Below, piece by piece: positions 1 to 64,000 of a DNA stretch of 64,000 nt; positions within the stretch are counted from its first letter, which is position 1, and each line of letters opens with the position of its first letter. Source of the DNA: Stakelama saccharophila (GTDB taxonomy: Bacteria; Pseudomonadota; Alphaproteobacteria; Sphingomonadales; Sphingomonadaceae); NCBI RefSeq assembly GCF_032229225.1, contig NZ_CP135076.1, positions 1 to 64,000 of the forward strand, read 5' to 3'. The notes under the pieces were generated by a model. That model did no database searches and was not told where the DNA came from. It was given only the letters and a program-made list of their open reading frames with translations. Position numbers and translations under genes: made by a program.

Positions 1-621
1 CGAAGCACCCAGGCCGGCGCGCACCGTGGCGACCTTGTCGATAGCCGTATCAAACTTAGCGAGGTCGGCATTACTGGTCGCCAGGCCAGAGGCCGTGACA
101 GCCAAGGCGTCGGTAATCGCGGTATCCGTGCTCAGCTGAGTGAAGGTCAAAGACACGGTGTCGCTGGCATTGGCGCCGGCCTGGATTTTTACGGTGTTGG
201 ACGCGGTGGCGAAGAGATTCTTGCCGTTAAATTCGGTGTTCGCCAGAATGCTGGTGATCTGGGTCTTCAGCGCGGTCATCTCCGACTGAATATTGCTCAC
301 GTCACCGCTGCTATAGGTACCGTTGGACGCCTGCACGCCCAGTTCGCGGACACGCTGGAGCATGTTGGTGACTTCGTTGAGCGCGCCTTCGGCGGTCTGC
401 GCCATCGAGATGCCGTCGTTCGCGTTGCGGATGCCCTGGTTCATGCCGCGGATCTGCGCGGTCATCGAATTGGCGATGGCGAGGCCGGCGGCATCGTCCT
501 TCGCCGAGTTGATGCGCTTGCCGGTCGACAGGCGCTCCATCGCCGTCGACAATGCCATGTCGGAGTTGGCCGAAGCCGTCGTCGCGCGAAGCGCCGCAGT
601 GTTGGTTCCGATAACAGTCAT
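1..621 (-). CDS. fliC: flagellin, N-terminal part (cut by window edge)
   Basis: Filament subunit exported through the flagellar type III apparatus. The 207 visible residues hold the conserved N-terminal D0/D1 helices: a start MTVIGTNTAALRATT, then ERLSTGKRINSAKDDAAGLA around residues 27-46 and the NEFNGKNLF-like stretch (here NTEFNGKNLF) near residue 130. The frame is open to base 1, so the variable domain and C-terminal D0 helix lie outside the window. The ATG at 619-621 is preceded by a GGAG with good spacing. It is transcribed away from the large flagellar run that starts at 869. Family assignment is secure; whether this is the only flagellin cannot be seen. Confidence 0.96.
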   Translation of the reverse strand, partial: MTVIGTNTAALRATTASANSDMALSTAMERLSTGKRINSAKDDAAGLAIANSMTAQIRGMNQGIRNANDGISMAQTAEGALNEVTNMLQRVRELGVQASNGTYSSGDVSNIQSEMTALKTQITSILANTEFNGKNLFATASNTVKIQAGANASDTVSLTFTQLSTDTAITDALAVTASGLATSNADLAKFDTAIDKVATVRAGLGAS

Positions 622-868
622 GATTCGTCTCCGTTCGTCGCAAGCTCTCAGCGCATCCCCCCGAACCTTGCGGGAGCTGGAGCAGCCACACCGGGAAACG
701 ACCGTCGGCGAAGCGGATTAAGCAAAAAGTTCGGCTCCGCCGCGCCGCTCGCGGGCGCCCTCGCGCGCGCGGAAAGCTTCGGCAAAAATTTTCCGCTCCG
801 CCGGCAAAGTTTACCGCGCGTTTACCACAGCGGGCGCAATACCGTCCTCGTAAGGGGGACTTTTCCGA

Positions 869-2122
869 ATGCCTGTGATCTTTCCGTCAGCCGCCGTCAT
901 GCAGGGCCACTTCGCGCTGGTGTCAGCACTGCGCGCCCAGGGCTTCACCACGGCGCCGCTCGAATCGCGCAAGCCCGCACCCGGCGACCTGTTCCTGGTC
1001 GCCGACGGCGAAGCCTCGCCGGTGCCGGCGCGCACGCTCATCCTCGCCCAGGCGGACGCGATGGCGGTGACGCCGTTTCACGACGGCGCGCCGGCCCGGC
1101 TGTCCTATCCGATGGAAGAAGCCGCCGTCGCCCACGGCATGGCGAGCGCGCTGCTGCGCGGTCCCGGCGCGCCCGTCGCCGCCGATCCGGAGAGCCTGGC
1201 GCTGATGGCGCTCGCCGAGCGCGTGGCCGCGGCCGACATCACCGTGCTGATCAACGGACCGACCGGCACCGGCAAGGAGGTGATGGCGCGCACGATCCAT
1301 AACGGTTCGAAGCGCGCCGACGGACCGTTCATCGCGGTCAATTGCGCCGCGCTGCCGGAAACGATGCTGGAAGCCATGCTGTTCGGCCATCAGAAGGGCG
1401 CCTTCACTGGTGCTTCTTCGGGCGGAGAAGGCTTTTTCCGGGCCGCGCATGGCGGCACGCTGCTGCTCGACGAGATCGCGGAAATGCCTATCCAGCTTCA
1501 GGCGAAGCTGCTGCGGGCGCTGCAGGAGCGCGAGGTCGTGCCGATCGGCGGCACCCAGGCCATTCCCATCGACGTCCGGGTCATCGCCTGCGCCAACCGC
1601 GATCTGCAGACCGAAGTGGCCGAGGGCCGCTTCCGCGCCGATCTCTATTACAGGCTGAGCGTCTTTCCGCTCGCCACCCGCTCGCTCGCCGAGCGACCGG
1701 GCGATGTGGCGGCGCTTGCCGCGGCGATGATCGTGCGGCACGGCGCCGGGCGCACCGCCCTGCCCGCGTTGGCGCCCGAGGCGCTGGCGATGCTGCAGAA
1801 CCACAACTGGCCCGGCAATGTCCGCGAGCTGGAAAACGTCATCCAGCGGGCCATGCTGCTCGCGGCACCGGAGCGGATCGAGGCCGGCGACATCGTCTTC
1901 GACCGCGTCGCCGAGCCCGCACCCACCACCGCGGCTCCGGAGACGCTCAGCAACATCGTTCAGATGTCGGAATTCCAGGCCATCCGCGAAACGCTCGCAG
2001 CCTGCGGCGGCAGCCGGATCAAGACCGCCAAGAAGCTGGGCATTTCCGAGCGCACCCTGCGCTATCGGCTGGCCAAGGCGCGCGAACAGGGCGATGACAT
2101 CGTCCGGGCGGTGTCGGCATGA
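869..2122 (+). CDS. sigma-54-dependent flagellar transcriptional activator (FlbD/FleQ-like)
   Basis: Bacterial enhancer-binding AAA+ protein of 417 residues. Visible motifs: Walker A GPTGTGK at 130-136, the sigma-54 contacting loop GAFTGA at 177-182, Walker B LLLDE at 198-202, and a Fis-type helix-turn-helix at the C-terminus (about 380-408). The first ~105 residues do not look like a normal receiver: the acidic pocket and phospho-acceptor Asp context are not evident. It is therefore probably controlled by a partner protein or by amount, as is known for FlbD/FliX and FleQ/FleN in other bacteria. It is the first gene of the flagellar run and overlaps fliE by 4 bases (ATGA), so it likely activates the late flagellar operons. 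An RBS AAGGGGGA lies upstream of the ATG. Confidence 0.9.
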   Translation: MPVIFPSAAVMQGHFALVSALRAQGFTTAPLESRKPAPGDLFLVADGEASPVPARTLILAQADAMAVTPFHDGAPARLSYPMEEAAVAHGMASALLRGPGAPVAADPESLALMALAERVAAADITVLINGPTGTGKEVMARTIHNGSKRADGPFIAVNCAALPETMLEAMLFGHQKGAFTGASSGGEGFFRAAHGGTLLLDEIAEMPIQLQAKLLRALQEREVVPIGGTQAIPIDVRVIACANRDLQTEVAEGRFRADLYYRLSVFPLATRSLAERPGDVAALAAAMIVRHGAGRTALPALAPEALAMLQNHNWPGNVRELENVIQRAMLLAAPERIEAGDIVFDRVAEPAPTTAAPETLSNIVQMSEFQAIRETLAACGGSRIKTAKKLGISERTLRYRLAKAREQGDDIVRAVSA

Positions 2123-2499
2123 CGAGCCCCGTGAACGGCGCCGGCGGCGCGATGGGCGTGGACCGCGTGATGGCGCTGCGCTCGCAGATCCTGGAGCGCA
2201 ACGCAGCGCTGCAGCGCGCCAACAACGCCGCGGGCGCCGCCGCTCCGGCCGCACCTGCGCAGACCCAGGACGCCAAGGCGACGGACTTCGCCGACACGCT
2301 GGCCGACGCGCTGAAGAGCGTGAACGAGAGCCAGGCGAAAGCGGGCGACCTTTCCGCTGCCTATGAGCGCGGCGAGACGACCGACATCGCCAAGGTGATG
2401 CTGGCCCGCCAGCAGGCCTCGGTCGGCTTCGAAGCGACGCTGCAGGTCAGGAACAAGCTGCTGTCGGCGTACAAAGACATCATGAACATGCCGGTATAA
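2119..2499 (+). CDS. fliE: flagellar hook-basal body protein FliE
   Basis: Small rod-junction protein (126 aa) linking the MS ring to the rod and needed for export of rod proteins. The C-terminal two thirds match the family pattern: FADTLADALKSVNESQAKAG in the middle, then an ERGE motif, ARQQASVGFEATLQVRNKLL and the terminal YKDIMNMPV. The first ~50 residues are Ala/Pro-rich and variable. The start ATG overlaps the stop of the sigma-54 activator (ATGA), suggesting coupled translation, and fliF starts 3 bases after its stop. Confidence 0.95.
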   Translation: MTSPVNGAGGAMGVDRVMALRSQILERNAALQRANNAAGAAAPAAPAQTQDAKATDFADTLADALKSVNESQAKAGDLSAAYERGETTDIAKVMLARQQASVGFEATLQVRNKLLSAYKDIMNMPV

Positions 2500-2502
2500 T
2501 AC

Positions 2503-4179
2503 ATGGACCAGCAACTCGCACCCGCATCGGGGCCCGCCCCCGACGGCCCGCCGACCGGCAAGCCCGGCACCGCGCTGGGCCTCGCCAATCCGCTCAAGCA
2601 GGTAAGCGGCTTCATCGCCCAGCCGGCGGTGAAGCGCAGTCTGCCGCTCGTCTTCATGGTCGGGCTGATCGCCGCGGCGTTCCTCGCCTGGGCGATGGTC
2701 CGCACCCCGCCGCAGCGCATCCTGTTCGCCAGCCTGAGCGATGCCGACAAGGCGGCGGTGACGCAGGCGCTCGATACCGCCGGCATCGAGAACAGCTTCG
2801 ACGGCGCCGGCTCGATCACCGTCGCCGAAGAGGAATATCACAAGGCGCGCATGCTGCTCGCCAGCCAAGACCTGCCGAAATCGACACCCGGCGGCTACGC
2901 CATTCTCGACGACCTGCCGATGGGCATCAGCCGCGCGGTGGAAGGCGAGCGCCTCCGCCAGGCGCGCGAGACCGAGCTTGCCAAGTCGATCGAGGAAATC
3001 GATTCGGTCGCCGAGGCGCGCGTCCACCTCGCCCAGCCGGAGAGTTCGGTCTTCGTGCGCGACCAGGAATCGCCCTCGGCCTCCGTGATCGTGCGGCTGG
3101 AGCCGGGCCGTGCCCTGTCCGATTCCCAGGTACGATCGATCATCAATCTCGTCGCCTCGTCGGTGCCGGGCATGAAGCCCGACGCCGTCACGATCGTGGA
3201 CCAGATGGGGTCGCTCCTCAGCGCATCGAGCGGCCTCGACGAATCGATCGGCGACCAGCGGATCGATTATCAGCGCCGCATCGAGGAGAAGTACCGCACG
3301 CAGCTCTACAAGCTGCTGACGCCGATGGTGGGCGCCAACAACTTCTCCGCCGAAATCCAGGCCGAGGTCAATCTCGATCAGAGCCAGGCGACCAGCGAAA
3401 GTTACGACAAGGACGGCCTGATCCGCAACGAACAGGGCAACTGGACGAGCAAGGACAGCGGCGCGGCGGCGGGCGGCATTCCCGGCGCCCTGTCGAACAC
3501 GCCGCCGACCACGGCGCAGGTGAAGGAAGGCACGCAGCAGCCCGCCAATGACGGCGCTGCCGCCGGTGGCGACGCCGGGCAGCCGGCCAAGACCAGCGAA
3601 GAATATGCCCGTACCTATGCGCACGGCAAGCAGGTGTCGGTCACGCAGTCCATGCCGGGCGACGTCACCCGGCTGTCGGTGGCGGTGCTGCTGCGCGATC
3701 CGGCAACGGGCAAGCCGCGCAGCAAGGCGGAGATCCAGAAGATCACCGATCTGGTTCGCGCAGCGGTTGGGTACGACAAGGCGCGCGGCGATCAGGTGAC
3801 CGTCATCAGCGAAGCGTTTTCTCCGTCCGCCACCGATGTCAGCGAGCCCGCATGGTATCAGGCGGACTGGGTGCCGATGGCGGCGCGCAACGGGACGGCG
3901 GTGCTCATCGCGCTCCTGGTGCTGATGCTGGGCGTCCGTCCGCTGTCCAAGGCGCTGCTGAAGAAGCGTGAGGAAAACGAACCGGCCAAGCTTGTGGAAG
4001 CCACGGCTGGAGAGAACGGGCAGGAAACCGCCGGCGAACCGCCGGTCAGCATCGACATGCTCGCCTCGGCGCGGAACTATGACGAGCGCGTGAACCTCGT
4101 GCGGGGCTTCACGCGCGACAACCCCGCTCGCGCCGCGCTCGCCGTGCGTGACATGATCCAGGCGGATGCCAAGGGATGA
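2503..4179 (+). CDS. fliF: flagellar MS-ring protein FliF
   Basis: Inner-membrane MS-ring subunit, 558 aa, the expected length. A first membrane helix lies around residues 45-66 and a second around 463-485. Between them is the large periplasmic ring-building region, including the conserved AEIQAEVNLDQSQATSESYD stretch near residue 286. The cytoplasmic tail after 485 carries the FliG-binding end (VRDMIQAD near the C-terminus). The stop overlaps the fliG start by 4 bases. The ring assembles around the FliP/Q/R/FlhB export gate encoded downstream. Confidence 0.97.
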   Translation: MDQQLAPASGPAPDGPPTGKPGTALGLANPLKQVSGFIAQPAVKRSLPLVFMVGLIAAAFLAWAMVRTPPQRILFASLSDADKAAVTQALDTAGIENSFDGAGSITVAEEEYHKARMLLASQDLPKSTPGGYAILDDLPMGISRAVEGERLRQARETELAKSIEEIDSVAEARVHLAQPESSVFVRDQESPSASVIVRLEPGRALSDSQVRSIINLVASSVPGMKPDAVTIVDQMGSLLSASSGLDESIGDQRIDYQRRIEEKYRTQLYKLLTPMVGANNFSAEIQAEVNLDQSQATSESYDKDGLIRNEQGNWTSKDSGAAAGGIPGALSNTPPTTAQVKEGTQQPANDGAAAGGDAGQPAKTSEEYARTYAHGKQVSVTQSMPGDVTRLSVAVLLRDPATGKPRSKAEIQKITDLVRAAVGYDKARGDQVTVISEAFSPSATDVSEPAWYQADWVPMAARNGTAVLIALLVLMLGVRPLSKALLKKREENEPAKLVEATAGENGQETAGEPPVSIDMLASARNYDERVNLVRGFTRDNPARAALAVRDMIQADAKG

Positions 4180-5183
4180 ACGCGCCCACCAAAACCTTCA
4201 ACGGCATCGAACGGGCCGCGGTCCTGATGATGCTGGTCGGCGAAGAGGAAGCCGCCGCCATTCTGCAGAAGCTCGATCCCGACGAGGTCCGCGAACTCGG
4301 CCGGGCGATGTTCGCCGTCGCCGATGTCAGCGAGGAGGACGTGGCAGGCGTGCTCGACATCTTCGTCGCGTGCGCGGTGGAGCGCACCGCCATCGGCTTC
4401 GACCCCAAACCGAAGATCCAGACGATGATGACCCGCGCGCTGGGCGAGGAAAAGGCGGGCAATGTGCTCGCCCGCATCACGCCGCCCGAAGCGGCCTGCG
4501 CCATCGAACTGCTCGAATGGCTCGAACCATCCGAAATCGCGGCGCTGATCGAGGACGAGCATCCGCAGATCGCCGCCGTGCTGATCGCCAACCTGGACCC
4601 GGACGTCGCGGCCAAGGTATTCGAATTGCTGCCGGAAGCGTCTCAGCCGCAGATCCTGCACCGCATCGCCCGGCTGGGGCCGATCACGCCGGAGGCGATC
4701 GAGACGCTGAAGGACATGCTGTCGCGCCGCATGGGCGCGTCGCGGACGCCGGCGGGCCTACAGCTCGGCGGCACGCGCGACGCCGCCAAGATCCTGTCGG
4801 GCGCGCGCAAGGCGACCGAGACGCGCGTCATGCCCAAGCTCGCCAAGCTCGATCGGGCAATGGCAAAGGAGATCGAGGAGGCGATGTTCGTCTTCGACAA
4901 TCTGCTGGAACTCGACGACAAGAATCTGGGCGTACTCATCCGCAATATCGAGACGGATACGCTGGTGCGGGCGCTGAAGGGCGTCGAAGAAGAGGCGCGC
5001 GAGCGCTTCCTGGGCTGCATGTCGAGCCGGGCGGCCGACGGCATTCGCGACGAAATGGAAGCGCGCGGCCCGATGCGCCTGACCGAGGTGCTCGACGCGC
5101 AGAAGATCGTCATCGCCACCGCGCGCAGCCTGGGCAAGGAGGGTACCATCATCATGGGCGGCGGAGACGACGATTATGTCTGA
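4176..5183 (+). CDS. fliG: flagellar motor switch protein FliG
   Basis: C-ring protein (335 aa) that couples the stator to rotation. The N-terminal domain starts with GIERAAVLMMLVGEEEAAAI, the middle domain carries EHPQIAAVLIANL (about 127-140), and the C-terminal torque domain keeps the charged helix including LLELDDKNLGVLIRNIETD. The ATG overlaps the fliF stop and the gene overlaps fliH by 8 bases. Length and all three domains are normal. Confidence 0.97.
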   Translation: MNAPTKTFNGIERAAVLMMLVGEEEAAAILQKLDPDEVRELGRAMFAVADVSEEDVAGVLDIFVACAVERTAIGFDPKPKIQTMMTRALGEEKAGNVLARITPPEAACAIELLEWLEPSEIAALIEDEHPQIAAVLIANLDPDVAAKVFELLPEASQPQILHRIARLGPITPEAIETLKDMLSRRMGASRTPAGLQLGGTRDAAKILSGARKATETRVMPKLAKLDRAMAKEIEEAMFVFDNLLELDDKNLGVLIRNIETDTLVRALKGVEEEARERFLGCMSSRAADGIRDEMEARGPMRLTEVLDAQKIVIATARSLGKEGTIIMGGGDDDYV

Positions 5184-5943
5184 TTTCCTTCCCGGATTCG
5201 CCGGCCGGCACGACGATGCCGCCACCGCGCTCGACGAAGCCTTTTCCAGCGGCGGCGCCTTCGCCCCCAGCGACATCGGAAGCTGGGTCCGCGACAGCGC
5301 CCCTCCGTCGAAGCAGGCGGCGCCGCAACATTTCGAGCCGCAGAATCCTGAACCCAGGCACTTTTCCCCGGCCAATCCGGAATGCGATCCGACCGAGGGA
5401 TGGGATCCGTTCGATCCCGAGTTGAAGCAGGATGGCGAGGAAGCGGCCGAGTTCGTCGATCCCGTCGCCGCCGCGCATGACGCGGGCTTTGCCGAGGGGC
5501 GTGCCGCCGCGATGGCCGACTTGACGCAAAGCGGCGCACGCGACCGGGAATTGCTGAGCCAGCTCCAGGTCGCGCTGGCGCAAGGGCCCACCTTCGACCA
5601 GGAACGCATCGCCCGGCGCATCCGGGAAACGGTGCTGTTGCTCGTCAGGCGCATCGTCGGCGATGTCGGCGTGGCCGGCGATCTGCTTCTCCGCCGCATC
5701 GAGGCCGCGGCCGAACTGCTCGCCGACGGCGCGGAATCCGCGATGCTGCGGCTGCATCCCGACGACGTCCCGCTGGTCGAGGGCACGTTGCCCAAGAACG
5801 TCTTTCCCGTGGGCGATTCGAACATCGAGCGCGGCAGCTTCCTGCTCGAATCGGTCTCGACCGTTGTCGAGGACGGCCCCGAACTCTGGCTCGAGCAACT
5901 CGCGGCGGCGCTGGAACAGGTGGCGGTGCCGCCCAAATGCTGA
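5176..5943 (+). CDS. fliH: flagellar export regulator FliH
   Basis: Predicted stator-like regulator of the FliI export ATPase, 255 aa. The N-terminal ~85 residues are acidic and Pro-rich with little conservation. The C-terminal half carries the FliH/HrpE pattern: QERIARRIRETVLLLVRRIV, then MLRLHPDDVPLVEG and the Glu-rich end LWLEQLAAALEQVA. Identification rests on that half plus position between fliG (8-base overlap) and fliI (7-base overlap), because FliH is weakly conserved in general. Confidence 0.85.
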   Translation: MSDFLPGFAGRHDDAATALDEAFSSGGAFAPSDIGSWVRDSAPPSKQAAPQHFEPQNPEPRHFSPANPECDPTEGWDPFDPELKQDGEEAAEFVDPVAAAHDAGFAEGRAAAMADLTQSGARDRELLSQLQVALAQGPTFDQERIARRIRETVLLLVRRIVGDVGVAGDLLLRRIEAAAELLADGAESAMLRLHPDDVPLVEGTLPKNVFPVGDSNIERGSFLLESVSTVVEDGPELWLEQLAAALEQVAVPPKC

Positions 5944-7268
5944 ACCGCTTCACCGACGATTATCTGACCGCGCTGGCCGAGCAGGATTTCATCCCCCGGC
6001 CGAAGGTTTCCGGGCGGCTCGCCTCCTATGACGGCCTGTTGATGGAAGCGGTCGGCCTGTCGCTGCCGGTCGGCACGGTGTGCGCCATCGATACCGCCGG
6101 TGGGAACAGGGTCGAGGCGGAGGTCATCGGCTTTCGTTCCGGCCGTACGCTGTTGATGAATCTCGGCGGTCCGGCGGCGCTGCTGCCGAATTCGCCGGTG
6201 CGGCCCATCGGCCCGCCGGGCGAGGCGGAGGTCGGGCAGGCCCTCTTGGGCCGCGTGGTCGACGGATCGGGCAAGCCGATCGACGGGAACGGCCCCATCC
6301 GCGGCGCCGGACGCTGGCCGCTTGCCGGACACATCCAGAACCCGCTCGACCGCGGCCGCGTGCGGGAGCCGATGGACGTCGGTGTCCGTGCGATCAACGG
6401 CCTGCTGACGCTCGGCCAAGGCCAGCGCATCGGCATCATGGCCGGCTCCGGCGTCGGCAAGTCGGTGCTGCTGGGCATGATGGTCCGCGCGGCCGAGGCG
6501 GACGTGGTGGTCGTGGGCCTGATCGGCGAACGCAGTCGCGAAGTCGCCGACTTTCTGGAGACGAAGATTTCCGGTGATGCGCGCAAGCGCTCGGTCGTCG
6601 TCGCCGTCCCGGCCAACCATTCGCCGGTGCTGCGCATCCGGGGCGCGCTTCGCGCCACGGCAATCGCCGAATCGTTCCGGGCCGAGGGCAAGAAGGTCCT
6701 GCTGATCATGGACAGCCTGACGCGCGTCGCCCATGCCGGGCGCGAAATCGGTCTGGCGCTGGGCGAGCCGGCATCGGCGCGCGGCTATCCGCCGTCGGCC
6801 ATCGCCATGCTGCCGAGCCTGATCGAGCGCGCCGGCACCTGCGTGTCCTCCGGCGGGTCCATCACCGCGATCTACACCGTGCTCGCGGATGGCGACGACG
6901 GCAACGATCCCGTGGTCGATTCGGCCCGCTCGATCCTCGACGGGCACATCGTGCTGTCGCGCCAGCTCGCCGAGCAGGGCGTGTATCCGGCAATCGACCT
7001 GGGACCTTCGGTCAGCCGCGTGATGACGGATATTGCCGAAAAGCCGCACATCGCCGCCGCCCGCATCCTGCGCCGGCATCTCGCGACCTATGAGGAGAAT
7101 CGCGATCTGATCCTGATGGGCGCCTATCGCAGCGGTGCCGATCCGGCGATCGATGCGGCGCTCGCCTGCCATCCGGCGGTCATGGAATATATCAAGCAGG
7201 ATGCCGATGCGGTCGTGACGCTGTCCGACGCGGTGGCGGAGCTGACCGGCGTATTCGGCGATGGCTGA
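5937..7268 (+). CDS. fliI: flagellar protein export ATPase FliI
   Basis: F1-beta-like ATPase (443 aa) that feeds substrates to the export gate. Walker A is GSGVGKS at about 170-176. The downstream GLIGERSREVADFL and the Walker B stretch LLIMDSLTRVAHAGREI are typical, as is PSLIERAG followed by GSITAIYTVLADGDD. The ATG overlaps the end of fliH and the stop overlaps fliJ. Length and motifs are fully normal for the family. Confidence 0.97.
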   Translation: MLNRFTDDYLTALAEQDFIPRPKVSGRLASYDGLLMEAVGLSLPVGTVCAIDTAGGNRVEAEVIGFRSGRTLLMNLGGPAALLPNSPVRPIGPPGEAEVGQALLGRVVDGSGKPIDGNGPIRGAGRWPLAGHIQNPLDRGRVREPMDVGVRAINGLLTLGQGQRIGIMAGSGVGKSVLLGMMVRAAEADVVVVGLIGERSREVADFLETKISGDARKRSVVVAVPANHSPVLRIRGALRATAIAESFRAEGKKVLLIMDSLTRVAHAGREIGLALGEPASARGYPPSAIAMLPSLIERAGTCVSSGGSITAIYTVLADGDDGNDPVVDSARSILDGHIVLSRQLAEQGVYPAIDLGPSVSRVMTDIAEKPHIAAARILRRHLATYEENRDLILMGAYRSGADPAIDAALACHPAVMEYIKQDADAVVTLSDAVAELTGVFGDG

Positions 7269-7695
7269 CCGTTCGGCCAAGCGGCTCGCGCGGCTCCACC
7301 GGGTGCGGTCACTGCAGCTCGATCTCGTCCGGGCCGACGAAGCGAAGGCGGTCGAGCGCGTTGCCGGCGAAACCGCGCTCCGCGATCGCATCGACCAGTT
7401 GCACGCCGCCGTCGCGCCGGCCGCCACGCCGACGCCCACCGACGCGACGCACTTCATCGCCGCCGCCCATTATCGCGACCGGCTGCAGCAATCGGCGGAT
7501 ACGGCCAAGCGCCGGCTGGCGGCGGCCGAACGGGGGCTGGACGATGCCCGCGAACGTACACAGGCGGCATGGCGCGACCAGAGCGCGGTCGAAAAATTGA
7601 TGGAGCGCGCGGAAGAAGCGGCCGCGGCGAAAGCGCGCCGGACGCTGGAAGCGATGCCCGCGACAGCACGGCCGAAACGGCACGATCCTTGCTGA
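7261..7695 (+). CDS. fliJ: flagellar export protein FliJ
   Basis: Short (144 aa), charged, Ala/Arg/Glu-rich protein predicted to be almost entirely a helical coiled coil, as expected of FliJ, the central stalk-like partner of FliI. Sequence conservation is low in this family, so the call depends on size, helical character and its place directly after fliI with an 8-base overlap and before fliK. Confidence 0.8.
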   Translation: MADRSAKRLARLHRVRSLQLDLVRADEAKAVERVAGETALRDRIDQLHAAVAPAATPTPTDATHFIAAAHYRDRLQQSADTAKRRLAAAERGLDDARERTQAAWRDQSAVEKLMERAEEAAAAKARRTLEAMPATARPKRHDPC

Positions 7696-7726
7696 TATCG
7701 GTTCGAACGACGGATGCCGCCCATTC

Positions 7727-9574
7727 ATGAAACCCATCGCTGCCCCCCTCCTGAGCCTGCCATCCGGTAAGGCCGCACTACCGCGCGAAAGCAGCGGCGG
7801 TCCAGGCTTCGCGCTAGCGCTGGCCGCGGTCTCGGTCAGCCCGTCGGACGCGGCAGAATCGGAAAAGCCGGACGGCTCGGTACGGCAACTGCTTGCCGGA
7901 ACCGGCATCCTGTTGCCGCCGGAGCTCGGCAAGGCCGACGCGCACGATCCGAAGGGGCAGGCTCTCCCGGCAGCCCCCGGCACGCGCGATGTGCCGATGC
8001 CGCCGACCAACGCGCATGTCGCGGCAAAAGGCGGAGAGGCGAAATCACACCCGGCGTCCGACGAGCAGGAGCCCGAAACCAGCAAGCACCGCGCGCATTC
8101 GGAGGCGTCCATGGCCGCGTCCCTCCCCTTCGCGGCACAGTCCCCGGCTGAAATCGGAACGCCCGAGAGCGCTCCGACCGAGGTCGCCGGCACCGCGACG
8201 GGAGCGGAGCGTCCCGTCGCGCCCGCCAGCACCCATGCCGCCGAGCGGAACACAGCGATGAAGGACCTTGCTACCGAGGCAGCGTCCCCGCCGTCCGATG
8301 CTTCGCCCGAAACACCGACGAACGCACGTCCCTCACCGAAGCCGGTGTCGGCCGTGACGAATGGCCGACCCGAAATCCATTCCGATAGCGGTGCGATTCT
8401 TCAGGACCGCACGGCGGACGGCACCGCGATCCGCAGCCGTCGGGACCAGCCTCGACCAGCCGCCCCGGACGGCGGGGCGCCTGTCATCCGGGTGGTCGAA
8501 ACCGAGAACGGCAGGCGAGCGGTTCACAGCGACACCGACGCCAGCCCCGCTCCCGCAACAGCGCGCAATCAGCTAGCGCAGGACGGCGGCAAGCGGCTTC
8601 CTCCGCCCGCTGCCGATAGGGCGGCCGTCGCAGCGCCGCACATGCACGACACGCCGGTCCCGGCGAAATCCGACGGGAAGCCCGCCGTGCGGCAGTCCGC
8701 CGAGCGGCTGTCCGTAGCGCAGCGGATCGACGCGCGACTGGAAACCGCTCCCGGACGCACGCGAATGGCAGCGAACGAGGCGCAGCAGCCGGTCACTGCG
8801 GACCGGCCGGTCGCTACCGAAACAGGCAGTCGCGATTCCGGTGCGGTGCACGGTGCGAGCCAGAAAGCCCCGGTCGCAACATCCTCGACGCACAAGGTGG
8901 ACGCCGGTCATCCTCCTGCTCCCCAGCGCCCGCAGCCGGCGCCGATGCCGCCGCAGCACGCGTTCCCTGCTAGTGCCCCTGTGGCGGCGCCGATGGATAC
9001 TACCAGCGCCGGCGCTTCCCTCGCCGGCTTCGTGCGCACGGAGGCCGAGCCGGCGATGACCCGCATCGCCTCCCGCAGCGATGGCGACGACGATGCCGCC
9101 ATTCTCGCCGGGCAGGCTCTTCACGGCCGCACCATCGCCGCGCCGTCCGCGATGACCGACGGCGCAAGCCAGCAGCCGATGGACCTGCGCCAGGACGCCG
9201 GCATCGAAAAGATGATCGACCGCATCGAATCGCTGCGCATGAGCAACGACGGCAAGCACGGCCAGATTCGACTTGCGCCCGATGCGCTCGGCAAGGTCGG
9301 CGTTTCGGTGCGTCAGGACGGCGACCATGTGCATGTCCATTTCACCGCCGACAATCCGGCGGCACGTGCCGCGTTGAGCGATGCGGCACCGCGGCTGGCG
9401 GAGCTTGCCGATGCCCGCGGCGTGCGGCTCGGCCAGACGACGGTCGACAGCGGCACCGGCGGCGATGCCGGCCAGGGCCGCCACCCCGATCGGGATGCGC
9501 CCGCACTCCCCAACCGACTGGCGCGCGCGGAGGAATCCGATGCCCGCACCACTTCCGATTACCGAATCGCCTAA
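7727..9574 (+). CDS. fliK: flagellar hook-length control protein FliK
   Basis: Secreted molecular ruler of 615 aa. The first ~480 residues are low-complexity, rich in Ala, Pro, Thr, Asp and Gly, and expected to be extended and disordered. The C-terminal Flg_hook domain is clear: GQIRLAPDALGKVGVSVRQ at about 508-526, followed by VHVHFTADNPAARAAL and LAELADARGVRLGQTTVD. The family switches export specificity by contacting FlhB, whose gene lies 4 kb downstream in the same run. It starts 31 bases after fliJ. Confidence 0.9.
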   Translation: MKPIAAPLLSLPSGKAALPRESSGGPGFALALAAVSVSPSDAAESEKPDGSVRQLLAGTGILLPPELGKADAHDPKGQALPAAPGTRDVPMPPTNAHVAAKGGEAKSHPASDEQEPETSKHRAHSEASMAASLPFAAQSPAEIGTPESAPTEVAGTATGAERPVAPASTHAAERNTAMKDLATEAASPPSDASPETPTNARPSPKPVSAVTNGRPEIHSDSGAILQDRTADGTAIRSRRDQPRPAAPDGGAPVIRVVETENGRRAVHSDTDASPAPATARNQLAQDGGKRLPPPAADRAAVAAPHMHDTPVPAKSDGKPAVRQSAERLSVAQRIDARLETAPGRTRMAANEAQQPVTADRPVATETGSRDSGAVHGASQKAPVATSSTHKVDAGHPPAPQRPQPAPMPPQHAFPASAPVAAPMDTTSAGASLAGFVRTEAEPAMTRIASRSDGDDDAAILAGQALHGRTIAAPSAMTDGASQQPMDLRQDAGIEKMIDRIESLRMSNDGKHGQIRLAPDALGKVGVSVRQDGDHVHVHFTADNPAARAALSDAAPRLAELADARGVRLGQTTVDSGTGGDAGQGRHPDRDAPALPNRLARAEESDARTTSDYRIA

Positions 9575-9589
9575 CGAAAGGAATCTCGC

Positions 9590-10210
9590 ATGGCGGAAAC
9601 TGACGGCAAGGCTGCCGAAGCTCCGAAGAAATCCGGAAAGATGAAGACATTGGTGCTTGTGATCGGCGGCATCGTGCTGCTGCTCGGCGGCGGCCTGGGC
9701 GCGGGCCTGTACGCGGCGCAGTCCGGCCTGATCGGCGGCGGCGCAGCGACGACCGCTCACGCCCCCGACGTACCGCAACTGGTCCCGAAGTCTGAGGAAA
9801 AGCGCGTCGCCATCGGCGGTGACGGCGAAGGTGGGCACGGCGAAGGCGGCGGCGAGACGCATGGCGCTCCCACCGGCGTGGGCGGCGATAAATATGCGTC
9901 CAATTACTACGCCATGGACAAGGAGTTCACTTCCAACCTGCGCGACAGCGTGCATTTCATCCAGGTCGGCCTGGCGGTTTCCACACCTTATGACGACCGC
10001 GTGCTGGAGAGCCTGAAAACGCACGAAATCGCCGTGCGTTCGGCCGTCCTGATGGCGCTCGGGGATACGCCGGAGGACGAGGTCTTCTCCATGCAGGGCA
10101 AGCGCAAGCTGCAGAAGCGGCTGCGCGATTCGATCAACCACACGCTCGAGCAGAAGGAAGGCTTCGGCGGGATTGGTAACGTCTATTTTACCAATTTTGT
10201 TGTTCAGTGA
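9590..10210 (+). CDS. fliL: flagellar basal body-associated protein FliL
   Basis: Single-pass inner-membrane protein (206 aa) that supports stator function next to the MS ring. A Lys-rich cytoplasmic start is followed by one hydrophobic segment at about 16-42, a Gly/His-rich linker (about 70-100) and the FliL periplasmic domain. That domain has LRDSVHFIQVGLAVSTPYDDRV, DTPEDEVFSMQGKRKLQKRL and the C-terminal YFTNFVVQ. The linker is longer and more glycine-rich than in many FliL proteins. It lies 15 bases after fliK with RBS GAAAGGA, and 6 bases before fliM. Confidence 0.93.
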   Translation: MAETDGKAAEAPKKSGKMKTLVLVIGGIVLLLGGGLGAGLYAAQSGLIGGGAATTAHAPDVPQLVPKSEEKRVAIGGDGEGGHGEGGGETHGAPTGVGGDKYASNYYAMDKEFTSNLRDSVHFIQVGLAVSTPYDDRVLESLKTHEIAVRSAVLMALGDTPEDEVFSMQGKRKLQKRLRDSINHTLEQKEGFGGIGNVYFTNFVVQ

Positions 10211-10216
10211 CCGTGC

Positions 10217-11167
10217 ATGGTTAACACCGATTCACCCGAAGCGCCGACGGAACGGCGGCAGCAGCCCAGGGCCGATGCGGAGCACGCACCGGTCTTTGCG
10301 GGCTCCAGTCTGAATCCGTTCGGCGATCTGCACACGCTCCAGCACCTGTCGGCGCGGCTCGCGCGCGGGATGCGGCGCGTGTTCGAGCCCATGCTCGGCC
10401 GTGCGGTGCGGAGCTGGGCGGAACCGGTGAGCGTGCAACGATTTGCCGATTACTGCGCGGAACGCGAGCAGGGGCTGACGGCGTGGCTGCCGCTGGCGAT
10501 GTCGCCGGGCGGCGGCCAGGCGCTGCTGGTCCTGGACGGCCGCTTCGTCCTCGAACTGCTCGATCGCTTCTTCGGCGGCAATGGCGACGGGCCGAGCACA
10601 ATGCCCGCCGAGTTCTCCGCCGCCGCCGAATCCATGGTCCACCGCCTGGCCCGGATGATGGACGGGCCGATCACCAGCGCCTGGGAACCGGTGGCGCGGA
10701 TCGGTTTCGAAGCGACCAGCCTGGAAACCAATCCGGTGATGCTGTCCACGATCGACAGCGACGATCCGATGGTGATCACGCGCTTCGGCATCGCCGCCGA
10801 CGGCGCGAAGCCGGAATTCGTCGATCTGCTCTATCCCGTGTCGGCGCTGAAGCCGTTCGGTGCGGAACTGACGGCGAAGGTCCACGGCCGCTCGGCCGAG
10901 CCCGACCCGCGCTGGAACAACGGCCTGACGCGCGCGGCGATGAAAGTGCGCTTCAAGGTCCGCTCCGTGCTCGCCGAGCCGACGATCACCATCGGACAAC
11001 TGATGGAGCTTCGCGAAGGCGACGTCATCCCCATCCGCGTCGATCGCGACGTGCCGGTCATGGTCGCCAACAACCGCATCGGCGCGGGCACCGTGGGCAC
11101 GGCGAACGGACGCGCGGCGATCCGCATCAATTCGCTCGACCATTTCGATGAAGAGGACTTCCAATGA
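10217..11167 (+). CDS. fliM: flagellar motor switch protein FliM
   Basis: C-ring protein (316 aa) that binds CheY-P in the family. The middle CheC-like domain and the C-terminal SpoA domain (GDVIPIRVDRDVPVMVANN, then GTVGTANGRAAIRI) are recognisable. The usual N-terminal CheY-binding LSQ(D/E)EIDALL peptide is not evident: the first 30 residues read SPEAPTERRQQPRADAEHAP, so the CheY docking mode may differ. The gene overlaps fliN by 4 bases. FliM is favoured over a FliN fusion because length and domain order are those of FliM. Confidence 0.88.
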   Translation: MVNTDSPEAPTERRQQPRADAEHAPVFAGSSLNPFGDLHTLQHLSARLARGMRRVFEPMLGRAVRSWAEPVSVQRFADYCAEREQGLTAWLPLAMSPGGGQALLVLDGRFVLELLDRFFGGNGDGPSTMPAEFSAAAESMVHRLARMMDGPITSAWEPVARIGFEATSLETNPVMLSTIDSDDPMVITRFGIAADGAKPEFVDLLYPVSALKPFGAELTAKVHGRSAEPDPRWNNGLTRAAMKVRFKVRSVLAEPTITIGQLMELREGDVIPIRVDRDVPVMVANNRIGAGTVGTANGRAAIRINSLDHFDEEDFQ

Positions 11168-11463
11168 ACGACATGACGGGAAGCTTCCCGACCGACGGCG
11201 CGGTGGCCGCCAATTTCCGGCTGCTGCAGGATGTCGAGGTCAAGCTGACGGTCGAGATCGGTTCGACCCATCTGACGCTGCGCGAATTGCTGGCGCTGGG
11301 CGAATCGAGCGTGATCGAGCTCGACCGCCAGTCGAACGAGCTGCTCGACCTGTTCGTCAACGGCACGCTGATCGGCCGCGGCGAAGTGGTGACGGTGGGT
11401 GACCGCTTCGGCATCCGCATGACCGAGCTCGTCAGCCCCGAGCGGCGGGTCGCCAAGCTGTGA
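11164..11463 (+). CDS. fliN: flagellar motor switch protein FliN
   Basis: SpoA-domain protein of 99 aa forming the base of the C-ring. The sequence [20 protein letters not shown] followed by [20 protein letters not shown] and [20 protein letters not shown] is the classic FliN domain with almost no extension. It overlaps fliM upstream (ATGA) and fliO downstream (GTGA), so translation is probably coupled across all three. Confidence 0.96.
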
Positions 11464-11714
11464 TCTGGGCCTATGTCCTGAAGCTGGTCATCCTGCTGCC
11501 GCTGGTCTGCGGCCTCCTGATCGCGTGCCTGTGGGCATGGCGCAAGCTGGAGGCGCGGCTGCCGGGACAGCAGGGAGACAAGCTCCTCCAGGTCAGGGAA
11601 ACCATGATGATCTCCCCCGGCACCCGGCTTGCGGTGATCGAGTTCGAGGGGAGGCGCCTGCTCGTCTCCGTCGCCCGCGGCAACGTCGCGTTGATCGACA
11701 AGGCCGATCGATGA
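11460..11714 (+). CDS. fliO: flagellar biosynthesis protein FliO
   Basis: Short membrane protein (84 aa) that helps assemble the FliP ring. One hydrophobic helix covers residues 3-25, followed by a small cytoplasmic domain with [20 protein letters not shown]. The start is GTG, chosen because it overlaps the fliN stop as GTGA and no better start exists. The stop overlaps the fliP ATG (ATGA). Family conservation is weak; order and topology support the call. Confidence 0.87.
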
Positions 11715-12535
11715 CGTCCAGCCTATTTCCGCGACGAGGGTCGCTCGCCGCGCGCAGCCTGGGGCTGCTCGTCGCGCTGCTGATCGCGATTCTGCTGGCG
11801 CATCCCGCGCTGGCCCAGACGCCCGCGCCCGCTGCGCCGGCCGCACCCGGCGTCGGCGACGCGCTCGACCGCGCGCTCGGCGATCTGGGCGGTGGCCAGG
11901 ATGCGCCGCTCGCACTGTCGCTTCAGATACTCATCATCATGGGGCTTCTGTCGGTTCTGCCCGGCATCCTCCTGATGATGACCAGCTTCACCCGCATCGT
12001 CATCGTGCTCGCGGTGCTCCGTCAGGCGCTTGGCCTGCAGCAGACGCCGCCGAACCAGGTGCTGGTCGGGCTGGCGCTGTTCCTATCTCTGTTCGTGATG
12101 GCGCCGACCATTTCGCAGATCAACGAGGCCGCGATCCAGCCCTATGCCGATGGACAGATCAGTGCGACCCAGATGATCGAGAGCGGCGGCAGGCCGCTGC
12201 ACGCCTTCATGATGAAGCAGACGCGCAAGCGCGACCTCACCATGTTCGCCGACATGGCGAACAGCGGTCCGTACAGCTCGGCCACCGACGTGCCCTATTC
12301 GGTATTGCTGCCGGCCTATGTGACGAGCGAGCTGAAGACCGCGTTCCAGATCGGATTCCTCATTTTCCTGCCCTTCATCATCATCGATCTCGTCGTCGCG
12401 ACCGTGCTGATGTCGCTGGGCATGATGATGCTGTCGCCGACCATCATCTCGCTGCCGTTCAAGCTCCTGCTCTTCGTCCTCGTCGACGGCTGGGCGCTGA
12501 CGATGGGCAGCCTCGCCAACAGCTTCGTGCGATAG
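11711..12535 (+). CDS. fliP: flagellar export gate protein FliP
   Basis: Core subunit of the export gate, 274 aa. A cleavable signal peptide is expected at residues 1-35 (hydrophobic run [20 protein letters not shown]), as known for FliP. Conserved segments include [20 protein letters not shown], the [14 protein letters not shown] stretch and the C-terminal [20 protein letters not shown]. The open frame extends further upstream, but the ATG overlapping the fliO stop gives the normal length and signal peptide. Confidence 0.96.
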
Positions 12536-12539
12536 CCTC

Positions 12540-12809
12540 ATGGACGCCGATTACTTCCTCTCGGTCGGGCGTCAGGCGCTCTGGATCCTCGCTCTGGTCT
12601 CCGCGCCGGTGCTGCTTCCCGCGCTTATCACCGGCCTGATCATCGGCATGGTGCAGGCGGCGACGTCGATCAACGAGCAGACCCTGTCCTTCATCCCCAA
12701 GCTCGCCATCGTCGCCATTTCGCTGGCGATCTTCGGCGGCATGATGCTGGGGCTGCTCAGCGACTTCACCGTTTCGATCTTCGAACGCATCCCCGATCTC
12801 GTCCGATAG
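12540..12809 (+). CDS. fliQ: flagellar export gate protein FliQ
   Basis: Two-helix gate subunit of 89 aa. The motif SAPVLLPALITGLIIGMVQA followed by ATSINEQTLSFIPKL is characteristic. It starts 4 bases after fliP, and its TAG stop is directly followed by the fliR ATG with no spacer. Confidence 0.96.
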   Translation: MDADYFLSVGRQALWILALVSAPVLLPALITGLIIGMVQAATSINEQTLSFIPKLAIVAISLAIFGGMMLGLLSDFTVSIFERIPDLVR

Positions 12810-13580
12810 ATGCTCGGCTTCGGCCTCTCGATCGAGCCGCAGCTCTGGGCGCTCCTCTTCACGATGGTGCGCGTCGGCGCCGCGTTCGTCGCCGCGCCCG
12901 TGTTCGGCGCGGTGTCGATCCCGTTGCCGGTGCGCATCACGCTATCGGGCGCCATCGCCGTCCTCGCGCTGACTGCCGCGCACGTGCCGGTACCGGAGGA
13001 GATCTTTGCCCTGTCGACCTTCCTGTCGGTCGCGGGCGAGGCGCTGATCGGCCTCGCGCTCGGCTTCATCCTCCAGATCGCCTTTGCAGCGCCCATGGTG
13101 GCGAGCGAGGCGATCGGCATTTCCATGGGCATCGGCTTTGCCACCACGATCGATGCGCAGCACGGCGCCTCGACGCCCGCGCTCGGCAACTTCCTGTCGA
13201 TCCTGCTGACGCTGCTGTTCCTGTCCGTTGACGGGCATCTCGTGCTCGTCGAACTGATCGTGCGAAGCTACACCATGCTGCCGCCCGGAGCGTGGCTGGC
13301 GCCTGCGCAGCTCATGAACATCGCGCTGTTCGGCGGTTACGCCTTCCTCGCCGGGCTGTTGCTGGCGCTGCCGGTCGGTTTCCTGCTTCTGTGCCTAAAC
13401 GTCGTCGTCGGCATGCTGTCGCGCTCGGCGCCGGCGCTCAACCTGTTCGCGGTGGGCCTGCCCGCCAGCCTGTTCGTCGGCGTGATCGCGCTGCTCGTCG
13501 CGATGCCGGCGATGGGCGATTACATGCTGGTCATCATTCGTGAGGGGCTGGAAGCGACGCAGCGGCTGGTGCTCGGCTGA
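12810..13580 (+). CDS. fliR: flagellar export gate protein FliR
   Basis: Polytopic gate subunit of 256 aa with about six hydrophobic segments. Recognisable family features are the N-terminal MVRVGAAFVAAPVFGA, GEALIGLALGFILQI and the C-terminal LFAVGLPASLFVGV. The start follows the fliQ stop immediately; the stop shares one base with the flhB start (TGATG). Confidence 0.95.
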   Translation: MLGFGLSIEPQLWALLFTMVRVGAAFVAAPVFGAVSIPLPVRITLSGAIAVLALTAAHVPVPEEIFALSTFLSVAGEALIGLALGFILQIAFAAPMVASEAIGISMGIGFATTIDAQHGASTPALGNFLSILLTLLFLSVDGHLVLVELIVRSYTMLPPGAWLAPAQLMNIALFGGYAFLAGLLLALPVGFLLLCLNVVVGMLSRSAPALNLFAVGLPASLFVGVIALLVAMPAMGDYMLVIIREGLEATQRLVLG

Positions 13581-14722
13581 TGGCGGAGAGCAACGGCGGC
13601 GGCGAAAAGACCGAAAGCCCGACACCCAAGCGCAAACAGAAAGCGTTCGAGGACGGCCAGATCCTGCGGTCGCGCGACTTCGCAACCGCAATCGTGGTGC
13701 TGACGGGCTGTGCCTGGATGGCGCTGCTCGGCCCGTCGCTGATGGCGGCGTGCAAGGCCGTGCTGGTCGCATGCTTCACCTTCGGACCCGCCGATGTCGC
13801 CGACTTCGACCCGCTGCGCCCGCTCGCGGATTCCGGCTGGCGGCTGCTGCCCTCGCTCGGCGGACTGTTCGCGCTGACCATCCTCGTCGCGGTGGCGGGG
13901 CAAGCGGTGCTGAGCGGGGTGAAGTTCAACGGCAAGCTGCTGGCCCCCAAGCCGTCGCGCCTCAACCCCGCCTCGGGCGTCAAGCGCATGTTCGGACCGC
14001 AAGGCATGATCGAACTGGGCAAGTCGCTCATGAAGGTGATCCTGCTCGGCGCGATCGGCTTCACCATGCTGTGGTCGACCGCGCACCGGGCGATGGGGCT
14101 GGTGTCCTCCGACCTGGAAGGCGCTGTCGGCGCGCTCGGCCAGGACTTCATCATGCTGCTGTTCGCCATGGCCGCGGGACTGGCCATGATCGCCGCCGTC
14201 GATCTGCCGATCGCCCTCTTTCGACATCTGAACCAGCTCAAGATGACCAAGCAGGAGGTGAAGGACGAGCACAAGGAAACGGAAGGCTCGCCGGAAGCCA
14301 AGCAGGCGCTGCGCGGCAAGCAGCGCGAGGTGATGAAGCGCTCCTTTCGCAAGGCCGTCGCCGAGGCGCATGTCGTGCTCACCAACCCGACGCATTTCTC
14401 CGTCGCCTTGCGCTATGACGCCGGCCGCGACCAGGTGCCCGTCGTCGTCGCCAAGGGCCGGGGCGAGACCGCGCTCGCCCTGCGCGAACTCGCGCGTGAA
14501 TTCGAGGTGCCGACGCTCGAATCGCCGGCGCTGGCGCGCGCGGTCTATTTCACCAGCCGCGAGGGGCAGGAGGTTCGCGACGACCTGTATCAGGCGATCG
14601 CCGTGGCGCTGGCTTTCATCTTCAACGTGAACGCCCGGGCCGGCGGGTCGCCGCCGGCGATCGACGTGCCCGAAACCGCGCGGTTCGACGAACATGGGCA
14701 GCGGGATGGCAGCACTTCCTAA
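13580..14722 (+). CDS. flhB: flagellar export switch protein FlhB
   Basis: Substrate-specificity switch, 380 aa. Four membrane segments precede a cytoplasmic domain containing the self-cleavage motif NPTH at about residues 269-272 (in VLTNPTHFSVALRY). The N-terminus begins with the ESPTPKRKQKAFEDGQILRS pattern. The tail after ~355 is short and divergent. It is placed directly after fliR, as in many proteobacteria, rather than in a separate flhBA operon; flhA is not in this window. Confidence 0.97.
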   Translation: MAESNGGGEKTESPTPKRKQKAFEDGQILRSRDFATAIVVLTGCAWMALLGPSLMAACKAVLVACFTFGPADVADFDPLRPLADSGWRLLPSLGGLFALTILVAVAGQAVLSGVKFNGKLLAPKPSRLNPASGVKRMFGPQGMIELGKSLMKVILLGAIGFTMLWSTAHRAMGLVSSDLEGAVGALGQDFIMLLFAMAAGLAMIAAVDLPIALFRHLNQLKMTKQEVKDEHKETEGSPEAKQALRGKQREVMKRSFRKAVAEAHVVLTNPTHFSVALRYDAGRDQVPVVVAKGRGETALALRELAREFEVPTLESPALARAVYFTSREGQEVRDDLYQAIAVALAFIFNVNARAGGSPPAIDVPETARFDEHGQRDGSTS

Positions 14723-14770
14723 AGCCGGCGGGCCGCCGGTCGTTATCCGGTGGGTAGGGGACAAACGCGC

Positions 14771-16204
14771 ATGACCGACTCGATCCTGAACGCACTCGGC
14801 ACCGGCTCGGGCATCGACACCAAGTCGATGATCGAAAGCCTGGTCGATGCGCAGTTCGCCGCCAAGGACCAGCAGCTTTCCACCCGCATCGACACGCTCA
14901 ACACCCGGATTTCCGGCGTGTCCGAACTCAAGAGCGGTATCCGCGGCTTCGCCGACGCGCTCAACGCCCTCGCCGAGGGCGGCTCGCTCACCAGCCAGCC
15001 GAGCAGCAGCGACAGCGCGATCGTGCAGGTCAGCACGCTGCCGGGCGCGAAATTGTCCGGCCTCGACACCTCTCTCGAGGTGCAACAGCTCGCCAAGGCA
15101 CAGGTCGTCAATTCCGGCGCGTTCGCCGACAGCAGCGCGACGGTCGGCAAGGGTACGCTGACCCTGACCTTCGGCACGGCGACGGTGGATGCAGGCGGCG
15201 CGATGACCGGCTTCACCGCCGGCGGCGCAAGCGCCGTCGACATCACCATCGACGACAGCAATTCCAGCCTCGACGGCATCGCCGCCGCGATCAACGCGAA
15301 GAATGCCGGGGTCACGGCGAGTATCGTCAGCGATGCCGACGGCGCCCGGCTGATCCTGAAGGGACAGACCGGCGCCGAACAGGCCTTCACCCTGACCGCA
15401 ACCGAGGATGCGACGGCGCCGGGCCTGTCGGCGCTGAATGTCGGCACCGGCGCAAGCGGCACCACCGTCAGCACCGCGGCGCAGGATGCGCTCGTCACGG
15501 TCGATGGCGTGTCGCTCAAGCGCTCCACCAACCAGGTGAAGGACCTCATCGCGGGCGTCCAACTCGACCTGCGATCGGCCAGTCCGGGGACGACGGTAAC
15601 GATCGGCAGCAGCCTGCCGACCGCGAACCTGCGCCAGGCGGTCGTCAACTTCGTCGACACCTACAACAGCCTGATGGCGTCGGTGCAAAGTCATCTCGAT
15701 CCCAAGACAGGCGACCTGACGAGCGACACGGCGACGAAATCGCTGCGCCAGTCGCTGTCGCAACTCACCGTCGTCAACCTGGTCAATGACGGGGTGGCGG
15801 GCGAACCGTCCACCTTGGCCGAGATCGGCGTCGGCACCAACCGGGACGGTACGCTCAGCGTCAACACGGACGTGCTCGACAAGATGCTGACCAGCCATGC
15901 GGATACGGTCGAAAAGATGTTTTCGCCCGGGCTGCTGTCGACCGGCGACGGCCTTCCCGCGGCGCTGGAGGCGATCGCGACGCGCGCCACGAGTTCCTTC
16001 TTCGGCCTGGGCGCCAGCGAGAAGCTCTACAATTCGCAGATCGACGATGCGACCGAGGCGCAGGAAGAGGCTGCCGCCGACGCCACGCAGATGCGCGAGC
16101 GGCTGACCCAGCAATTCGCGAGTATGGACGCGAAGGTCGCGGCCTATAAATCGACGCAGACGTTTCTGGAGAACCAGATCGAGGCGTGGAACGCGGATAG
16201 CTGA
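14771..16204 (+). CDS. fliD: flagellar hook-associated protein 2 (filament cap) FliD
   Basis: Cap protein of 477 aa that promotes flagellin polymerisation outside the cell. The N-terminal FliD domain starts LNALGTGSGIDTKSMIESLV. The C-terminal region has NFVDTYNSLMASVQSHLDPK and the terminal heptad-rich helix from about residue 410. A GTG 21 bases upstream keeps the frame open, but the ATG at 14771 lies behind GGGTAGGGGA and begins exactly at the family start. fliS follows 8 bases later. Confidence 0.94.
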   Translation: MTDSILNALGTGSGIDTKSMIESLVDAQFAAKDQQLSTRIDTLNTRISGVSELKSGIRGFADALNALAEGGSLTSQPSSSDSAIVQVSTLPGAKLSGLDTSLEVQQLAKAQVVNSGAFADSSATVGKGTLTLTFGTATVDAGGAMTGFTAGGASAVDITIDDSNSSLDGIAAAINAKNAGVTASIVSDADGARLILKGQTGAEQAFTLTATEDATAPGLSALNVGTGASGTTVSTAAQDALVTVDGVSLKRSTNQVKDLIAGVQLDLRSASPGTTVTIGSSLPTANLRQAVVNFVDTYNSLMASVQSHLDPKTGDLTSDTATKSLRQSLSQLTVVNLVNDGVAGEPSTLAEIGVGTNRDGTLSVNTDVLDKMLTSHADTVEKMFSPGLLSTGDGLPAALEAIATRATSSFFGLGASEKLYNSQIDDATEAQEEAAADATQMRERLTQQFASMDAKVAAYKSTQTFLENQIEAWNADS

Positions 16205-16212
16205 GGCCGGCC

Positions 16213-16611
16213 ATGTATCGCTATGCCACCGCGCTTGCCGGCAATCCGGCCGAGACCTATCGCCAGATCGACCTGGTGTCGCGCGCCGGTGGCGCCGATC
16301 CGCACCAGCTTGTCGGCCTCTTGTACGAAGAAGGCGTTCGCGCGCTGGAGACCGCGGCCTGGGCGGTCGAGAACAAGCAATACCAGATCAAGTCGGAGCG
16401 CATCACCCGCGCGACCGCCATCCTGTTCGCCCTAGAATCCGGTCTCGACTTCACTCGCGGCGGGGACGTCTCGCGAACGCTCGCCACGCTCTATCGCGGC
16501 TTGCGCGAAAGCGTGGTCGCCGCGAGCATCGGACAGGATCCCGCGCCCTTTCGCACCGCCGCGCAGAGCCTGCGCGAAATCGCGGAAGCCTGGGCCAGCG
16601 TTCGCGCCTGA
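16213..16611 (+). CDS. fliS: flagellar export chaperone FliS
   Basis: Four-helix chaperone for flagellin, 132 aa. It starts MYRYATALAGNPAETYRQI, followed by GGADPHQLVGLLYEEGVRAL and an internal ARATAILFALESGLDF-like segment, all as in FliS. It is the last gene of the flagellar run; the following gene is unrelated. Confidence 0.92.
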   Translation: MYRYATALAGNPAETYRQIDLVSRAGGADPHQLVGLLYEEGVRALETAAWAVENKQYQIKSERITRATAILFALESGLDFTRGGDVSRTLATLYRGLRESVVAASIGQDPAPFRTAAQSLREIAEAWASVRA

Positions 16612-16660
16612 TCCCGCGGCACGGGTGGCATCGCGCCGCGCTTTCGTCTAGCGCGGGCGC

Positions 16661-17197
16661 ATGAAGCAACCGCATATCGTCGCCCTGGGCGGCACGCTGC
16701 GCCCGCAATCCGCCACCGGCGCGCTGCTCGACGCAGCGCTGTCGATCGCCGCCGAATCGGGCGCACGCACGACGCTGCTCACCGGTGACGTCATCGCCTT
16801 TCCCAATTTCGAGCCCGAGGAAGCGCTGGCCAGCGATGCGATCACCCGGTTTCTCGACGTGCTGCGCAGCGCCGACGGGCTGATTATCGGCTCGCCCGGC
16901 TATCATGGGTCGCTGTCGGGCATGGTCAAGAATGCACTCGATCACGTCGAATTGCTCCGCGGGGACGAGCGGGTCTATTTCGATGGCATGCCGGTGGGGC
17001 TGATCGCGACCGCCGGTGGTTGGCAGGCGGCGGTATCGACGCTGGAAGCGCTGCGCACCATCGTCCACGCGCTGCGCGGATGGCCGACGCCGCTGGGCGT
17101 CGCCGTGAATACCGGCGAGCGGGGCGACTGCGTGGCCGCGGCCGAGCCGCAATTGCGGCTGATGCTCAATCAGATGCGCTGGTTCCTCGACCGCTGA
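16661..17197 (+). CDS. NADPH-dependent FMN reductase family protein
   Basis: Flavodoxin-like FMN-binding reductase, 178 aa. The N-terminal GGTLRPQSATGALLDAAL forms the phosphate-binding loop, and the family hallmark GSPGYHGSLSGMVKNALDHV lies at about 77-96. Such proteins reduce FMN or quinones with NAD(P)H; the substrate cannot be told from sequence. It converges on zntB with a 9-base gap. Confidence 0.87.
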   Translation: MKQPHIVALGGTLRPQSATGALLDAALSIAAESGARTTLLTGDVIAFPNFEPEEALASDAITRFLDVLRSADGLIIGSPGYHGSLSGMVKNALDHVELLRGDERVYFDGMPVGLIATAGGWQAAVSTLEALRTIVHALRGWPTPLGVAVNTGERGDCVAAAEPQLRLMLNQMRWFLDR

Positions 17198-17206
17198 CCG
17201 GCGGGC

Positions 17207-18163
17207 TCAACGGCGGAACCAGTGCCGCCTGGCGAAATACGCGGTGATGGCCAGCGCGAGCACGGCACAGACGAGAACGACGCCGGCGAACGCCCAGGAC
17301 CGATGCGCGAACGGGATGCCGCTTACATTCATGCCCAGCAGCCCCGTAAGAAAGGTCAACGGCAGGAAGACCATGGCGACGACCGCGATGATCAGCGAGC
17401 GCTGATCGATCTGTTCGGCGCGCAGGTCGGTCAGCGTTTCGTGTATGAGCGCCGCCCGCTCGCGAATGCTTTCCAGTTCCTCCGCCATGCGCGCGGCCCG
17501 GTCCGCCGCCGCGCCCAGGTGCAGCCGGTCATCCTCGGCCAGCCAGGGAACCTCGATGGTAGCCAGCTTTTCCAGCGCTGAACGCTGCGGATAGAGGAAG
17601 CGGCGATAGCCGATCGCCTCGATCCGGACGTGGTTGACGCGGCGGCGCAGGGCGAAGGCATTGTCGGCTTCGAGGCGTTCCTCGCAATCGTCCAGCGAAT
17701 CGCCCAGATCGGCAACGGCGGGGTCCAGCTCGTTCGTGATCGCCGTGGCGATGGCGGCGATCAGATCGCCGGGATCGTCGATTCCGCCGCCGGCAATGGC
17801 ATCGCAGACGACCGCGACGCCGTTGAGACGCTTTCGCGAAACGCTCACCACCCGGCCCTCGCGCGCATAGATTCGCACCGACGCCAGCGGATCGGAAAGC
17901 TCCCGTGCTTCGTCCGACAGGCCGCGCAGGTTGATGAAAACGCCGTCGCCGGGCGCCGGATCGCACCGCGGGCGCGTTTCGCTGGCGGTCAGCGTGTCGG
18001 CGATATGGTCGCCGAGCCCCGCCCGCTCGCACAGCCAGCGATGCGCTTCCCGGTCGTTGGCGGCGAGGTGTACCCAGACGAGATCGCCGGTCGCCCCCGG
18101 CGCGTCGTCCACCGCGACGGCATGGACGGCACCGTCCGCCACCCGGAAGGCGAAGCCGCTCAT
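17207..18163 (-). CDS. zntB: CorA-family divalent metal transporter (ZntB-like)
   Basis: Inner-membrane pentameric channel or transporter, 318 aa. A long N-terminal cytoplasmic funnel domain is followed by two C-terminal helices with the signature GMNVSGIP starting at about residue 277; the short polar loop after it (FAHRSWAF) fits ZntB better than Mg-specific CorA (GMN followed by MPE). Family knowledge suggests Zn export or uptake driven by protons. The start overlaps the upstream cysG-like gene (ATGA), placing it last in an operon with lysA and argH. Confidence 0.87.
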   Translation of the reverse strand: MSGFAFRVADGAVHAVAVDDAPGATGDLVWVHLAANDREAHRWLCERAGLGDHIADTLTASETRPRCDPAPGDGVFINLRGLSDEARELSDPLASVRIYAREGRVVSVSRKRLNGVAVVCDAIAGGGIDDPGDLIAAIATAITNELDPAVADLGDSLDDCEERLEADNAFALRRRVNHVRIEAIGYRRFLYPQRSALEKLATIEVPWLAEDDRLHLGAAADRAARMAEELESIRERAALIHETLTDLRAEQIDQRSLIIAVVAMVFLPLTFLTGLLGMNVSGIPFAHRSWAFAGVVLVCAVLALAITAYFARRHWFRR

Positions 18164-18939
18164 CGCGCCCGGTCCAGGTCGACCGACAAGCCCGCTCCGG
18201 GATCGGCAGGCGCAGCGGCGCAGACAATCCGTTCGGCATCGGCCCGCGCCCGCTCGAGAATGCCAGCAGGCGCATCGGCGCGGTGAAAGACCCGGTCCGC
18301 GTCCGCAAGCCAGCGCGCTTCCCGCAGCGTGAGGTCATCGGGATCGGCCGAACGCAGGCGGATGGTCACCAGCCCGGCGGCCGGATCGGCCTCGGGCGCG
18401 GCAAGCCAGTCGGAAACCGCACCGGGGCCGTGCTCCGCCAGGGGGTCGAGCGGTCCGCCATCCGCCAGCGCCGCCGCGATCCGCCGCCGCCTGGCCTCGT
18501 TATCGGGCCATTGCGCCCGCATCGCGTCTCGCGCGCCGCCCATCTCCCTCGCCAATGCGCCGAGGCTCGCCGGCAGCAACGCCTCCAGCCGCTGGCGAAG
18601 CGCCGCGGCCAGTCCCGCCGATACCCCGCCGGTGGAGACCGCCACCAGCACGGGATCGCGCTCGACGATCGCCGGCAGGGTGAAATCGCAAAGCGCCGGT
18701 CGGTCGACCGCGTTCACCAGCACGCCGCGCACGCGCAACCGCGCGATCGCGGCCTGCGCTTCGGCATCGTCCGCGATCGCCACCACGGCGAGCGCCGCGC
18801 CTGCATCAACGTCGGTCACGACATCCGCGCCGGCGCGTTCCAGCAGCCGCCGCTTCGCCTCCGCCGCCGGGCCGTCGCCGAGAAGGATCACCGGCCGCCC
18901 CGCCAGCCTGAGCAGCACGGGCAGGCCGGTCATGCTCAT
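18160..18939 (-). CDS. siroheme synthase N-terminal domain protein (precorrin-2 dehydrogenase/sirohydrochlorin ferrochelatase)
   Basis: Resembles the CysG N-terminal/Met8p module: a Rossmann fold starting LRLAGRPVILLGDGPAAEAK (residues ~10-29), the VNAVDRPALCDFTLPAIVER segment and STGGVSAGLAAALRQRLEAL. In the family it oxidises precorrin-2 with NAD+ and inserts iron to give siroheme for sulfite/nitrite reductase. The methyltransferase half of CysG is absent (259 aa total), although a C-terminal extension of ~60 residues begins VTIRLRSADPDDLTLREARW and looks like a truncated start of that half. It overlaps lysA and zntB by 4 bases each. Confidence 0.82.
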   Translation of the reverse strand: MSMTGLPVLLRLAGRPVILLGDGPAAEAKRRLLERAGADVVTDVDAGAALAVVAIADDAEAQAAIARLRVRGVLVNAVDRPALCDFTLPAIVERDPVLVAVSTGGVSAGLAAALRQRLEALLPASLGALAREMGGARDAMRAQWPDNEARRRRIAAALADGGPLDPLAEHGPGAVSDWLAAPEADPAAGLVTIRLRSADPDDLTLREARWLADADRVFHRADAPAGILERARADAERIVCAAAPADPGAGLSVDLDRAR

Positions 18940-20195
18940 GTCAGCCAGTCCGGCACGCGTTCGGCCGCCATGATGGTTTCGGGGCGGATGCGATCGGCGA
19001 CGACCGCGTAACGGTCGCCATCGACCATGACCTCCGGCACCAGGGCGCGACTGTTATAGGTGCTGGCCATGGTCGCGCCATAGGCGCCGGCGGTGCGGAA
19101 CACCGCCAGGTCGCCGGGTCCGACACGGTCGATTTCGCGCCCCATGGCGAAGGTGTCGCCGGTTTCGCATACCGGCCCGGCGATATTGGCCGTCATCCGG
19201 TCGCCGCTCGGGCGCACCGCCTCGAAGGCGTGATAGGCGTCGTAGAGCGACGGCCTCGCAAGGTCGTTCATCGCCGCATCGACGATGACATAAGGATGCG
19301 TGATGCCCGGCTTTACCCAGATCACGCGGGTCAGCAGTACCCCGGCATTGCCCGCGATCACGCGGCCGGGCTCGAACATCAGGTCGACATCCCACCCCTG
19401 GGTCACGCGCGCCGCCATCGCGCCGAATTCGGCCGGGCTCGGCATCACGTCGCCGGGGCGATAGGGCACGCCCAGTCCGCCGCCGAGATCGACATGGGTG
19501 ACGGCATGGCCGTCGCCGCGCAGCATCGCGATCAGTTCCCCGACCCGACGATAGGCGCGTTCCAGCGGCGCCAGATCACCGAGCTGGCTGCCGATATGGA
19601 TCGCCACGCCGCGCAGGGCGAGGCCCGGTTCCGCCGCGAGCCGGCCGAACATCGCCCGCGCCTCGTCTATCGGCACGCCGAACTTGTTTTCCGCGCGCCC
19701 GGTCGAAATCTTTTCGTGGGTGCCGGCATCCACATCGGGGTTGACGCGCAGCACCGCCGGCGCGGATTGCCCCCGCGCCGCCGCCAGTCCGGCGAGCGCC
19801 CGGCCCTCCGGCTCGTGCTCCAGGTTGAACTGCCCGATCCCGACATCGAGAGCCCTTTCCAGCTCTCCGATCGTCTTGCCCACGCCGGAAAACACGATGT
19901 CCCTGGCCGGCACGCCGGCCGCCAGCGCGCGCGCCATCTCGCCACCGGAGACCACGTCGGCGCCGTAGCCGCGATCCGCCAGGACGCGCAGTACGGCGAG
20001 GTTCGGGTTGGCCTTGATGGCAAAGGCGAGGTGCAGCCGCTCGATCTGCTTCAGCCCGTCGCGGAAGACCCGGGCATGCCGTTCCAGCGTGGCGCGCGAA
20101 TAGACATAGGCCGGTGTCCCCACCGCCTCGGCGATGCGGTCCAGCGGGACATCCTCGGCATGCAGGCTGCCGGCCCGTTGGGAAAAGAAATCCAT
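18936..20195 (-). CDS. lysA: diaminopimelate decarboxylase
   Basis: Last step of lysine synthesis (meso-DAP to lysine, PLP-dependent), 419 aa. The PLP lysine sits in HLAFAIKANPNLAVLRVLAD; other family motifs are GYGADVVSGGEMARAL, a DLGGGLGVPY glycine loop and EPGRVIAGNAGVLLTRV. Length is normal. It lies 4 bases after the small lipoprotein gene, in the common order argH-lipoprotein-lysA. Confidence 0.97.
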   Translation of the reverse strand: MDFFSQRAGSLHAEDVPLDRIAEAVGTPAYVYSRATLERHARVFRDGLKQIERLHLAFAIKANPNLAVLRVLADRGYGADVVSGGEMARALAAGVPARDIVFSGVGKTIGELERALDVGIGQFNLEHEPEGRALAGLAAARGQSAPAVLRVNPDVDAGTHEKISTGRAENKFGVPIDEARAMFGRLAAEPGLALRGVAIHIGSQLGDLAPLERAYRRVGELIAMLRGDGHAVTHVDLGGGLGVPYRPGDVMPSPAEFGAMAARVTQGWDVDLMFEPGRVIAGNAGVLLTRVIWVKPGITHPYVIVDAAMNDLARPSLYDAYHAFEAVRPSGDRMTANIAGPVCETGDTFAMGREIDRVGPGDLAVFRTAGAYGATMASTYNSRALVPEVMVDGDRYAVVADRIRPETIMAAERVPDWLT

Positions 20196-20199
20196 GAAA

Positions 20200-20454
20200 T
20201 CAGCCTTCGGGCGGGAGGTCGAACGGATCGGGTTCGCGTTCGCGCGAATCCTTCAGCAATTCGTCGCTGCGCTGCGGCCGCATCTCCGGGGCAGGCGACA
20301 GCAGATTCGACGCAGTCGGCGCTTCTTCCGCGCCATAAGGCGGCGGCGGCAGCGGCTGCCCCTCGGGCGGCTCCAGCGCATTCTTCGCGCCGCAAGCGGA
20401 CAGGGCCAGCGCACCAGCGGCGAAGCAAAGACGGGGGAAGGTCATCGGCCTCAT
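20200..20454 (-). CDS. small lipoprotein between argH and lysA (LptM/YifL-like)
   Basis: 84 aa with a lipoprotein signal peptide: hydrophobic [11 protein letters not shown], lipid-modified Cys at residue 21. The mature part is Pro/Glu-rich and hydrophilic. Small lipoproteins in exactly this position next to lysA are known as LptM (YifL) in gammaproteobacteria, where they assist LptD maturation; that function is only an inference here because the mature sequences are too short to compare. A second ATG (codon 4) is an alternative start. It overlaps the argH stop (ATGA). Confidence 0.75.
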
Positions 20455-21845
20455 GCACGCTCTCCGCGATTCTTGCGCGCCGTCGATACGGCCTCGCGCA
20501 CCCGCTCGGGCGCCGTACCGCCGAAACTGGTCCGGCTGGCCACCGACGCGTCGACGCTCAGTACATCGAACACCCGCGCATCGATGCGCTCGTCCACCGC
20601 GCGGAGCTGCTCCAGCGTCAGGCCGTCGAGCGCGACGCCGCGCTTCTCCGCCTCGGCCACGACGCGCCCGGTCACATGATGCGCCTCGCGGAAGGGCAGC
20701 CCTGCCTCGCGCACCAGCCAGTCGGCCAGATCGGTCGCCGTGGCGAAACCCGCCTCCGCCAATGCACGCATGCGATCGGCACGGAACCGGGCGCTTTCGA
20801 CCATTCCCGTCATCGCCGCGACGGCGAGCGCGATCAGATCGTGCGCCTCGAACACCGGCGGCTTGTCGTCCTGCATGTCCTTGGAATAAGCGAGCGGCAG
20901 GCCCTTCATCGTCATCATCAGTGCGGTGCAGCAGCCCGCGATCCGCCCGGCATGGCCGCGCACCAGCTCGGCCGCGTCGGGATTGCGCTTCTGCGGCATA
21001 ATCGAGCTACCGGTCGACCATTGGTCGGACAGGGCGACGAAGCCGAAGGGCTGCGATGCCCAGATGACGAACTCCTCGGCCAGTCGCGACAGGTGCAGGC
21101 TCGCTTGCGTCACCGCGGTAAGATATTCGAGCGCGAAGTCGCGGTCGGAGACCGAATCGAGCGAATTGCGCGTCGGCCGGTCGAAGCCGAGCGCCGCCGC
21201 CGTCGCCTCGCGGTCGATGGCAAAGCCGGTGCCGGCGAGCGCCGCGGCACCCAGCGGGCATTCGTTCAACCGCCGCCGCGCATCGGCAAGGCGACCGCGG
21301 TCGCGCGCGATCATCTCGTAATAGGCCATGAGGTGATGGCCCAGCGTCACCGGCTGCGCCGACTGGAGATGGGTGAAGCCGGGCATCACGCTCGCGGCAT
21401 GTTCTTCGGCACGGGCGAGCAGCGTGTCCTGAAGCGCCGAGAGGCCTGCATCAAGCTCGTCGATCGCATCGCGGGTCCACAGCTTGAAGTCGGTCGCCAC
21501 CTGGTCGTTGCGCGAACGCGCGGTGTGCAGCCGTCCCGCCGCCGGGCCGATCTTTTCGGCCAGGGTCTTTTCGGTGACCATGTGGATGTCTTCGAGCGCC
21601 AGATCCTCCGGCACGCCCCTCGCTTCATAATCGGCGGCGACGGCGTCCAGGCCCCGTGTGATGGCCTCGGCATCGGTGGCCGAGACGATGCCTTGCTGCG
21701 CCAGCATCGCGACATGCGCCTTCGACCCCGCAATGTCGTGGCGCCACAGCCGCTTGTCGAAGGGGATGGAGGCATTTATCTCACGCATGACCGCGGACGG
21801 CCCTTCGGCGAAGCGTCCGCCCCACATCGCATTGGACCCTGACAT
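20451..21845 (-). CDS. argH: argininosuccinate lyase
   Basis: Cleaves argininosuccinate to arginine and fumarate; 464 aa. It begins [20 protein letters not shown], carries the fumarase/ASL signature [12 protein letters not shown] at about residues 281-292, and has [19 protein letters not shown] earlier. The frame stays open for another ~110 codons upstream, but that part is non-homologous and antisense to tlpA. The chosen ATG (21843-21845) overlaps the start codon of the divergent tlpA-like gene; the internal Met of MWGG (about 21827) is a possible alternative. Confidence 0.95.
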
Positions 21846-22428
21846 GCGCTCCGGAATCGCTTTTCTCCTCATCGGCCTGTTGGGAGCCGCCGGTTGCGAT
21901 AGGCAATCGCCCGGTGGGGAGCAAGCGCCGGGGAAAGGCGAACCGATGGCGACCGATAGCGCAGCTTCGGACACGGTGGGCGAAGCCGGCGGGATCGACC
22001 GCAGCCATGCCGGCGAAGCCGCCCCCGACATCGGCTTTACCGATCTTTCCGGCGCGAAGCACACGCTCGACGATTTTCGCGGATCCCCGGTACTGGTGAA
22101 CCTGTGGGCGACATGGTGCGCACCGTGCATCAAGGAAATGCCGACGCTCGACGCATTGGCAAGCGACATGGGCGACCGCCTGAAAGTCGTGCCGATCAGC
22201 CAGGATCTAGGCGGCGCGGAAGCGGTCCGTCCCTGGTTCGCGAAGCGCGACTATGCAGCGTTGCAGCCCTATGTCGATCCCGACATGGGCTGGAGCACCA
22301 CGCTTGGCGGCAACCTGCCGACAACGGTGCTGTACGACGCGACCGGCAAGGAGGTCTGGCGCTATACCGGCGACCGCGACTGGTCCGATACCGAATCGCG
22401 CAAGCTGATCGCCGAGGCGCTACGGTGA
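21844..22428 (+). CDS. TlpA-family thiol:disulfide oxidoreductase, lipoprotein
   Basis: 194 aa. A lipoprotein signal peptide ends LLGAAGC with Cys18, then a ~40-residue linker and a thioredoxin fold with active site WCAPC (Cys92 and Cys95), followed by EMPTLDAL. The conserved cis-Pro region appears as NLPTTVLYD. It should be anchored in the inner or outer membrane facing the periplasm, reducing disulfides, for example in cytochrome maturation. The start codon overlaps the argH start on the other strand (CATG), so both genes must be transcribed from within each other's coding region. Confidence 0.9.
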
Positions 22429-22475
22429 TCGCGGCGCAGCCGCGACATCGTTCAGCGGGAGGGAGCAGAAGAAGC

Positions 22476-22549
22476 TGGATGCCCCGCGTGGATTCGAACC
22501 ACGATTGACGGAGTCAGAGTCCGTAGTCTTACCATTAGACGACGGGGCA
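22476..22549 (-). tRNA. tRNA-Gln (anticodon CTG)
   Basis: 74-base cloverleaf on the minus strand including an encoded CCA. Acceptor TGCCCCG pairs with CGGGGCA; the anticodon stem ACGGA/TCCGT encloses the loop CTCTGAC with anticodon CTG; the T arm contains GTTCGAATC. The T discriminator before CCA is unusual for tRNA-Gln. Confidence 0.95.
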
Positions 22550-22698
22550 ACGAGGCGCGCGAGATAGGCGGCGCGCCGCGGGCTGTCAACACTGCGGCAT
22601 CAGCCCTCCGGACCCCGCTTGCCGAGGCCGCGGGCCTGCGCTACCTTCGCGGTCAAGCACCGAGCGGCCATTTCGGCCGTGACGGAACATGGAAATAA

Positions 22699-23754
22699 GT
22701 GAGTGACGGCATGGGGGAATATCCCACCCGGTTGCCGCACCGCCGGAATCGCGCTTCCGGCAACGAGGCAACCACATCGCCGGCGCGCGAACGCTGGCCG
22801 GGCGCACGGAACTATGCGGCGCTGGATTTGGGAACGAACAACTGCAGATTGCTGATCGCGCGTCCGGCGAACGACGGCTTCACCGTGGTGGATGCCTTTT
22901 CGCGCATCGTCCGGCTCGGCGAAGGACTGGCGTCGAGCGGCCATCTGAGCGAAGCGGCCATCGACCGCACCATCGCCGCGCTGCGCGTCTGCTCCGACAA
23001 GCTGCGGCGCCGCCGTGTCAGCCTCGCCCGATCGGTGGCGACCGAAGCCTGCCGCCGAGCGAGCAACGGTCGGGCCTTCATCGAACGCGTCCAGCGCGAA
23101 ACCGGAATCCGACTCGACATCATCACCGCCGAAGAGGAAGCGCGGCTGGCCGTATTGGGGTGTCACGCGCTGCTCGAGGCCGGCAAGGGCCCGGCCCTGG
23201 TCTTCGACATCGGCGGCGGATCGACCGAACTCGTCCTGATCGATGCCGGCGATCCCGTGCCCGGCGTGCTGGACTGGCACAGTGCGCCCTGGGGCGTGGT
23301 ATCCCTCACCGAGGCGACGCGCGCGGCCGGCGGCATGGACGGCACTGCGGAATGCTACCGGTGGATGAAGGATCAGGTGGCGGATGCGATGCGCCCCTTT
23401 GCCGCCCGCCTGCCCGAGGTCGCGGCCGGACGGCGGCTGCTCGGGACGAGCGGAACGGTCACCACGCTGGCGAGCGTACATCTGGGCCTGTCGGTTTACG
23501 ACCGATCGCGCATCGACGGCCTGATCATCCCAGCGCCGGCCATGCGCCAGGTGAGCAACGATCTCGCCAGAATGGATTTGGCGACTCGCTCCGCCGTGCC
23601 CTGTGTCGGGCGTGAGCGGGCCGATCTCGTCGTCGCCGGCTGCGCGATCCTGGAAACCATTCTCGACCTGTGGCCCGCGGAACGGATCGGCGTCGCCGAT
23701 CGCGGCATCCGCGAAGGCATCCTGCGACGGCTGATGCACGGAGTGGGGCTGTGA
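22699..23754 (+). CDS. ppx: Ppx/GppA-family exopolyphosphatase
   Basis: ASKHA-fold phosphatase (351 aa) acting on polyphosphate or pppGpp. The N-terminal phosphate loop is ALDLGTNNCRLLIARP at about 35-50, the second loop is VFDIGGGSTELVLID near 170, and GTSGTVTTLASVHLGL lies near 252. Only the ~300-residue catalytic core is present, without the C-terminal HD-like domain of the long forms. The start used is GTG 22699; ATG at 22711 is equally possible. The stop overlaps rlmE (GTGA). Confidence 0.9.
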   Translation: MSDGMGEYPTRLPHRRNRASGNEATTSPARERWPGARNYAALDLGTNNCRLLIARPANDGFTVVDAFSRIVRLGEGLASSGHLSEAAIDRTIAALRVCSDKLRRRRVSLARSVATEACRRASNGRAFIERVQRETGIRLDIITAEEEARLAVLGCHALLEAGKGPALVFDIGGGSTELVLIDAGDPVPGVLDWHSAPWGVVSLTEATRAAGGMDGTAECYRWMKDQVADAMRPFAARLPEVAAGRRLLGTSGTVTTLASVHLGLSVYDRSRIDGLIIPAPAMRQVSNDLARMDLATRSAVPCVGRERADLVVAGCAILETILDLWPAERIGVADRGIREGILRRLMHGVGL

Positions 23755-24428
23755 GTCGCGGCGGCAGAAGCGGCGGCCGCCAACGGGTCCGCACCGCGCG
23801 CGGGCGCAGCGCGCAATCGACGCGCTGGCTGGAGCGCCAGTTGAACGATCCCTATGTCAAGCGGGCCAGAGCGGAGGGCTATCGCAGTAGAGCGGCGTAC
23901 AAACTGCTCGAACTCGACGAAAAATTCGGGCTGCTGAAAAAGGCGAAGCGGGTTGTCGACCTCGGCATCGCACCGGGAAGCTGGACGCAGGTCGTGCGAA
24001 AGCGCACGCCCGACGCCGCGATCGTCGGCATCGACCTGTTGCCGGTCGACCCCATAGAGGGCGTCACCATCTTCCAGATGGACTTTCTGGATGACGACGC
24101 ACCCGACCGGTTGAAGGATGCGCTGGACGGCCCGGCCGACCTTGTACTGTCGGACATGGCGGCGAATACGGTCGGCCACCCGCAGACCGACCATTTGCGC
24201 ACGATGGGGCTGGTCGAAGCAGGCGCGGCATTCGCCACCGAAATCCTGGCCCCCGGCGGCGCCTTCGTGGCGAAGGTGCTCGCCGGCGGCGCCGACAGCG
24301 CATTGGTGGCCGAACTGAAGCGCAATTTCACGACGGTAAAGCACGCCAAGCCACCGGCCAGTCGCAAGGACTCTTCCGAATGGTATGTCGTCGCGCAGGG
24401 GTTCAAGGGGCTCGATCAGCCCCGATAG
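23751..24428 (+). CDS. rlmE: 23S rRNA (uridine-2552-2'-O)-methyltransferase RlmE (FtsJ/RrmJ)
   Basis: SAM-dependent ribose methyltransferase, 225 aa. A basic N-terminal tail is followed by YRSRAAYKLLELDEKFGLLK, the SAM loop DLGIAPGSW, the catalytic Asp in LVLSDMAANTVGH and the Lys in GGAFVAKVL. It completes the 50S A-loop modification in the family. The GTG start is chosen because it overlaps the ppx stop and gives normal length; ppx-rlmE pairs are common in sphingomonads. Confidence 0.94.
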   Translation: MSRGGRSGGRQRVRTARGRSAQSTRWLERQLNDPYVKRARAEGYRSRAAYKLLELDEKFGLLKKAKRVVDLGIAPGSWTQVVRKRTPDAAIVGIDLLPVDPIEGVTIFQMDFLDDDAPDRLKDALDGPADLVLSDMAANTVGHPQTDHLRTMGLVEAGAAFATEILAPGGAFVAKVLAGGADSALVAELKRNFTTVKHAKPPASRKDSSEWYVVAQGFKGLDQPR

Positions 24429-24471
24429 GATAAGGAACGCTTCACCTGCCCGGCCCGGCGCGACGAACGGC

Positions 24472-24511
24472 AAAGAAAACGGGCGCGCCGATCGGTATCG
24501 GCGCGCCCGTT
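24472..24511 (-). terminator. rho-independent terminator of rpoZ
   Basis: A perfect 15-bp inverted repeat (24478-24492 and 24497-24511) with a 4-base loop. Read on the minus strand, the stem is followed by a T-rich run (TTTTCTTT), so it ends rpoZ transcripts. It probably also insulates rpoZ from the convergent rlmE, although the plus-strand side lacks a T run. Confidence 0.85.
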
Positions 24512-24542
24512 CTGCTCGACAGGTGATTGTCGCCGGCGGCGA

Positions 24543-24887
24543 TCAGCTTTCGTATTCGCCGCCGATATTGGTGTTGCGCGGCGGCGCGGCGGCGGTGAGG
24601 CGCAACGCCTCGGCCGAATCCGACAGCGAGCCGATCTCGTCCGGCGCTTCCTCATCGTCGATCTGCACGCGCTGCAGACTGGAGACGAGCGATTCCTCGA
24701 GATGCTTGGGCTTGACCGTTTCCTCGGCAACCTCGCGCAGCGCGACGACCGGATTCTTGTCCCGGTCGCGGTCCAGCGTCAGTTCGGCGCCGCCGGAAAT
24801 CTGGCGCGCCCGCTCGGCAGCAAACAAAACGAGATCGAACCGATTGGGAACCTTGTCGACGCAATCCTCGACAGTGACGCGCGCCAT
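24543..24887 (-). CDS. rpoZ: DNA-directed RNA polymerase subunit omega
   Basis: 114 aa. It starts [20 protein letters not shown], the universal omega N-terminus, with [20 protein letters not shown] in the middle and a variable acidic tail. It stabilises the beta-prime subunit. The frame is open 18 bases further upstream, but the family start is unambiguous. The following gene is divergent, with ~130 bases between. Confidence 0.96.
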
Positions 24888-25018
24888 GAAACGCTTCCTT
24901 CGCAACTACGGTGTCTGGAAAGGGCGCAGACCTAGGGCCATACTGCGACGATGTCAAGCCGAGCGACGTCGGGACCGCACCCTTGCCAGCCGGTGGCGCG
25001 CCCTGCAAGAGCGCGGTG

Positions 25019-26203
25019 ATGACGGAAGCGCCGCCCCAACCGACATTCAGCATCGATGGCGATCGGCTGACGCTGCTCGACACCGGCCCGCGCCGGATCG
25101 ACGCCCTGATCAGCCTTATCCGCCGCGCCGAACGCAGCCTGCGCATTCTGTATTACATCTTCGTCGACGACGATGCCGGCGCGCGCGTGCGCCAGGCATT
25201 GCTCGAGGCGCGGGCGCGCGGCGTGTCGTGCTGGCTGCTGGTCGACGGCCTCGGCAGCGAGCGCGCGCAGGACCACGCCTTCTTCAAACCCCTTCACGAT
25301 GCCGGGGTCGAGTTCTGTCGCTTCGTGCCGCGCTGGGGCAAACGCTATCTGCTGCGCAATCACCAGAAGCTCGCCATCGCCGACGAACGGCGCGCGATCA
25401 TCGGCGGCTTCAATATCCAGCAATCCTATTTCGGCACGCCCGATGAAGACGCCTGGCGCGATCTCGGCCTGTTGGTCGAAGGCGAGGCCGTGTCCCGTCT
25501 CGCAGCCTATTACGATGCGCTATGGCAATGGACGAAGCGGCCCTATGCGCCCTTGCGGTCCCTGGCGCGCATCCTCGCGACCTGGTCGGAAACCGAAGGC
25601 GACACCCGCTGGCTGCTGGGCGGGCCGACACGGCGGCTGTCGCCCTGGGCGCGCGTCATCAAGCGGGAGATGGAAAGCGCGAAGCGGATCGACCTGGTTT
25701 CGGCCTATTTTGCGCCGGGACCGGCGATGCTGCGGCGGCTGGATCGTGCCGGGCAGCGCGGGCGGGTGCGTCTCGTCCTGCCGGCCAGAACCGATCACGG
25801 CGCCGCCATCTGGGCATCGCGCTTCACCTATGCCGGGCTGCTGCGCAAGCAGGTGGAAATATACGAATACCAGCCGCTGAAGCTGCATACCAAGCTGTTC
25901 GTGATCGACGACGTCGTCCATATCGGATCGGCGAATTTCGATGTCCGGTCGATGTTCCTCAATCTGGAATTGATGCTGCGCGTCGAGGACGCCCGCTTCG
26001 CCGCGCATGTCCGCGACTATATCGACGGAGAGGTCGAACGATCGGAGCGCATCACGCGCGAGGCGCACCGCGCCTTCACCTCGCCGTGGCGGCGGCTCAA
26101 ACAGGCCGCCGCCTATTTTGTGATGGCGGTACTGGACTATAACATCACCCGCCGCCTGAACTTCGGCGAAGAGGACGGAACGCGCTCCCGGCCGAATGCG
26201 TGA
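25019..26203 (+). CDS. phospholipase D-family protein, cardiolipin synthase-like
   Basis: 394 aa with two HKD motifs: H115-x-K117-x4-D122 (NHQKLAIAD) and H290-x-K292-x4-D297 (LHTKLFVID), each followed by the GG/GSANFD loop. No N-terminal membrane helices are present, so it resembles ClsB-type synthases that join two phosphatidylglycerols (or PG plus PE) at the inner membrane. An upstream extension of the frame exists, but the ATG at 25019 removes non-homologous residues. It stands alone, divergent from rpoZ. Confidence 0.86.
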   Translation: MTEAPPQPTFSIDGDRLTLLDTGPRRIDALISLIRRAERSLRILYYIFVDDDAGARVRQALLEARARGVSCWLLVDGLGSERAQDHAFFKPLHDAGVEFCRFVPRWGKRYLLRNHQKLAIADERRAIIGGFNIQQSYFGTPDEDAWRDLGLLVEGEAVSRLAAYYDALWQWTKRPYAPLRSLARILATWSETEGDTRWLLGGPTRRLSPWARVIKREMESAKRIDLVSAYFAPGPAMLRRLDRAGQRGRVRLVLPARTDHGAAIWASRFTYAGLLRKQVEIYEYQPLKLHTKLFVIDDVVHIGSANFDVRSMFLNLELMLRVEDARFAAHVRDYIDGEVERSERITREAHRAFTSPWRRLKQAAAYFVMAVLDYNITRRLNFGEEDGTRSRPNA

Positions 26204-26723
26204 CTGCAAGACCGCGTCGGCGGAATGGCGGCGCACGTCAGTGTGAGGCGCAACACCCCCGGCACGGCAGCGACGCCGTCATTGGCTAGCCCGGCCACCA
26301 CCCGGCGGCGCCGCCACGTTCGAATGCCCCAGATGAAAGCGGGACAGGCGCGATATCCGATCCATAGCGGGGCAGCGCATGCTTTTTGCGATAGCGGACC
26401 TGCGAAGAATCGTCCTGCCATTCCCTCCGCAGCGGAACGTGAGGAATCGTGTCGCGCACGAAGTCCGGCGTGCCGGTTCCGGCAGGTTCGGAGTTTCGAG
26501 CATCACGCGGAATCCTGTGCGCCTGCCATATTGCCGCGCGAGATCGAAGGTGGTGCGCCCCCAGTGGGTAGGTCGAGACGCCCGGGCCGCCCCTGAATCC
26601 CGCCCTGAACCAGATAGCGGTCGCGCAATTCATCATTTTCGACCGATCCGTCATGTCCGGGTGGGTGGCGTAATAGGTTTTCTCGAACGCCGAAAATCCT
26701 TGCCAACCGGGAGCGGGTCGACG
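26204..26723. other. 520-base gap without an intact gene
   Basis: No convincing complete reading frame on either strand. Several short frames run through, but none has a good start, RBS and family features. One minus-strand piece resembles part of an ankyrin repeat (see the pseudogene entry), so this may be a decayed gene downstream of the lyase. Confidence 0.5.
26413..26650 (-). pseudogene. possible decayed ankyrin-repeat gene fragment
   Basis: Read in two minus-strand frames, this stretch gives ENDELRDRYLVQGGIQG and, after a shift, GRTTFDLARQYGRRTGFRVM. The second fits the ankyrin spacing G-x-T-x-hydrophobic-x-L-A-x3-G with a following hydrophobic helix. No single frame joins them, so if this is homologous it is broken by frameshifts. 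The match is short and could be chance. Confidence 0.22.
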
Positions 26724-28430
26724 CTACTTGGCGCGCCGGGCGAGTTGATAATCGTAGAGCGAGGGAACCGCGGCCATCGTTTGGTTCACCCGCGCAAGAT
26801 AGGGCTCGGGCGTGTAGTCGACCGCGAATAGACGGTTGCCGTTGACGCCAACGATGCGCTCGCCCGGCCCCATCGGTTTGCCGGTCAGCGTCACCGTCTC
26901 ACCCGGCGTCGCGCCGCTCTCTACTACGACGTTGACGTTCCAGTTGGTGTTGTAGCGACCGTGCGGGGGCAGCCAGTAACGCGCGCCGCCATGGTGCCAC
27001 AGCTCATACGTCCATTTGCCGTCCTTCTTTTCAGGCGCGATCGAGAGGGTGACATCATCGAACAGGTTCTGGTGGTTCGCGCCGGCGTGCTGGTCGAGCG
27101 TCGCGTCGCTGGTGACCCTCGCATGCGTAAAGACCGCGCGTGTCGACAGTGTATTGAGGCTCAGGGAATGGACCACCGGATTGGTGACCAGCAGGTCGCG
27201 GACCAGGACGTTGTGGGCGTTGCCGACATGCACCGCGTAATGGGCGGTGCGGTCGCCGCTGGTCGCGACGTTACGAATGGTGAGGTTGCCGCTATCATAG
27301 GTCAGGATGCCGCTGTCGGCATTGTGGATCGCGACATCGCGTACCCAGCCGTCGAACATTCCGGTCAGATAGATGCCGTTATTGCCCTGTTCGAGATGGT
27401 GGCCATAAGTCGGCCCGTCGGGAAATTGCAGGCGCAGGCCCTGGATACCGACATTTTCCAGCAACTCGTGATGGGCGATTACGGCCGGCTGTCGATCGCT
27501 GATGTCGTGCATCAGTGGGTCGCCGATCATCACCCGCCTGCCATCGATCGCCTCGATCCGTGTCGGCTGAACGACCAGTGGGCGATCCTTGTAGCTCCAG
27601 TGATGCGAACCGATCTTGCCGTCATAGTCGCCGTATATCGACCTGATGATCGGGCTGTTCTCGCCATCGGTCGAGAACCATTGCAGCTCGACCACCTGCC
27701 CGACGCGGAGCTTCGACGGGTCGGAGACGGTCAGCGTTCTGGTGAAATGCTCGCCTGAAACGCCATCGGTCAGGACGGGGTCGCGCTTATCATATTGCGG
27801 CAGATAGGCCGCGGCGCGCTCGTTCTCCGGCCCGACCTGGATGAAGCCGCCGGTCCAGCTATATTCGGTGAACAGCGTGTCGATGTTGTTCTTCGGCTCG
27901 CGCTGGAACTTGTGCTCCTTCACCAGATATTCGCGCAGCTCATCGAGGTCGTGGGAGGTGTCGACGATCTTCAGGGGCCGCGGAAAGAACAGCGTCGTGC
28001 CCTCGCCGCCGCGGCCCGCGCCTTCGAGGACGAAGTCGCCGCGTTGGATGCGCAGGATGCTGCTGATGATAAAACGGCCCTTGGGAAAGCGTACGGTGAC
28101 CTTGCCCTCGACTGCGTCCGCCGCCTCGATCGCCTTCAGCACCGCCTTGCTGTCGTCGAGCCCGTCATCGGGTCTGGCGCCGTATTCGGTGACGTCGATC
28201 ACCGCGCCGCTGTCGGTCGGCAGCGGCGCCACCCCGAAACCATATCCGGCATAGCTGTAATCGGGCAGCGGCACCTTCGCCGCAACCGCCGGGTCGGACA
28301 GGATCGCCGGAACCGCCGCATCATCCTGCGCGACGACGGACCCCGACCAGCCGCCGAGACAAAGCGCAGCGCCGAGCAAGGCGGCGCGACATGTCCGATA
28401 CGGTGTGCGGCGACCGGGCCTGCTGGCCAT
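26724..28430 (-). CDS. secreted pectate-lyase-like (right-handed beta-helix) protein
   Basis: 568 aa. A signal peptide (hydrophobic RAALLGAALCLGGWSGSVVAQ) is followed by VIDVTEYGARPDDGLDDSKA, the standard opening of Pectate_lyase_3/GH28-like beta-helix proteins, and many short beta-rich repeats (for example SGILTYDSGNLTIRNVATSG near 340). It probably cleaves or binds an acidic polysaccharide in the periplasm or outside the cell; the substrate is unknown. The ATG at 28430 has RBS GGAGAG; an ATG 30 bases upstream overlaps the stop of the preceding lyase (ATGA). Either start keeps the signal peptide. Confidence 0.78.
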   Translation of the reverse strand: MASRPGRRTPYRTCRAALLGAALCLGGWSGSVVAQDDAAVPAILSDPAVAAKVPLPDYSYAGYGFGVAPLPTDSGAVIDVTEYGARPDDGLDDSKAVLKAIEAADAVEGKVTVRFPKGRFIISSILRIQRGDFVLEGAGRGGEGTTLFFPRPLKIVDTSHDLDELREYLVKEHKFQREPKNNIDTLFTEYSWTGGFIQVGPENERAAAYLPQYDKRDPVLTDGVSGEHFTRTLTVSDPSKLRVGQVVELQWFSTDGENSPIIRSIYGDYDGKIGSHHWSYKDRPLVVQPTRIEAIDGRRVMIGDPLMHDISDRQPAVIAHHELLENVGIQGLRLQFPDGPTYGHHLEQGNNGIYLTGMFDGWVRDVAIHNADSGILTYDSGNLTIRNVATSGDRTAHYAVHVGNAHNVLVRDLLVTNPVVHSLSLNTLSTRAVFTHARVTSDATLDQHAGANHQNLFDDVTLSIAPEKKDGKWTYELWHHGGARYWLPPHGRYNTNWNVNVVVESGATPGETVTLTGKPMGPGERIVGVNGNRLFAVDYTPEPYLARVNQTMAAVPSLYDYQLARRAK

Positions 28431-28456
28431 ACTTTCTCTCCGGCGTGGTGTTCGTT

Positions 28457-29791
28457 TCATTCCTCGGCCTCAAACGGCGGCAGCCAATAATCATCGTTGA
28501 CGCTGATCGCGACCGGCTCCTTGTCGGCAAGCGCTTCCCACCGGGCATCGCGATAGCCCCAGGCCGCCAGGCGGAACGGCTCCCGTCCCTCGCGTGCCAC
28601 GCGGCCGGCGCGAGCCGGGTCGGCTATATCGATATCCTTGTAGGGCCAATCGGCGACGTTGCCCTGATAGGGGGCGAGCCATTCGAGCGCGTCGGCAAGC
28701 CCGCGCCCGTCCTTCGCCCGCCAGCTCCACAGGTCCACGCCGACGCATTCCGCCAGCGTCGCTTCTTCCAGTGCCGCGGTCAGTGCCCAGTGGGCATAGT
28801 GCCAGCTTCGCGTCCGCGTCAGTTCCTCGGGCATCTTGCCCTCGGTATCGATCTGCGTCGCCAGCCGGCGCCGGGGAAAATCCGCCGCGACATGCCTGGC
28901 CACCGCGTCCATGTCGGCGAACAGCGCGAATTGCGTGAGCAACATGTCGTAATAGATGGCGTGATTGTTCTTTTTGTTGCGCTCCGTCCTTCCGCTGGCG
29001 CTGGTCGCCATCCAGGTGACGAATTGCCGGAACCAGCCTTCGATTGCGGCATGGTCGTGCTTGCTCAACACATTGGCCGGACCGATCAGGCCGATACCCT
29101 CCACCACGGGGACATAGCGAGAAGCGTCGATCACTCCCTCGGCGCGTCCGGCAGTGCGACCGGGAATCGCCTGCGCATAATCATAATTGGGATTCATCCG
29201 CGTTTCGGGATCGACGAACCAGACCCGCAACAGCTTTGCGGCATGGTCCGCATATTTGCGGTCGCCGAGATAATGATAGGCCAGCGCCAGCACCCGCACA
29301 TCGTCGCTCAGCGCTTGAAACCGGGTGAGGTCGAACGCCTCGGTGCCGCGTTCCGGATTGATGCGCCCGTCGCGCCGGATATAGGGCTCGCCGCCGGGCC
29401 TTGTCTTGTCGGGCCACCAATAGGGGCCGATCGAGTAATAATCATGTGTGTCGCCGCTTGCGGGCGTCTTCGTCTTGTCGGTCACCGAATAAGGGCCGCG
29501 CCTGAGCGCGGCATCCGCCGCCCTGCGCAGCGCCGCCGCCTTGGCCGGATCGGCCGCGACCGAAGCCTTCTCCGCAGCCAGCCATTCGGGCCGCCACAGG
29601 AAGGTTCGCGCCCGGCCCCCGGCCGTGCCGTAGCCGTCCGAACCGTGGCAGACAGCCTGGCCGTCATGCGGCATGAACGCGGCCGTCGGCGGCAGTGAGG
29701 GCCCGGACATTTCCGTTCGGGCCCGTCCCGCACCGGGCAGGAGGAGTGCGCCGGCAAGACCCAACGTCGTTATCGCGCGACGTGGTAACAT
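28457..29791 (-). CDS. alginate lyase-superfamily protein (PL5/PL38-like), secreted
   Basis: 444 aa with an N-terminal signal sequence (ITTLGLAGALLLPGAGRA). Alginate-lyase fold markers: DYYSIGPYWWPDKTRPGGEP at ~117-136, NNHAIYYDMLLTQFALFADM near 270 with the catalytic Asn-His pair, and TRSWHYAHW near 325 with the Arg/Tyr region. In this superfamily these residues neutralise and beta-eliminate uronic acid chains, but members act on alginate, glucuronan or other polyuronates, so the substrate is open. The ATG at 29791 follows GGAGGG. It lies 13 bases after the TonB receptor gene. Confidence 0.85.
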   Translation of the reverse strand: MLPRRAITTLGLAGALLLPGAGRARTEMSGPSLPPTAAFMPHDGQAVCHGSDGYGTAGGRARTFLWRPEWLAAEKASVAADPAKAAALRRAADAALRRGPYSVTDKTKTPASGDTHDYYSIGPYWWPDKTRPGGEPYIRRDGRINPERGTEAFDLTRFQALSDDVRVLALAYHYLGDRKYADHAAKLLRVWFVDPETRMNPNYDYAQAIPGRTAGRAEGVIDASRYVPVVEGIGLIGPANVLSKHDHAAIEGWFRQFVTWMATSASGRTERNKKNNHAIYYDMLLTQFALFADMDAVARHVAADFPRRRLATQIDTEGKMPEELTRTRSWHYAHWALTAALEEATLAECVGVDLWSWRAKDGRGLADALEWLAPYQGNVADWPYKDIDIADPARAGRVAREGREPFRLAAWGYRDARWEALADKEPVAISVNDDYWLPPFEAEE

Positions 29792-29804
29792 CAACAGCCC
29801 TCCA

Positions 29805-32657
29805 TCACAGGCGCAGTTTCAGCCCGAGATTGTAGCGGCGACCGTAATAGCTCACCTCGCTGACCGCACCCGGCACCGGCCGCGACAGGATTTGCGGCTC
29901 GTTGAGCAGGTTGCTGGCGTCGAAGCGAAGCCGCAGATTGTCGGTCAGCTTGAATTGGGCGCTGAAATCCAGCGAGTTGTACGGAGTCGCATAGCGGTTC
30001 GCCGTAAGCTGATAAGGCTTCAGATAGTCCGAGCGATACTTGTAGAGCAGCCGCAGCGAAGCCGGCCCCTTCTCGTAATAGAGCTGACCGCTGAACGTGT
30101 GGTGCGACAACCCGATGATCGAAGCCGGGTCGGTGAACAGGCGCAGCGGATAATCGGGATCGACCGCGCTGGGGTCCTCATATTCGAAATCGGTGTCGGC
30201 ATAGGTATAGCCGGCCGTCACCCCGAACCCGTCGAACGGAGAGGGCAGGAAGGTGAATTCCTGGCTGACGTTGATCTCGAGACCCCACAGATCGCTCTTG
30301 CTGTCGTCATTGGTTTGCTGCGCGACCGGAACCGTCACCGGCTGACCGTTGATGGTGAAGGTTTCCATGTTGGAATAGGCGTCGGCCGAAATGACGCCCG
30401 CCTGGAGCTGCTTGTAGAACAGCGCAAGCGAGATCAGATTGGTCTGGTTCGGATAATATTCGAACGAAAGGTCGCCGTTCCACGATTTGAGTGGTTCGAG
30501 CTGCGGATTGCCGCCCTGAACGCCGGCTACTGCATCGGCGATCGTCTCGTTGGTGTCGGAATTCTCCAAGCTGAAATCGCGACCCGCGCCCATGTCCTCG
30601 ATATTCGGACGCGAAATTGCCCGATAGATCGCGCCGCGAACCAGGAAGTTCTGCGCGGCAAGATATTTGACGTTCAGGCTGGGCAAGACGTTGGTGAAAT
30701 TGTTCTTGCGGATCACCGTGTCGAAGCCGCCCGTCGGCGTCAGCATGTAACTGCCGTTGACGAGCGTAGCATCGAAGGCGCCGCGATAGCCGACCGAGCG
30801 CACCGTCGTGTTCACGATCCGGACGCCGACATTGCCGCCCAGCCGGTCGTCGCTGGTGCCGAAATTGGCCATGGCATAGCCCGCCATGATCTTTTCGGTG
30901 ACATTGATGTCGCTGGTGCTGCGCGGATCGGTCGCCGGCCCCAGATCCTCACTGCCGGCGAAAGTGGTGTAGGTGCACAGCGGGTCGAACTCCGCCCAGC
31001 TATGAATATTGCTGGACGAGTCGCCCATGAAATCCTTTTCGCGGAAATTGATGCGGCACTGGGAATTGCCCTCGGCAATCAGCGCGTCGTCGACGGATGA
31101 CACGTCGTTGGCATTGTCGAGATCAGCCACCCGGCGATGATCGGAATAACGTAGCCCACCCTGGAACGAACGGATGAAACTGTCCGCCACAAAGGCGGTA
31201 CCGTCGAGCCGTACCGCGAAGATTTTGTCATTGCGATATTCCGCCCGACGACGGGCATAGCTGGCGTCGTCGTACAGATCGTGATCGTTGACGTCGAAGC
31301 CCGGATCGAGCGTCAGCACCGGCTCGCCTGAGCGCTTGTCGAGCGTATAGGGAATGCGCCCGTGATCATAACCACTCGTTTCCGAGGTGCGCAGACGCGT
31401 CTGCCGGTCGACCTGGTCGCGCTTGGTTTGCGAATAGGAAACATCGACCCCGATCTTTGCGGCATCGTCCGTCCATTCCACCGACGCACCGCCACCGTAA
31501 TAATCCTCGTCGCGGTCGCGGATACGGGTCTGGGATTCAAGGCGGCTCTGACCGCTGAAGGCGTTGAGCGCTCCATTATCGGCACGGTCGATCGGCGTGA
31601 TGCCGCGCCGCCCCTCTGCTACGACGAGATCGGACCGGTTTTCCGTCCATCCGCGACGCGAGAATTGCGCGTCCAGGTTGATGTCCAGTTCGGGGCGCGG
31701 CATGTACTGCACCGATCCGATCACGGCATCGCGGGTCAGGTTGTTGTTCATCTGGCGGAACAGATAGCTGTTCTGCACGAAATAATAGGGATTGCCCGAT
31801 TCGGGATCATAGCTGCACCGGTCGGTGCCGCCACCGATGGTGTTGCACGGCCGTGAGGTGGAGCTTTCAGTGTAGAAGTCCTCCGGCGCGGACTCGTCGG
31901 CGCGTTCATAGCCGATGCTGATGCCGAAATCGCCGTCACCCAGCTTGAACTGGTCGGTATAGCTAACCGAGCCACGATAGCCGAGACCGTTGCGACCCTT
32001 GATCTTGTCGTCATAGGCTTCGTACGTGCCGCGGATTTCCGCCTGAAGCCGACGGTGCCCGTAATCAAGCGGGCGCAAGGTGCGCAGGTCAATGATACCC
32101 GAGGTACCACCCTCGACGAGGGACGCGTTCTGCGACTTATAGACGAGCACACCGTTGACGAGTTCGGACGGGAATTGCTGGAACGAAACCGACCGGTCGC
32201 CGGAGCCGCTGGTGACCTCACGGCCGTTTAGCGTGGAAAAGCCGAGGAATGGCCCCAGACCGCGAATCGAGATCTCGCTGGCGCTGCCCTTGAACCGGTC
32301 GGCGGTTACGCCGACGATCCGCTCGAGCGTTTCACCTACGGACTGATCGGGCGTGGCGCCGATCTCGTCGCTGACAATCGCATCAACAATGACGTTGGCG
32401 TTGCGCTTTACCTCGATCGAGTTGCGTTGCGTGGCGCGAATGCCGGTAACAACAATGTCGCCGGCGCCCTGCCCGGCCGCGGACGAGACGCCTTGCTGTT
32501 CACCATTGTCGCTTGCCGGCGGCCGGTCGTCGTCACTCCGCGCATCTTGAGCCTGCGCAAAATGCGGCAGCAACAGCAGAGCGGCGGCCGAAGCCATAAG
32601 CCCGGCGCACAGCCGCCGCTGACGCGAGAATGCCGTAGTTTGACGAGATTTGCTCAT
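29805..32657 (-). CDS. TonB-dependent outer-membrane receptor (Xanthomonas/Caulobacter type)
   Basis: 950 aa. Signal peptide (about 1-36), then a plug domain starting DIVVTGIRATQRNSIEVKRN with IRGLGPFLGFSTLNGREV, and a 22-strand barrel ending in the aromatic-poor terminal strand YNLGLKLRL. The plug with a GETLERIVGVTADR segment is typical of the receptors that import oligosaccharides in Caulobacterales and sphingomonads. It is first in the minus-strand group TBDR - alginate lyase - pectate-lyase-like, so it likely imports the products or substrate of those enzymes. Operator-like palindromes lie upstream. Confidence 0.93.
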   Translation of the reverse strand: MSKSRQTTAFSRQRRLCAGLMASAAALLLLPHFAQAQDARSDDDRPPASDNGEQQGVSSAAGQGAGDIVVTGIRATQRNSIEVKRNANVIVDAIVSDEIGATPDQSVGETLERIVGVTADRFKGSASEISIRGLGPFLGFSTLNGREVTSGSGDRSVSFQQFPSELVNGVLVYKSQNASLVEGGTSGIIDLRTLRPLDYGHRRLQAEIRGTYEAYDDKIKGRNGLGYRGSVSYTDQFKLGDGDFGISIGYERADESAPEDFYTESSTSRPCNTIGGGTDRCSYDPESGNPYYFVQNSYLFRQMNNNLTRDAVIGSVQYMPRPELDINLDAQFSRRGWTENRSDLVVAEGRRGITPIDRADNGALNAFSGQSRLESQTRIRDRDEDYYGGGASVEWTDDAAKIGVDVSYSQTKRDQVDRQTRLRTSETSGYDHGRIPYTLDKRSGEPVLTLDPGFDVNDHDLYDDASYARRRAEYRNDKIFAVRLDGTAFVADSFIRSFQGGLRYSDHRRVADLDNANDVSSVDDALIAEGNSQCRINFREKDFMGDSSSNIHSWAEFDPLCTYTTFAGSEDLGPATDPRSTSDINVTEKIMAGYAMANFGTSDDRLGGNVGVRIVNTTVRSVGYRGAFDATLVNGSYMLTPTGGFDTVIRKNNFTNVLPSLNVKYLAAQNFLVRGAIYRAISRPNIEDMGAGRDFSLENSDTNETIADAVAGVQGGNPQLEPLKSWNGDLSFEYYPNQTNLISLALFYKQLQAGVISADAYSNMETFTINGQPVTVPVAQQTNDDSKSDLWGLEINVSQEFTFLPSPFDGFGVTAGYTYADTDFEYEDPSAVDPDYPLRLFTDPASIIGLSHHTFSGQLYYEKGPASLRLLYKYRSDYLKPYQLTANRYATPYNSLDFSAQFKLTDNLRLRFDASNLLNEPQILSRPVPGAVSEVSYYGRRYNLGLKLRL

Positions 32658-32725
32658 ATTTTCCCCTCTCCTGTGCGACCGCCAAACCGCCTGGCGCGCA
32701 AGATCCGGTTCATGCTCTTTGCAGC

Positions 32726-32739
32726 AGATACCGGTGTCA
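32726..32739. promoter_or_regulatory. operator-like half-palindrome, copy 1
   Basis: AGATACCGGTGTCA: the right half GGTGTCA is identical to copy 2 and, inverted, to copy 3; the left half is degenerate. The symmetric consensus TGACACCGGTGTCA with a central CG is the style of LacI-family operators. It lies ~70 bases upstream of the TonB receptor start. Confidence 0.55.
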
Positions 32740-32861
32740 CAACGGTCTGGCTCAATTCTTTGTGTTTTGCATTTCCGAACCCCGAAACGTGCCGGGTTTT
32801 ACGTTCAGAAGCGCATATCGACGGCTTTCACCTCGTCGGCGGTTCGCATCTCGTCGATAAC

Positions 32862-32875
32862 GGTAACCGGTGTCA
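32862..32875. promoter_or_regulatory. operator-like palindrome, copy 2
   Basis: GGTAACCGGTGTCA. It is the exact reverse complement of copy 3 at 33077-33090, a 14-base match not expected by chance in 230 bases. Central ACCGGT with outer arms GGTA and GTCA; LacI-type operator style. Confidence 0.65.
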
Positions 32876-33076
32876 ATGATTTTTTGGCCGGGAGCCGAAT
32901 GTTAAAAATCGCCGCACTGACCAGCATCGACGCGCCGACACAGACCTGGCCCGGCTCGCCGTGCGCCCGACGAAAACAGCCTCTGCCTTCGGCTTAGGAC
33001 GGGCTGGCATGGAGGACCTAGCGGCCGAACACCTGATAGCCGATAGTCGCCGTCATTCAGAATCGCTTATAAGAAC

Positions 33077-33090
33077 TGACACCGGTTACC
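33077..33090. promoter_or_regulatory. operator-like palindrome, copy 3
   Basis: TGACACCGGTTACC, the exact reverse complement of copy 2. It lies ~110 bases upstream of the MFS start, so the same regulator probably controls both divergent transcription units. No regulator gene is in this window. Confidence 0.65.
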
Positions 33091-33201
33091 ATAGCGATTT
33101 ACGACAATGTTCTGGCGGCGCTAGCCGGACTTTCTGCGGAACGGACTGGGCTCACGACGGTTCGCCCAGGTGCCGAAGGCGTTCGGGACGTAGGAGACCA
33201 C

Positions 33202-34665
33202 ATGTCGAAGACGAGCGGGATCCAAGGCCGATATGTCCCCGCGCTGATTGCGGCGCTGGCCGCCCTTGTTCCTTATATCCTGACGACCAGCGGCTATCCT
33301 CTGTACGGCAAGGATCTTACCGCCGACCTCGGCATCTCCGGGCAGATGCAGAGCCTGGTGGCAGCGCTTGCCACCGCCGGCTACGCCTACGGGGCACTCG
33401 TTGCCGGCGACCTCGTCAATCGCTTCACCCAGCGCCGTCTGTTTCTCATCTGCGAGGCGACGCAGACAGCGGGATGGTTGATAGCTGCCTCAGCTCCCGG
33501 GCCTTGGCCCTACGCATTGGGTCAGATCCTTGCCGGATCGGGAACGGGCATGCTGTTGGTGATCGCGCTGCCGCCAACAATCCGTCGCTTTTCGGCAGCG
33601 CGTATTCCGGTGACAGCGATCTTCATCAATGTCGGTCTGTTCGGCGGGGTCGCGGCGGGGCCGCTGCTGGGCGGTATCGTCGCTGCGACGCACGGATGGC
33701 GCTGGCTGTTCGGCGCCTATGCGGCGCTGGGCGTGGCGACCTGGAGCCTCGGCTGGTTCACCCTGGTTGAGGAAGATCCGTTCAATCCGGAGCTTCCCGT
33801 CGATCGTTCGGCGTTACTGCTCGCGGCCGCAGCCACGGTGCTTCCCTTCATTGGTGCCGGCTTGCTGGCGCGGGTGGGATTTTCATCACTGCTGTTCTGG
33901 GTGCCGGTGACGATCGGCCTCGGCTGCCTGGCAGCGCTGCTGGTTACCGAGTTCCACAAGAAGGACCCGCTCGCGCCGGTCAAGCGGATGTGGACGACCT
34001 TTCCGGTGGTCGGCACCATCGCCGCAACGATAGGCGGCGCGGCGTTCGTCACCTTCTTGCAACTTGCGACGAATGACGCTCTACAGGTCCGCCACGTCGC
34101 CCCGATCCACGTCGGGATCAGCTATTGGCCGATGTTGCTGGGCGCAATGGTCGCCGCCGCACTGCTGGGCCTGGTGCTGAAGACGCGGTTTGTGACCTTT
34201 TTGATCAGCGGTTCGATGCTGTTGCTGCTCCTTGGCGGAGTGCTGTTGCTCGATCGCGCGGAGGTCGGTTCTCTCCACCATTTCGCGGCGGTGCTACTGC
34301 TGGGACTGGGCGCAGGCGGCACGGTGGGACCCGGTCTCTTCCTGGCGGGCCTTTCTTTGCCGTCCTCGGTGCTCGGTCGAATCGTGGCGCTCATCGAACT
34401 CGTGCGTTCCGTGGGCGACTTCATTCTTGCACCAGTTCTGCTCGAAGTTGCCCATGTGGCGTCCGGACCGGCATTGACGCCGCACGGCATCAGGTTCGCC
34501 ACCACAGCTACCCTCTGGTGTGCTGTCGTCATCACTCTGCCGACCGTGATGATCTTTCTCGCCGGGAAGCGCTACCTTCAGCGTCCCGATCTCCACTCCT
34601 GGCAGGAAAGCGAGGAACAACCTGCGCTCAAGTCGCCGGCCTTGTTCGCGCGGTTTCGGGCGTAA
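33202..34665 (+). CDS. MFS transporter (DHA-type)
   Basis: 487 aa with about 12-14 hydrophobic segments. Between helices 2 and 3 is GDLVNRFTQRRLFLI, the MFS motif-A position, and a GSGTGMLLVIALPP stretch resembles motif C of antiporters. A short hydrophilic C-terminal tail starts near residue 460. The sequence resembles drug/metabolite exporters more than hexuronate permeases, but the shared operator with the TonB receptor suggests a role in the same polysaccharide pathway, either as sugar uptake or product efflux. The direction cannot be told from sequence. Confidence 0.85.
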   Translation: MSKTSGIQGRYVPALIAALAALVPYILTTSGYPLYGKDLTADLGISGQMQSLVAALATAGYAYGALVAGDLVNRFTQRRLFLICEATQTAGWLIAASAPGPWPYALGQILAGSGTGMLLVIALPPTIRRFSAARIPVTAIFINVGLFGGVAAGPLLGGIVAATHGWRWLFGAYAALGVATWSLGWFTLVEEDPFNPELPVDRSALLLAAAATVLPFIGAGLLARVGFSSLLFWVPVTIGLGCLAALLVTEFHKKDPLAPVKRMWTTFPVVGTIAATIGGAAFVTFLQLATNDALQVRHVAPIHVGISYWPMLLGAMVAAALLGLVLKTRFVTFLISGSMLLLLLGGVLLLDRAEVGSLHHFAAVLLLGLGAGGTVGPGLFLAGLSLPSSVLGRIVALIELVRSVGDFILAPVLLEVAHVASGPALTPHGIRFATTATLWCAVVITLPTVMIFLAGKRYLQRPDLHSWQESEEQPALKSPALFARFRA

Positions 34666-34831
34666 CGCCGAATTGTCATCCTGGAAACGTAGGCCGATGG
34701 TCAGCGGCTCGTTCGCGGCAGGTCATGTGCGTCTGGAACGGGTCCATGCGTCGTGTCGACCGGGCGCTCCCAGACGATCTTGCGGCCGCCGAATGGATAC
34801 ATATGCCAGCCTCGGAGGCCCTGCCGAGCCG

Positions 34832-37093
34832 TCATAGCAGGTCCTCGATACGGATCGGCAACTGGCGGATCCGGCGGCCAGTGGCGTGATAGACCGCATT
34901 GGCGATCGCCGCATTCATCCCGACGATGCCGATCTCGCCGATCCCCTTGATGCCGAGCGGGTTCACGATGCTGTCCTCCTCGGGCACCATGATCGCCTCG
35001 ACCGATCGGACGTCGGCGTTCACAGGGATGTGGTATTCGGCGATATTGTCGTTGACGTAGCGCGCGGCATCGAGGTCGATCTCGGTCTCCTCTTCGAGCG
35101 CGCAGCCCAACCCCCAGATCATGCCGCCGACATACTGGCTGTGCGCGGTCAGCGGATTGACGATGGTGCCCGCGGCGAAAGCACCGACCATGCGCGGCAC
35201 GCGAATCTCGCAGGTCAGGCGATGGATGCGCACCTCGGCGAACTGGGCGCCGAAGGCGTAGGCGGTCGCGTCCTTCCGGCCGCCGCCGCGCGAGATCGGC
35301 AACTGCCCCTGATAGAGCTTGCCCATCGCGTCTTTGCCGAGTTCTGCGGGAATGTGCTCGGCATAGGCCTCTGCGGCGCCGCTCGTCAGACGGGCGATCG
35401 CGTCGGTGAGCGGCTCACAGGTCCCGTCGTCGGCGCGCAAATGGCCTCCCGCCAACCGAATACCGGCCGGATCGCGGCCGCCGAGCGGGCTCTCGTTGCT
35501 GCCCACGGCCGCCTCGAAGATACGGTCGCGCAGCGCCTCGCATGCCTTGACAACCGCATGCGTGATGCTCGCGGTATGGGAAGACCCAGCGGCGAGCGGC
35601 GCGGCGGGGAGCGTGGTGTCGCCCATCTCGACGGTTACGTCGTCGACGGCGAGGCCGAGGCGATCGGCCGCGGTGATCGCGACCGCCGTATAGGCGCCGG
35701 TGCCGATATCATGCCCGGCGAGCGCGACCCTGGCCTTGCCCTCCGGGCGCAGCGTGACGCGCGCGGATGTCGCCGCGATGTTCGACGGATAGGCAGCACT
35801 CGCGCAGCCCCATCCGACCAGCCAGTCGCCGTCGCGCATTGTGCCGGGCCGGTGCTCACGCGTCGACCAGCCGAACCGCTCGGCCGCCTGGTCGAAGCAG
35901 TCCATCAGCTTGCGGCTGGAGAAGGGGCGGCCGCTCACCGGATCGGTCATCGTGTCGTTGCGGCGCCTGAGTTCGATCGGATCGAGCTCCAGCTTCGCCG
36001 CCAGCTCGTCCATCGCGCACTCGAGCGGGAACATGTACGGCGTATCGGGCGGGGCACGCATGAAGCCGGGCGTGTTGCGATCGGCATGGACGACGTTCAC
36101 GCGCGTCTTGATATTGGGGCACGCGTACATCCGTGCGGTCGTCTCGGTGCCCGAGACGTTGTAGTCGCTGGGCCGGCTGGTCAGCTCCCAGCCTTCGTGG
36201 CGCAACGCGGTAAGTTTGCCCTCACGGGTTGCCCCGAGCTGGATGTGATGCCGTGTCTCGGCGCGATAGGTGACGATGGTGAAGCCCTGGTCGCGCGTCG
36301 GCACCAGCTTGACCGGCCGGCCGAGACGGCGCGCTGCCACTGCGATCCAGGCGGTGCGCGCAGTGGCGCCGCCCTTCGATCCGAACGCGCCGCCGACAAA
36401 GCGCGAGATGACCCGGATCTGGTCGGGATCGACGCCGATCTGCTGCGCGACATTGCCGCGCAGACCGTAGACGAACTGGCTCGGCTCCCAGATGGTCAAT
36501 CGGTCGCCGTTCCAGGCGCAGGTGGTGGTGAACAGTTCAATCGCATTGTGGTGCTGGGTCGGCGTGCCGTAGCGTTCGTCGATCGTGACTTCGGCGTCGG
36601 CAGAGGCCTTTTCGGCGTCGCCGATATCGTAATCCTCGTGCTCGCCGGGCTCGCGATATGCCACCTCGACGCCCGCACAGTCGAAAGTCGCCGCCGGCAT
36701 TTCCTTCTCGTAATGGACGCGGATGCGATAGGCAGCGTCGCGTGCGATCTCGTAGCTTTCGGCGAGCACGATGCCGATGATCTGTCCGTCATGCCACACG
36801 CGGTCGCTCTCCAGCGTCGTGGTGGTGCCGCCGCCACCACTCATCATCTTGGGCGGCTTGGCCTCCCCGCCGACATTTTCGTGGGTCAGCACATCGTAGA
36901 CGCCGGGAATGGCCAGCGCCGCGTCGAGATCGAACCCGGTGATCCGCCCGCGCGCGATCGCGCTGGTCAGGAGGAACGCCCAGGCGGCACCCGGCACCGG
37001 TTCGTCAGACGGATAGCGTGCGTGACCGGTCACCTTGGCGCGGCCGTCGATCCGCGGGTGCGGCTGGCCGATCAGGCCAGTGAACTCGGTCAT
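34832..37093 (-). CDS. paoC: aldehyde oxidoreductase molybdenum-binding subunit (PaoC-like)
   Basis: Large xanthine dehydrogenase-family subunit, 753 aa, binding molybdopterin cytosine dinucleotide. Motifs: GQIIGIVLAESYEIARDAAY in domain 1, FVGGAFGSKGG (Mo-cofactor loop), GFMRAPPDTP, GHDIGTGAYTAV, and near the C-terminus GIKGIGEIG with the catalytic Glu at residue 720. E. coli PaoC oxidises aromatic aldehydes; substrate range here is inferred only. The frame continues far upstream, but the ATG at 37093 is the family start and overlaps the paoB stop (ATGA). Confidence 0.92.
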   Translation of the reverse strand: MTEFTGLIGQPHPRIDGRAKVTGHARYPSDEPVPGAAWAFLLTSAIARGRITGFDLDAALAIPGVYDVLTHENVGGEAKPPKMMSGGGGTTTTLESDRVWHDGQIIGIVLAESYEIARDAAYRIRVHYEKEMPAATFDCAGVEVAYREPGEHEDYDIGDAEKASADAEVTIDERYGTPTQHHNAIELFTTTCAWNGDRLTIWEPSQFVYGLRGNVAQQIGVDPDQIRVISRFVGGAFGSKGGATARTAWIAVAARRLGRPVKLVPTRDQGFTIVTYRAETRHHIQLGATREGKLTALRHEGWELTSRPSDYNVSGTETTARMYACPNIKTRVNVVHADRNTPGFMRAPPDTPYMFPLECAMDELAAKLELDPIELRRRNDTMTDPVSGRPFSSRKLMDCFDQAAERFGWSTREHRPGTMRDGDWLVGWGCASAAYPSNIAATSARVTLRPEGKARVALAGHDIGTGAYTAVAITAADRLGLAVDDVTVEMGDTTLPAAPLAAGSSHTASITHAVVKACEALRDRIFEAAVGSNESPLGGRDPAGIRLAGGHLRADDGTCEPLTDAIARLTSGAAEAYAEHIPAELGKDAMGKLYQGQLPISRGGGRKDATAYAFGAQFAEVRIHRLTCEIRVPRMVGAFAAGTIVNPLTAHSQYVGGMIWGLGCALEEETEIDLDAARYVNDNIAEYHIPVNADVRSVEAIMVPEEDSIVNPLGIKGIGEIGIVGMNAAIANAVYHATGRRIRQLPIRIEDLL

Positions 37094-38121
37094 GCCCGCA
37101 CCTCCTTCGCCTGCGCCTCCAACAGCGCGCGGACCAGGGTGCGACGGCCGAGCTCGGGCTTGAAATCGTTGCCGCCGTGGGTTTCCGCGTCGGCGAACGC
37201 CGCCTCGGCCGCGCGGCGGGCACTCGCTTCGTCGAGCGCGCTTCCGCTGAGCGTGACCTCGGCTTCGTGCGCGCGCCACGGCTTGGCGGCGAGCCCGCCG
37301 AGGCCGATCCGCGCCGTCCGCACAATGCCGCCCTCGGCGAGATCGAGCGCCACCGCGGCGGACGCGAGCGCGAAATCGTACGAGGCGCGATCGCGAACCT
37401 TGAGGTACAGCGATCGCCGCGTCCACGCGCCCGCCGGCACCCGGAACCCGGTGATCAGGTCGCCGACCGCGAGATTCGTCTCGATGTGCGGCGTGTCGCC
37501 CGGAAGGCGATGCAGGTCTTCGAAGGCGATCGTCCGGGAGGTGCCGTCTGCGCCCAGGATCGATACCTCGGCACCCAGCGACACCAGCGCGACGGCGAAA
37601 TCGCCGGGATAATGCGCGATGCAGTGATCGCTGGTGCCGAGCACGGCGAGGCGGCGGTTGACCCCGTTCATGGCCGCGCACCCGCTGCCGGGCGCGCGCT
37701 TGTTGCACGCGCCCCAGTTCAGCGAGCGAAAATAATTGCAGCGCGTCCGCTGCAGTACGTTGCCGCCGAGGCGCGCCATGTTGCGCAGTTGCGGACTCGC
37801 GGCCTGCCACAAGGCGTCGGCGATCACTGGATAGTCCTCGCGGACCAGCGGATCGTCGGCGGCGTCGGCCATCGGCACCATCGCGCCGAGCCACAGGCCG
37901 TCCTCCAGCTTCTCGATACGGCCGTGCTCCTCCTCCAGCGCGGCGATATCGATCAGCCGCGCCGGCGTCATGACCTGCAGCTTCATCAGGTCGAGCAGCG
38001 TCGTGCCGCCGGCGAGATATTGAGCGTCGGCGCGAACCGGCGCATCGGCCGCCGGCTGATCGCCGCCGAGGCGAAGCGCTTCCACCGTATCGGCCGGGCG
38101 ATCGAGGGTGAAGGGCCGCAT
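37090..38121 (-). CDS. paoB: aldehyde oxidoreductase FAD-binding subunit (PaoB-like)
   Basis: 343 aa medium subunit. The FAD-binding AGGTTLLDLMKLQVMTPARL lies at ~37-56 and LGAMVPMADAADDP near 98. A Cys-rich insertion (RCNYF, GACNKR, GSGCAA at ~126-150) matches the extra [4Fe-4S] cluster known in PaoB-type subunits and absent from ordinary xanthine dehydrogenases. ATG 38121 is selected; it overlaps the paoA stop and both neighbours are coupled by ATGA. Confidence 0.92.
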   Translation of the reverse strand: MRPFTLDRPADTVEALRLGGDQPAADAPVRADAQYLAGGTTLLDLMKLQVMTPARLIDIAALEEEHGRIEKLEDGLWLGAMVPMADAADDPLVREDYPVIADALWQAASPQLRNMARLGGNVLQRTRCNYFRSLNWGACNKRAPGSGCAAMNGVNRRLAVLGTSDHCIAHYPGDFAVALVSLGAEVSILGADGTSRTIAFEDLHRLPGDTPHIETNLAVGDLITGFRVPAGAWTRRSLYLKVRDRASYDFALASAAVALDLAEGGIVRTARIGLGGLAAKPWRAHEAEVTLSGSALDEASARRAAEAAFADAETHGGNDFKPELGRRTLVRALLEAQAKEVRA

Positions 38122-38588
38122 CAGCGCGCCTCCATCTGCTCGCGCGCCCGGGCGACGGCGGCGACGATCTTGGGATAGGCGGCGCAGCGGCAGAGATTGC
38201 CGCTCATATATTCGCGGATGCTGTCGTCGCTTTCGGCATGGCCTTCGTCGACGCAGGCGATCGCCGACAGGATTTGGCCGGGGGTGCAATAGCCGCATTG
38301 ATAGGCATCCTGCTCGACAAACGCCTGCTGCATCGGATGGAGCGGCTCGCCCTCGCCCGACAGACCCTCGATCGTGGTGATCTCGCCATCCGCTCGCGCG
38401 GCCAGCACGAAGCAGGACAGAACGCGCCGGCCGTCGACGAGCACGGTACAGGCGCCGCACTGCCCCTGATCGCAGCCTTTCTTGACGCCGGTAAGCCCGA
38501 GTTGCTCCCGCAGTGCATCGAGCAGCGTCACCCGCGGGTCGACCGACAGGTGATGCTCGCGGCCGTTGACGGTAAGGCTGATATCCAT
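38121..38588 (-). CDS. paoA: aldehyde oxidoreductase [2Fe-2S] subunit (PaoA-like)
   Basis: 155 aa small subunit with two [2Fe-2S] centres: plant-ferredoxin type Cys39, Cys44, Cys47 and Cys59 (GCDQGQCGACTVL), and the second centre Cys98, Cys101, Cys133 and Cys135 (CGYC and CRC). The ATG at 38588 yields MDISLTVNGREHHL, exactly the domain start. Unlike E. coli PaoA there is no twin-arginine signal, so the enzyme should be cytoplasmic. It heads the paoABC set, 25 bases after a 50-residue ORF. Confidence 0.93.
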   Translation of the reverse strand: MDISLTVNGREHHLSVDPRVTLLDALREQLGLTGVKKGCDQGQCGACTVLVDGRRVLSCFVLAARADGEITTIEGLSGEGEPLHPMQQAFVEQDAYQCGYCTPGQILSAIACVDEGHAESDDSIREYMSGNLCRCAAYPKIVAAVARAREQMEAR

Positions 38589-38613
38589 GACGTCTCCGGT
38601 GAAGGTGGTGCGG

Positions 38614-38766
38614 TTAACTGCTCTTGTGGCCGGGTTCGTGCCCCTGCCCGATGCAGATCGGCAGCGCGGCATGGGCGTCATTCATATGGCCGATAAGGTT
38701 CGAGCGGATGATGTGATCGTGGGTCGTCATCAGCACGTCGGGGGACGTGCCGACCGCGCCCGACAT
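38614..38766 (-). CDS. small ORF upstream of paoA, 50 aa, unknown
   Basis: An unannotated-size reading frame of 50 codons: MSGAVGTSPDVLMTTHDHII at the start and GQGHEPGHKSS at the end. Third codon positions are strongly G/C-rich, as in real genes of this window. It sits 25 bases upstream of paoA and 16 bases downstream of another small ORF on the same strand. There are several His residues (six) and one Cys. No family is recognised; a stop lies four codons before the ATG, so this is not the tail of a larger protein. The RBS is weak (AAAAGG). Confidence 0.5.
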   Translation of the reverse strand: MSGAVGTSPDVLMTTHDHIIRSNLIGHMNDAHAALPICIGQGHEPGHKSS

Positions 38767-38782
38767 CGCCTTTTCTCAGCGC

Positions 38783-38992
38783 TCAACCGTTGGTACGGCC
38801 GAGTCGATCGGGATCGACGCTGCCATCCGCTTGCGGATCGTTCCCCACATCGCCTTCGACCGTGTTGTCGCCCTCGGCGTCGTCGAGTTCCTCGCCGGAA
38901 GCATAGGCGCCCTTCGATTGGCCAATGCCGGGATTGTCCTTGAGATCCTCATCCTGCTTCGGGCCCGCAATGCCCTGCTTGTTCTCCGCCAT
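38783..38992 (-). CDS. small acidic hydrophilic protein, 69 aa
   Basis: MAENKQGIAGPKQDEDLKDN at the start, then a very acidic, Gly/Asp-rich chain ending DPDRLGRTNG, with no Cys and almost no hydrophobic residues. It is likely disordered. Similar little stress-type proteins are common in sphingomonads; the function is unknown. A GGAAC / GGTT pair at 39044-39069 looks like an EcfG promoter ~45-75 bases upstream. It lies 16 bases before the 50-aa ORF. Confidence 0.7.
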   Translation of the reverse strand: MAENKQGIAGPKQDEDLKDNPGIGQSKGAYASGEELDDAEGDNTVEGDVGNDPQADGSVDPDRLGRTNG

Positions 38993-39043
38993 GATTGTCG
39001 CGTCCCTTCTCGCTCCGGCGATCTGCGGGAGCATCGTTCGGGT

Positions 39044-39069
39044 AACCGCGCCGACAAGGTTTGAGTTCC
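39044..39069 (-). promoter_or_regulatory. possible EcfG (general stress sigma factor) promoter
   Basis: On the minus strand, a perfect -35 GGAAC (39069-39065), 16 bases, then CGGTT. The alphaproteobacterial EcfG consensus is GGAAC-N16/17-CGTT; the -10 is one base off. It would give a short leader to the acidic 69-aa ORF and possibly read on into paoABC. Confidence 0.4.
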
Positions 39070-39193
39070 CCGCGAAACGGGCGACGGGTCCCCGCTCGCG
39101 TTCAGGCGAGCCAGACCTGCAGTCTATGTAATTCGGTGGTGAGCGCATCCGTGGCACTTCGGCACCTTCACTGCTCGGCTCGCCATCGCGGCG

Positions 39194-39218
39194 GGAACTC
39201 TCCGGCATCTGGGGCGCT
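39194..39218 (+). promoter_or_regulatory. possible EcfG promoter facing the copper-storage-like gene
   Basis: GGAAC at 39194-39198, 16 bases, then CGCT (3 of 4 to CGTT). It is divergent from the similar pair at 39044-39069, which raises the chance that both are real, but the -10 is imperfect. Confidence 0.35.
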
Positions 39219-39361
39219 TCGCTCCCATGTATCGAGGAGTATCGGTCCGATGACCGAAGAAGCCCCAGGAGCGGTCGAACGGCTCCTGCCGACCGAAGCG
39301 AACTACGTCCTGAGCGCCACAATCGCCGTCGTCGGCGGCCCCCTCGTCGCAAGAGATTCCC

Positions 39362-39751
39362 ATGTCCATTCATAAGATGATCGCCCTTCATCCGAATGTG
39401 GGAGAGGATTTCAACGAGGCCCTCGCGACCGCGGCTCGCCACGCGATGTTCTGCGCGGAAATGTGCAGCTCCTGCGCCGACGTCTGCGTCGCCGAGAAGA
39501 TGGACATGGCGCAGTGCATCCGCTCGTGCCTCGATTGTGCCGACGTTTGTGCCGCCACGGCCCGCCTGGCTGTGCGCCGGACCGCGCAGAACATCGAGAC
39601 GCTGCGTCTGATGCTCGAGACCTGTGCGAGGATCTGCGAACTCTGCGCCGAGGAATGCGCGCGGCATGACCATGACCACTGCCAACTCTGCGCAGAGATG
39701 TGCCGGGAGTGCGCGGGCGACTGCCGGAAGGCGATCCCGACTGTTCAGTAA
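39362..39751 (+). CDS. four-helix-bundle copper-binding protein (Csp-like, DUF326)
   Basis: 129 aa with 17 cysteines in repeated CxxxC / CxxC spacing along predicted helices, for example FCAEMCSSCADVC, CIRSCLDCADVC, CARICELCAEEC and CQLCAEMCRECAGDC. This is the pattern of the copper storage proteins that hold many Cu(I) ions inside a four-helix bundle. No signal peptide is present, so it would act in the cytoplasm (Csp3-like). It is followed by two small genes on the same strand. Confidence 0.88.
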   Translation: MSIHKMIALHPNVGEDFNEALATAARHAMFCAEMCSSCADVCVAEKMDMAQCIRSCLDCADVCAATARLAVRRTAQNIETLRLMLETCARICELCAEECARHDHDHCQLCAEMCRECAGDCRKAIPTVQ

Positions 39752-39774
39752 GGACCAGAGCGAAGGAGAGAAGG

Positions 39775-40008
39775 ATGCGCGAGAATAGCGGACAAGGTGA
39801 CGCGAAGAACAATCTGCGCGATCCGACCTTGAAGGAGCACGAGGCTGAGGGCGGCCATCGCCCGCCTGCTCCCAAGCCCGGCGATGAAGCGGAGATCGGC
39901 GGCAACGCCCGTGCGGCCGGTGAAGACCCGTCGCCGGACGATCGCGAGCGCGGCGAAACCTCCCGCGCGGACAATGCGCCGCCGGCGGACCCTTATCCGA
40001 GATCGTGA
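39775..40008 (+). CDS. small hydrophilic protein, 77 aa
   Basis: A strong RBS (GGAGAGAAGG) precedes the ATG. The protein is almost entirely Gly/Asp/Glu/Pro/Arg/Asn, starting MRENSGQGDAKNNLRDPTLK, with no hydrophobic core and therefore likely disordered. It starts 23 bases after the copper-storage-like gene and ends 3 bases before the next one, so all three may form an operon. Function unknown. Confidence 0.72.
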   Translation: MRENSGQGDAKNNLRDPTLKEHEAEGGHRPPAPKPGDEAEIGGNARAAGEDPSPDDRERGETSRADNAPPADPYPRS

Positions 40009-40011
40009 GCG

Positions 40012-40386
40012 ATGTCGGCGATCGGCTGGAAGCTGGATGCCGGGGAGCGCACGGAATTGCTCGACCGGTTTCCGCCGGTCTGGCCTGATGTCGTAGCCGA
40101 CCATGTCACGCTGAAGGCGGATGCCAGCGCTGACGAGCCGCTGCCGACCCGGAAGACTGCCGAAATCGTCGGGAGCATCGACGATGGTGAAGGCCTGCAG
40201 GCGTTCGTTGTCTCGATCGGCGGGACCACGGACCGGCCGGACGGCAGCACCTATCACATTACCTGGTCGCTTGACCGCCGCCGGGGCCGGACGGCCGCCC
40301 AGAGCAACGAGGTGATCGCCGCACTGGGATGGAAGCAGCTTCCGACGCCGGTACCGATCCATATCGAGCCGGCAAGGTTCGGCTGA
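40012..40386 (+). CDS. small protein with two HxT motifs (possible 2H phosphoesterase)
   Basis: 124 aa. Two motifs, H31-V-T33-L (in DHVTLKAD) and H82-I-T84-W (in YHITWSLD), match the paired H-x-T/S-hydrophobic active-site motifs of the 2H phosphoesterase superfamily (RNA 2',3'-cyclic phosphodiesterases and ligases). The spacing between them is short (51 residues) and the protein is smaller than most members, close to a bare single domain. The sequence is otherwise unfamiliar. It starts 3 bases after the hydrophilic small gene. Confidence 0.6.
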   Translation: MSAIGWKLDAGERTELLDRFPPVWPDVVADHVTLKADASADEPLPTRKTAEIVGSIDDGEGLQAFVVSIGGTTDRPDGSTYHITWSLDRRRGRTAAQSNEVIAALGWKQLPTPVPIHIEPARFG

Positions 40387-40469
40387 TGCAGCTTCATCTG
40401 GACTGCGACGGCGTGCAGTGAGGTGTTAGGTCGGCTACGAGATTGTCTGCTCAAGTGCCTGTTTCTTGC

Positions 40470-40665
40470 TTTAGCACCATCGGGCCCGTAGAGTACGGCG
40501 TTCTCAATCAGGTTGCGGAGCATCAGCGACAGCATGTCGCCCGCGATCGGCAGTTCGGCATCCCATACCGCGTCATCGTACCGCAGCGTCACCGCACGTT
40601 CGGCCAGCAATGCTCAGATCGTGCTGCACAGTATCGAGAACATCGCCGCTCGAACCGAGCGCCGG
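40470..40665 (-). pseudogene. sensor histidine kinase remnant
   Basis: One frame gives GSSGDVLDTVQHDLS and, after a frameshift, another gives LAERAVTLRYDDAVWDAELP then MLSLMLRNLIENAVLYGPDG. The last piece is the N-box of a HATPase domain. The rest of the kinase, both the dimerisation helices and the ATP lid, is missing, so this is a decayed leftover, abutting tRNA-Leu. Confidence 0.65.
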
Positions 40666-40683
40666 CCCTTGTCGTCCGCTCCG

Positions 40684-40703
40684 CGCCCATTCGGAAATGG
40701 GCG
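40684..40703 (-). terminator. hairpin downstream of tRNA-Leu
   Basis: CGCCCATT and AATGGGCG form an 8-bp perfect stem with a 4-base loop, 14 bases after the tRNA 3' end. No T run follows, so it may be a processing or weak termination hairpin. Confidence 0.4.
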
Positions 40704-40717
40704 GGGAGACAAGGAGT

Positions 40718-40804
40718 TGGTGCGGTCGAGAAGACTCGAACTTCCACGGCCTTTCGGCCACAACGACCTCAACGTTGCGCGTCTACCAGTTCCGCCACGA
40801 CCGC
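40718..40804 (-). tRNA. tRNA-Leu (anticodon GAG)
   Basis: 87 bases with a long variable arm (class II) and encoded CCA. Acceptor GCGGTCG pairs with CGACCGC; the anticodon stem CAACG/CGTTG encloses TTGAGGT with anticodon GAG; T arm GTTCGAGTC. The variable arm is TGGCCGAAAGGCC. Confidence 0.96.
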
Positions 40805-40900
40805 ACGTGAAACTCCGCCGGGCGACGCCGACGGCTGGCAGGCGCGTGCCCCTAGCAAAGCGTTCGCAAGCTGGCAATCCGCTTTTCGATTCCGCAAACC

Positions 40901-41917
40901 CTATCGGGCCGCCGATCCGGCGAAGCTCAGCTCCAGCGTCTTGGAATTGGCCGGCACGTCCAGCTTCGCGCTGTTGAATTCCAGCGATCCATTGGGGCCG
41001 ATCAGGCGCTGCGGCGGATTGATCATCCAGCTATAGACCACCCGCCCCTGCGCATCGTGCAGCTCGGCGCGGATGTCGGGTACCTGCTGACGATCGCCGC
41101 TCGGATTCTCGATCCGGCCCGACACGGCGAACAGTTCGCTTCCGCTCGCCAATCGGCCGCGATCGATCTTGTTGTCGACGAAGCGCAGCGGCGTCTGCGT
41201 ATCGCTTACGGGGAGGCCAAGCTGCGACGCGATGCCCGGTGCGCCGGAATAGAGGATGGCGCCGCTCCCGGCCAGCATCGAAAGGCCGACGATCACCGCC
41301 GCGGCGGTACGACGGCGCGCCGGGTTGCGCCGCGGCTTCAGCAGCGGTTCCTGCGCGAAGGGATCATAGTCGCGCGCCGGCGCCGGCGCGGCGGCAGGAC
41401 GCTCCAGCCCCGCATCCACGAAGGTGCGGCGCGGTTTGGCGGCGGCAGGCGCCGGCGCGGCTGTCGAAGCGCCGGCAGCGTTGGACCTCGGCCGGGACGC
41501 GGCACGCTTCGGGGCAGCCGACCGCCCAGCCGCAACGGGGTTCGGCCGATGCGCCGCGGCATCACCTTTCGCCTCGACCGGGGCCATGGCGGCGGCGCGT
41601 TCCGGGCCTTCCACCGCTTCCGGCGGCGCGGCGGCGGATTTCGGCTCCGCCACGGTCGATCTGGCGCTTGCGATGGTTGCGGCCGCCCGTGTGCCGTCGC
41701 CGACATCCGCCGCCGGCGCGGGCCTGGTGTCGCCTGTCGGCCGGGCGCGGGCAGGAGCGCGGGCCGCTTCCGCCTTCGCCGCGGGATCGGCCATCATCGG
41801 CGGCGCCTGATGCCAGCTATGCTTGCAGTTCGCGCACCGCACGGTGCGACCGGACGGCCCGATCGCGGTATCGGGTACCAGATAGCGGGTGTGGCACTCA
41901 GTGCATTCGAGGATCAT
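40901..41917 (-). CDS. zinc-ribbon domain membrane protein (DUF3426-type)
   Basis: 338 aa. The N-terminus is a zinc ribbon with Cys5, Cys8, Cys28 and Cys31 (ECTECHTRYLVPD and RCANCKHSW), the MJ0042-type finger. A ~150-residue Ala/Pro-rich disordered stretch follows, then one membrane helix near residue 213 (AAAVIVGLSMLAGSGAILYS) and a C-terminal DUF3426-like domain with VSGRIENPSGDRQQVPDIRA. The role is unknown; in sphingomonads it regularly stands divergent from ftsE, as here. Confidence 0.82.
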   Translation of the reverse strand: MILECTECHTRYLVPDTAIGPSGRTVRCANCKHSWHQAPPMMADPAAKAEAARAPARARPTGDTRPAPAADVGDGTRAAATIASARSTVAEPKSAAAPPEAVEGPERAAAMAPVEAKGDAAAHRPNPVAAGRSAAPKRAASRPRSNAAGASTAAPAPAAAKPRRTFVDAGLERPAAAPAPARDYDPFAQEPLLKPRRNPARRRTAAAVIVGLSMLAGSGAILYSGAPGIASQLGLPVSDTQTPLRFVDNKIDRGRLASGSELFAVSGRIENPSGDRQQVPDIRAELHDAQGRVVYSWMINPPQRLIGPNGSLEFNSAKLDVPANSKTLELSFAGSAAR

Positions 41918-42089
41918 CGCAAGCGGTCTTTTCTAAACGACGGGACATGGACAGCAAGGCGAGGCCGAATCTAAGCATGTCCCGAGTCGCACCGCAAGAG
42001 TCCTTGTGTTCTTCGGGGCGCTTGAGCACGGTGAACGGACGTGCGATGGCGCGTTGAACGGGTGTTAGGAAAGCGGGCACGCGCCTGAA

Positions 42090-42797
42090 ATGGCCAATAT
42101 CGTCCAATTCGAAAATGTCGGCCTGCGCTATGGTACGGGCGCCGAGACCCTGTCCGACATCAGCTTCACCCTCGTGACCGGCGCTTTCTACTTTCTTACC
42201 GGTCCGTCCGGCGCCGGCAAGACGTCACTGCTCAAGCTGTTATACCTGGCACAACGGCCCAGCCGCGGCATCATCCGCCTGTTCGGCGAGGACGCCGTCA
42301 TGTTGCCGCGCAAGCGCCTGCCCGGCTTTCGCCGGCGGATCGGCGTGGTGTTCCAGGATTTCCGGCTGGTGCCGCACCTGTCGGCCTATGACAATGTCGC
42401 GCTGCCGCTGCGCGTTTCCGGCATGCGCGAGGACGTGATCGACGAGCCGGTGCGCGAGATGCTCGCCTGGGTCGGGCTGGAGGACAAGGCCGCCGCCCGT
42501 CCATCCACGCTGTCGGGCGGCGAACAGCAACGCATCGCCATCGCCCGCGCGGTGATCACGCGGCCCGAAATCCTGGTCGCGGACGAACCCACCGGCAATG
42601 TCGATCCGGATATGGCGGATCGCCTGCTCCATCTGTTCGGCACGCTCAATCGGCTTGGCACGACGGTGGTCGTGGCGACGCATGATTTCCACTTGCTCAA
42701 CCGCATTCCCGAGGCCCAGATGATGCGCCTCGATCGCGGCCGCATCCACGATCCGACGGGGTCGCTGCGCTTTCCCCCGCGCCGGCCGGAGGCCTGA
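42090..42797 (+). CDS. ftsE: cell division ATP-binding protein FtsE
   Basis: ABC ATPase, 235 aa. Walker A GPSGAGKTS at ~38-46, Q-loop VVFQDFRLVPHLSAYDNVAL, signature LSGGEQQRIAIARA at ~135-148, Walker B ILVADEPTGNVD. With FtsX it activates peptidoglycan hydrolases at the septum. ftsX begins 3 bases after its stop. Confidence 0.96.
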   Translation: MANIVQFENVGLRYGTGAETLSDISFTLVTGAFYFLTGPSGAGKTSLLKLLYLAQRPSRGIIRLFGEDAVMLPRKRLPGFRRRIGVVFQDFRLVPHLSAYDNVALPLRVSGMREDVIDEPVREMLAWVGLEDKAAARPSTLSGGEQQRIAIARAVITRPEILVADEPTGNVDPDMADRLLHLFGTLNRLGTTVVVATHDFHLLNRIPEAQMMRLDRGRIHDPTGSLRFPPRRPEA

Positions 42798-42800
42798 ACC

Positions 42801-43688
42801 GTGGCGAAGCGCACCGCACCGGCCCGCCGCCGCCTGCTGCACGACGCCCGCCGCGGCCGGGTGATGGGCGCGATCATGGCGATCATGGTCTTCCTCACGG
42901 TTCTGGCCGCCGCATTCGGCATCGGCGCCCAGCATGCGGCGAGCGCGATCGATCGCGACCTGGCCGGGCGGCTGACCGTCCAGGTGGTCGAGGCAGACAC
43001 CGCGACGCGCGATCGCGCCGCCGACGCGATCGTGACAGCGTTACGGCGGACGCCGGGCGTTGCGCGCGTACAAATCGTCGACCGCGAACGTCTGGCGGCG
43101 CTGCTCGAGCCCTGGCTGGGCGATGCGGGGCTCGATCCCGAACTGCCCATGCCGGCGATGATCGACGTCGACCTGACGCGCGCCGACGCGGCCGCGATCG
43201 ATCGCGTCGAACGGATCACCGCCGCGATCCGGGCCGATGTCCGGGTCAACCGCGATGCCGCCTGGCTCTCGCCGGTCCGCGCTTTCATCACCAACCTGGC
43301 ATGGCTGGCGCTGGGCCTGGTCGTCCTGATGGTGCTGGCGACGGGCGCGGTGGCGCTGCTCGCGGCACGGGCGGGTCTGGACAGCCATCAGCGAACGATC
43401 GATGTGCTCCACATGCTCGGCTCCACCGATGTCCAGATCGCGCGCCTGTTCCAGCGCCGGATCGCCCTCGACACCCTGGTCGGCGGGGTCATCGGCACGG
43501 CGCTGGCGCTGGGCGTGGTCTGGACCCTGCAGGCGCAGATCGGACGGCTCGGCGCCGCGACGCTGGCAGGCGGGCGGCTGGTGCCGCTGGACTGGGCTGT
43601 CCTGGCCGTCCTGCCCTTCGCCTTTGCCGCATTGTCGATGCTGGCGGCACGGTTCGCCGTGCTCGGCACGTTGAGGAAGCGCCTGTGA
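42801..43688 (+). CDS. ftsX: cell division protein FtsX
   Basis: 295 aa with four membrane helices (one near residue 30, three after ~165) and a periplasmic domain between (ESWLGD-like LLEPWLGDAGLDPELPMPAM). GTG start directly after ftsE. Its stop overlaps the next GTG start. Typical ftsEX partner; no additional domains. Confidence 0.92.
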   Translation: MAKRTAPARRRLLHDARRGRVMGAIMAIMVFLTVLAAAFGIGAQHAASAIDRDLAGRLTVQVVEADTATRDRAADAIVTALRRTPGVARVQIVDRERLAALLEPWLGDAGLDPELPMPAMIDVDLTRADAAAIDRVERITAAIRADVRVNRDAAWLSPVRAFITNLAWLALGLVVLMVLATGAVALLAARAGLDSHQRTIDVLHMLGSTDVQIARLFQRRIALDTLVGGVIGTALALGVVWTLQAQIGRLGAATLAGGRLVPLDWAVLAVLPFAFAALSMLAARFAVLGTLRKRL

Positions 43689-44221
43689 TCAAGCGCGCCG
43701 TCGCCTTTCTCCTTCTCGCCTGGCTGCTCGGCTTCGCGATCTTCACCATCTCCCCCGGCGCGGCGCCGGACGATGTCCGCACCGACGGCATCGTCGTGCC
43801 GACGGGCGCCGCCGGGCGGATCGACCGCGGCCTTGCGCTCATCGGCCGCCACGCCGCGGACCGCCTGCTGATCACCGGCGTCGGGCGAGAGGTCCGGCCG
43901 GTCGAACTCGCAGTCCAGTACGGCGTTTCCCCGTCGCTGTTCGCCTTGCGCGTCGATCTCGGCCATGAGGCGGTCGACACCCGGTCCAACGGGGCGGAAA
44001 CCGCGCACTGGGTGCAGGCGAACGGCTATCGTTCGATCCGGCTGGTGACGTCGAGCTGGCACATACCCCGTGCGCGTATGGAATTGCGCCACGCCCTCGG
44101 CCCCGATGTCACGATCGTCAGCGACCCGGTCCCGTCGAGCCCGGGCCTCGCGATGCTGTTCAGCGAATATAACAAATATCTGATCCGCCGCGTGGCGCTC
44201 TGGCTCGGTCTCGACGACTGA
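43685..44221 (+). CDS. YdcF/SanA-like DUF218 membrane protein
   Basis: 178 aa. One N-terminal helix (AVAFLLLAWLLGFAIFTISP), then a periplasmic DUF218 fold with DGIVVPTGAAGRIDRGLALI and SWHIPRARMELRHAL. Related proteins (ElyC, SanA) affect envelope integrity; the reaction is not known. GTG start overlaps ftsX (GTGA); the stop overlaps plsC (TGATG). Confidence 0.8.
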   Translation: MIKRAVAFLLLAWLLGFAIFTISPGAAPDDVRTDGIVVPTGAAGRIDRGLALIGRHAADRLLITGVGREVRPVELAVQYGVSPSLFALRVDLGHEAVDTRSNGAETAHWVQANGYRSIRLVTSSWHIPRARMELRHALGPDVTIVSDPVPSSPGLAMLFSEYNKYLIRRVALWLGLDD

Positions 44222-44916
44222 TGGCCCGCCTGCGCACCCTGCTGTTCATGCTGGTCTTCTATGGCCTGTCGGTGCTGGTCGTCGTCGCCACGCCCGTGGT
44301 CGCCTTGTTCGGACGGCCGGCGATGCGCGGCTATGCGCATTGGTGGGCGGGGCTGCAGCGGCGCTGTGCGGCCGGTCTGCTCGGCATCCGCGTCCGGGTG
44401 GAAGGCGAGCGGCCCCAGGGGCCTGCGCTGTTCGCAGCCAAGCATCAGGCGATGTTCGAGACGCTGGAACTCGCGCGGCTGCTCGGTGCGCCCGCAATCG
44501 TGCTGAAGCGCGAGCTGATGCGCATCCCGTTCTGGGGCTGGGCGGCAGGCCGCTACGGCGTGATTCCGGTCGATCGTGCGGCGTCGGCGGCAGCGCTGCG
44601 CCGGATGATGCGCGACGCCCGTGCCGCGCGCGGCGCGGGCCGTTCGGTGATGATCTTTCCCGAAGGAACCCGCGTGAAGCCGGGAGAGACGCCGCCGCTG
44701 CGCCCCGGTTTCGCCGGCCTTTACAAGGCGCTCGGCCTGCCGGTGGTGCCGATCGCGGTGGACAGCGGCCTGGTCTGGCCGAAACGCGGCCCCAAGCGCG
44801 CCGGTACGATCACACTGCGCTTCGGTGAGCCGATCCCGCCGGGCCTGCCGCGCAAGGAGATCGAGGCACGGGTGCACGCCGCCATCAACGCGCTGGAGAC
44901 CGACCCCGCGCGTTAG
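44221..44916 (+). CDS. plsC: 1-acyl-sn-glycerol-3-phosphate acyltransferase
   Basis: 231 aa lysophosphatidate acyltransferase. The catalytic motif is KHQAMFETLEL at ~79-89: His-x4-Glu, a form seen in alphaproteobacterial PlsC in place of the usual Asp. FPEGTRVKPGETPPLRPGFA (motif III) follows near 147. One or two N-terminal hydrophobic helices anchor it in the membrane. Its TAG stop overlaps the TAA stop of convergent tyrC. Confidence 0.93.
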   Translation: MARLRTLLFMLVFYGLSVLVVVATPVVALFGRPAMRGYAHWWAGLQRRCAAGLLGIRVRVEGERPQGPALFAAKHQAMFETLELARLLGAPAIVLKRELMRIPFWGWAAGRYGVIPVDRAASAAALRRMMRDARAARGAGRSVMIFPEGTRVKPGETPPLRPGFAGLYKALGLPVVPIAVDSGLVWPKRGPKRAGTITLRFGEPIPPGLPRKEIEARVHAAINALETDPAR

Positions 44917-45821
44917 TCGTGGGTGCGACCGAAATCCTCGCGCGCATCGTCCTGTCCCTGCTCGACGATCGAGCGGCGGATCGCGCGGGTGCGGCTGAAC
45001 AGCTCGAACAGCGCGTCGCCCTTGCCCCAGCGGATCGCGCGCTGCAGCGCGGTCAGATCCTCGGAGAAGCGTTGCAGCATCTCCAGCACCGCCTCCCGGT
45101 TGGTCAGGAACACGTCGCGCCACATCGTCGGATCGGACGCGGCGATGCGGGTGAAGTCGCGGAAACCGCCGGCGGAATATTTGATCACCTCGGTCTCTGT
45201 CACTTCCTCGAGATCGGAGGCGGTGCCGACGATGGTATAGGCGATCAGGTGCGGCAGATGGCTGGTGACGGCGAGGACGCGGTCGTGATGTGCCGGCGCC
45301 ATGCGCTCCACATCGGCGCCCAGCCGCCGCCAGAATTCGGCGACGCGCTCGACCGCGAGTTCCGGCGTGCCTTCGTCCGGCGTCAGAATGCACCAGCGGC
45401 CGTGGAACAGCGTGGCGAAGCCGGCATCCGGTCCGCTGCGCTCTGTGCCCGCCACCGGGTGGGCGGGAACGATGATAGCGCCCGGCAACGCCTCGGCAAG
45501 CGCTGCCGCGACGCTTTCCTTGCATGACCCGACATCGCTGACGATCGCGTCGGCGGGAAGGTCCTCGGCAAATTCGGCCGCCGCTGCGCCCATTGCGCCG
45601 ACCGGCACGCACAGGATGACGAGATCGGCGTCGATCACCGCCGCGCCGGCGCTGTCGGCGATGTCGTCGCACAAGCCGATTTCGACCGCGCGCTCGCGCA
45701 CGTCCGGATCGGCATCATGGCCCGTGACCTCGACGCTCGGCATTTCCGCCCGGATGCCGCGCGCGATCGACGAGCCGATCAGCCCCAGCCCGATGATCGT
45801 GACACGCGCAAAGGGCAGCAT
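44913..45821 (-). CDS. tyrC: prephenate/arogenate dehydrogenase
   Basis: 302 aa NAD(P)-dependent enzyme of tyrosine synthesis. N-terminal Rossmann loop VTIIGLGLIGSSIARGI, then DVGSCKESVAAAL, the substrate-binding AHPVAGTERSGPDAGFATLF and catalytic His in SHLPHLIAYTIVG. No chorismate mutase or ACT domain. ATG overlaps hisC stop (ATGA), so the two are translationally coupled. Confidence 0.93.
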   Translation of the reverse strand: MLPFARVTIIGLGLIGSSIARGIRAEMPSVEVTGHDADPDVRERAVEIGLCDDIADSAGAAVIDADLVILCVPVGAMGAAAAEFAEDLPADAIVSDVGSCKESVAAALAEALPGAIIVPAHPVAGTERSGPDAGFATLFHGRWCILTPDEGTPELAVERVAEFWRRLGADVERMAPAHHDRVLAVTSHLPHLIAYTIVGTASDLEEVTETEVIKYSAGGFRDFTRIAASDPTMWRDVFLTNREAVLEMLQRFSEDLTALQRAIRWGKGDALFELFSRTRAIRRSIVEQGQDDAREDFGRTHD

Positions 45822-46915
45822 CAGCCGGTCACGATCTCACGCAGCGCCGCCGCCACGCCGCGCACCTCATCCTCGGTGCCGATCGAGATACGCAGCCCGT
45901 TGCCGAGGCCCTGCCCCGGCAGCCAGCGGGTGATATAGCCTTTGTCCATCAGCGCCTTGTACGCGGTTTCGGCGCTCACTTCGCCCTCGAACAGGACGAG
46001 CAGGAAATTGGCTTTGGACGGTACGGCGCGCAGACCGGCATTGCCGAGGCTTTCGACCTGTTCGGTGAACCAGCCGAGCCATTTGCGGTTGTGCTCGCGG
46101 CTGGCGTCGGTGAAATCATCGTCGCCCAGCGCCGCGATCGCCGCCTGCTGACCGGCGGTGGTGACGTTGAACGGCGCGCGGATGCGGTGCATCGCGCCGA
46201 TGATATCGGCACTGGCATAACCCCAGCCGATCCGCTCGGCGGCCAGACCGTAGATCTTTGAAAAGGTGCGCGTAACGAGCACGTTGGGCTGATCACAAGC
46301 CAGCTTCAGCCCGTGATCGTCCTCTTGCCGGGTCAGATATTCCGAATAGGCATGATCGAGGACGAGCAGCACCGACTTCGGCAGGTTCGCGTGCAGCCGG
46401 GCGATTTCCTCGCGCGGGGTGAAGGTGCCCGTGGGATTGTTCGGATTGGCGACGAAGACGACGCGCGTGCGATCGGTGACGGCGGCGAGGATCGCGTCGA
46501 CATCGGTGGCATAGTCGGTGTCGGGCGCGACCACCGGCGTCGCGCCGACGCGCCGCGCGGCGATCTCGTACACCGCAAAGCCGTAGCGCACGAAGATGAT
46601 CTCGTCCCCCGGCCCTGCGAACGCGCCGGCCGCGAGGTGGAGCACCTCGTCCGATCCGGTGCCGTAGATGATCCGCGCGGGGTCCAGCCCGTGTTTCGCC
46701 GCCAGCGCCTCGCGCAGTTCGGCGGCGCCCGCATCGGGATAGCGTTCGAGGCTGCGATCGGCGCCATCGAACGCCGCGCGCGCCTTTGCCGAGGTGCCGA
46801 GCGGGTTTTCGTTGGACGACAGCTTGGCGACCTTGCGGCCGTCATCGGTGGTCGAACGCCCCGGCACATAGGGGGCAATTTCCATGATCCAGGGCTTGGG
46901 CTGTGGTGCGGTCAT
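45821..46915 (-). CDS. hisC: histidinol-phosphate aminotransferase
   Basis: Class II PLP aminotransferase, 364 aa. [19 protein letters not shown] at the N-terminus, [18 protein letters not shown], and the PLP lysine in [20 protein letters not shown]. Its coupling to tyrC suggests it also transaminates aromatic keto acids, as known for HisC-like enzymes paired with TyrA/TyrC. ATG 46915 selected over a slightly longer frame. Confidence 0.92.
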
Positions 46916-46980
46916 GCGCGGCGGGATGGCGCAAGCGGGCGACGATGGCAAGGCTGCGCGGCGTCGTCACGCACCTCGCC

Positions 46981-47099
46981 TCCGTCATCCCGGACTTGAT
47001 CCGGGATCCATTGGCGCTCGCGCGACAATTTGGGCGAAGCGTCGAATGGATCCCTGAATCCAGTTCAGGGCAGGCTCTGACTTTCGTCAGGATGACGGA
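46981..47099. repeat. REP-like intergenic palindromic element
   Basis: Imperfect ~119-base palindrome with outer arms TCCGTCATCC (46981-46990) and GGATGACGGA (47090-47099) and inner GATCCGGGATCCATT / AATGGATCCCTGAAT arms. The GTCATCC...GGATGAC design is a dispersed repeat seen in many proteobacterial genomes. It lies between hisC and metX. Confidence 0.8.
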
Positions 47100-47147
47100 A
47101 GGGTGAGCATGCTTGAACCCGGCACCGACCCCGCCTAACGCATCGCC

Positions 47148-48281
47148 ATGTCGTCCGACCCGCGTTTCGGCCTCCGCCGCCATGTCACCTTGCCGGGGCC
47201 GCTCGCCCTCGACAGTGGCGCGACGCTGGCGCCGGTCGAGATCGGCTACGAGACCTATGGCGCGCTCAACGAGGATGCGAGCAACGCCGTCCTGATCTGT
47301 CACGCGCTGACCGGCGACCAGCATGTCGCCTCCGACCATCCGATTACGGGCAAGCCCGGCTGGTGGACGCGCATGATCGGGCCGGGCAAGCCGATCGATC
47401 CGATACGGCATTTCATCGTCTGCGCGAACGTCATCGGCAGTTGCATGGGCTCCTCCGGCCCGGCAACGATCGATCCGGCGACGGGCGCGCCGTTCGGCAT
47501 GGCGTTTCCCGTCATCACCATCCGCGACATGGTGCGCGCGCAAGGCGCGTTGCTCGATCATCTCGGCGTTCAGCGGCTGAAGGCGGTGGTCGGCGGGTCG
47601 ATGGGCGGGATGCAGGCGCTGAGCTGGCCGGCAACCTTCCCTGCCCGTGTCGGCGCGGTGGTGGTGATCGCCTCGACCTCGCGCCACTCGGCCCAGAATA
47701 TCGCCTATCACGAGGTCGGGCGGCAGGCGATCATGGCCGATCCGAAATGGCGCGGCGGAGACTATTACACCGCGAACGATCCGCCGAGCGCGGGCCTCGC
47801 CGTCGCACGGATGGCGGCGCACATCACCTATCTGTCCGAAGCCGGGCTGACCGAGAAGTTCGGACGCCGCTTCCAGGCCCGTAAAAACGGCGAGGCGGGG
47901 GCGAAGTCGTTCGGCTTCGACGCCGATTTCCAGGTCGAGAGCTATCTGCGCCACCAGGGCCTGTCGTTCAGCGACCGCTTCGACGCCAATTCCTATCTCT
48001 ATATCACCCGCGCGCTCGATTATTTCGACCTGGCCGAGGAACATGGCGGCATGCTGGCGAATGCGTTTCGAGAGACGCAGGCGCGGTTCTGCGTCGTCAG
48101 TTTCGACAGCGACTGGCTCTATCCCACCCGCGAATCACGCACGATCGTGAAGGCGCTCAACGCGGCGGGACGCCATGTCAGCTTCGTCGAATTGTCGAGT
48201 CCGTTCGGCCATGACGCCTTCCTGCTCGATTCGCCCGAACTCAACCGCGTGGTCGACGGCTTTCTGAGGACGGGAGAATGA
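47148..48281 (+). CDS. metX: homoserine O-acetyltransferase
   Basis: 377 aa alpha/beta-hydrolase; first committed step of methionine synthesis. Nucleophile elbow [12 protein letters not shown] with the catalytic Ser at ~147, Asp in SFDSDWLYP and His in GHDAFLL. The [17 protein letters not shown]-type segment is family-specific. metX-acetyltransferase-metW is the gene order here. Confidence 0.96.
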
Positions 48282-48709
48282 TCGAACTTTCCGACGACCG
48301 CGACCGGCTCGATATCGAGCGCATCCACGGCTGGCTCGCATCGAGCTACTGGTCGCCCGGCATCGGGCGCGAGCGCGTCGAACGGGCGATCGCCGGCTCG
48401 CATTGCCTCGGCGCCTACCACGAGGGAACGCAGGTCGGCTTTTCGCGGATGATCACCGATCATGCGACCTTCGGCTGGCTCAGCGATGTTTGGGTCGATG
48501 CGGACGTGCGCGGGCAGGGGATCGGCCGGCGCATGGTGCGCTGGTTCCTCGACCATCCGGACTTTCAGGACATCCGACGGATGGCGCTCGTAACGCGCGA
48601 CGCGCACGGCGTCTATGCAACACTTGGCTTCGGTCCGCCGGCGCGGCCGGAGCTGTTCATGGAGCGCCTGTCGGAAGAGGCGAAGGCATGGCTGGCATCG
48701 GGGCGATGA
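48278..48709 (+). CDS. GNAT-family N-acetyltransferase
   Basis: 143 aa. Acetyl-CoA loop [20 protein letters not shown] at ~75-94 matches motif A (Q/R-x-x-G-x-G/A). Preceding [10 protein letters not shown] and following [20 protein letters not shown] are typical of the YjbA/ElaA-like branch. The substrate is unknown. It overlaps both metX and metW by 4 bases (ATGA), an unusual insertion into metXW. Confidence 0.88.
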
Positions 48710-49311
48710 CCGGTCTTCGCCCCGATCTGGCGGTGATCGCCCGCAATGTCGCCGAGGGCACGCGCGTGCTCGATATCGGCTGCGGCGACGGCGCGCTGAT
48801 GGCGGCGCTGCGCGACACGCGGGGGGTGGATGCGCGCGGGCTGGAGATCGATCCGGTCAATGTCGCAGCCGCGGTCGCGCGCGGCCTGTCGGTGGTGCAG
48901 GGCGATGCCGATACCGACCTCGCCGACTATCCCGACCAGAGCTTCGATTACGCGATCCTCAGCCAGACGCTGCAGACATCGACGCGGCCGGGAGCCGTCC
49001 TGAACGACCTGTTGCGGATCGGGCGGCGGGCCTTCGTGTCCTTTCCCAATTTCGCGCACTGGCGGGTGCGGCTGTCGCTCCTTTGGGGCGGACGCATGCC
49101 GGTGACGCGGCTGCTGCCCGAACGCTGGTACGAGACGCCGAATATCCATCACGTCACCATTGATGACTTTCGCGCCATGGTGGCCGAACGCGGCGTCGTG
49201 GTTGAGCGGTCCTGGTTCCTGTCGGGCGACAAGCGCACCGGTTCAGCCGCGGCCAATCTGTTCGCCGAACACGCGGTATTCCTGCTCAGCCGCAACTCGC
49301 GACCGCGTTAG
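48706..49311 (+). CDS. metW: methionine biosynthesis protein MetW
   Basis: 201 aa SAM-methyltransferase-fold protein. SAM loop VLDIGCGDGALMAALRD at ~20-36, LEIDPVNVAAAVARGLSVVQ, DYAILSQTLQ and NFAHWRVRLSLLWGGRMPVT. MetW is needed with MetX for homoserine acetylation in related bacteria. The TAG stop overlaps the TAA stop of the convergent DUF1206 gene. Confidence 0.94.
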   Translation: MTGLRPDLAVIARNVAEGTRVLDIGCGDGALMAALRDTRGVDARGLEIDPVNVAAAVARGLSVVQGDADTDLADYPDQSFDYAILSQTLQTSTRPGAVLNDLLRIGRRAFVSFPNFAHWRVRLSLLWGGRMPVTRLLPERWYETPNIHHVTIDDFRAMVAERGVVVERSWFLSGDKRTGSAAANLFAEHAVFLLSRNSRPR

Positions 49312-50108
49312 ATCGGCCGGGCAGTGCCACCGGTGATGCGGTCGATGACGTTCTGATCGCGAATCTTGCGATAGCGCGCCATCACCAGGCTGAAGATGCC
49401 GAAGACGAGCAGGCCGGCGGCGACGGCCTGATAGAGCCAGGTCATGCTTTGCAGCGATTCCAGCGCTGCCTGGAATCCGATCTGCTGCGCATCGGTGCTC
49501 CACGCCGATTCGAGGATGTGCCATCCTAACACCAGGAACACCACCGCGCGCGCGGCATAGCCGATCCGGCCCACCGCTTCCGCCCAGCGCGGCGCGTCGA
49601 TGTCGAGCAGATACATGAAATTGGCGGTCGCGGCCTTCACCGCCTGGTTGAAGGCCGCCCCGACGAAGCCGATGCCGATCAGGCCGAGCACGATCCAGCC
49701 GCCGGGGAAATCCATGATGGTTTCCGCCGCCTGCGTCCCGCCGCTGGAGCCTCCGGCGCCGCCGCCGCTATCCAGTGCAAGCCTGACCGCCAGATAGGCC
49801 AGGACGAGATGTGCGATGCCGCTGCCGACATGGCCGACCCGCTTCGCCATGCCCGTCCAGCCGGCGCCGGCGCCCTGAATGTCGAGCGCCGCGCCATAGA
49901 TGCGGAAGATGCCGTAGCCGATCAGGCCGACAGCGGTGGCGATCAGGACGACCCTCCCCGCGGGCAGGTTGCGGATGTCGTCGAGCACGCTTGCCGTTCC
50001 CTCGGCATGCGCGGTCGCGAGCGTCAGATAGCCTAGCAGGAAATAGACGAGCGCCCGGGCGAGATATCCGGCCCGGGCGAAGTGCTCCAATCGTGCGATT
50101 CGCTTCAC
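49308..50108 (-). CDS. DUF1206 domain-containing membrane protein
   Basis: 266 aa, with six hydrophobic segments grouped in three two-helix repeats, each starting with an R-x-G/A-Y pattern (for example EHFARAGYLARALVYFLLGY and RVGHVGSGIAHLVLAYLAVR). Function is unknown. The GTG at 50108 follows AGAAGG; the frame stays open upstream but only over low-complexity sequence. Confidence 0.83.
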   Translation of the reverse strand: MKRIARLEHFARAGYLARALVYFLLGYLTLATAHAEGTASVLDDIRNLPAGRVVLIATAVGLIGYGIFRIYGAALDIQGAGAGWTGMAKRVGHVGSGIAHLVLAYLAVRLALDSGGGAGGSSGGTQAAETIMDFPGGWIVLGLIGIGFVGAAFNQAVKAATANFMYLLDIDAPRWAEAVGRIGYAARAVVFLVLGWHILESAWSTDAQQIGFQAALESLQSMTWLYQAVAAGLLVFGIFSLVMARYRKIRDQNVIDRITGGTARPI

Positions 50109-50175
50109 GGCTCGTACCTTCTCCCATTTTGAAGAAGGGGAGCGCGCGAGCCGGCGCCAAGTTCCCGTTACGCGA

Positions 50176-50700
50176 TCAGAACGGCACGTCGTCGTCGAGA
50201 TCGTCCGGGAAGCCGCCGCCGAAATCGGTGCCGCCCATGCCGCCCGACTTGTCCCCGCCCGAATTGAACGAGCCGCCGCGGCCCGAGGACTGGCCGCCGA
50301 AATCACTGCCGCCGCCCCAGTCGGAGCCACCGCCGCCGCCCTGGCCGCCGGGGCTGTCGAGCATGGTCATCGCGCCGTTGAACCCTTGCAGCACGACCTC
50401 GGTCGAATAGCGGTCATTGCCCGACTGGTCCTGCCACTTCCGCGTCTGGAGCTGGCCTTCGATATAGACCTTCGATCCCTTGCGCAGATAGCGCTCGGCG
50501 ATGTTGGCGAGGCCTTCGTTGAAGATCGCGACCGAATGCCACTCGGTCTTTTCGCGGCGCTCGCCGGTATTGCGGTCCTTCCACTGCTCCGAGGTGGCGA
50601 TGCGCAGGTTCACCACCTTGCCGCCATTCTGGAAGGTGCGGCTTTCGGGATCGCGGCCGAGATTGCCGATCAGGATCACCTTGTTCACGCTGCCGGCCAT
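50176..50700 (-). CDS. ssb: single-stranded DNA-binding protein
   Basis: 174 aa. OB fold from [20 protein letters not shown] to about residue 108, with [20 protein letters not shown] and [15 protein letters not shown], then a Gly/Ser-rich linker and the acidic tail DDLDDDVPF, which recruits partner proteins in the family. RBS GAGAGAAG precedes the ATG at 50700. Confidence 0.96.
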
Positions 50701-50713
50701 TTCGCTTCTCTCC

Positions 50714-52576
50714 CTACAATCCGAGTGCCACGGCGAGCCAGTATGTCGCCCCTGCCGCGATGTAGGCGAGCACGAACAAATAGCCAACCATGAAGGCGGG
50801 CCATTTCCATCCATTCGTCTCCCGCCTGGTAATCGCGATGGTCGAAATGCACTGCGGCGCGAAGACGAACCACATCAGGAAGGCGAGCGCGGTTGGCAGG
50901 GTCCAGCGCTTGCGCAGGTTCGACACGATCTCGCGCTCGCCGGCACTGGCATCCGGATTGTCGACGGCATAGACCGTGCCGATCGCCGACACCGCCACCT
51001 CGCGCGCCGACATGGCGGGGAGAAGCGCGAGCGCGATGTCCCGGTTGAAGCCGATCGGCGAGACCACCTTTTCGATCTGGTGGCCGATGCGCCCGGCGAT
51101 CGAATAATCAACCGGCGAGACGTCCGATCCGGCAGGCGGCTTGGGAAAGCTCAGCAACAGCCAGAGGATGATCGTGGTGAAGGCGATGATGGTGCCGGCG
51201 CGCTTCAGGAAGATGCGCGCGCGTTGCCACAGGCCCAGCGCGAGATCATCGAGCCGCGGCCACTGATATTTGGGCATCTCCATCATGAAGCCCGACGATT
51301 CGCCCCTGGTGACCGTCCGCCTGAGCACGAGCGCGGCGACGAAGGCGCCGACGATGCCCATGACGTAAAGGCCGAACAGCACCAGCCCCTGCAGCCCGAT
51401 GCCCGGCAGGACCTGGCGCGCCGGGATCATCGCGCCGATGATGATGGCATAGACCGGAAGGCGCGCGGAGCACGTCATCAGCGGTGCGATCAGAATGGTG
51501 GTCAGCCGGTCCTTCTCGTCGTCGATGGTACGCGTCGCCATGATGCCGGGCACGGCGCAGGCGAAGGAGGACAGAAGCGGAATGAAGGCGCGTCCCGACA
51601 GCCCTGCCGCCGCCATCAGCCGGTCCATCAGGAAGGCGGCGCGGACCATGTATCCGCTCGCTTCCAGCACGAGGATGAAGGCGAACAATATCAGGATCTG
51701 CGGCAGGAACACGACCACCGCCCCCACCCCGGCGATCAGTCCGTCGACGATCAACGAGCGAACGAATCCCTGCGGCAGCGCGTCGCCGACCGCACCGCCG
51801 AGCCACGCCATGCCGTCCTCGATCCAGGCGATCGGCGCTTCCGACCAGGCGAACACCGCCTGGAACATGACGAACAGCAGCGCGAACAGCAGGACCGATC
51901 CGAACACCGGATGGAGCGCGACCGCGTCGATGCGGTGTGTCCAGCGCCGGGTGGCGGTTTCGGAAACGGTGGCCGCTTCGGACAGTGCGCGCGCGCGGCG
52001 TTGCAGCGTCACAATGTCGTCGTCGATATGGCCGTCGCTGGGGCGCACCCGTTTCGCGCCGGGATGCACCGCCGCCGCCATCGCCGCCTTCAATTCCTCC
52101 AGGCCGCGCCGGCGCACCGCCACGGTGGGAATCACAGGGACACCGAGTTCGGCCTCCAGCACCCCGGGATCGAGCGTCAGCCCGTCGCGCTCGGCAAGGT
52201 CGATCATGTTGAGCGCCACCACCACCGGCAGGCCGAGCGACACCAGTTGCAGCGTGAAGCGCAGATGGTTGTCGAGATTGGCGGCATCGACCACCACGAC
52301 GATGGCATCGGGCAGCCGCTCGCCCTCCTGCGCGCCGATGACGACGTCGCGCGTGACCTGCTCGTCGGGGCTGGACGGTTCGAGGCTGTAGGCGCCGGGA
52401 AGGTCGACCAGCTCGACCGGACGGCCGTCGGCCAGCGCCATGCGTCCGGCGTGGCGTTCGACGGTGACGCCGGGATAGTTGCCCACCTTCTGCCGCGCGC
52501 CGGTCAGCGCGTTGAACAGGGCGCTCTTGCCGGCATTGGGATTACCGACCAGCGCGACGAGAGGCGCAGGCGTCAT
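50714..52576 (-). CDS. feoB: ferrous iron transport protein B
   Basis: 620 aa inner-membrane Fe(II) transporter with an N-terminal G domain: G1 [16 protein letters not shown] at ~11-26, G3 DLPG, G4 [10 protein letters not shown]. About eight transmembrane segments follow from ~residue 210, with the [20 protein letters not shown] Gate region. Shorter than E. coli FeoB (773 aa) but complete for this subtype. It follows feoA by 25 bases. Confidence 0.95.
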
Positions 52577-52601
52577 CAGTCAGGTCGATCGGGCAAAAGG
52601 A

Positions 52602-52865
52602 TCAGGGAAGGACGTGGATCGCCCCCGCGACATGGCGCCGGAGTGCGATCGTCATGCGGCCGATCCGGCAGGCGACGGGGCCACGCCCGAACGCTGCCTG
52701 GTGCATCATCTCCACGCCGACGCCTTCGTCGAGCCCCAGTTCGCGCAGGCGGCGCGCCTCCGGCCTGGCCAGCATTTCCCAGTCGATCGCTGCCACTTTC
52801 GCCGCCGTACGGCGCGGAAGCTGCGACAGGCGAATCGGCGGAGCGATGGTGGTGGCTACGTTCAT
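52602..52865 (-). CDS. feoA: ferrous iron transport protein A
   Basis: 87 aa SH3-like cytosolic partner of FeoB. Core ARRLRELGLDEGVGVEMMHQ with MTIALRRHVAGAIHVLP. The ATG at 52865 gives MNVATTIAPPIRLSQL but overlaps a Fur-like box; a TTG at 52883 behind GAGGGGAG is the alternative. Short N-terminal extension relative to other FeoA. Confidence 0.85.
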   Translation of the reverse strand: MNVATTIAPPIRLSQLPRRTAAKVAAIDWEMLARPEARRLRELGLDEGVGVEMMHQAAFGRGPVACRIGRMTIALRRHVAGAIHVLP

Positions 52866-52881
52866 AATGAGAGTGAGTATC
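52863..52881 (-). promoter_or_regulatory. Fur-like box at the feoA start
   Basis: Minus strand GATACTCACTCTCATTATG matches the 19-base E. coli Fur consensus (GATAATGATAATCATTATC) at 13 positions. It overlaps the feoA start codon, so iron-dependent repression of feoAB is likely, either by promoter occlusion around a leaderless start or by roadblock. Confidence 0.65.
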
Positions 52882-52936
52882 AATAACTCCCCTCAAAGGA
52901 AAGGCCTAAATGGGCGATCCGCTGCAAACGCCCGCT

Positions 52937-53608
52937 TCAGATGGCCGGATAGCGCAGCCGACCGACGAAGCGCGACAGGCTGATCCGCCGGTCCCGGCCG
53001 CGACCGAGCCACTTCGCCTTCGCCTTTTCGAACCGCATGATGCCCTCGATCCGCCGCGCGAGGAAGGCCCGCGTCTGGGCCCACCTTTCCGATTCGTCGT
53101 CGAGGAAGACGGTGATGGTCGCGGCATAGACGCCGGCCAGGATGCCGCGCTTGGTATAATGGTTGTAGTCGGTGGCCACATCGCCCGCGAGGCGCCACAT
53201 CCGATCGGCCGAGCGCCAGCCCAGCTTCGCCGCCCGCGCCACATTCTGCGGCATGGCGAGTACCGCGACGGCGCGGCGCAACGCCTCGCGCTCACCCGCC
53301 AGCAGTTCGAGCCGCTTTTCGACAAGCGCCGCGATCCGCTCGCGAATCTTCATCTCGGCCAACGCCTCGGCGGGCAAGGCCTCTGCCATGCGCGCATCGA
53401 TATACGCGAACCAGGCGTCGATCAGGTCGACAGCGCCGCCGGGGAAGGCCAGCCGCGCGACATCGGCGTCGACACCCACCGTCCGCGCCGCGGCGTCGAC
53501 CGCCTTGGGCGACCAGCCGTCGAACGCGGCGTTGACCGGAAGCTCCGGCGCCAGGGCGGCGCGGATCTCGTCGAGCGTGGCATCGGCGGAAAGGGTCGTG
53601 GCGGCCAT
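52937..53608 (-). CDS. COQ9 family protein
   Basis: 223 aa. TLDEIRAALAPELPVNAAFD at the start, then GGAVDLIDAWFAYIDARMAE, and a C-terminal region with LAGDVATDYNHYTKRGILAG, GVYAATITVFLDDESERWA and ARRIEGIMRFEKAKAKW, all as in ubiquinone biosynthesis protein COQ9, a lipid-binding TetR-fold protein. Three consecutive ATG codons exist (53614, 53611, 53608); the third has the best spacing from GAGGAG. Confidence 0.92.
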   Translation of the reverse strand: MAATTLSADATLDEIRAALAPELPVNAAFDGWSPKAVDAAARTVGVDADVARLAFPGGAVDLIDAWFAYIDARMAEALPAEALAEMKIRERIAALVEKRLELLAGEREALRRAVAVLAMPQNVARAAKLGWRSADRMWRLAGDVATDYNHYTKRGILAGVYAATITVFLDDESERWAQTRAFLARRIEGIMRFEKAKAKWLGRGRDRRISLSRFVGRLRYPAI

Positions 53609-53663
53609 CATCATCTCCTCGCGGCACCGATATAAGCGGTGGCGTCGGCTGCGTCACGCCGTG

Positions 53664-55193
53664 TCATTCGTCGTCGGGCGCCAGCCACCGCAGCGTCACC
53701 GCACCGTCGCTGCCGCCGGGCCCGTCGACGCGGTGCGCCGACACCCCCGCGCGGGTCAGCGTCGTCACCACCGTTCCGACATGCGCATCCGGCCCCGAAA
53801 CGCCGATCGGCGCCTTCACGCGCCTGCCGGCCCAGATGACGAGTTGCAGGGCCTGCTCGCCGGCATCGCTCAGCACGTTCGCGCTCTCCTGCTCCGATTG
53901 CGCCTCCTGCTTCGGCGGTTCCGTAAACCCGATTTCCGGCAGCGGCGCGGCGGGCGGCACGACCTCGACCGACCAGTCGCTGGCAACCTTCGCGACGCGG
54001 GCCTCGAGCGCCCGGTACGCGGCGAGTCCGGTATCGGGCAACGGCTGGGCATTCACGACCGCGCGGCGATGATCGCGATCGAGCAACACGGAGCCGGGCT
54101 CGACACCCGCGACGAGCGCCAGTTGCCGGACAAGCTGCGCCGCCGCCTGGTCCGCGGCCTGCCGGCGTGCATTCGCCTGCGCGGCAGCAATCTGCTGCGC
54201 CTCCGCGGCCGCGCCGGTGGACACCCGATATTGTTCCAGCGTCACGGTCACCGGCTCGCCGAACAGCCGCGTCAATGTCGTCTGCGCATCGCGTTCGGCG
54301 TCGGATTCGAATTGCGGCGTCAGCACCGTCGCATCGACCCGGATGGGATCGTATTTCACGTCGATCTGGCTGATGCGCGAATCGTCGCCGAACTGGCTGG
54401 CGACGACATCGCGCACGTCGCGCTGCGCCGTCGCTTCCCAGGCGATCTGCCGCAGCGACAGGCCCAGCGGCACGGCAAACGCGATCAGCGTCGCGACCAT
54501 CAGCACGGTCTGCAAGATGGTATGCTGCGGCGACAGGTCGGAGCCGAAGCCGTAGAGCCGCGCCATCCCGGCCGCCGCCAGGGCGATCGTCATCAGGTTG
54601 GTGAAGAACAGGATGGTGGAGCCGGTAAACACCGTCCAGTTGAGCGTCGCGAGACCATAGCCCATCACCGCGAGCGGCGGCATCAACGCAGTGGCGATGG
54701 CGACGCCCACGATCGTGCCCTCGCGTCCGCGAACCATTGCATAGGATCCGGCGAGCGCGGAAAACAACGCCACCAGCAGGTCGAACAGATTGGGCTGGGT
54801 GCGCGCCGCGATCTCTTCGGTCACGTTCTGCAGCGGCGACATCAGCACGATCAGCGCGCAGAATATGACCGCCAGCACGACGCCCAGCGCCAGCGCGACA
54901 GCGGATTCCCTGATCTCTGCGGAATCGAAGGTGGCGAGACCGAAGCCCAGCCCGATGATCGGTCCCATCAGCGGCGAGATCAGCATCGCGCCGATCACCA
55001 CCGCCGGCGATGAGAGCAAGAGACCCAGAACGGCGATGCCCGCGGACATCAGCGTCATGAAGGCGTAGCGTCCGCTCCAGCCGGATTCGCCGCGCACCCG
55101 GTCGAGCACGCGGACGTGATCGACGGTCGCCACGATATGGTCGTGCCACCAGACGACGATCGGATTTTGCTGCAAAAGCGCGGGCGCGGTCAT
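53664..55193 (-). CDS. DUF389 domain-containing membrane protein
   Basis: 509 aa. Five to six transmembrane helices at ~45-240, with GAMLISPLMGPIIGLGFGLA and LFSALAGSYAMVRGREGTIVGVA typical of DUF389, followed by a ~270-residue soluble C-terminus rich in Ala/Gln that is longer than the usual domain. Function unknown; other members are called TIGR00341 or hydrophobic domain proteins. Confidence 0.88.
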   Translation of the reverse strand: MTAPALLQQNPIVVWWHDHIVATVDHVRVLDRVRGESGWSGRYAFMTLMSAGIAVLGLLLSSPAVVIGAMLISPLMGPIIGLGFGLATFDSAEIRESAVALALGVVLAVIFCALIVLMSPLQNVTEEIAARTQPNLFDLLVALFSALAGSYAMVRGREGTIVGVAIATALMPPLAVMGYGLATLNWTVFTGSTILFFTNLMTIALAAAGMARLYGFGSDLSPQHTILQTVLMVATLIAFAVPLGLSLRQIAWEATAQRDVRDVVASQFGDDSRISQIDVKYDPIRVDATVLTPQFESDAERDAQTTLTRLFGEPVTVTLEQYRVSTGAAAEAQQIAAAQANARRQAADQAAAQLVRQLALVAGVEPGSVLLDRDHRRAVVNAQPLPDTGLAAYRALEARVAKVASDWSVEVVPPAAPLPEIGFTEPPKQEAQSEQESANVLSDAGEQALQLVIWAGRRVKAPIGVSGPDAHVGTVVTTLTRAGVSAHRVDGPGGSDGAVTLRWLAPDDE

Positions 55194-55273
55194 GGTCGCG
55201 CGGGCTTAGGGGCTTTGCCTCGGCTTTTCCAGTCGGTAGGGACGACCGGGCAGATCAGCAAAGGGGAATACAT

Positions 55274-56494
55274 ATGGCGGAAGCGGGCACCGTGCCGGAA
55301 AAGGCTGCATCCGCGCTCCGGGGATTTCTGCGCAGCGAGGCGTCGGGCGGAATTGTCCTGATCGCCGCCGCGCTGGCGGCGATGATCGTGGCGAACGTGC
55401 CGGCGACCTCGGAAGGCTATTTCCATTTCCTGCACGCCGAAACGGGGCCGCTGATCAACCCGAAATACGGTCCGATGACAATGCACATCTGGATCAACGA
55501 CGGCCTGATGGCGATCTTCTTCTTTCTCGTCGGGCTGGAGATCAAGCGCGAGTTCGTCGATGGCCGGCTCGCCACGTGGGAGCGCCGCCGCCTGCCGGTG
55601 GTCGCCGCCGCCGCCGGCATGATCGCGCCGGCCGTCATCTACCTCGCCGTCACCCACGGCCGGCCCGACCTGCAATCGGGCTGGGCGATCCCGGCGGCGA
55701 CCGACATCGCCTTCGCCATCGGCGTGCTCGCCCTGCTCGGCAGCCGCGCGCCGGCCTCGCTGAAACTGTTCCTGACCACCGTCGCGATCGTCGACGACAT
55801 GGGCGCGGTCGCGATCATCGCGCTTGCCTATACCAGCGAGCTGTCGTCGCTCGCACTCGGCCTGGCCGCGCTCACCATGGGGGCGATGTACGTCCTCAAC
55901 AAATCGAACGTGCAGCGGCTGACCCCCTATGCCGTGCTGGCGGTACTGCTGTGGTATTTCGTCTTCCTGTCGGGCGTGCATGCGACGATCGCCGGCGTGC
56001 TCGCCGCGTTCATGATCCCCATCACCAAGTCGCCCGGCGCGCCCGACGATGCAGCCTCGCCCTTGCACCGGCTGGAACACGGGCTGGAATATTGGGTCGC
56101 CTTCCTGATCGTACCGCTGTTCGGCTTCGCCAATGCGGGGGTATCCTTTCAGGGCATGTCGCCCGGCATCCTGCTCAACACGCTGCCGCTCGCCATCGCG
56201 CTCGGCCTGTTCATCGGCAAGCAGGTCGGCATTTTCGGCATCATCTTCCTGGCCTTCCACACCAAGTTCGCCAAGACGCCGGGCGGATCGACCTGGACCC
56301 AGGTGTACGGCGTCTCGCTGCTCGCCGGGATCGGCTTCACCATGAGCCTGTTCATCGGCGGGCTCGCCTTTCCCGGCAACGAACTTCTGGTCGACGAGGT
56401 GAAGATCGGCGTGCTCGCCGGGTCCGTATTGTCGGCGGCGGCGGGGTATCTGGTGCTGCGCTTCGCGCCCAGCGTGCCGGTCGAGCAGCAGTGA
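55274..56494 (+). CDS. nhaA: Na+/H+ antiporter NhaA
   Basis: 406 aa with about 12 membrane helices. Key features: IWINDGLMAIFFFLVGLEIK, the paired aspartates in AIVDDMGAVAIIALAYTSEL (Na+ binding), and GIGFTMSLFIGGLAF. Exchanges two H+ for one Na+ at high pH. RBS AAAGGGGA precedes the ATG. It stands alone, divergent from DUF389. Confidence 0.96.
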   Translation: MAEAGTVPEKAASALRGFLRSEASGGIVLIAAALAAMIVANVPATSEGYFHFLHAETGPLINPKYGPMTMHIWINDGLMAIFFFLVGLEIKREFVDGRLATWERRRLPVVAAAAGMIAPAVIYLAVTHGRPDLQSGWAIPAATDIAFAIGVLALLGSRAPASLKLFLTTVAIVDDMGAVAIIALAYTSELSSLALGLAALTMGAMYVLNKSNVQRLTPYAVLAVLLWYFVFLSGVHATIAGVLAAFMIPITKSPGAPDDAASPLHRLEHGLEYWVAFLIVPLFGFANAGVSFQGMSPGILLNTLPLAIALGLFIGKQVGIFGIIFLAFHTKFAKTPGGSTWTQVYGVSLLAGIGFTMSLFIGGLAFPGNELLVDEVKIGVLAGSVLSAAAGYLVLRFAPSVPVEQQ

Positions 56495-56586
56495 AACGCG
56501 ACTGAAAACGCCGTCGTTCACGCCAGGCTGGTTCGCAGAGGAACCGATGTCCGGGTACATGGTGCCTTCGGCGCCGCGGCCGGGCG

Positions 56587-57135
56587 CTAGATACCGACGG
56601 CGGTGCGGATGAAGGCGACCCGTTCGGCCACCGTCGTGCGCGGCAGGTCGACAGGCGTGTAGCCATAATCGCGATAGGTCGCGACCATGACCGCATAGCT
56701 GTCGCGCGCTTCCTGCGGTGTCTGCTTGCGTTCGGGATCGGTCGTGAAGATCTCCTCCCACCAGGGAGCGATGAAGACGCGGGAATTGTAGCGATGGGAG
56801 CGTGCCGCACGGTCGATATGTTCCGGCACCGCGAGCCCGGAAATGCGGAGGAAGCCGATCACGTCCGGTATCCCCCGGTCGAGGACGACCGTCCGGCCCG
56901 ATGCCGCCGCGCTTTGGTGCGCCGCGACTTCGCGAACGACCATCTTCTCGGCAAAGGCAAGGTGGTCGGACCAGGGCAGCGCGCTGCCGCCACGCGCCAG
57001 CTCCTCCTTGATGATGGCGCGGCCGACCTCCGGACTGGTGGCGATGCCCTGCGCCGCCAGGGCATCGATCAGCGTCGATTTTCCCGACCCAGGGCCGCCG
57101 GTGATGACGTGCAGCCGATCGACCGGGTCGCTCAC
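56587..57135 (-). CDS. AAA-family NTPase, small (P-loop)
   Basis: 182 aa, Walker A HVITGGPGSGKSTLIDALAA at ~9-28, and a Walker B-like VLDRGIPDVIGFLRI. It belongs to the AAA_28 (NadR-kinase-like) group; the RNFIAPWWEEIFTTDPERKQ-type segment (FIAPWWEEIFTTDPERKQT here) is characteristic. No second domain is attached. The substrate is unknown. Confidence 0.8.
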   Translation of the reverse strand: MSDPVDRLHVITGGPGSGKSTLIDALAAQGIATSPEVGRAIIKEELARGGSALPWSDHLAFAEKMVVREVAAHQSAAASGRTVVLDRGIPDVIGFLRISGLAVPEHIDRAARSHRYNSRVFIAPWWEEIFTTDPERKQTPQEARDSYAVMVATYRDYGYTPVDLPRTTVAERVAFIRTAVGI

Positions 57136-57150
57136 GGCCGGCCCATGCGG

Positions 57151-57182
57151 GCAGGGCGACCCGATCGCCCGGGCCGCCCTGC
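57151..57182 (-). terminator. hairpin downstream of etfA
   Basis: GCAGGGCG (57151-57158) pairs with CGCCCTGC (57175-57182), 25 bases past the etfA stop. No T run follows on the minus strand, so the termination role is only possible. Confidence 0.3.
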
Positions 57183-57206
57183 TGGAAAAGTCGTCTCGGA
57201 CAATGC

Positions 57207-58139
57207 TCAGAGCTTTTCGGTCAGCTCCGGCACCGCCTTGTAGAGGTCGGCGACCAGCCCGTAATCGGCGATCTGAAAGATCGGGGCATCCTCGTCCTTG
57301 TTGATGGCGATGATGGTCTTCGAATCCTTCATGCCGGCAAGGTGCTGGATGGCCCCGGAAATACCGATGGCGATATAGACTTCCGGCGCCACGATCTTGC
57401 CCGTCTGGCCGACCTGATAGTCGTTGGGGACATAGCCGGCGTCGACCGCCGCGCGGCTCGCACCGACCGCGGCGCCCAGCTTGTCGGCGAGCGGTTCGAT
57501 GATCGAATGGAAATTCTCCGAATTCTGCAGCGCGCGACCGCCGGAGACGACGATCGAGGCGCTGGTGAGTTCGGGACGGTCACTTGTCGCGATGTCGGCC
57601 TTGACGAACGTCGACAGCCTCTTGTCCCCCGTGGCGGAAACCTGCTCGATCTCGGCCGAGCCGCCCTCCGCGCTCGCCTTGTCGAAAGCGGTGCCGCGCG
57701 CGGTGATGACCAGCTTTGTATCGCTCGTCTTCACCGTCGCGATGGCGTTGCCGGCATAGATCGGCCGGGTGAAGCTGTTCTCGCCCTCGACCGAGAGGAT
57801 GTCGGAAATCTGCATCACGTCCATGAGCGCGGCGACGCGCGGGGCGATGTTCTTGCCGGTGGTCGTGGCGGGCGCGACGAAGGCATCGTGATGCTCCATC
57901 AGATCGACGATCAGCGGCGCCACATTTTCCGCGAGCGCATGTTCATAGGCCGCATCGTCGGCGACATGGACCTTGCCCACGCCTTCGATCTTCGCCGCAG
58001 CCTGCGCCACGGCATCGCATCCCGCCCCGGCGACGAGCAGATGCACCTCGCCCAGCTTCGACGCCGCCGTCACGGCGGCCAGCGTGGCGTCCTTCAATTC
58101 CGTGTTGTCGTGTTCGACCCAAACCAGAGTCTTCATCAT
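57207..58139 (-). CDS. etfA: electron transfer flavoprotein subunit alpha
   Basis: 310 aa. The FAD-binding C-terminal domain has [20 protein letters not shown] and [20 protein letters not shown], ending [21 protein letters not shown]-terminal alpha/beta domain starts [12 protein letters not shown]; either of two adjacent ATGs may be used. It shuttles electrons from acyl-CoA dehydrogenases (one encoded at 61.6-63.3 kb) to the quinone pool. Confidence 0.96.
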
Positions 58140-58175
58140 TTCGTCCTCTCGATCCCGTCCCGCTTTCGATCCCGT

Positions 58176-58256
58176 CCGGGCTGGGCCTGTCGAAGGCCTG
58201 TCCTGTCTTCACCCGAAGTAGAAGTACCGCCCTTCGACAAGCTCAGGGCGAACGGA
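58176..58256. repeat. REP-like repeat between etfB and etfA
   Basis: Inverted pair GCCTGTCGAAGGCC (about 58185-58198) and CGCCCTTCGACAAGCTCAGG (58229-58248). The CCTTCGACAAGCTCAGGGCGAAC string is a dispersed sphingomonad repeat. It separates etfB from etfA but probably remains in their shared mRNA. Confidence 0.8.
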
Positions 58257-58259
58257 GGG

Positions 58260-59033
58260 TCACTTCGGAAGGCCCAGCGCCTTCAGCTTGGCAACCAGTT
58301 CGTCCACGCCGGCGACCTTTTCGCCCGCCTGCCGCTTGGGCGGCTCGGAGACGTTGGTCACGGTCAGGCGCGGCGACACGTCGACACCATAGTCCTCAAC
58401 CGATTTGGTATCCATCGGCTTGGACTTCGCCTTCATGATGTTGGGCAGCGACGCATAGCGCGGCTCGTTGAGGCGCAGGTCGGTGGTGACGATCGCCGGC
58501 AGCGTCAGCTCGTCGGTCTCCAGCCCGCCGTCGACCTCGCGGGTGACGGTGACCTTGCCGCCTGTCCCGGACCCCGATCCGGGGTCGCCCAGCTCGACCT
58601 TGGAGGCGAAGGTGCCCTGCGCCCAGCCGAGCAGGGCGGCGAGCATCTGGCCGGTCTGGTTGTTGTCGTCGTCGATCGCCTGCTTGCCGAGGATGACGAG
58701 TTCGGGCGACTCGGCCTCGACCACCTTGGCGAGCAGCTTGGCGACGCCCAGCGGTTCGATGCGCTCGTCGGCGGTGATCAGGATCGCGCGGTCGGCGCCC
58801 ATGGCAAGCGCGGTCCTGAGCGTCTCCTGGCACTTCTGCTCACCGATGGAAACGGCGACGATCTCTTCGACCGGGCCCTTTTCCTTCAGCCGGATCGCTT
58901 CCTCGACCGCGATTTCGTCGAACGGGTTCATGCTCATCTTGACATTGGCAAGATCGACGCCCGATCCGTCCGCCTTCACGCGGGGTTTGACGTTATAGTC
59001 AAGCACGCGCTTGACCGGCACCAGCACTTTCAT
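58260..59033 (-). CDS. etfB: electron transfer flavoprotein subunit beta
   Basis: 257 aa. [20 protein letters not shown] at the start, [20 protein letters not shown], then [14 protein letters not shown]-like ([20 protein letters not shown]) and [16 protein letters not shown]-binding partner of EtfA. RBS AAGGA precedes ATG 59033; 27 further open bases upstream are not used. Confidence 0.96.
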
Positions 59034-59179
59034 CTGCGTCCTTTCCGTTTGTCCGCGCATTACGGCTCTCGGTTAGGCCGAACATGGCGGTTTCCCGCAT
59101 TTTTCGCAAGACCGGTATGGCGAACCGCCCATGCCGTAACGGCATCGGGAAGGCGCGCCGCCGGTCCTGTCGTCCAACC

Positions 59180-59216
59180 AACGAAAACGGGGCCGCGACG
59201 TATCCGCCCGGCCCCG
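59180..59216 (-). terminator. rho-independent terminator of sucC
   Basis: CGGGGCCG (59188-59195) pairs with CGGCCCCG (59209-59216), loop 13 bases. On the minus strand TTTTCG follows, 30 bases after the sucC stop. Confidence 0.7.
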
Positions 59217-59246
59217 CAACGCTTTGTCAGCCTGGGGCCGGCAGCA

Positions 59247-60446
<1,200 letters not shown>

Positions 60447-60721
60447 GGGGCGGACCTAGCCTTTTGGAGTCGGAGAATTGTGCAGTGCGCTAAAGCACAG
60501 TGCGCCGCTCAAATCCACCCCCGGCTCAGCGCACAAGGCCCGTGGCGCAAAGGCCGGCGGAGGCGGATGCGACGCCCCGGATCTCCGGATCGCCCAGCGC
60601 GTATTCGGTGGAGAAACCGATCCAGCGACGCAGGGTTCCGCGCCTTCGTCAGGCCGGACAGGCCGCGACCAGCACGATCGAAATCCTCGCGATCCGCATG
60701 CGTCCTCGCTATATCAGGACC

Positions 60722-61237
60722 ATGAATCCGGCAATCGGCCTTCTGCTGTTCTTCGCGACCATATTGGGCATGGAAGGGTTCGCCTATGTCACGCACCGCT
60801 GGGTGATGCACGGGCCGGGCTGGTTCCTGCACGCGAGCCACCACCGGCCGCGCCGGGGCAGATGGGAGCGCAACGATCTCTACGGCGTGATCTTCGCCAT
60901 CCCCTCGATCGTCCTCCTGCTCGGCGGGGTGCAGCTCGGCTGGTGGCCGGGCTGGGCATGGATCGGCGCCGGGATCGCGGGCTACGGCGCCATCTATTTC
61001 GGGTTCCACGACGTGATCGTGCACCAGCGGCTGCAGCACCGCTATCTGCCGAGATCGGCCTATATGCGCCGCATCGTCCAGGCGCACCGGCTCCATCACG
61101 CCGTCGAGACGAAGCACGGGGCGGTCAGCTACGGCTTTCTATGGGCGCCAAGGCCGGAGAAACTGAAGGCCGAATTGCGTCGGCGCGGCCGCGCCTGCGT
61201 CCGCGCCCCCGCGCCGCGATGTCGGACGACCCGGTGA
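60722..61237 (+). CDS. crtZ: beta-carotene hydroxylase CrtZ
   Basis: 171 aa, di-iron membrane hydroxylase that makes zeaxanthin. His motifs: H25..H30 (HRWVMH), HASHH at ~37-41, HDVIVHQ and HRLHH near the C-terminus, with four hydrophobic segments. The extra ~25 residue Arg-rich tail is unusual. The frame is open upstream but MNPAIGLLLF is the family start. It stands alone; no other carotenoid gene is in the window. Confidence 0.93.
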   Translation: MNPAIGLLLFFATILGMEGFAYVTHRWVMHGPGWFLHASHHRPRRGRWERNDLYGVIFAIPSIVLLLGGVQLGWWPGWAWIGAGIAGYGAIYFGFHDVIVHQRLQHRYLPRSAYMRRIVQAHRLHHAVETKHGAVSYGFLWAPRPEKLKAELRRRGRACVRAPAPRCRTTR

Positions 61238-61556
61238 GAAAGACTCAGGTGGCTCGGCCGTCTCGGCCATTGTTCTGAGCGATCTGTCGACCGAGGCGGC
61301 GTTGCTTTCGCTGCAGACGGCATCGACCGGTTTCCCGATCAAGCGGCTGTGACCGAACTGCACCCGCCCGCACCATCCACACGGAAAAGCGATATCCGCG
61401 GATCCCTACGAACGACCTCGCCGCCCGTTCGGACTGAAGGCTGTGGATCGGCGATGAACGCTAGCGGTCGACGAACACGCATGCCCTTTTCCGCGCTTTC
61501 ACTGGTGGTCGGCAGCCGACTAGTGCCGAATACAGCCGCGGCGAACAATCTGGACA
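61238..61556. other. 319-base region without a gene
   Basis: No reading frame with RBS or family features was found on either strand between crtZ and the acyl-CoA dehydrogenase stop. No repeat or strong hairpin was noticed. Confidence 0.5.
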
Positions 61557-63305
61557 TTAGCCGAAGATCCCGGCAGGTGCTGTGGCCGCAACGTCGCCTT
61601 TCGATGCGATAAAGGTCAGCATGGGCCCAACCCTTGGCAGCTCCCATTCGAAAAAGAATCGGCACGCATGATGCTTGCCTTTAGCCAATTTGGTGTTCGC
61701 CGGCGCGGTTCTGCGCAGCGTATACGCAGCGACCACCTGGTCCAGCCATAGCCAAGCGGTCACGACGTGCCCAAACGCCCGAAGGAACGGCGTCGCATTG
61801 TCGAGTGCTGCGTTTGCCTCGCGCCTGCGCAAGACCTGAATCGTTTCCGTCGCCGTTCGCCATGTCGCCGACAGGGTATTAGCAAATTCTGCGAGGCCGG
61901 GAATGTCCCGCGCCATCTCGGCCGTCTCGAGTATCTTAACTTCAAGAACCAGCAGACCAGCCCCGTCGCGCAGGATCTTCCGCCCGACCAAGTCGATCGC
62001 CTGAATGCCGGTGGTGCCCTCGTGGATGGGGTTCAGCCGGTTATCGCGCCATAGCTGCTCAACATCGAAGTCCCGCGTATATCCATAGCCGCCATGGATC
62101 TGGATCGCGATGTCGTTTGCCGCAAGGCCATGTTCCGATGACCAGGTCTTCGCGACCGGCGTCAACAGGCCGAGCAAGGCGGCGTCCTCTGCACAATCCT
62201 CGGCGGTGTCCACCAGCCGCGCGCAATAAAGGCACAGCGCCAGCGCACCTTCGACATAGCATTTCTGCTGAAGCAGCATCCGCCGTACATCGGGATGCTC
62301 GATGATCGCCACGGCGTTGCCCGAGCGCCGCCCCGCCGGTCGGCCCTGCAGCCGCTCGCGCGCATAGGTGGCGGACAGCAGATAGCTGCGATAGCCCATC
62401 GCTGCCGCGCCCGTGCCGACGCCGATCCGCGCCTCGTTCATCATCTGGAACATCTGGCGCAGGCCGTCGCCCGGTTTGCCGACGATCCAGCCGAGTGCGC
62501 CGCCATTCTCGCCGAAATTGAGCAGGCAGTTGGTCGTGCCCCGATAGCCCATCTTGTGGTTGATGCCCGCCACGGTCACATCGTTGCGCGCGCCGTCGGG
62601 AAAGATTTTCGGCACGATGAACAGCGAAATTCCGGCCGTCCCTTCGGGCAGCGTCCCATCCTCGCGCGGCACCTTGGCGAGCACGAGGTGGACGATATTC
62701 TCGCTCGCATCATGGTCGCCACCCGAAATCCACATCTTGTTGCCGGTCAGCCGGTATCGCTCCCCCAACGCGTCGCGGCCATCGAGCACGGCGCGCGTGC
62801 GAACGTCGGCGAGGCTCGACCCCGCCTGCGGCTCGGACAGGCACATGGTGCCGAACCAGCGCCCGTCGATCTCGGGCCGGGCGAAGGTATCGATCTGAGC
62901 CTCGGTGCCGAACGCGGCGATCAGCCGCGCATTGGCAACGGTGAGCATCGGATAGGCGGCCGTCGCCACATTCGCCGCGGCGAAATAGGCGAAGGACGCC
63001 ATACAGACCAAATACGGTAGCCCGAGCCCGCCCTGCTCCTCGGGAAAGCCGGCGGAAAACAACCCCAACTCGGCATATTGTGCCAGCGCATCGCCGATCG
63101 CGGGGCAGATGCGCACCTCGCCATCTTCGAAGGCTGGCTCCTCGACGTCGCTGCGTTTATAGTGGGTCAGGAACGCTTCGCTTGCGAGCTTTTCCGACAG
63201 GTCGAGAATGGCATCGATCGTATCTCGATCGACCAATTTGTCCGCGCGCAGCCAGTCGTGGAGAAGAAAATCAATATCGTCGCGACGAATGAGCTGGGCG
63301 GTCAT
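61557..63305 (-). CDS. acyl-CoA dehydrogenase (DmdC/FadE-like, long form)
   Basis: 582 aa with the extended C-terminal domain. FGTMCLSEPQAGSSLADVRT (FAD region), GNKMWISGGDHDASENIVHL, MNEARIGVGTGAAAMGYRSY and IQIHGGYGYTRDFDVEQLWR with DNRLNPIHEGTTGIQAIDLV. The last ~120 residues form the extra domain of DmdC-like enzymes. Uses the etfBA carrier encoded nearby. The SDR stop lies 10 bases upstream, suggesting one operon. Confidence 0.92.
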   Translation of the reverse strand: MTAQLIRRDDIDFLLHDWLRADKLVDRDTIDAILDLSEKLASEAFLTHYKRSDVEEPAFEDGEVRICPAIGDALAQYAELGLFSAGFPEEQGGLGLPYLVCMASFAYFAAANVATAAYPMLTVANARLIAAFGTEAQIDTFARPEIDGRWFGTMCLSEPQAGSSLADVRTRAVLDGRDALGERYRLTGNKMWISGGDHDASENIVHLVLAKVPREDGTLPEGTAGISLFIVPKIFPDGARNDVTVAGINHKMGYRGTTNCLLNFGENGGALGWIVGKPGDGLRQMFQMMNEARIGVGTGAAAMGYRSYLLSATYARERLQGRPAGRRSGNAVAIIEHPDVRRMLLQQKCYVEGALALCLYCARLVDTAEDCAEDAALLGLLTPVAKTWSSEHGLAANDIAIQIHGGYGYTRDFDVEQLWRDNRLNPIHEGTTGIQAIDLVGRKILRDGAGLLVLEVKILETAEMARDIPGLAEFANTLSATWRTATETIQVLRRREANAALDNATPFLRAFGHVVTAWLWLDQVVAAYTLRRTAPANTKLAKGKHHACRFFFEWELPRVGPMLTFIASKGDVAATAPAGIFG

Positions 63306-63315
63306 TATACCCTCT

Positions 63316-64000
63316 TCAGATGATCGTGGTGCCGCCGTCGACGACGATCGTCTGGCCGGTGATATGGCCGCCGGCGTCGGACGCGAGGAGCAGCGCCGGA
63401 CCCATGAGGTCGGTTTCCCCGCCCAACTTTCCAAGCGGCGTCTGGCGGCGCATCTCCTCGCCATGTTCGTCGACCGTCGCCATCGTCATTTTCGACGGGA
63501 AATAGCCGGGTGCGAGCGCGTTGACGCGGATGTTGCGCGGCCCCCATTCGGCGGCGAGCGCGCGCGTCATATTGATGACCGCGCCCTTGGCGGTGTTGTA
63601 GGCGATCGTCCCGGGGCGGTCGGGGTGATGGCCCTGCAGCCCCTCGATCGAGGCGACATTGACCACTGCGCCGCCGCCCTGTTTCAGGAATGCCCCCCGC
63701 GCGGCGGCCTGGGTCAGCAGGAACAGGCCGGTGATGTTGAGGTCGATGACCTTGTTCCAGCCCTCGAGCGAATGACTTTCCGCGGGTGCGCCCCACACCG
63801 TTCCGGCATTGTTAACGAGGATGTCGATCCGACCGAACCGGGCAATCACCCGATCGACAAGGGCCGAAGCCGCATCGCCGGTGCCGAGATCGGCGGCGAA
63901 GGCGGCCGCGTCGCATCCGGCGGCCGACAACCGTTCGACCGCGCTGTCGAGGTCGTTCTGCTTGCGCGCGACCAGCGCAAGCGACGCGCCATATTCGCCG
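63316..64000 (-). CDS. SDR-family NAD(P)-dependent oxidoreductase (cut by window edge)
   Basis: About 228 residues are visible to the right edge; the N-terminal TGxxxGxG loop is outside. NNAGTVWGAP (NAG), active-site region NVASIEGLQG with Ser, YNTAK (Tyr-x3-Lys) and GPALLLASDAGGHITGQTIV with C-terminal VDGGTTII. Substrate unknown; paired with the acyl-CoA dehydrogenase, so a beta-oxidation-type role is plausible. Confidence 0.93.
   Translation of the reverse strand, partial: GEYGASLALVARKQNDLDSAVERLSAAGCDAAAFAADLGTGDAASALVDRVIARFGRIDILVNNAGTVWGAPAESHSLEGWNKVIDLNITGLFLLTQAAARGAFLKQGGGAVVNVASIEGLQGHHPDRPGTIAYNTAKGAVINMTRALAAEWGPRNIRVNALAPGYFPSKMTMATVDEHGEEMRRQTPLGKLGGETDLMGPALLLASDAGGHITGQTIVVDGGTTII

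Follow-up and report, generated by a model that had tools for sequence, protein, structure and literature searches.

2H Enzymes, HAD Phosphatases, and RNA Repair in Phages

2H enzymes, HAD phosphatases and the RNA repair of phages are already known. For mouse CNPase the accessible part of PMC4643303 describes that, when a 2′,3′-cyclic phosphate is opened, His309 activates water and His230 protonates the 3′-oxygen, the product being a 2′-phosphate. In jumbo phages, 2H enzymes are predicted to clear 2′,3′-cyclic ends, and the HAD phosphatases expected to act next are PNK-HAD or Swiss-army-knife phosphatases; the available text of this source does not name NT5C (PMC7824862). A similar view of the phage 2H enzymes is found in the accessible part of PMC9503650, the sections available from PMC8475336 contain nothing on NT5C, and the name 5′(3′)-deoxyribonucleotidase appears in PMC3946280, likewise accessible in part. 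According to a statement of 2017, the 2H versions in the polyvalent proteins of phages, like the corresponding solo forms, had never been observed to associate with RNA ligases (PMC5512222, in its available passages).

The locus compared here with these systems lies in the first 64,000 nucleotides of contig NZ_CP135076.1 from Stakelama saccharophila, from now on called the window. It contains the gene of a putative minimal 2H phosphoesterase and, directly adjoining, the truncated start of an NT5C-like HAD phosphatase gene. Searches of the open-access literature, to the extent that its text was accessible, turned up no description of this minimal 2H family or of its pairing with NT5C.

The 2H Gene and Its Conservation

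The gene (40012..40386, + strand; start ATG 40012, stop 40384–40386) comprises 124 codons. Its assignment to a minimal 2H phosphoesterase is based on the open reading frame, motifs, conservation, predicted fold and dN/dS. The protein contains the motifs H31-V-T33 and H82-I-T84, 51 residues apart; length, motifs and spacing were found on re-reading the frame to be exactly as given in an earlier, sequence-only reading of this DNA. The same reading had put the protein at about half the usual size, which is true when it is compared with CNPase (204–219 aa in the listed chains), less so when it is compared with Acb1 (137–140 aa).

Taken alone the motif pair is modest evidence, because 75 of 20000 residue shuffles of the protein also contained two H-hydrophobic-T/S motifs at least 40 residues apart. 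The strong evidence, as far as sequences go, is conservation. In an alignment of 145 distinct sequences, one of them the window's, 144 have a letter at H31 and 144 at T33, and at either position 143 of these keep the residue; R75 is kept in 143 of 144, H82 in 143 of 143 and T84 in 144 of 144, and every exception or gap at these five positions falls in one of three decayed copies (L019–L021). The scans of genome contigs and viral contigs were made with the patterns GxxYHITWSL and YHITWSL; since both contain HITWSL, H82 and T84 are fixed by construction in those scans, whereas H31, T33 and R75 were free to vary. When 199 genomes from the same family were searched without the motif, 21 matches besides the window were obtained, 18 of which have kept both motifs, the other three being the decayed copies. 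The nearest relative of the window gene (L064; 74 percent identical, tree support 0.92) differs from it with a dN of 0.169 and a dS of 0.712. A chance motif as explanation is ruled out by conservation and fold.

Predicted Fold

The window protein has no Pfam or NCBIfam assignment, and no 2H family of either database matches it. Pfam matches to DUF7556 and DUF1648 (16.4 and 13.3 bits; cut-offs 27 and 28.7), phmmer matches to PDB chains (E 0.067–8.7) and PDB profile matches to pectate lyase, ribosomal protein L14 and urease were dismissed as noise. Searching the PDB by sequence and by profile with the 2H family yielded no 2H chain, so that membership rests on fold and motifs.

An AlphaFold2 model calculated from 39 sequences (pLDDT 97.4, pTM 0.90) was compared with known structures using VIA-align. 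The best match was CNPase (Z 11.0, rmsd 2.9, 121 of 124 residues aligned), followed by the fungal Trl1 kinase-CPD protein 6u05 (Z 10.4) and goldfish RICH (Z 9.7); the rat CNPase NMR model reached a Z of only 7.7. The predicted fold is thus nearer to CNPase and the Trl1 cyclic phosphodiesterase domain than to Acb1 (Z 6.6–6.7), the plant CPDase 1fsi (Z 6.5) and LigT (Z 5.4). The Acb1 superposition (Z 6.7, rmsd 4.2, 109 residues aligned) falls within the range for which VIA-align warns that a Z under 8 may reflect merely a common arrangement. With Foldseek the top PDB match was 6u05 (E 4e-3), none reaching an E of 0.001; the top viral match (E 2e-4) was to part of a Marseillevirus RNA ligase of 765 aa, and Acb1 was also among the viral matches. 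Of the proteins that the sequence-only reading had named for comparison, LigT scores Z 5.4 and the fungal tRNA ligase protein with the CPD domain Z 10.4. Its assignment of the protein to the 2H enzymes agrees with a predicted fold that is 2H-like and with the conservation of both histidines.

The model therefore supports reading the window protein as a minimal 2H phosphoesterase of one domain, with CNPase and the cyclic phosphodiesterase domain of Trl1 as its nearest structural matches. With CNPase it shares the two HxT motifs and the best overall fold match, but it is much shorter and no sequence similarity was found. With Trl1 it shares the fold and the expected role at RNA ends, but there the enzyme is a domain of a larger healing/ligase protein, whereas here it is encoded by a free-standing gene with a HAD phosphatase as partner. 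Because it is a 124-aa single domain without a fused P-loop kinase, it is classed neither as CNPase nor as Trl1. If its catalytic role is borne out, it would be one of the smaller 2H enzymes available for structural work.

Distribution of the Family

The window protein matches PHROG 36523, a family of unknown function (E 2.5e-24). Relatives were found in 21 of the 199 genomes of the same family and, with the PHROG profile, in 5 of 289 genomes of the class, the window's own being counted in both cases. They are also present in 24 plasmid records and in four phage records of 440–490 kb (Salicola SCTP-2, Sinorhizobium Phosso and, twice, Agrobacterium Atu_ph07). Viral contigs contributed 33 loci with the protein as query and 53 with the alignment as query, the two sets overlapping. 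The patchy spread suggests transfer. Genome contigs gave 102 places, and the best 80 of these make up the bacterial loci analyzed here. If the function proposed below is correct, it would give a role to this unnamed family, which is common to phages and bacteria.

The presence of the gene in large phages and in the 53 viral-contig loci raises the question whether the enzyme could serve counter-defence, cutting signaling nucleotides like the anti-CBASS protein Acb1, which is itself a small phage 2H enzyme and appears among both the VIA-align and the viral Foldseek matches. Yet Acb1 is a weaker fold match than CNPase and Trl1 (Z 6.7 versus 10.4–11.0), copies of the gene are found on bacterial chromosomes, and the enzyme is paired with an NT5C-like HAD phosphatase (see below). 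We consider such a function improbable.

In some lineages the gene has neighbors of its own. In Phenylobacterium (L087, L093 and other loci) a Usg-family gene lies about 140 nt downstream. In four loci (L096, L106, L114 and L117) a gene for Ku (NHEJ, PF02735) follows after about 180 nt, which hints at a DNA-end context in that lineage; as a wider pattern the Ku link was rejected, the four loci being near-identical Sphingopyxis copies (one from a Sphingomonadales MAG). A long reverse-strand ligase frame was sought at the Ku loci, where nothing clear was found.

The HAD Phosphatase Partner

The commonest neighbor of the 2H gene is a gene for a HAD phosphatase. It is adjacent in 40 of the 80 bacterial loci (best 80 of 102), always downstream, 36 times on the same strand and four times on the opposite one. 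Of 42 distinct viral loci, 25 have it next to the 2H gene, upstream in 20 and downstream in five. Within the DNA covered it was not found in the other 40 of these best 80 bacterial loci, in 17 of the 42 viral loci and in any of the three named phage loci. In 22 of the 65 listed pairs the two genes overlap (11 pairs share 4 nt, another 11 share 1 nt), the HAD starts being script-called, those of L118 and L124 looking wrong and L052 being a false motif match.

Across the 199 genomes of the family the 2H gene is present in 21, the HAD gene in 10 and both in nine (Fisher p 2.5e-9). Seven of these nine have the genes side by side. G013 carries them on separate contigs, and in G144 each has decayed to a remnant, the 2H copy with three in-frame TGA (L020) and the HAD copy a short fragment (L205), about 1 kb apart. 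In 12 of the 21 genomes with a 2H gene no HAD partner was detected. The pair is therefore not obligatory, as the many loci without a detected HAD gene also indicate, and the different gene orders speak for the two genes having been joined, or held together, on more than one occasion.

The evolutionary distances of the two partners correlate with an r of 0.88 over 64 pairs, 0.52 within the 42 bacterial and 0.62 within the 22 viral pairs, a value reached in none of 2000 permutations in each case. The tree was calculated omitting L019–L021 (decayed), L026 (which duplicates the window's copy) and L092 and L110 (doubtful starts), and the HAD set omitting L052 as the false motif match.

By its sequence and its model, the HAD partner is of the 5′(3′)-deoxyribonucleotidase (NT5C) kind. 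Of its 37 members, 36 are matched by Pfam NT5C at E ≤ 0.01, although the first one scores 23.9 bits, slightly below the gathering cut-off of 24.8; the profile finds mitochondrial 5′ nucleotidase in the PDB (E 4e-11); the model (pLDDT 96.4) superimposes with a Z of 14.9 on the human cytosolic and mitochondrial deoxyribonucleotidases; and the catalytic residues (DxD, K, DD), here D6, D8, K107, D119 and D120, are invariant in the 37 sequences. The partner differs from the described NT5C enzymes in its genomic tie to a 2H enzyme. NT5C enzymes are known as mononucleotidases, and 5′(3′)-deoxyribonucleotidases act on 2′- and 3′-phosphates as well.

The Truncated HAD Gene in the Window

In the window the HAD gene is a remnant (40386..40421, + strand; MQLHLDCDGVQ*), the ATG of which, at 40386, overlaps the stop codon of the 2H gene by 1 nt. 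Ten codons (40386–40415) are homologous to the intact partners and are followed by unrelated sequence and a stop; the HAD partner of L064 starts with MQLYLDCDGVLADFD at the equivalent place. The sequence-only reading, which placed the 2H gene in a cluster of small genes, had overlooked this recurrent partner. A protein search and Pfam NT5C revealed no HAD partner elsewhere in the genome. Since the nearest relative, L064, carries DUF326, 2H and an intact HAD gene in a row, the HAD partner was most likely lost in the lineage of the window. With the HAD gene truncated, the 2H enzyme would work alone or hand its product to an unrelated phosphatase.

Association With RNA Repair Genes in Phages

In five viral loci (L166, L169, L172, L179 and L184) the genes are arranged in the order RlaP, a lysine-rich protein, a metallophosphoesterase-like protein, in L166 and L172 an AAA protein, an 81-aa protein, HAD, 2H and Rnl1, the last three lying together in about 1 kb. 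The 42 distinct viral loci together contain HAD in 25, the metallophosphoesterase-like gene in 20, RlaP in nine and Rnl1 in six, and every locus with RlaP or Rnl1 also carries HAD. Pfam confirms RlaP in L169 and Rnl1 in L166, L172, L179 and L184; the other labels were assigned by BLAST. A search of whole viral records, many of which are fragments, found Rnl1 in 12 of 35; it may also be common in comparable phages. The metallophosphoesterase label is one that we take from a motif: Pfam Metallophos matches four of the 148 viral neighbors scanned, and the gene in L184 has no Pfam match. The 148 come from a list of 200, from which the HADs next to 2H had been removed together with four very long genes and a few more. 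The 81-aa protein (4860–5105 in L166, and relatives) recurs in 18 of the 42 loci in the vicinity of HAD and 2H.

The setting resembles the T4-type RNA repair in having RlaP and Rnl1 and differs from it in that the 3′-end would be healed by the proposed pair of a 2H enzyme and an NT5C-like phosphatase, a phosphatase partner for phage RNA repair that, if the assignment is correct, has so far gone unnamed in the accessible open-access literature. As regards the statement of 2017, small solo 2H genes do lie near Rnl1 in these five viral loci; they may differ from the versions meant in the accessible text of that source (PMC5512222).

Processing of Appr>p by the 2H enzyme appears highly improbable. 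Such roles have been proposed for phage 2H enzymes (PMC9503650, in the part accessible), and the plant CPDase, which acts on Appr>p, is among the weaker fold matches (1fsi); against it, the 148 viral neighbors gave 64 families, and the 25 of these that were listed include neither KptA/Tpt1 nor Macro nor Nudix.

With the phage proteins as queries, RlaP, Rnl1 and the metallophosphoesterase-like protein were found in none of the 80 bacterial loci (best 80 of 102). The RNA-repair reading therefore rests on the phages, and the bacterial 2H copies, near which neither ligase nor RlaP was found, fit nucleotide salvage as well as repair. In salvage the 2H enzyme would convert free 2′,3′-cNMP from RNA turnover to 2′-NMP, from which the HAD phosphatase would then form nucleoside and phosphate. 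The grouping of the HAD partner with mononucleotidases is no less compatible with a small molecule as substrate than with RNA. CNPase, the closest fold, converts 2′,3′-cNMP to 2′-NMP (PMC4643303, accessible part). We nevertheless regard salvage as rather unlikely, because phage copies of the 2H gene lie near RlaP and Rnl1 and because Foldseek places an enzyme of RNA healing and an RNA ligase at the top of its matches.

Proposed Function

The reading that we favor, with a confidence slightly above even, is that the minimal cyclic phosphodiesterase opens 2′,3′-cyclic phosphates and the HAD phosphatase strips off the phosphate, so that the RNA can be resealed. This healing of RNA 3′-ends is preferred to salvage, counter-defence and Appr>p processing on the strength of the mechanism and of the predictions for phage RNA repair. 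By analogy to mouse CNPase, H31 would correspond to His230 and H82 to His309, the residues being matched by motif order. The motifs H31/T33 and H82/T84 would grip the 2′,3′-cyclic phosphate, H82 would activate water, and H31 would protonate the leaving 3′-oxygen, yielding a 2′-phosphate. The co-encoded HAD phosphatase would then remove the phosphate and leave 2′,3′-OH ends, the pair acting like the T4 Pnkp phosphatase divided between two proteins. In some of the phages the adjacent T4-Rnl1-like RNA ligase and the RlaP nucleotidyltransferase would restore and seal the RNA. The activity itself, the substrate, RNA rather than mononucleotides, the direction of ring opening and the order of the steps are what we infer from these comparisons.

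We tentatively extend this to a wider proposal, in which we place slightly less than even trust: the 2H enzyme and the NT5C-like HAD phosphatase may form an uncatalogued two-enzyme module for 3′-end healing, a split counterpart of the Pnkp phosphatase. Large phages would use this module in the vicinity of RlaP and Rnl1; chromosomes and plasmids of alphaproteobacteria would have retained it to repair or clear RNA cut by metal-independent RNases. The bacterium of the window would then still possess step one but no longer step two.

Local Neighborhood in the Window

Upstream of the 2H gene and in the same direction (all on the + strand) lie genes for a Cys-rich DUF326 protein (39362..39751; assigned by Pfam) and a 77-aa protein (39775..40008), which ends 3 nt before the 2H gene, belongs to no Pfam or NCBIfam family and, judged from its composition, is probably disordered. 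The Cys-rich protein had been called copper-storage-like. The DUF326 match stands; the Csp1-like family TIGR04401 matches only below its cut-off. From these two neighbors a stress-linked context had been suggested, which turned out to be mostly local. DUF326 is directly upstream of 2H in three of the 80 bacterial loci (best 80 of 102; L064, L067 and L069), for which reason a stress or copper operon as family-wide context was rejected, and the 77-aa gene is in none, the window alone carrying it among the loci compared. In L124 a partial, weaker DUF326 match lies downstream of 2H.

A tRNA-Leu(gag) gene (40718–40804, – strand) is located 0.33 kb beyond the 2H gene, the cluster of small genes being on its 3′ side. 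A genome island at this tRNA was considered and rejected: the 25-base stretch at the end of the tRNA gene occurs only once in the window, so that no pair of attachment sites is seen. Just past the truncated HAD gene, between it and the tRNA, there is a frame fragment (40473–40610, – strand), without a second copy elsewhere in the genome at E ≤ 0.001, that presumably derives from a histidine-kinase-like ATPase, as we take from its motif LMLRNLIENA.
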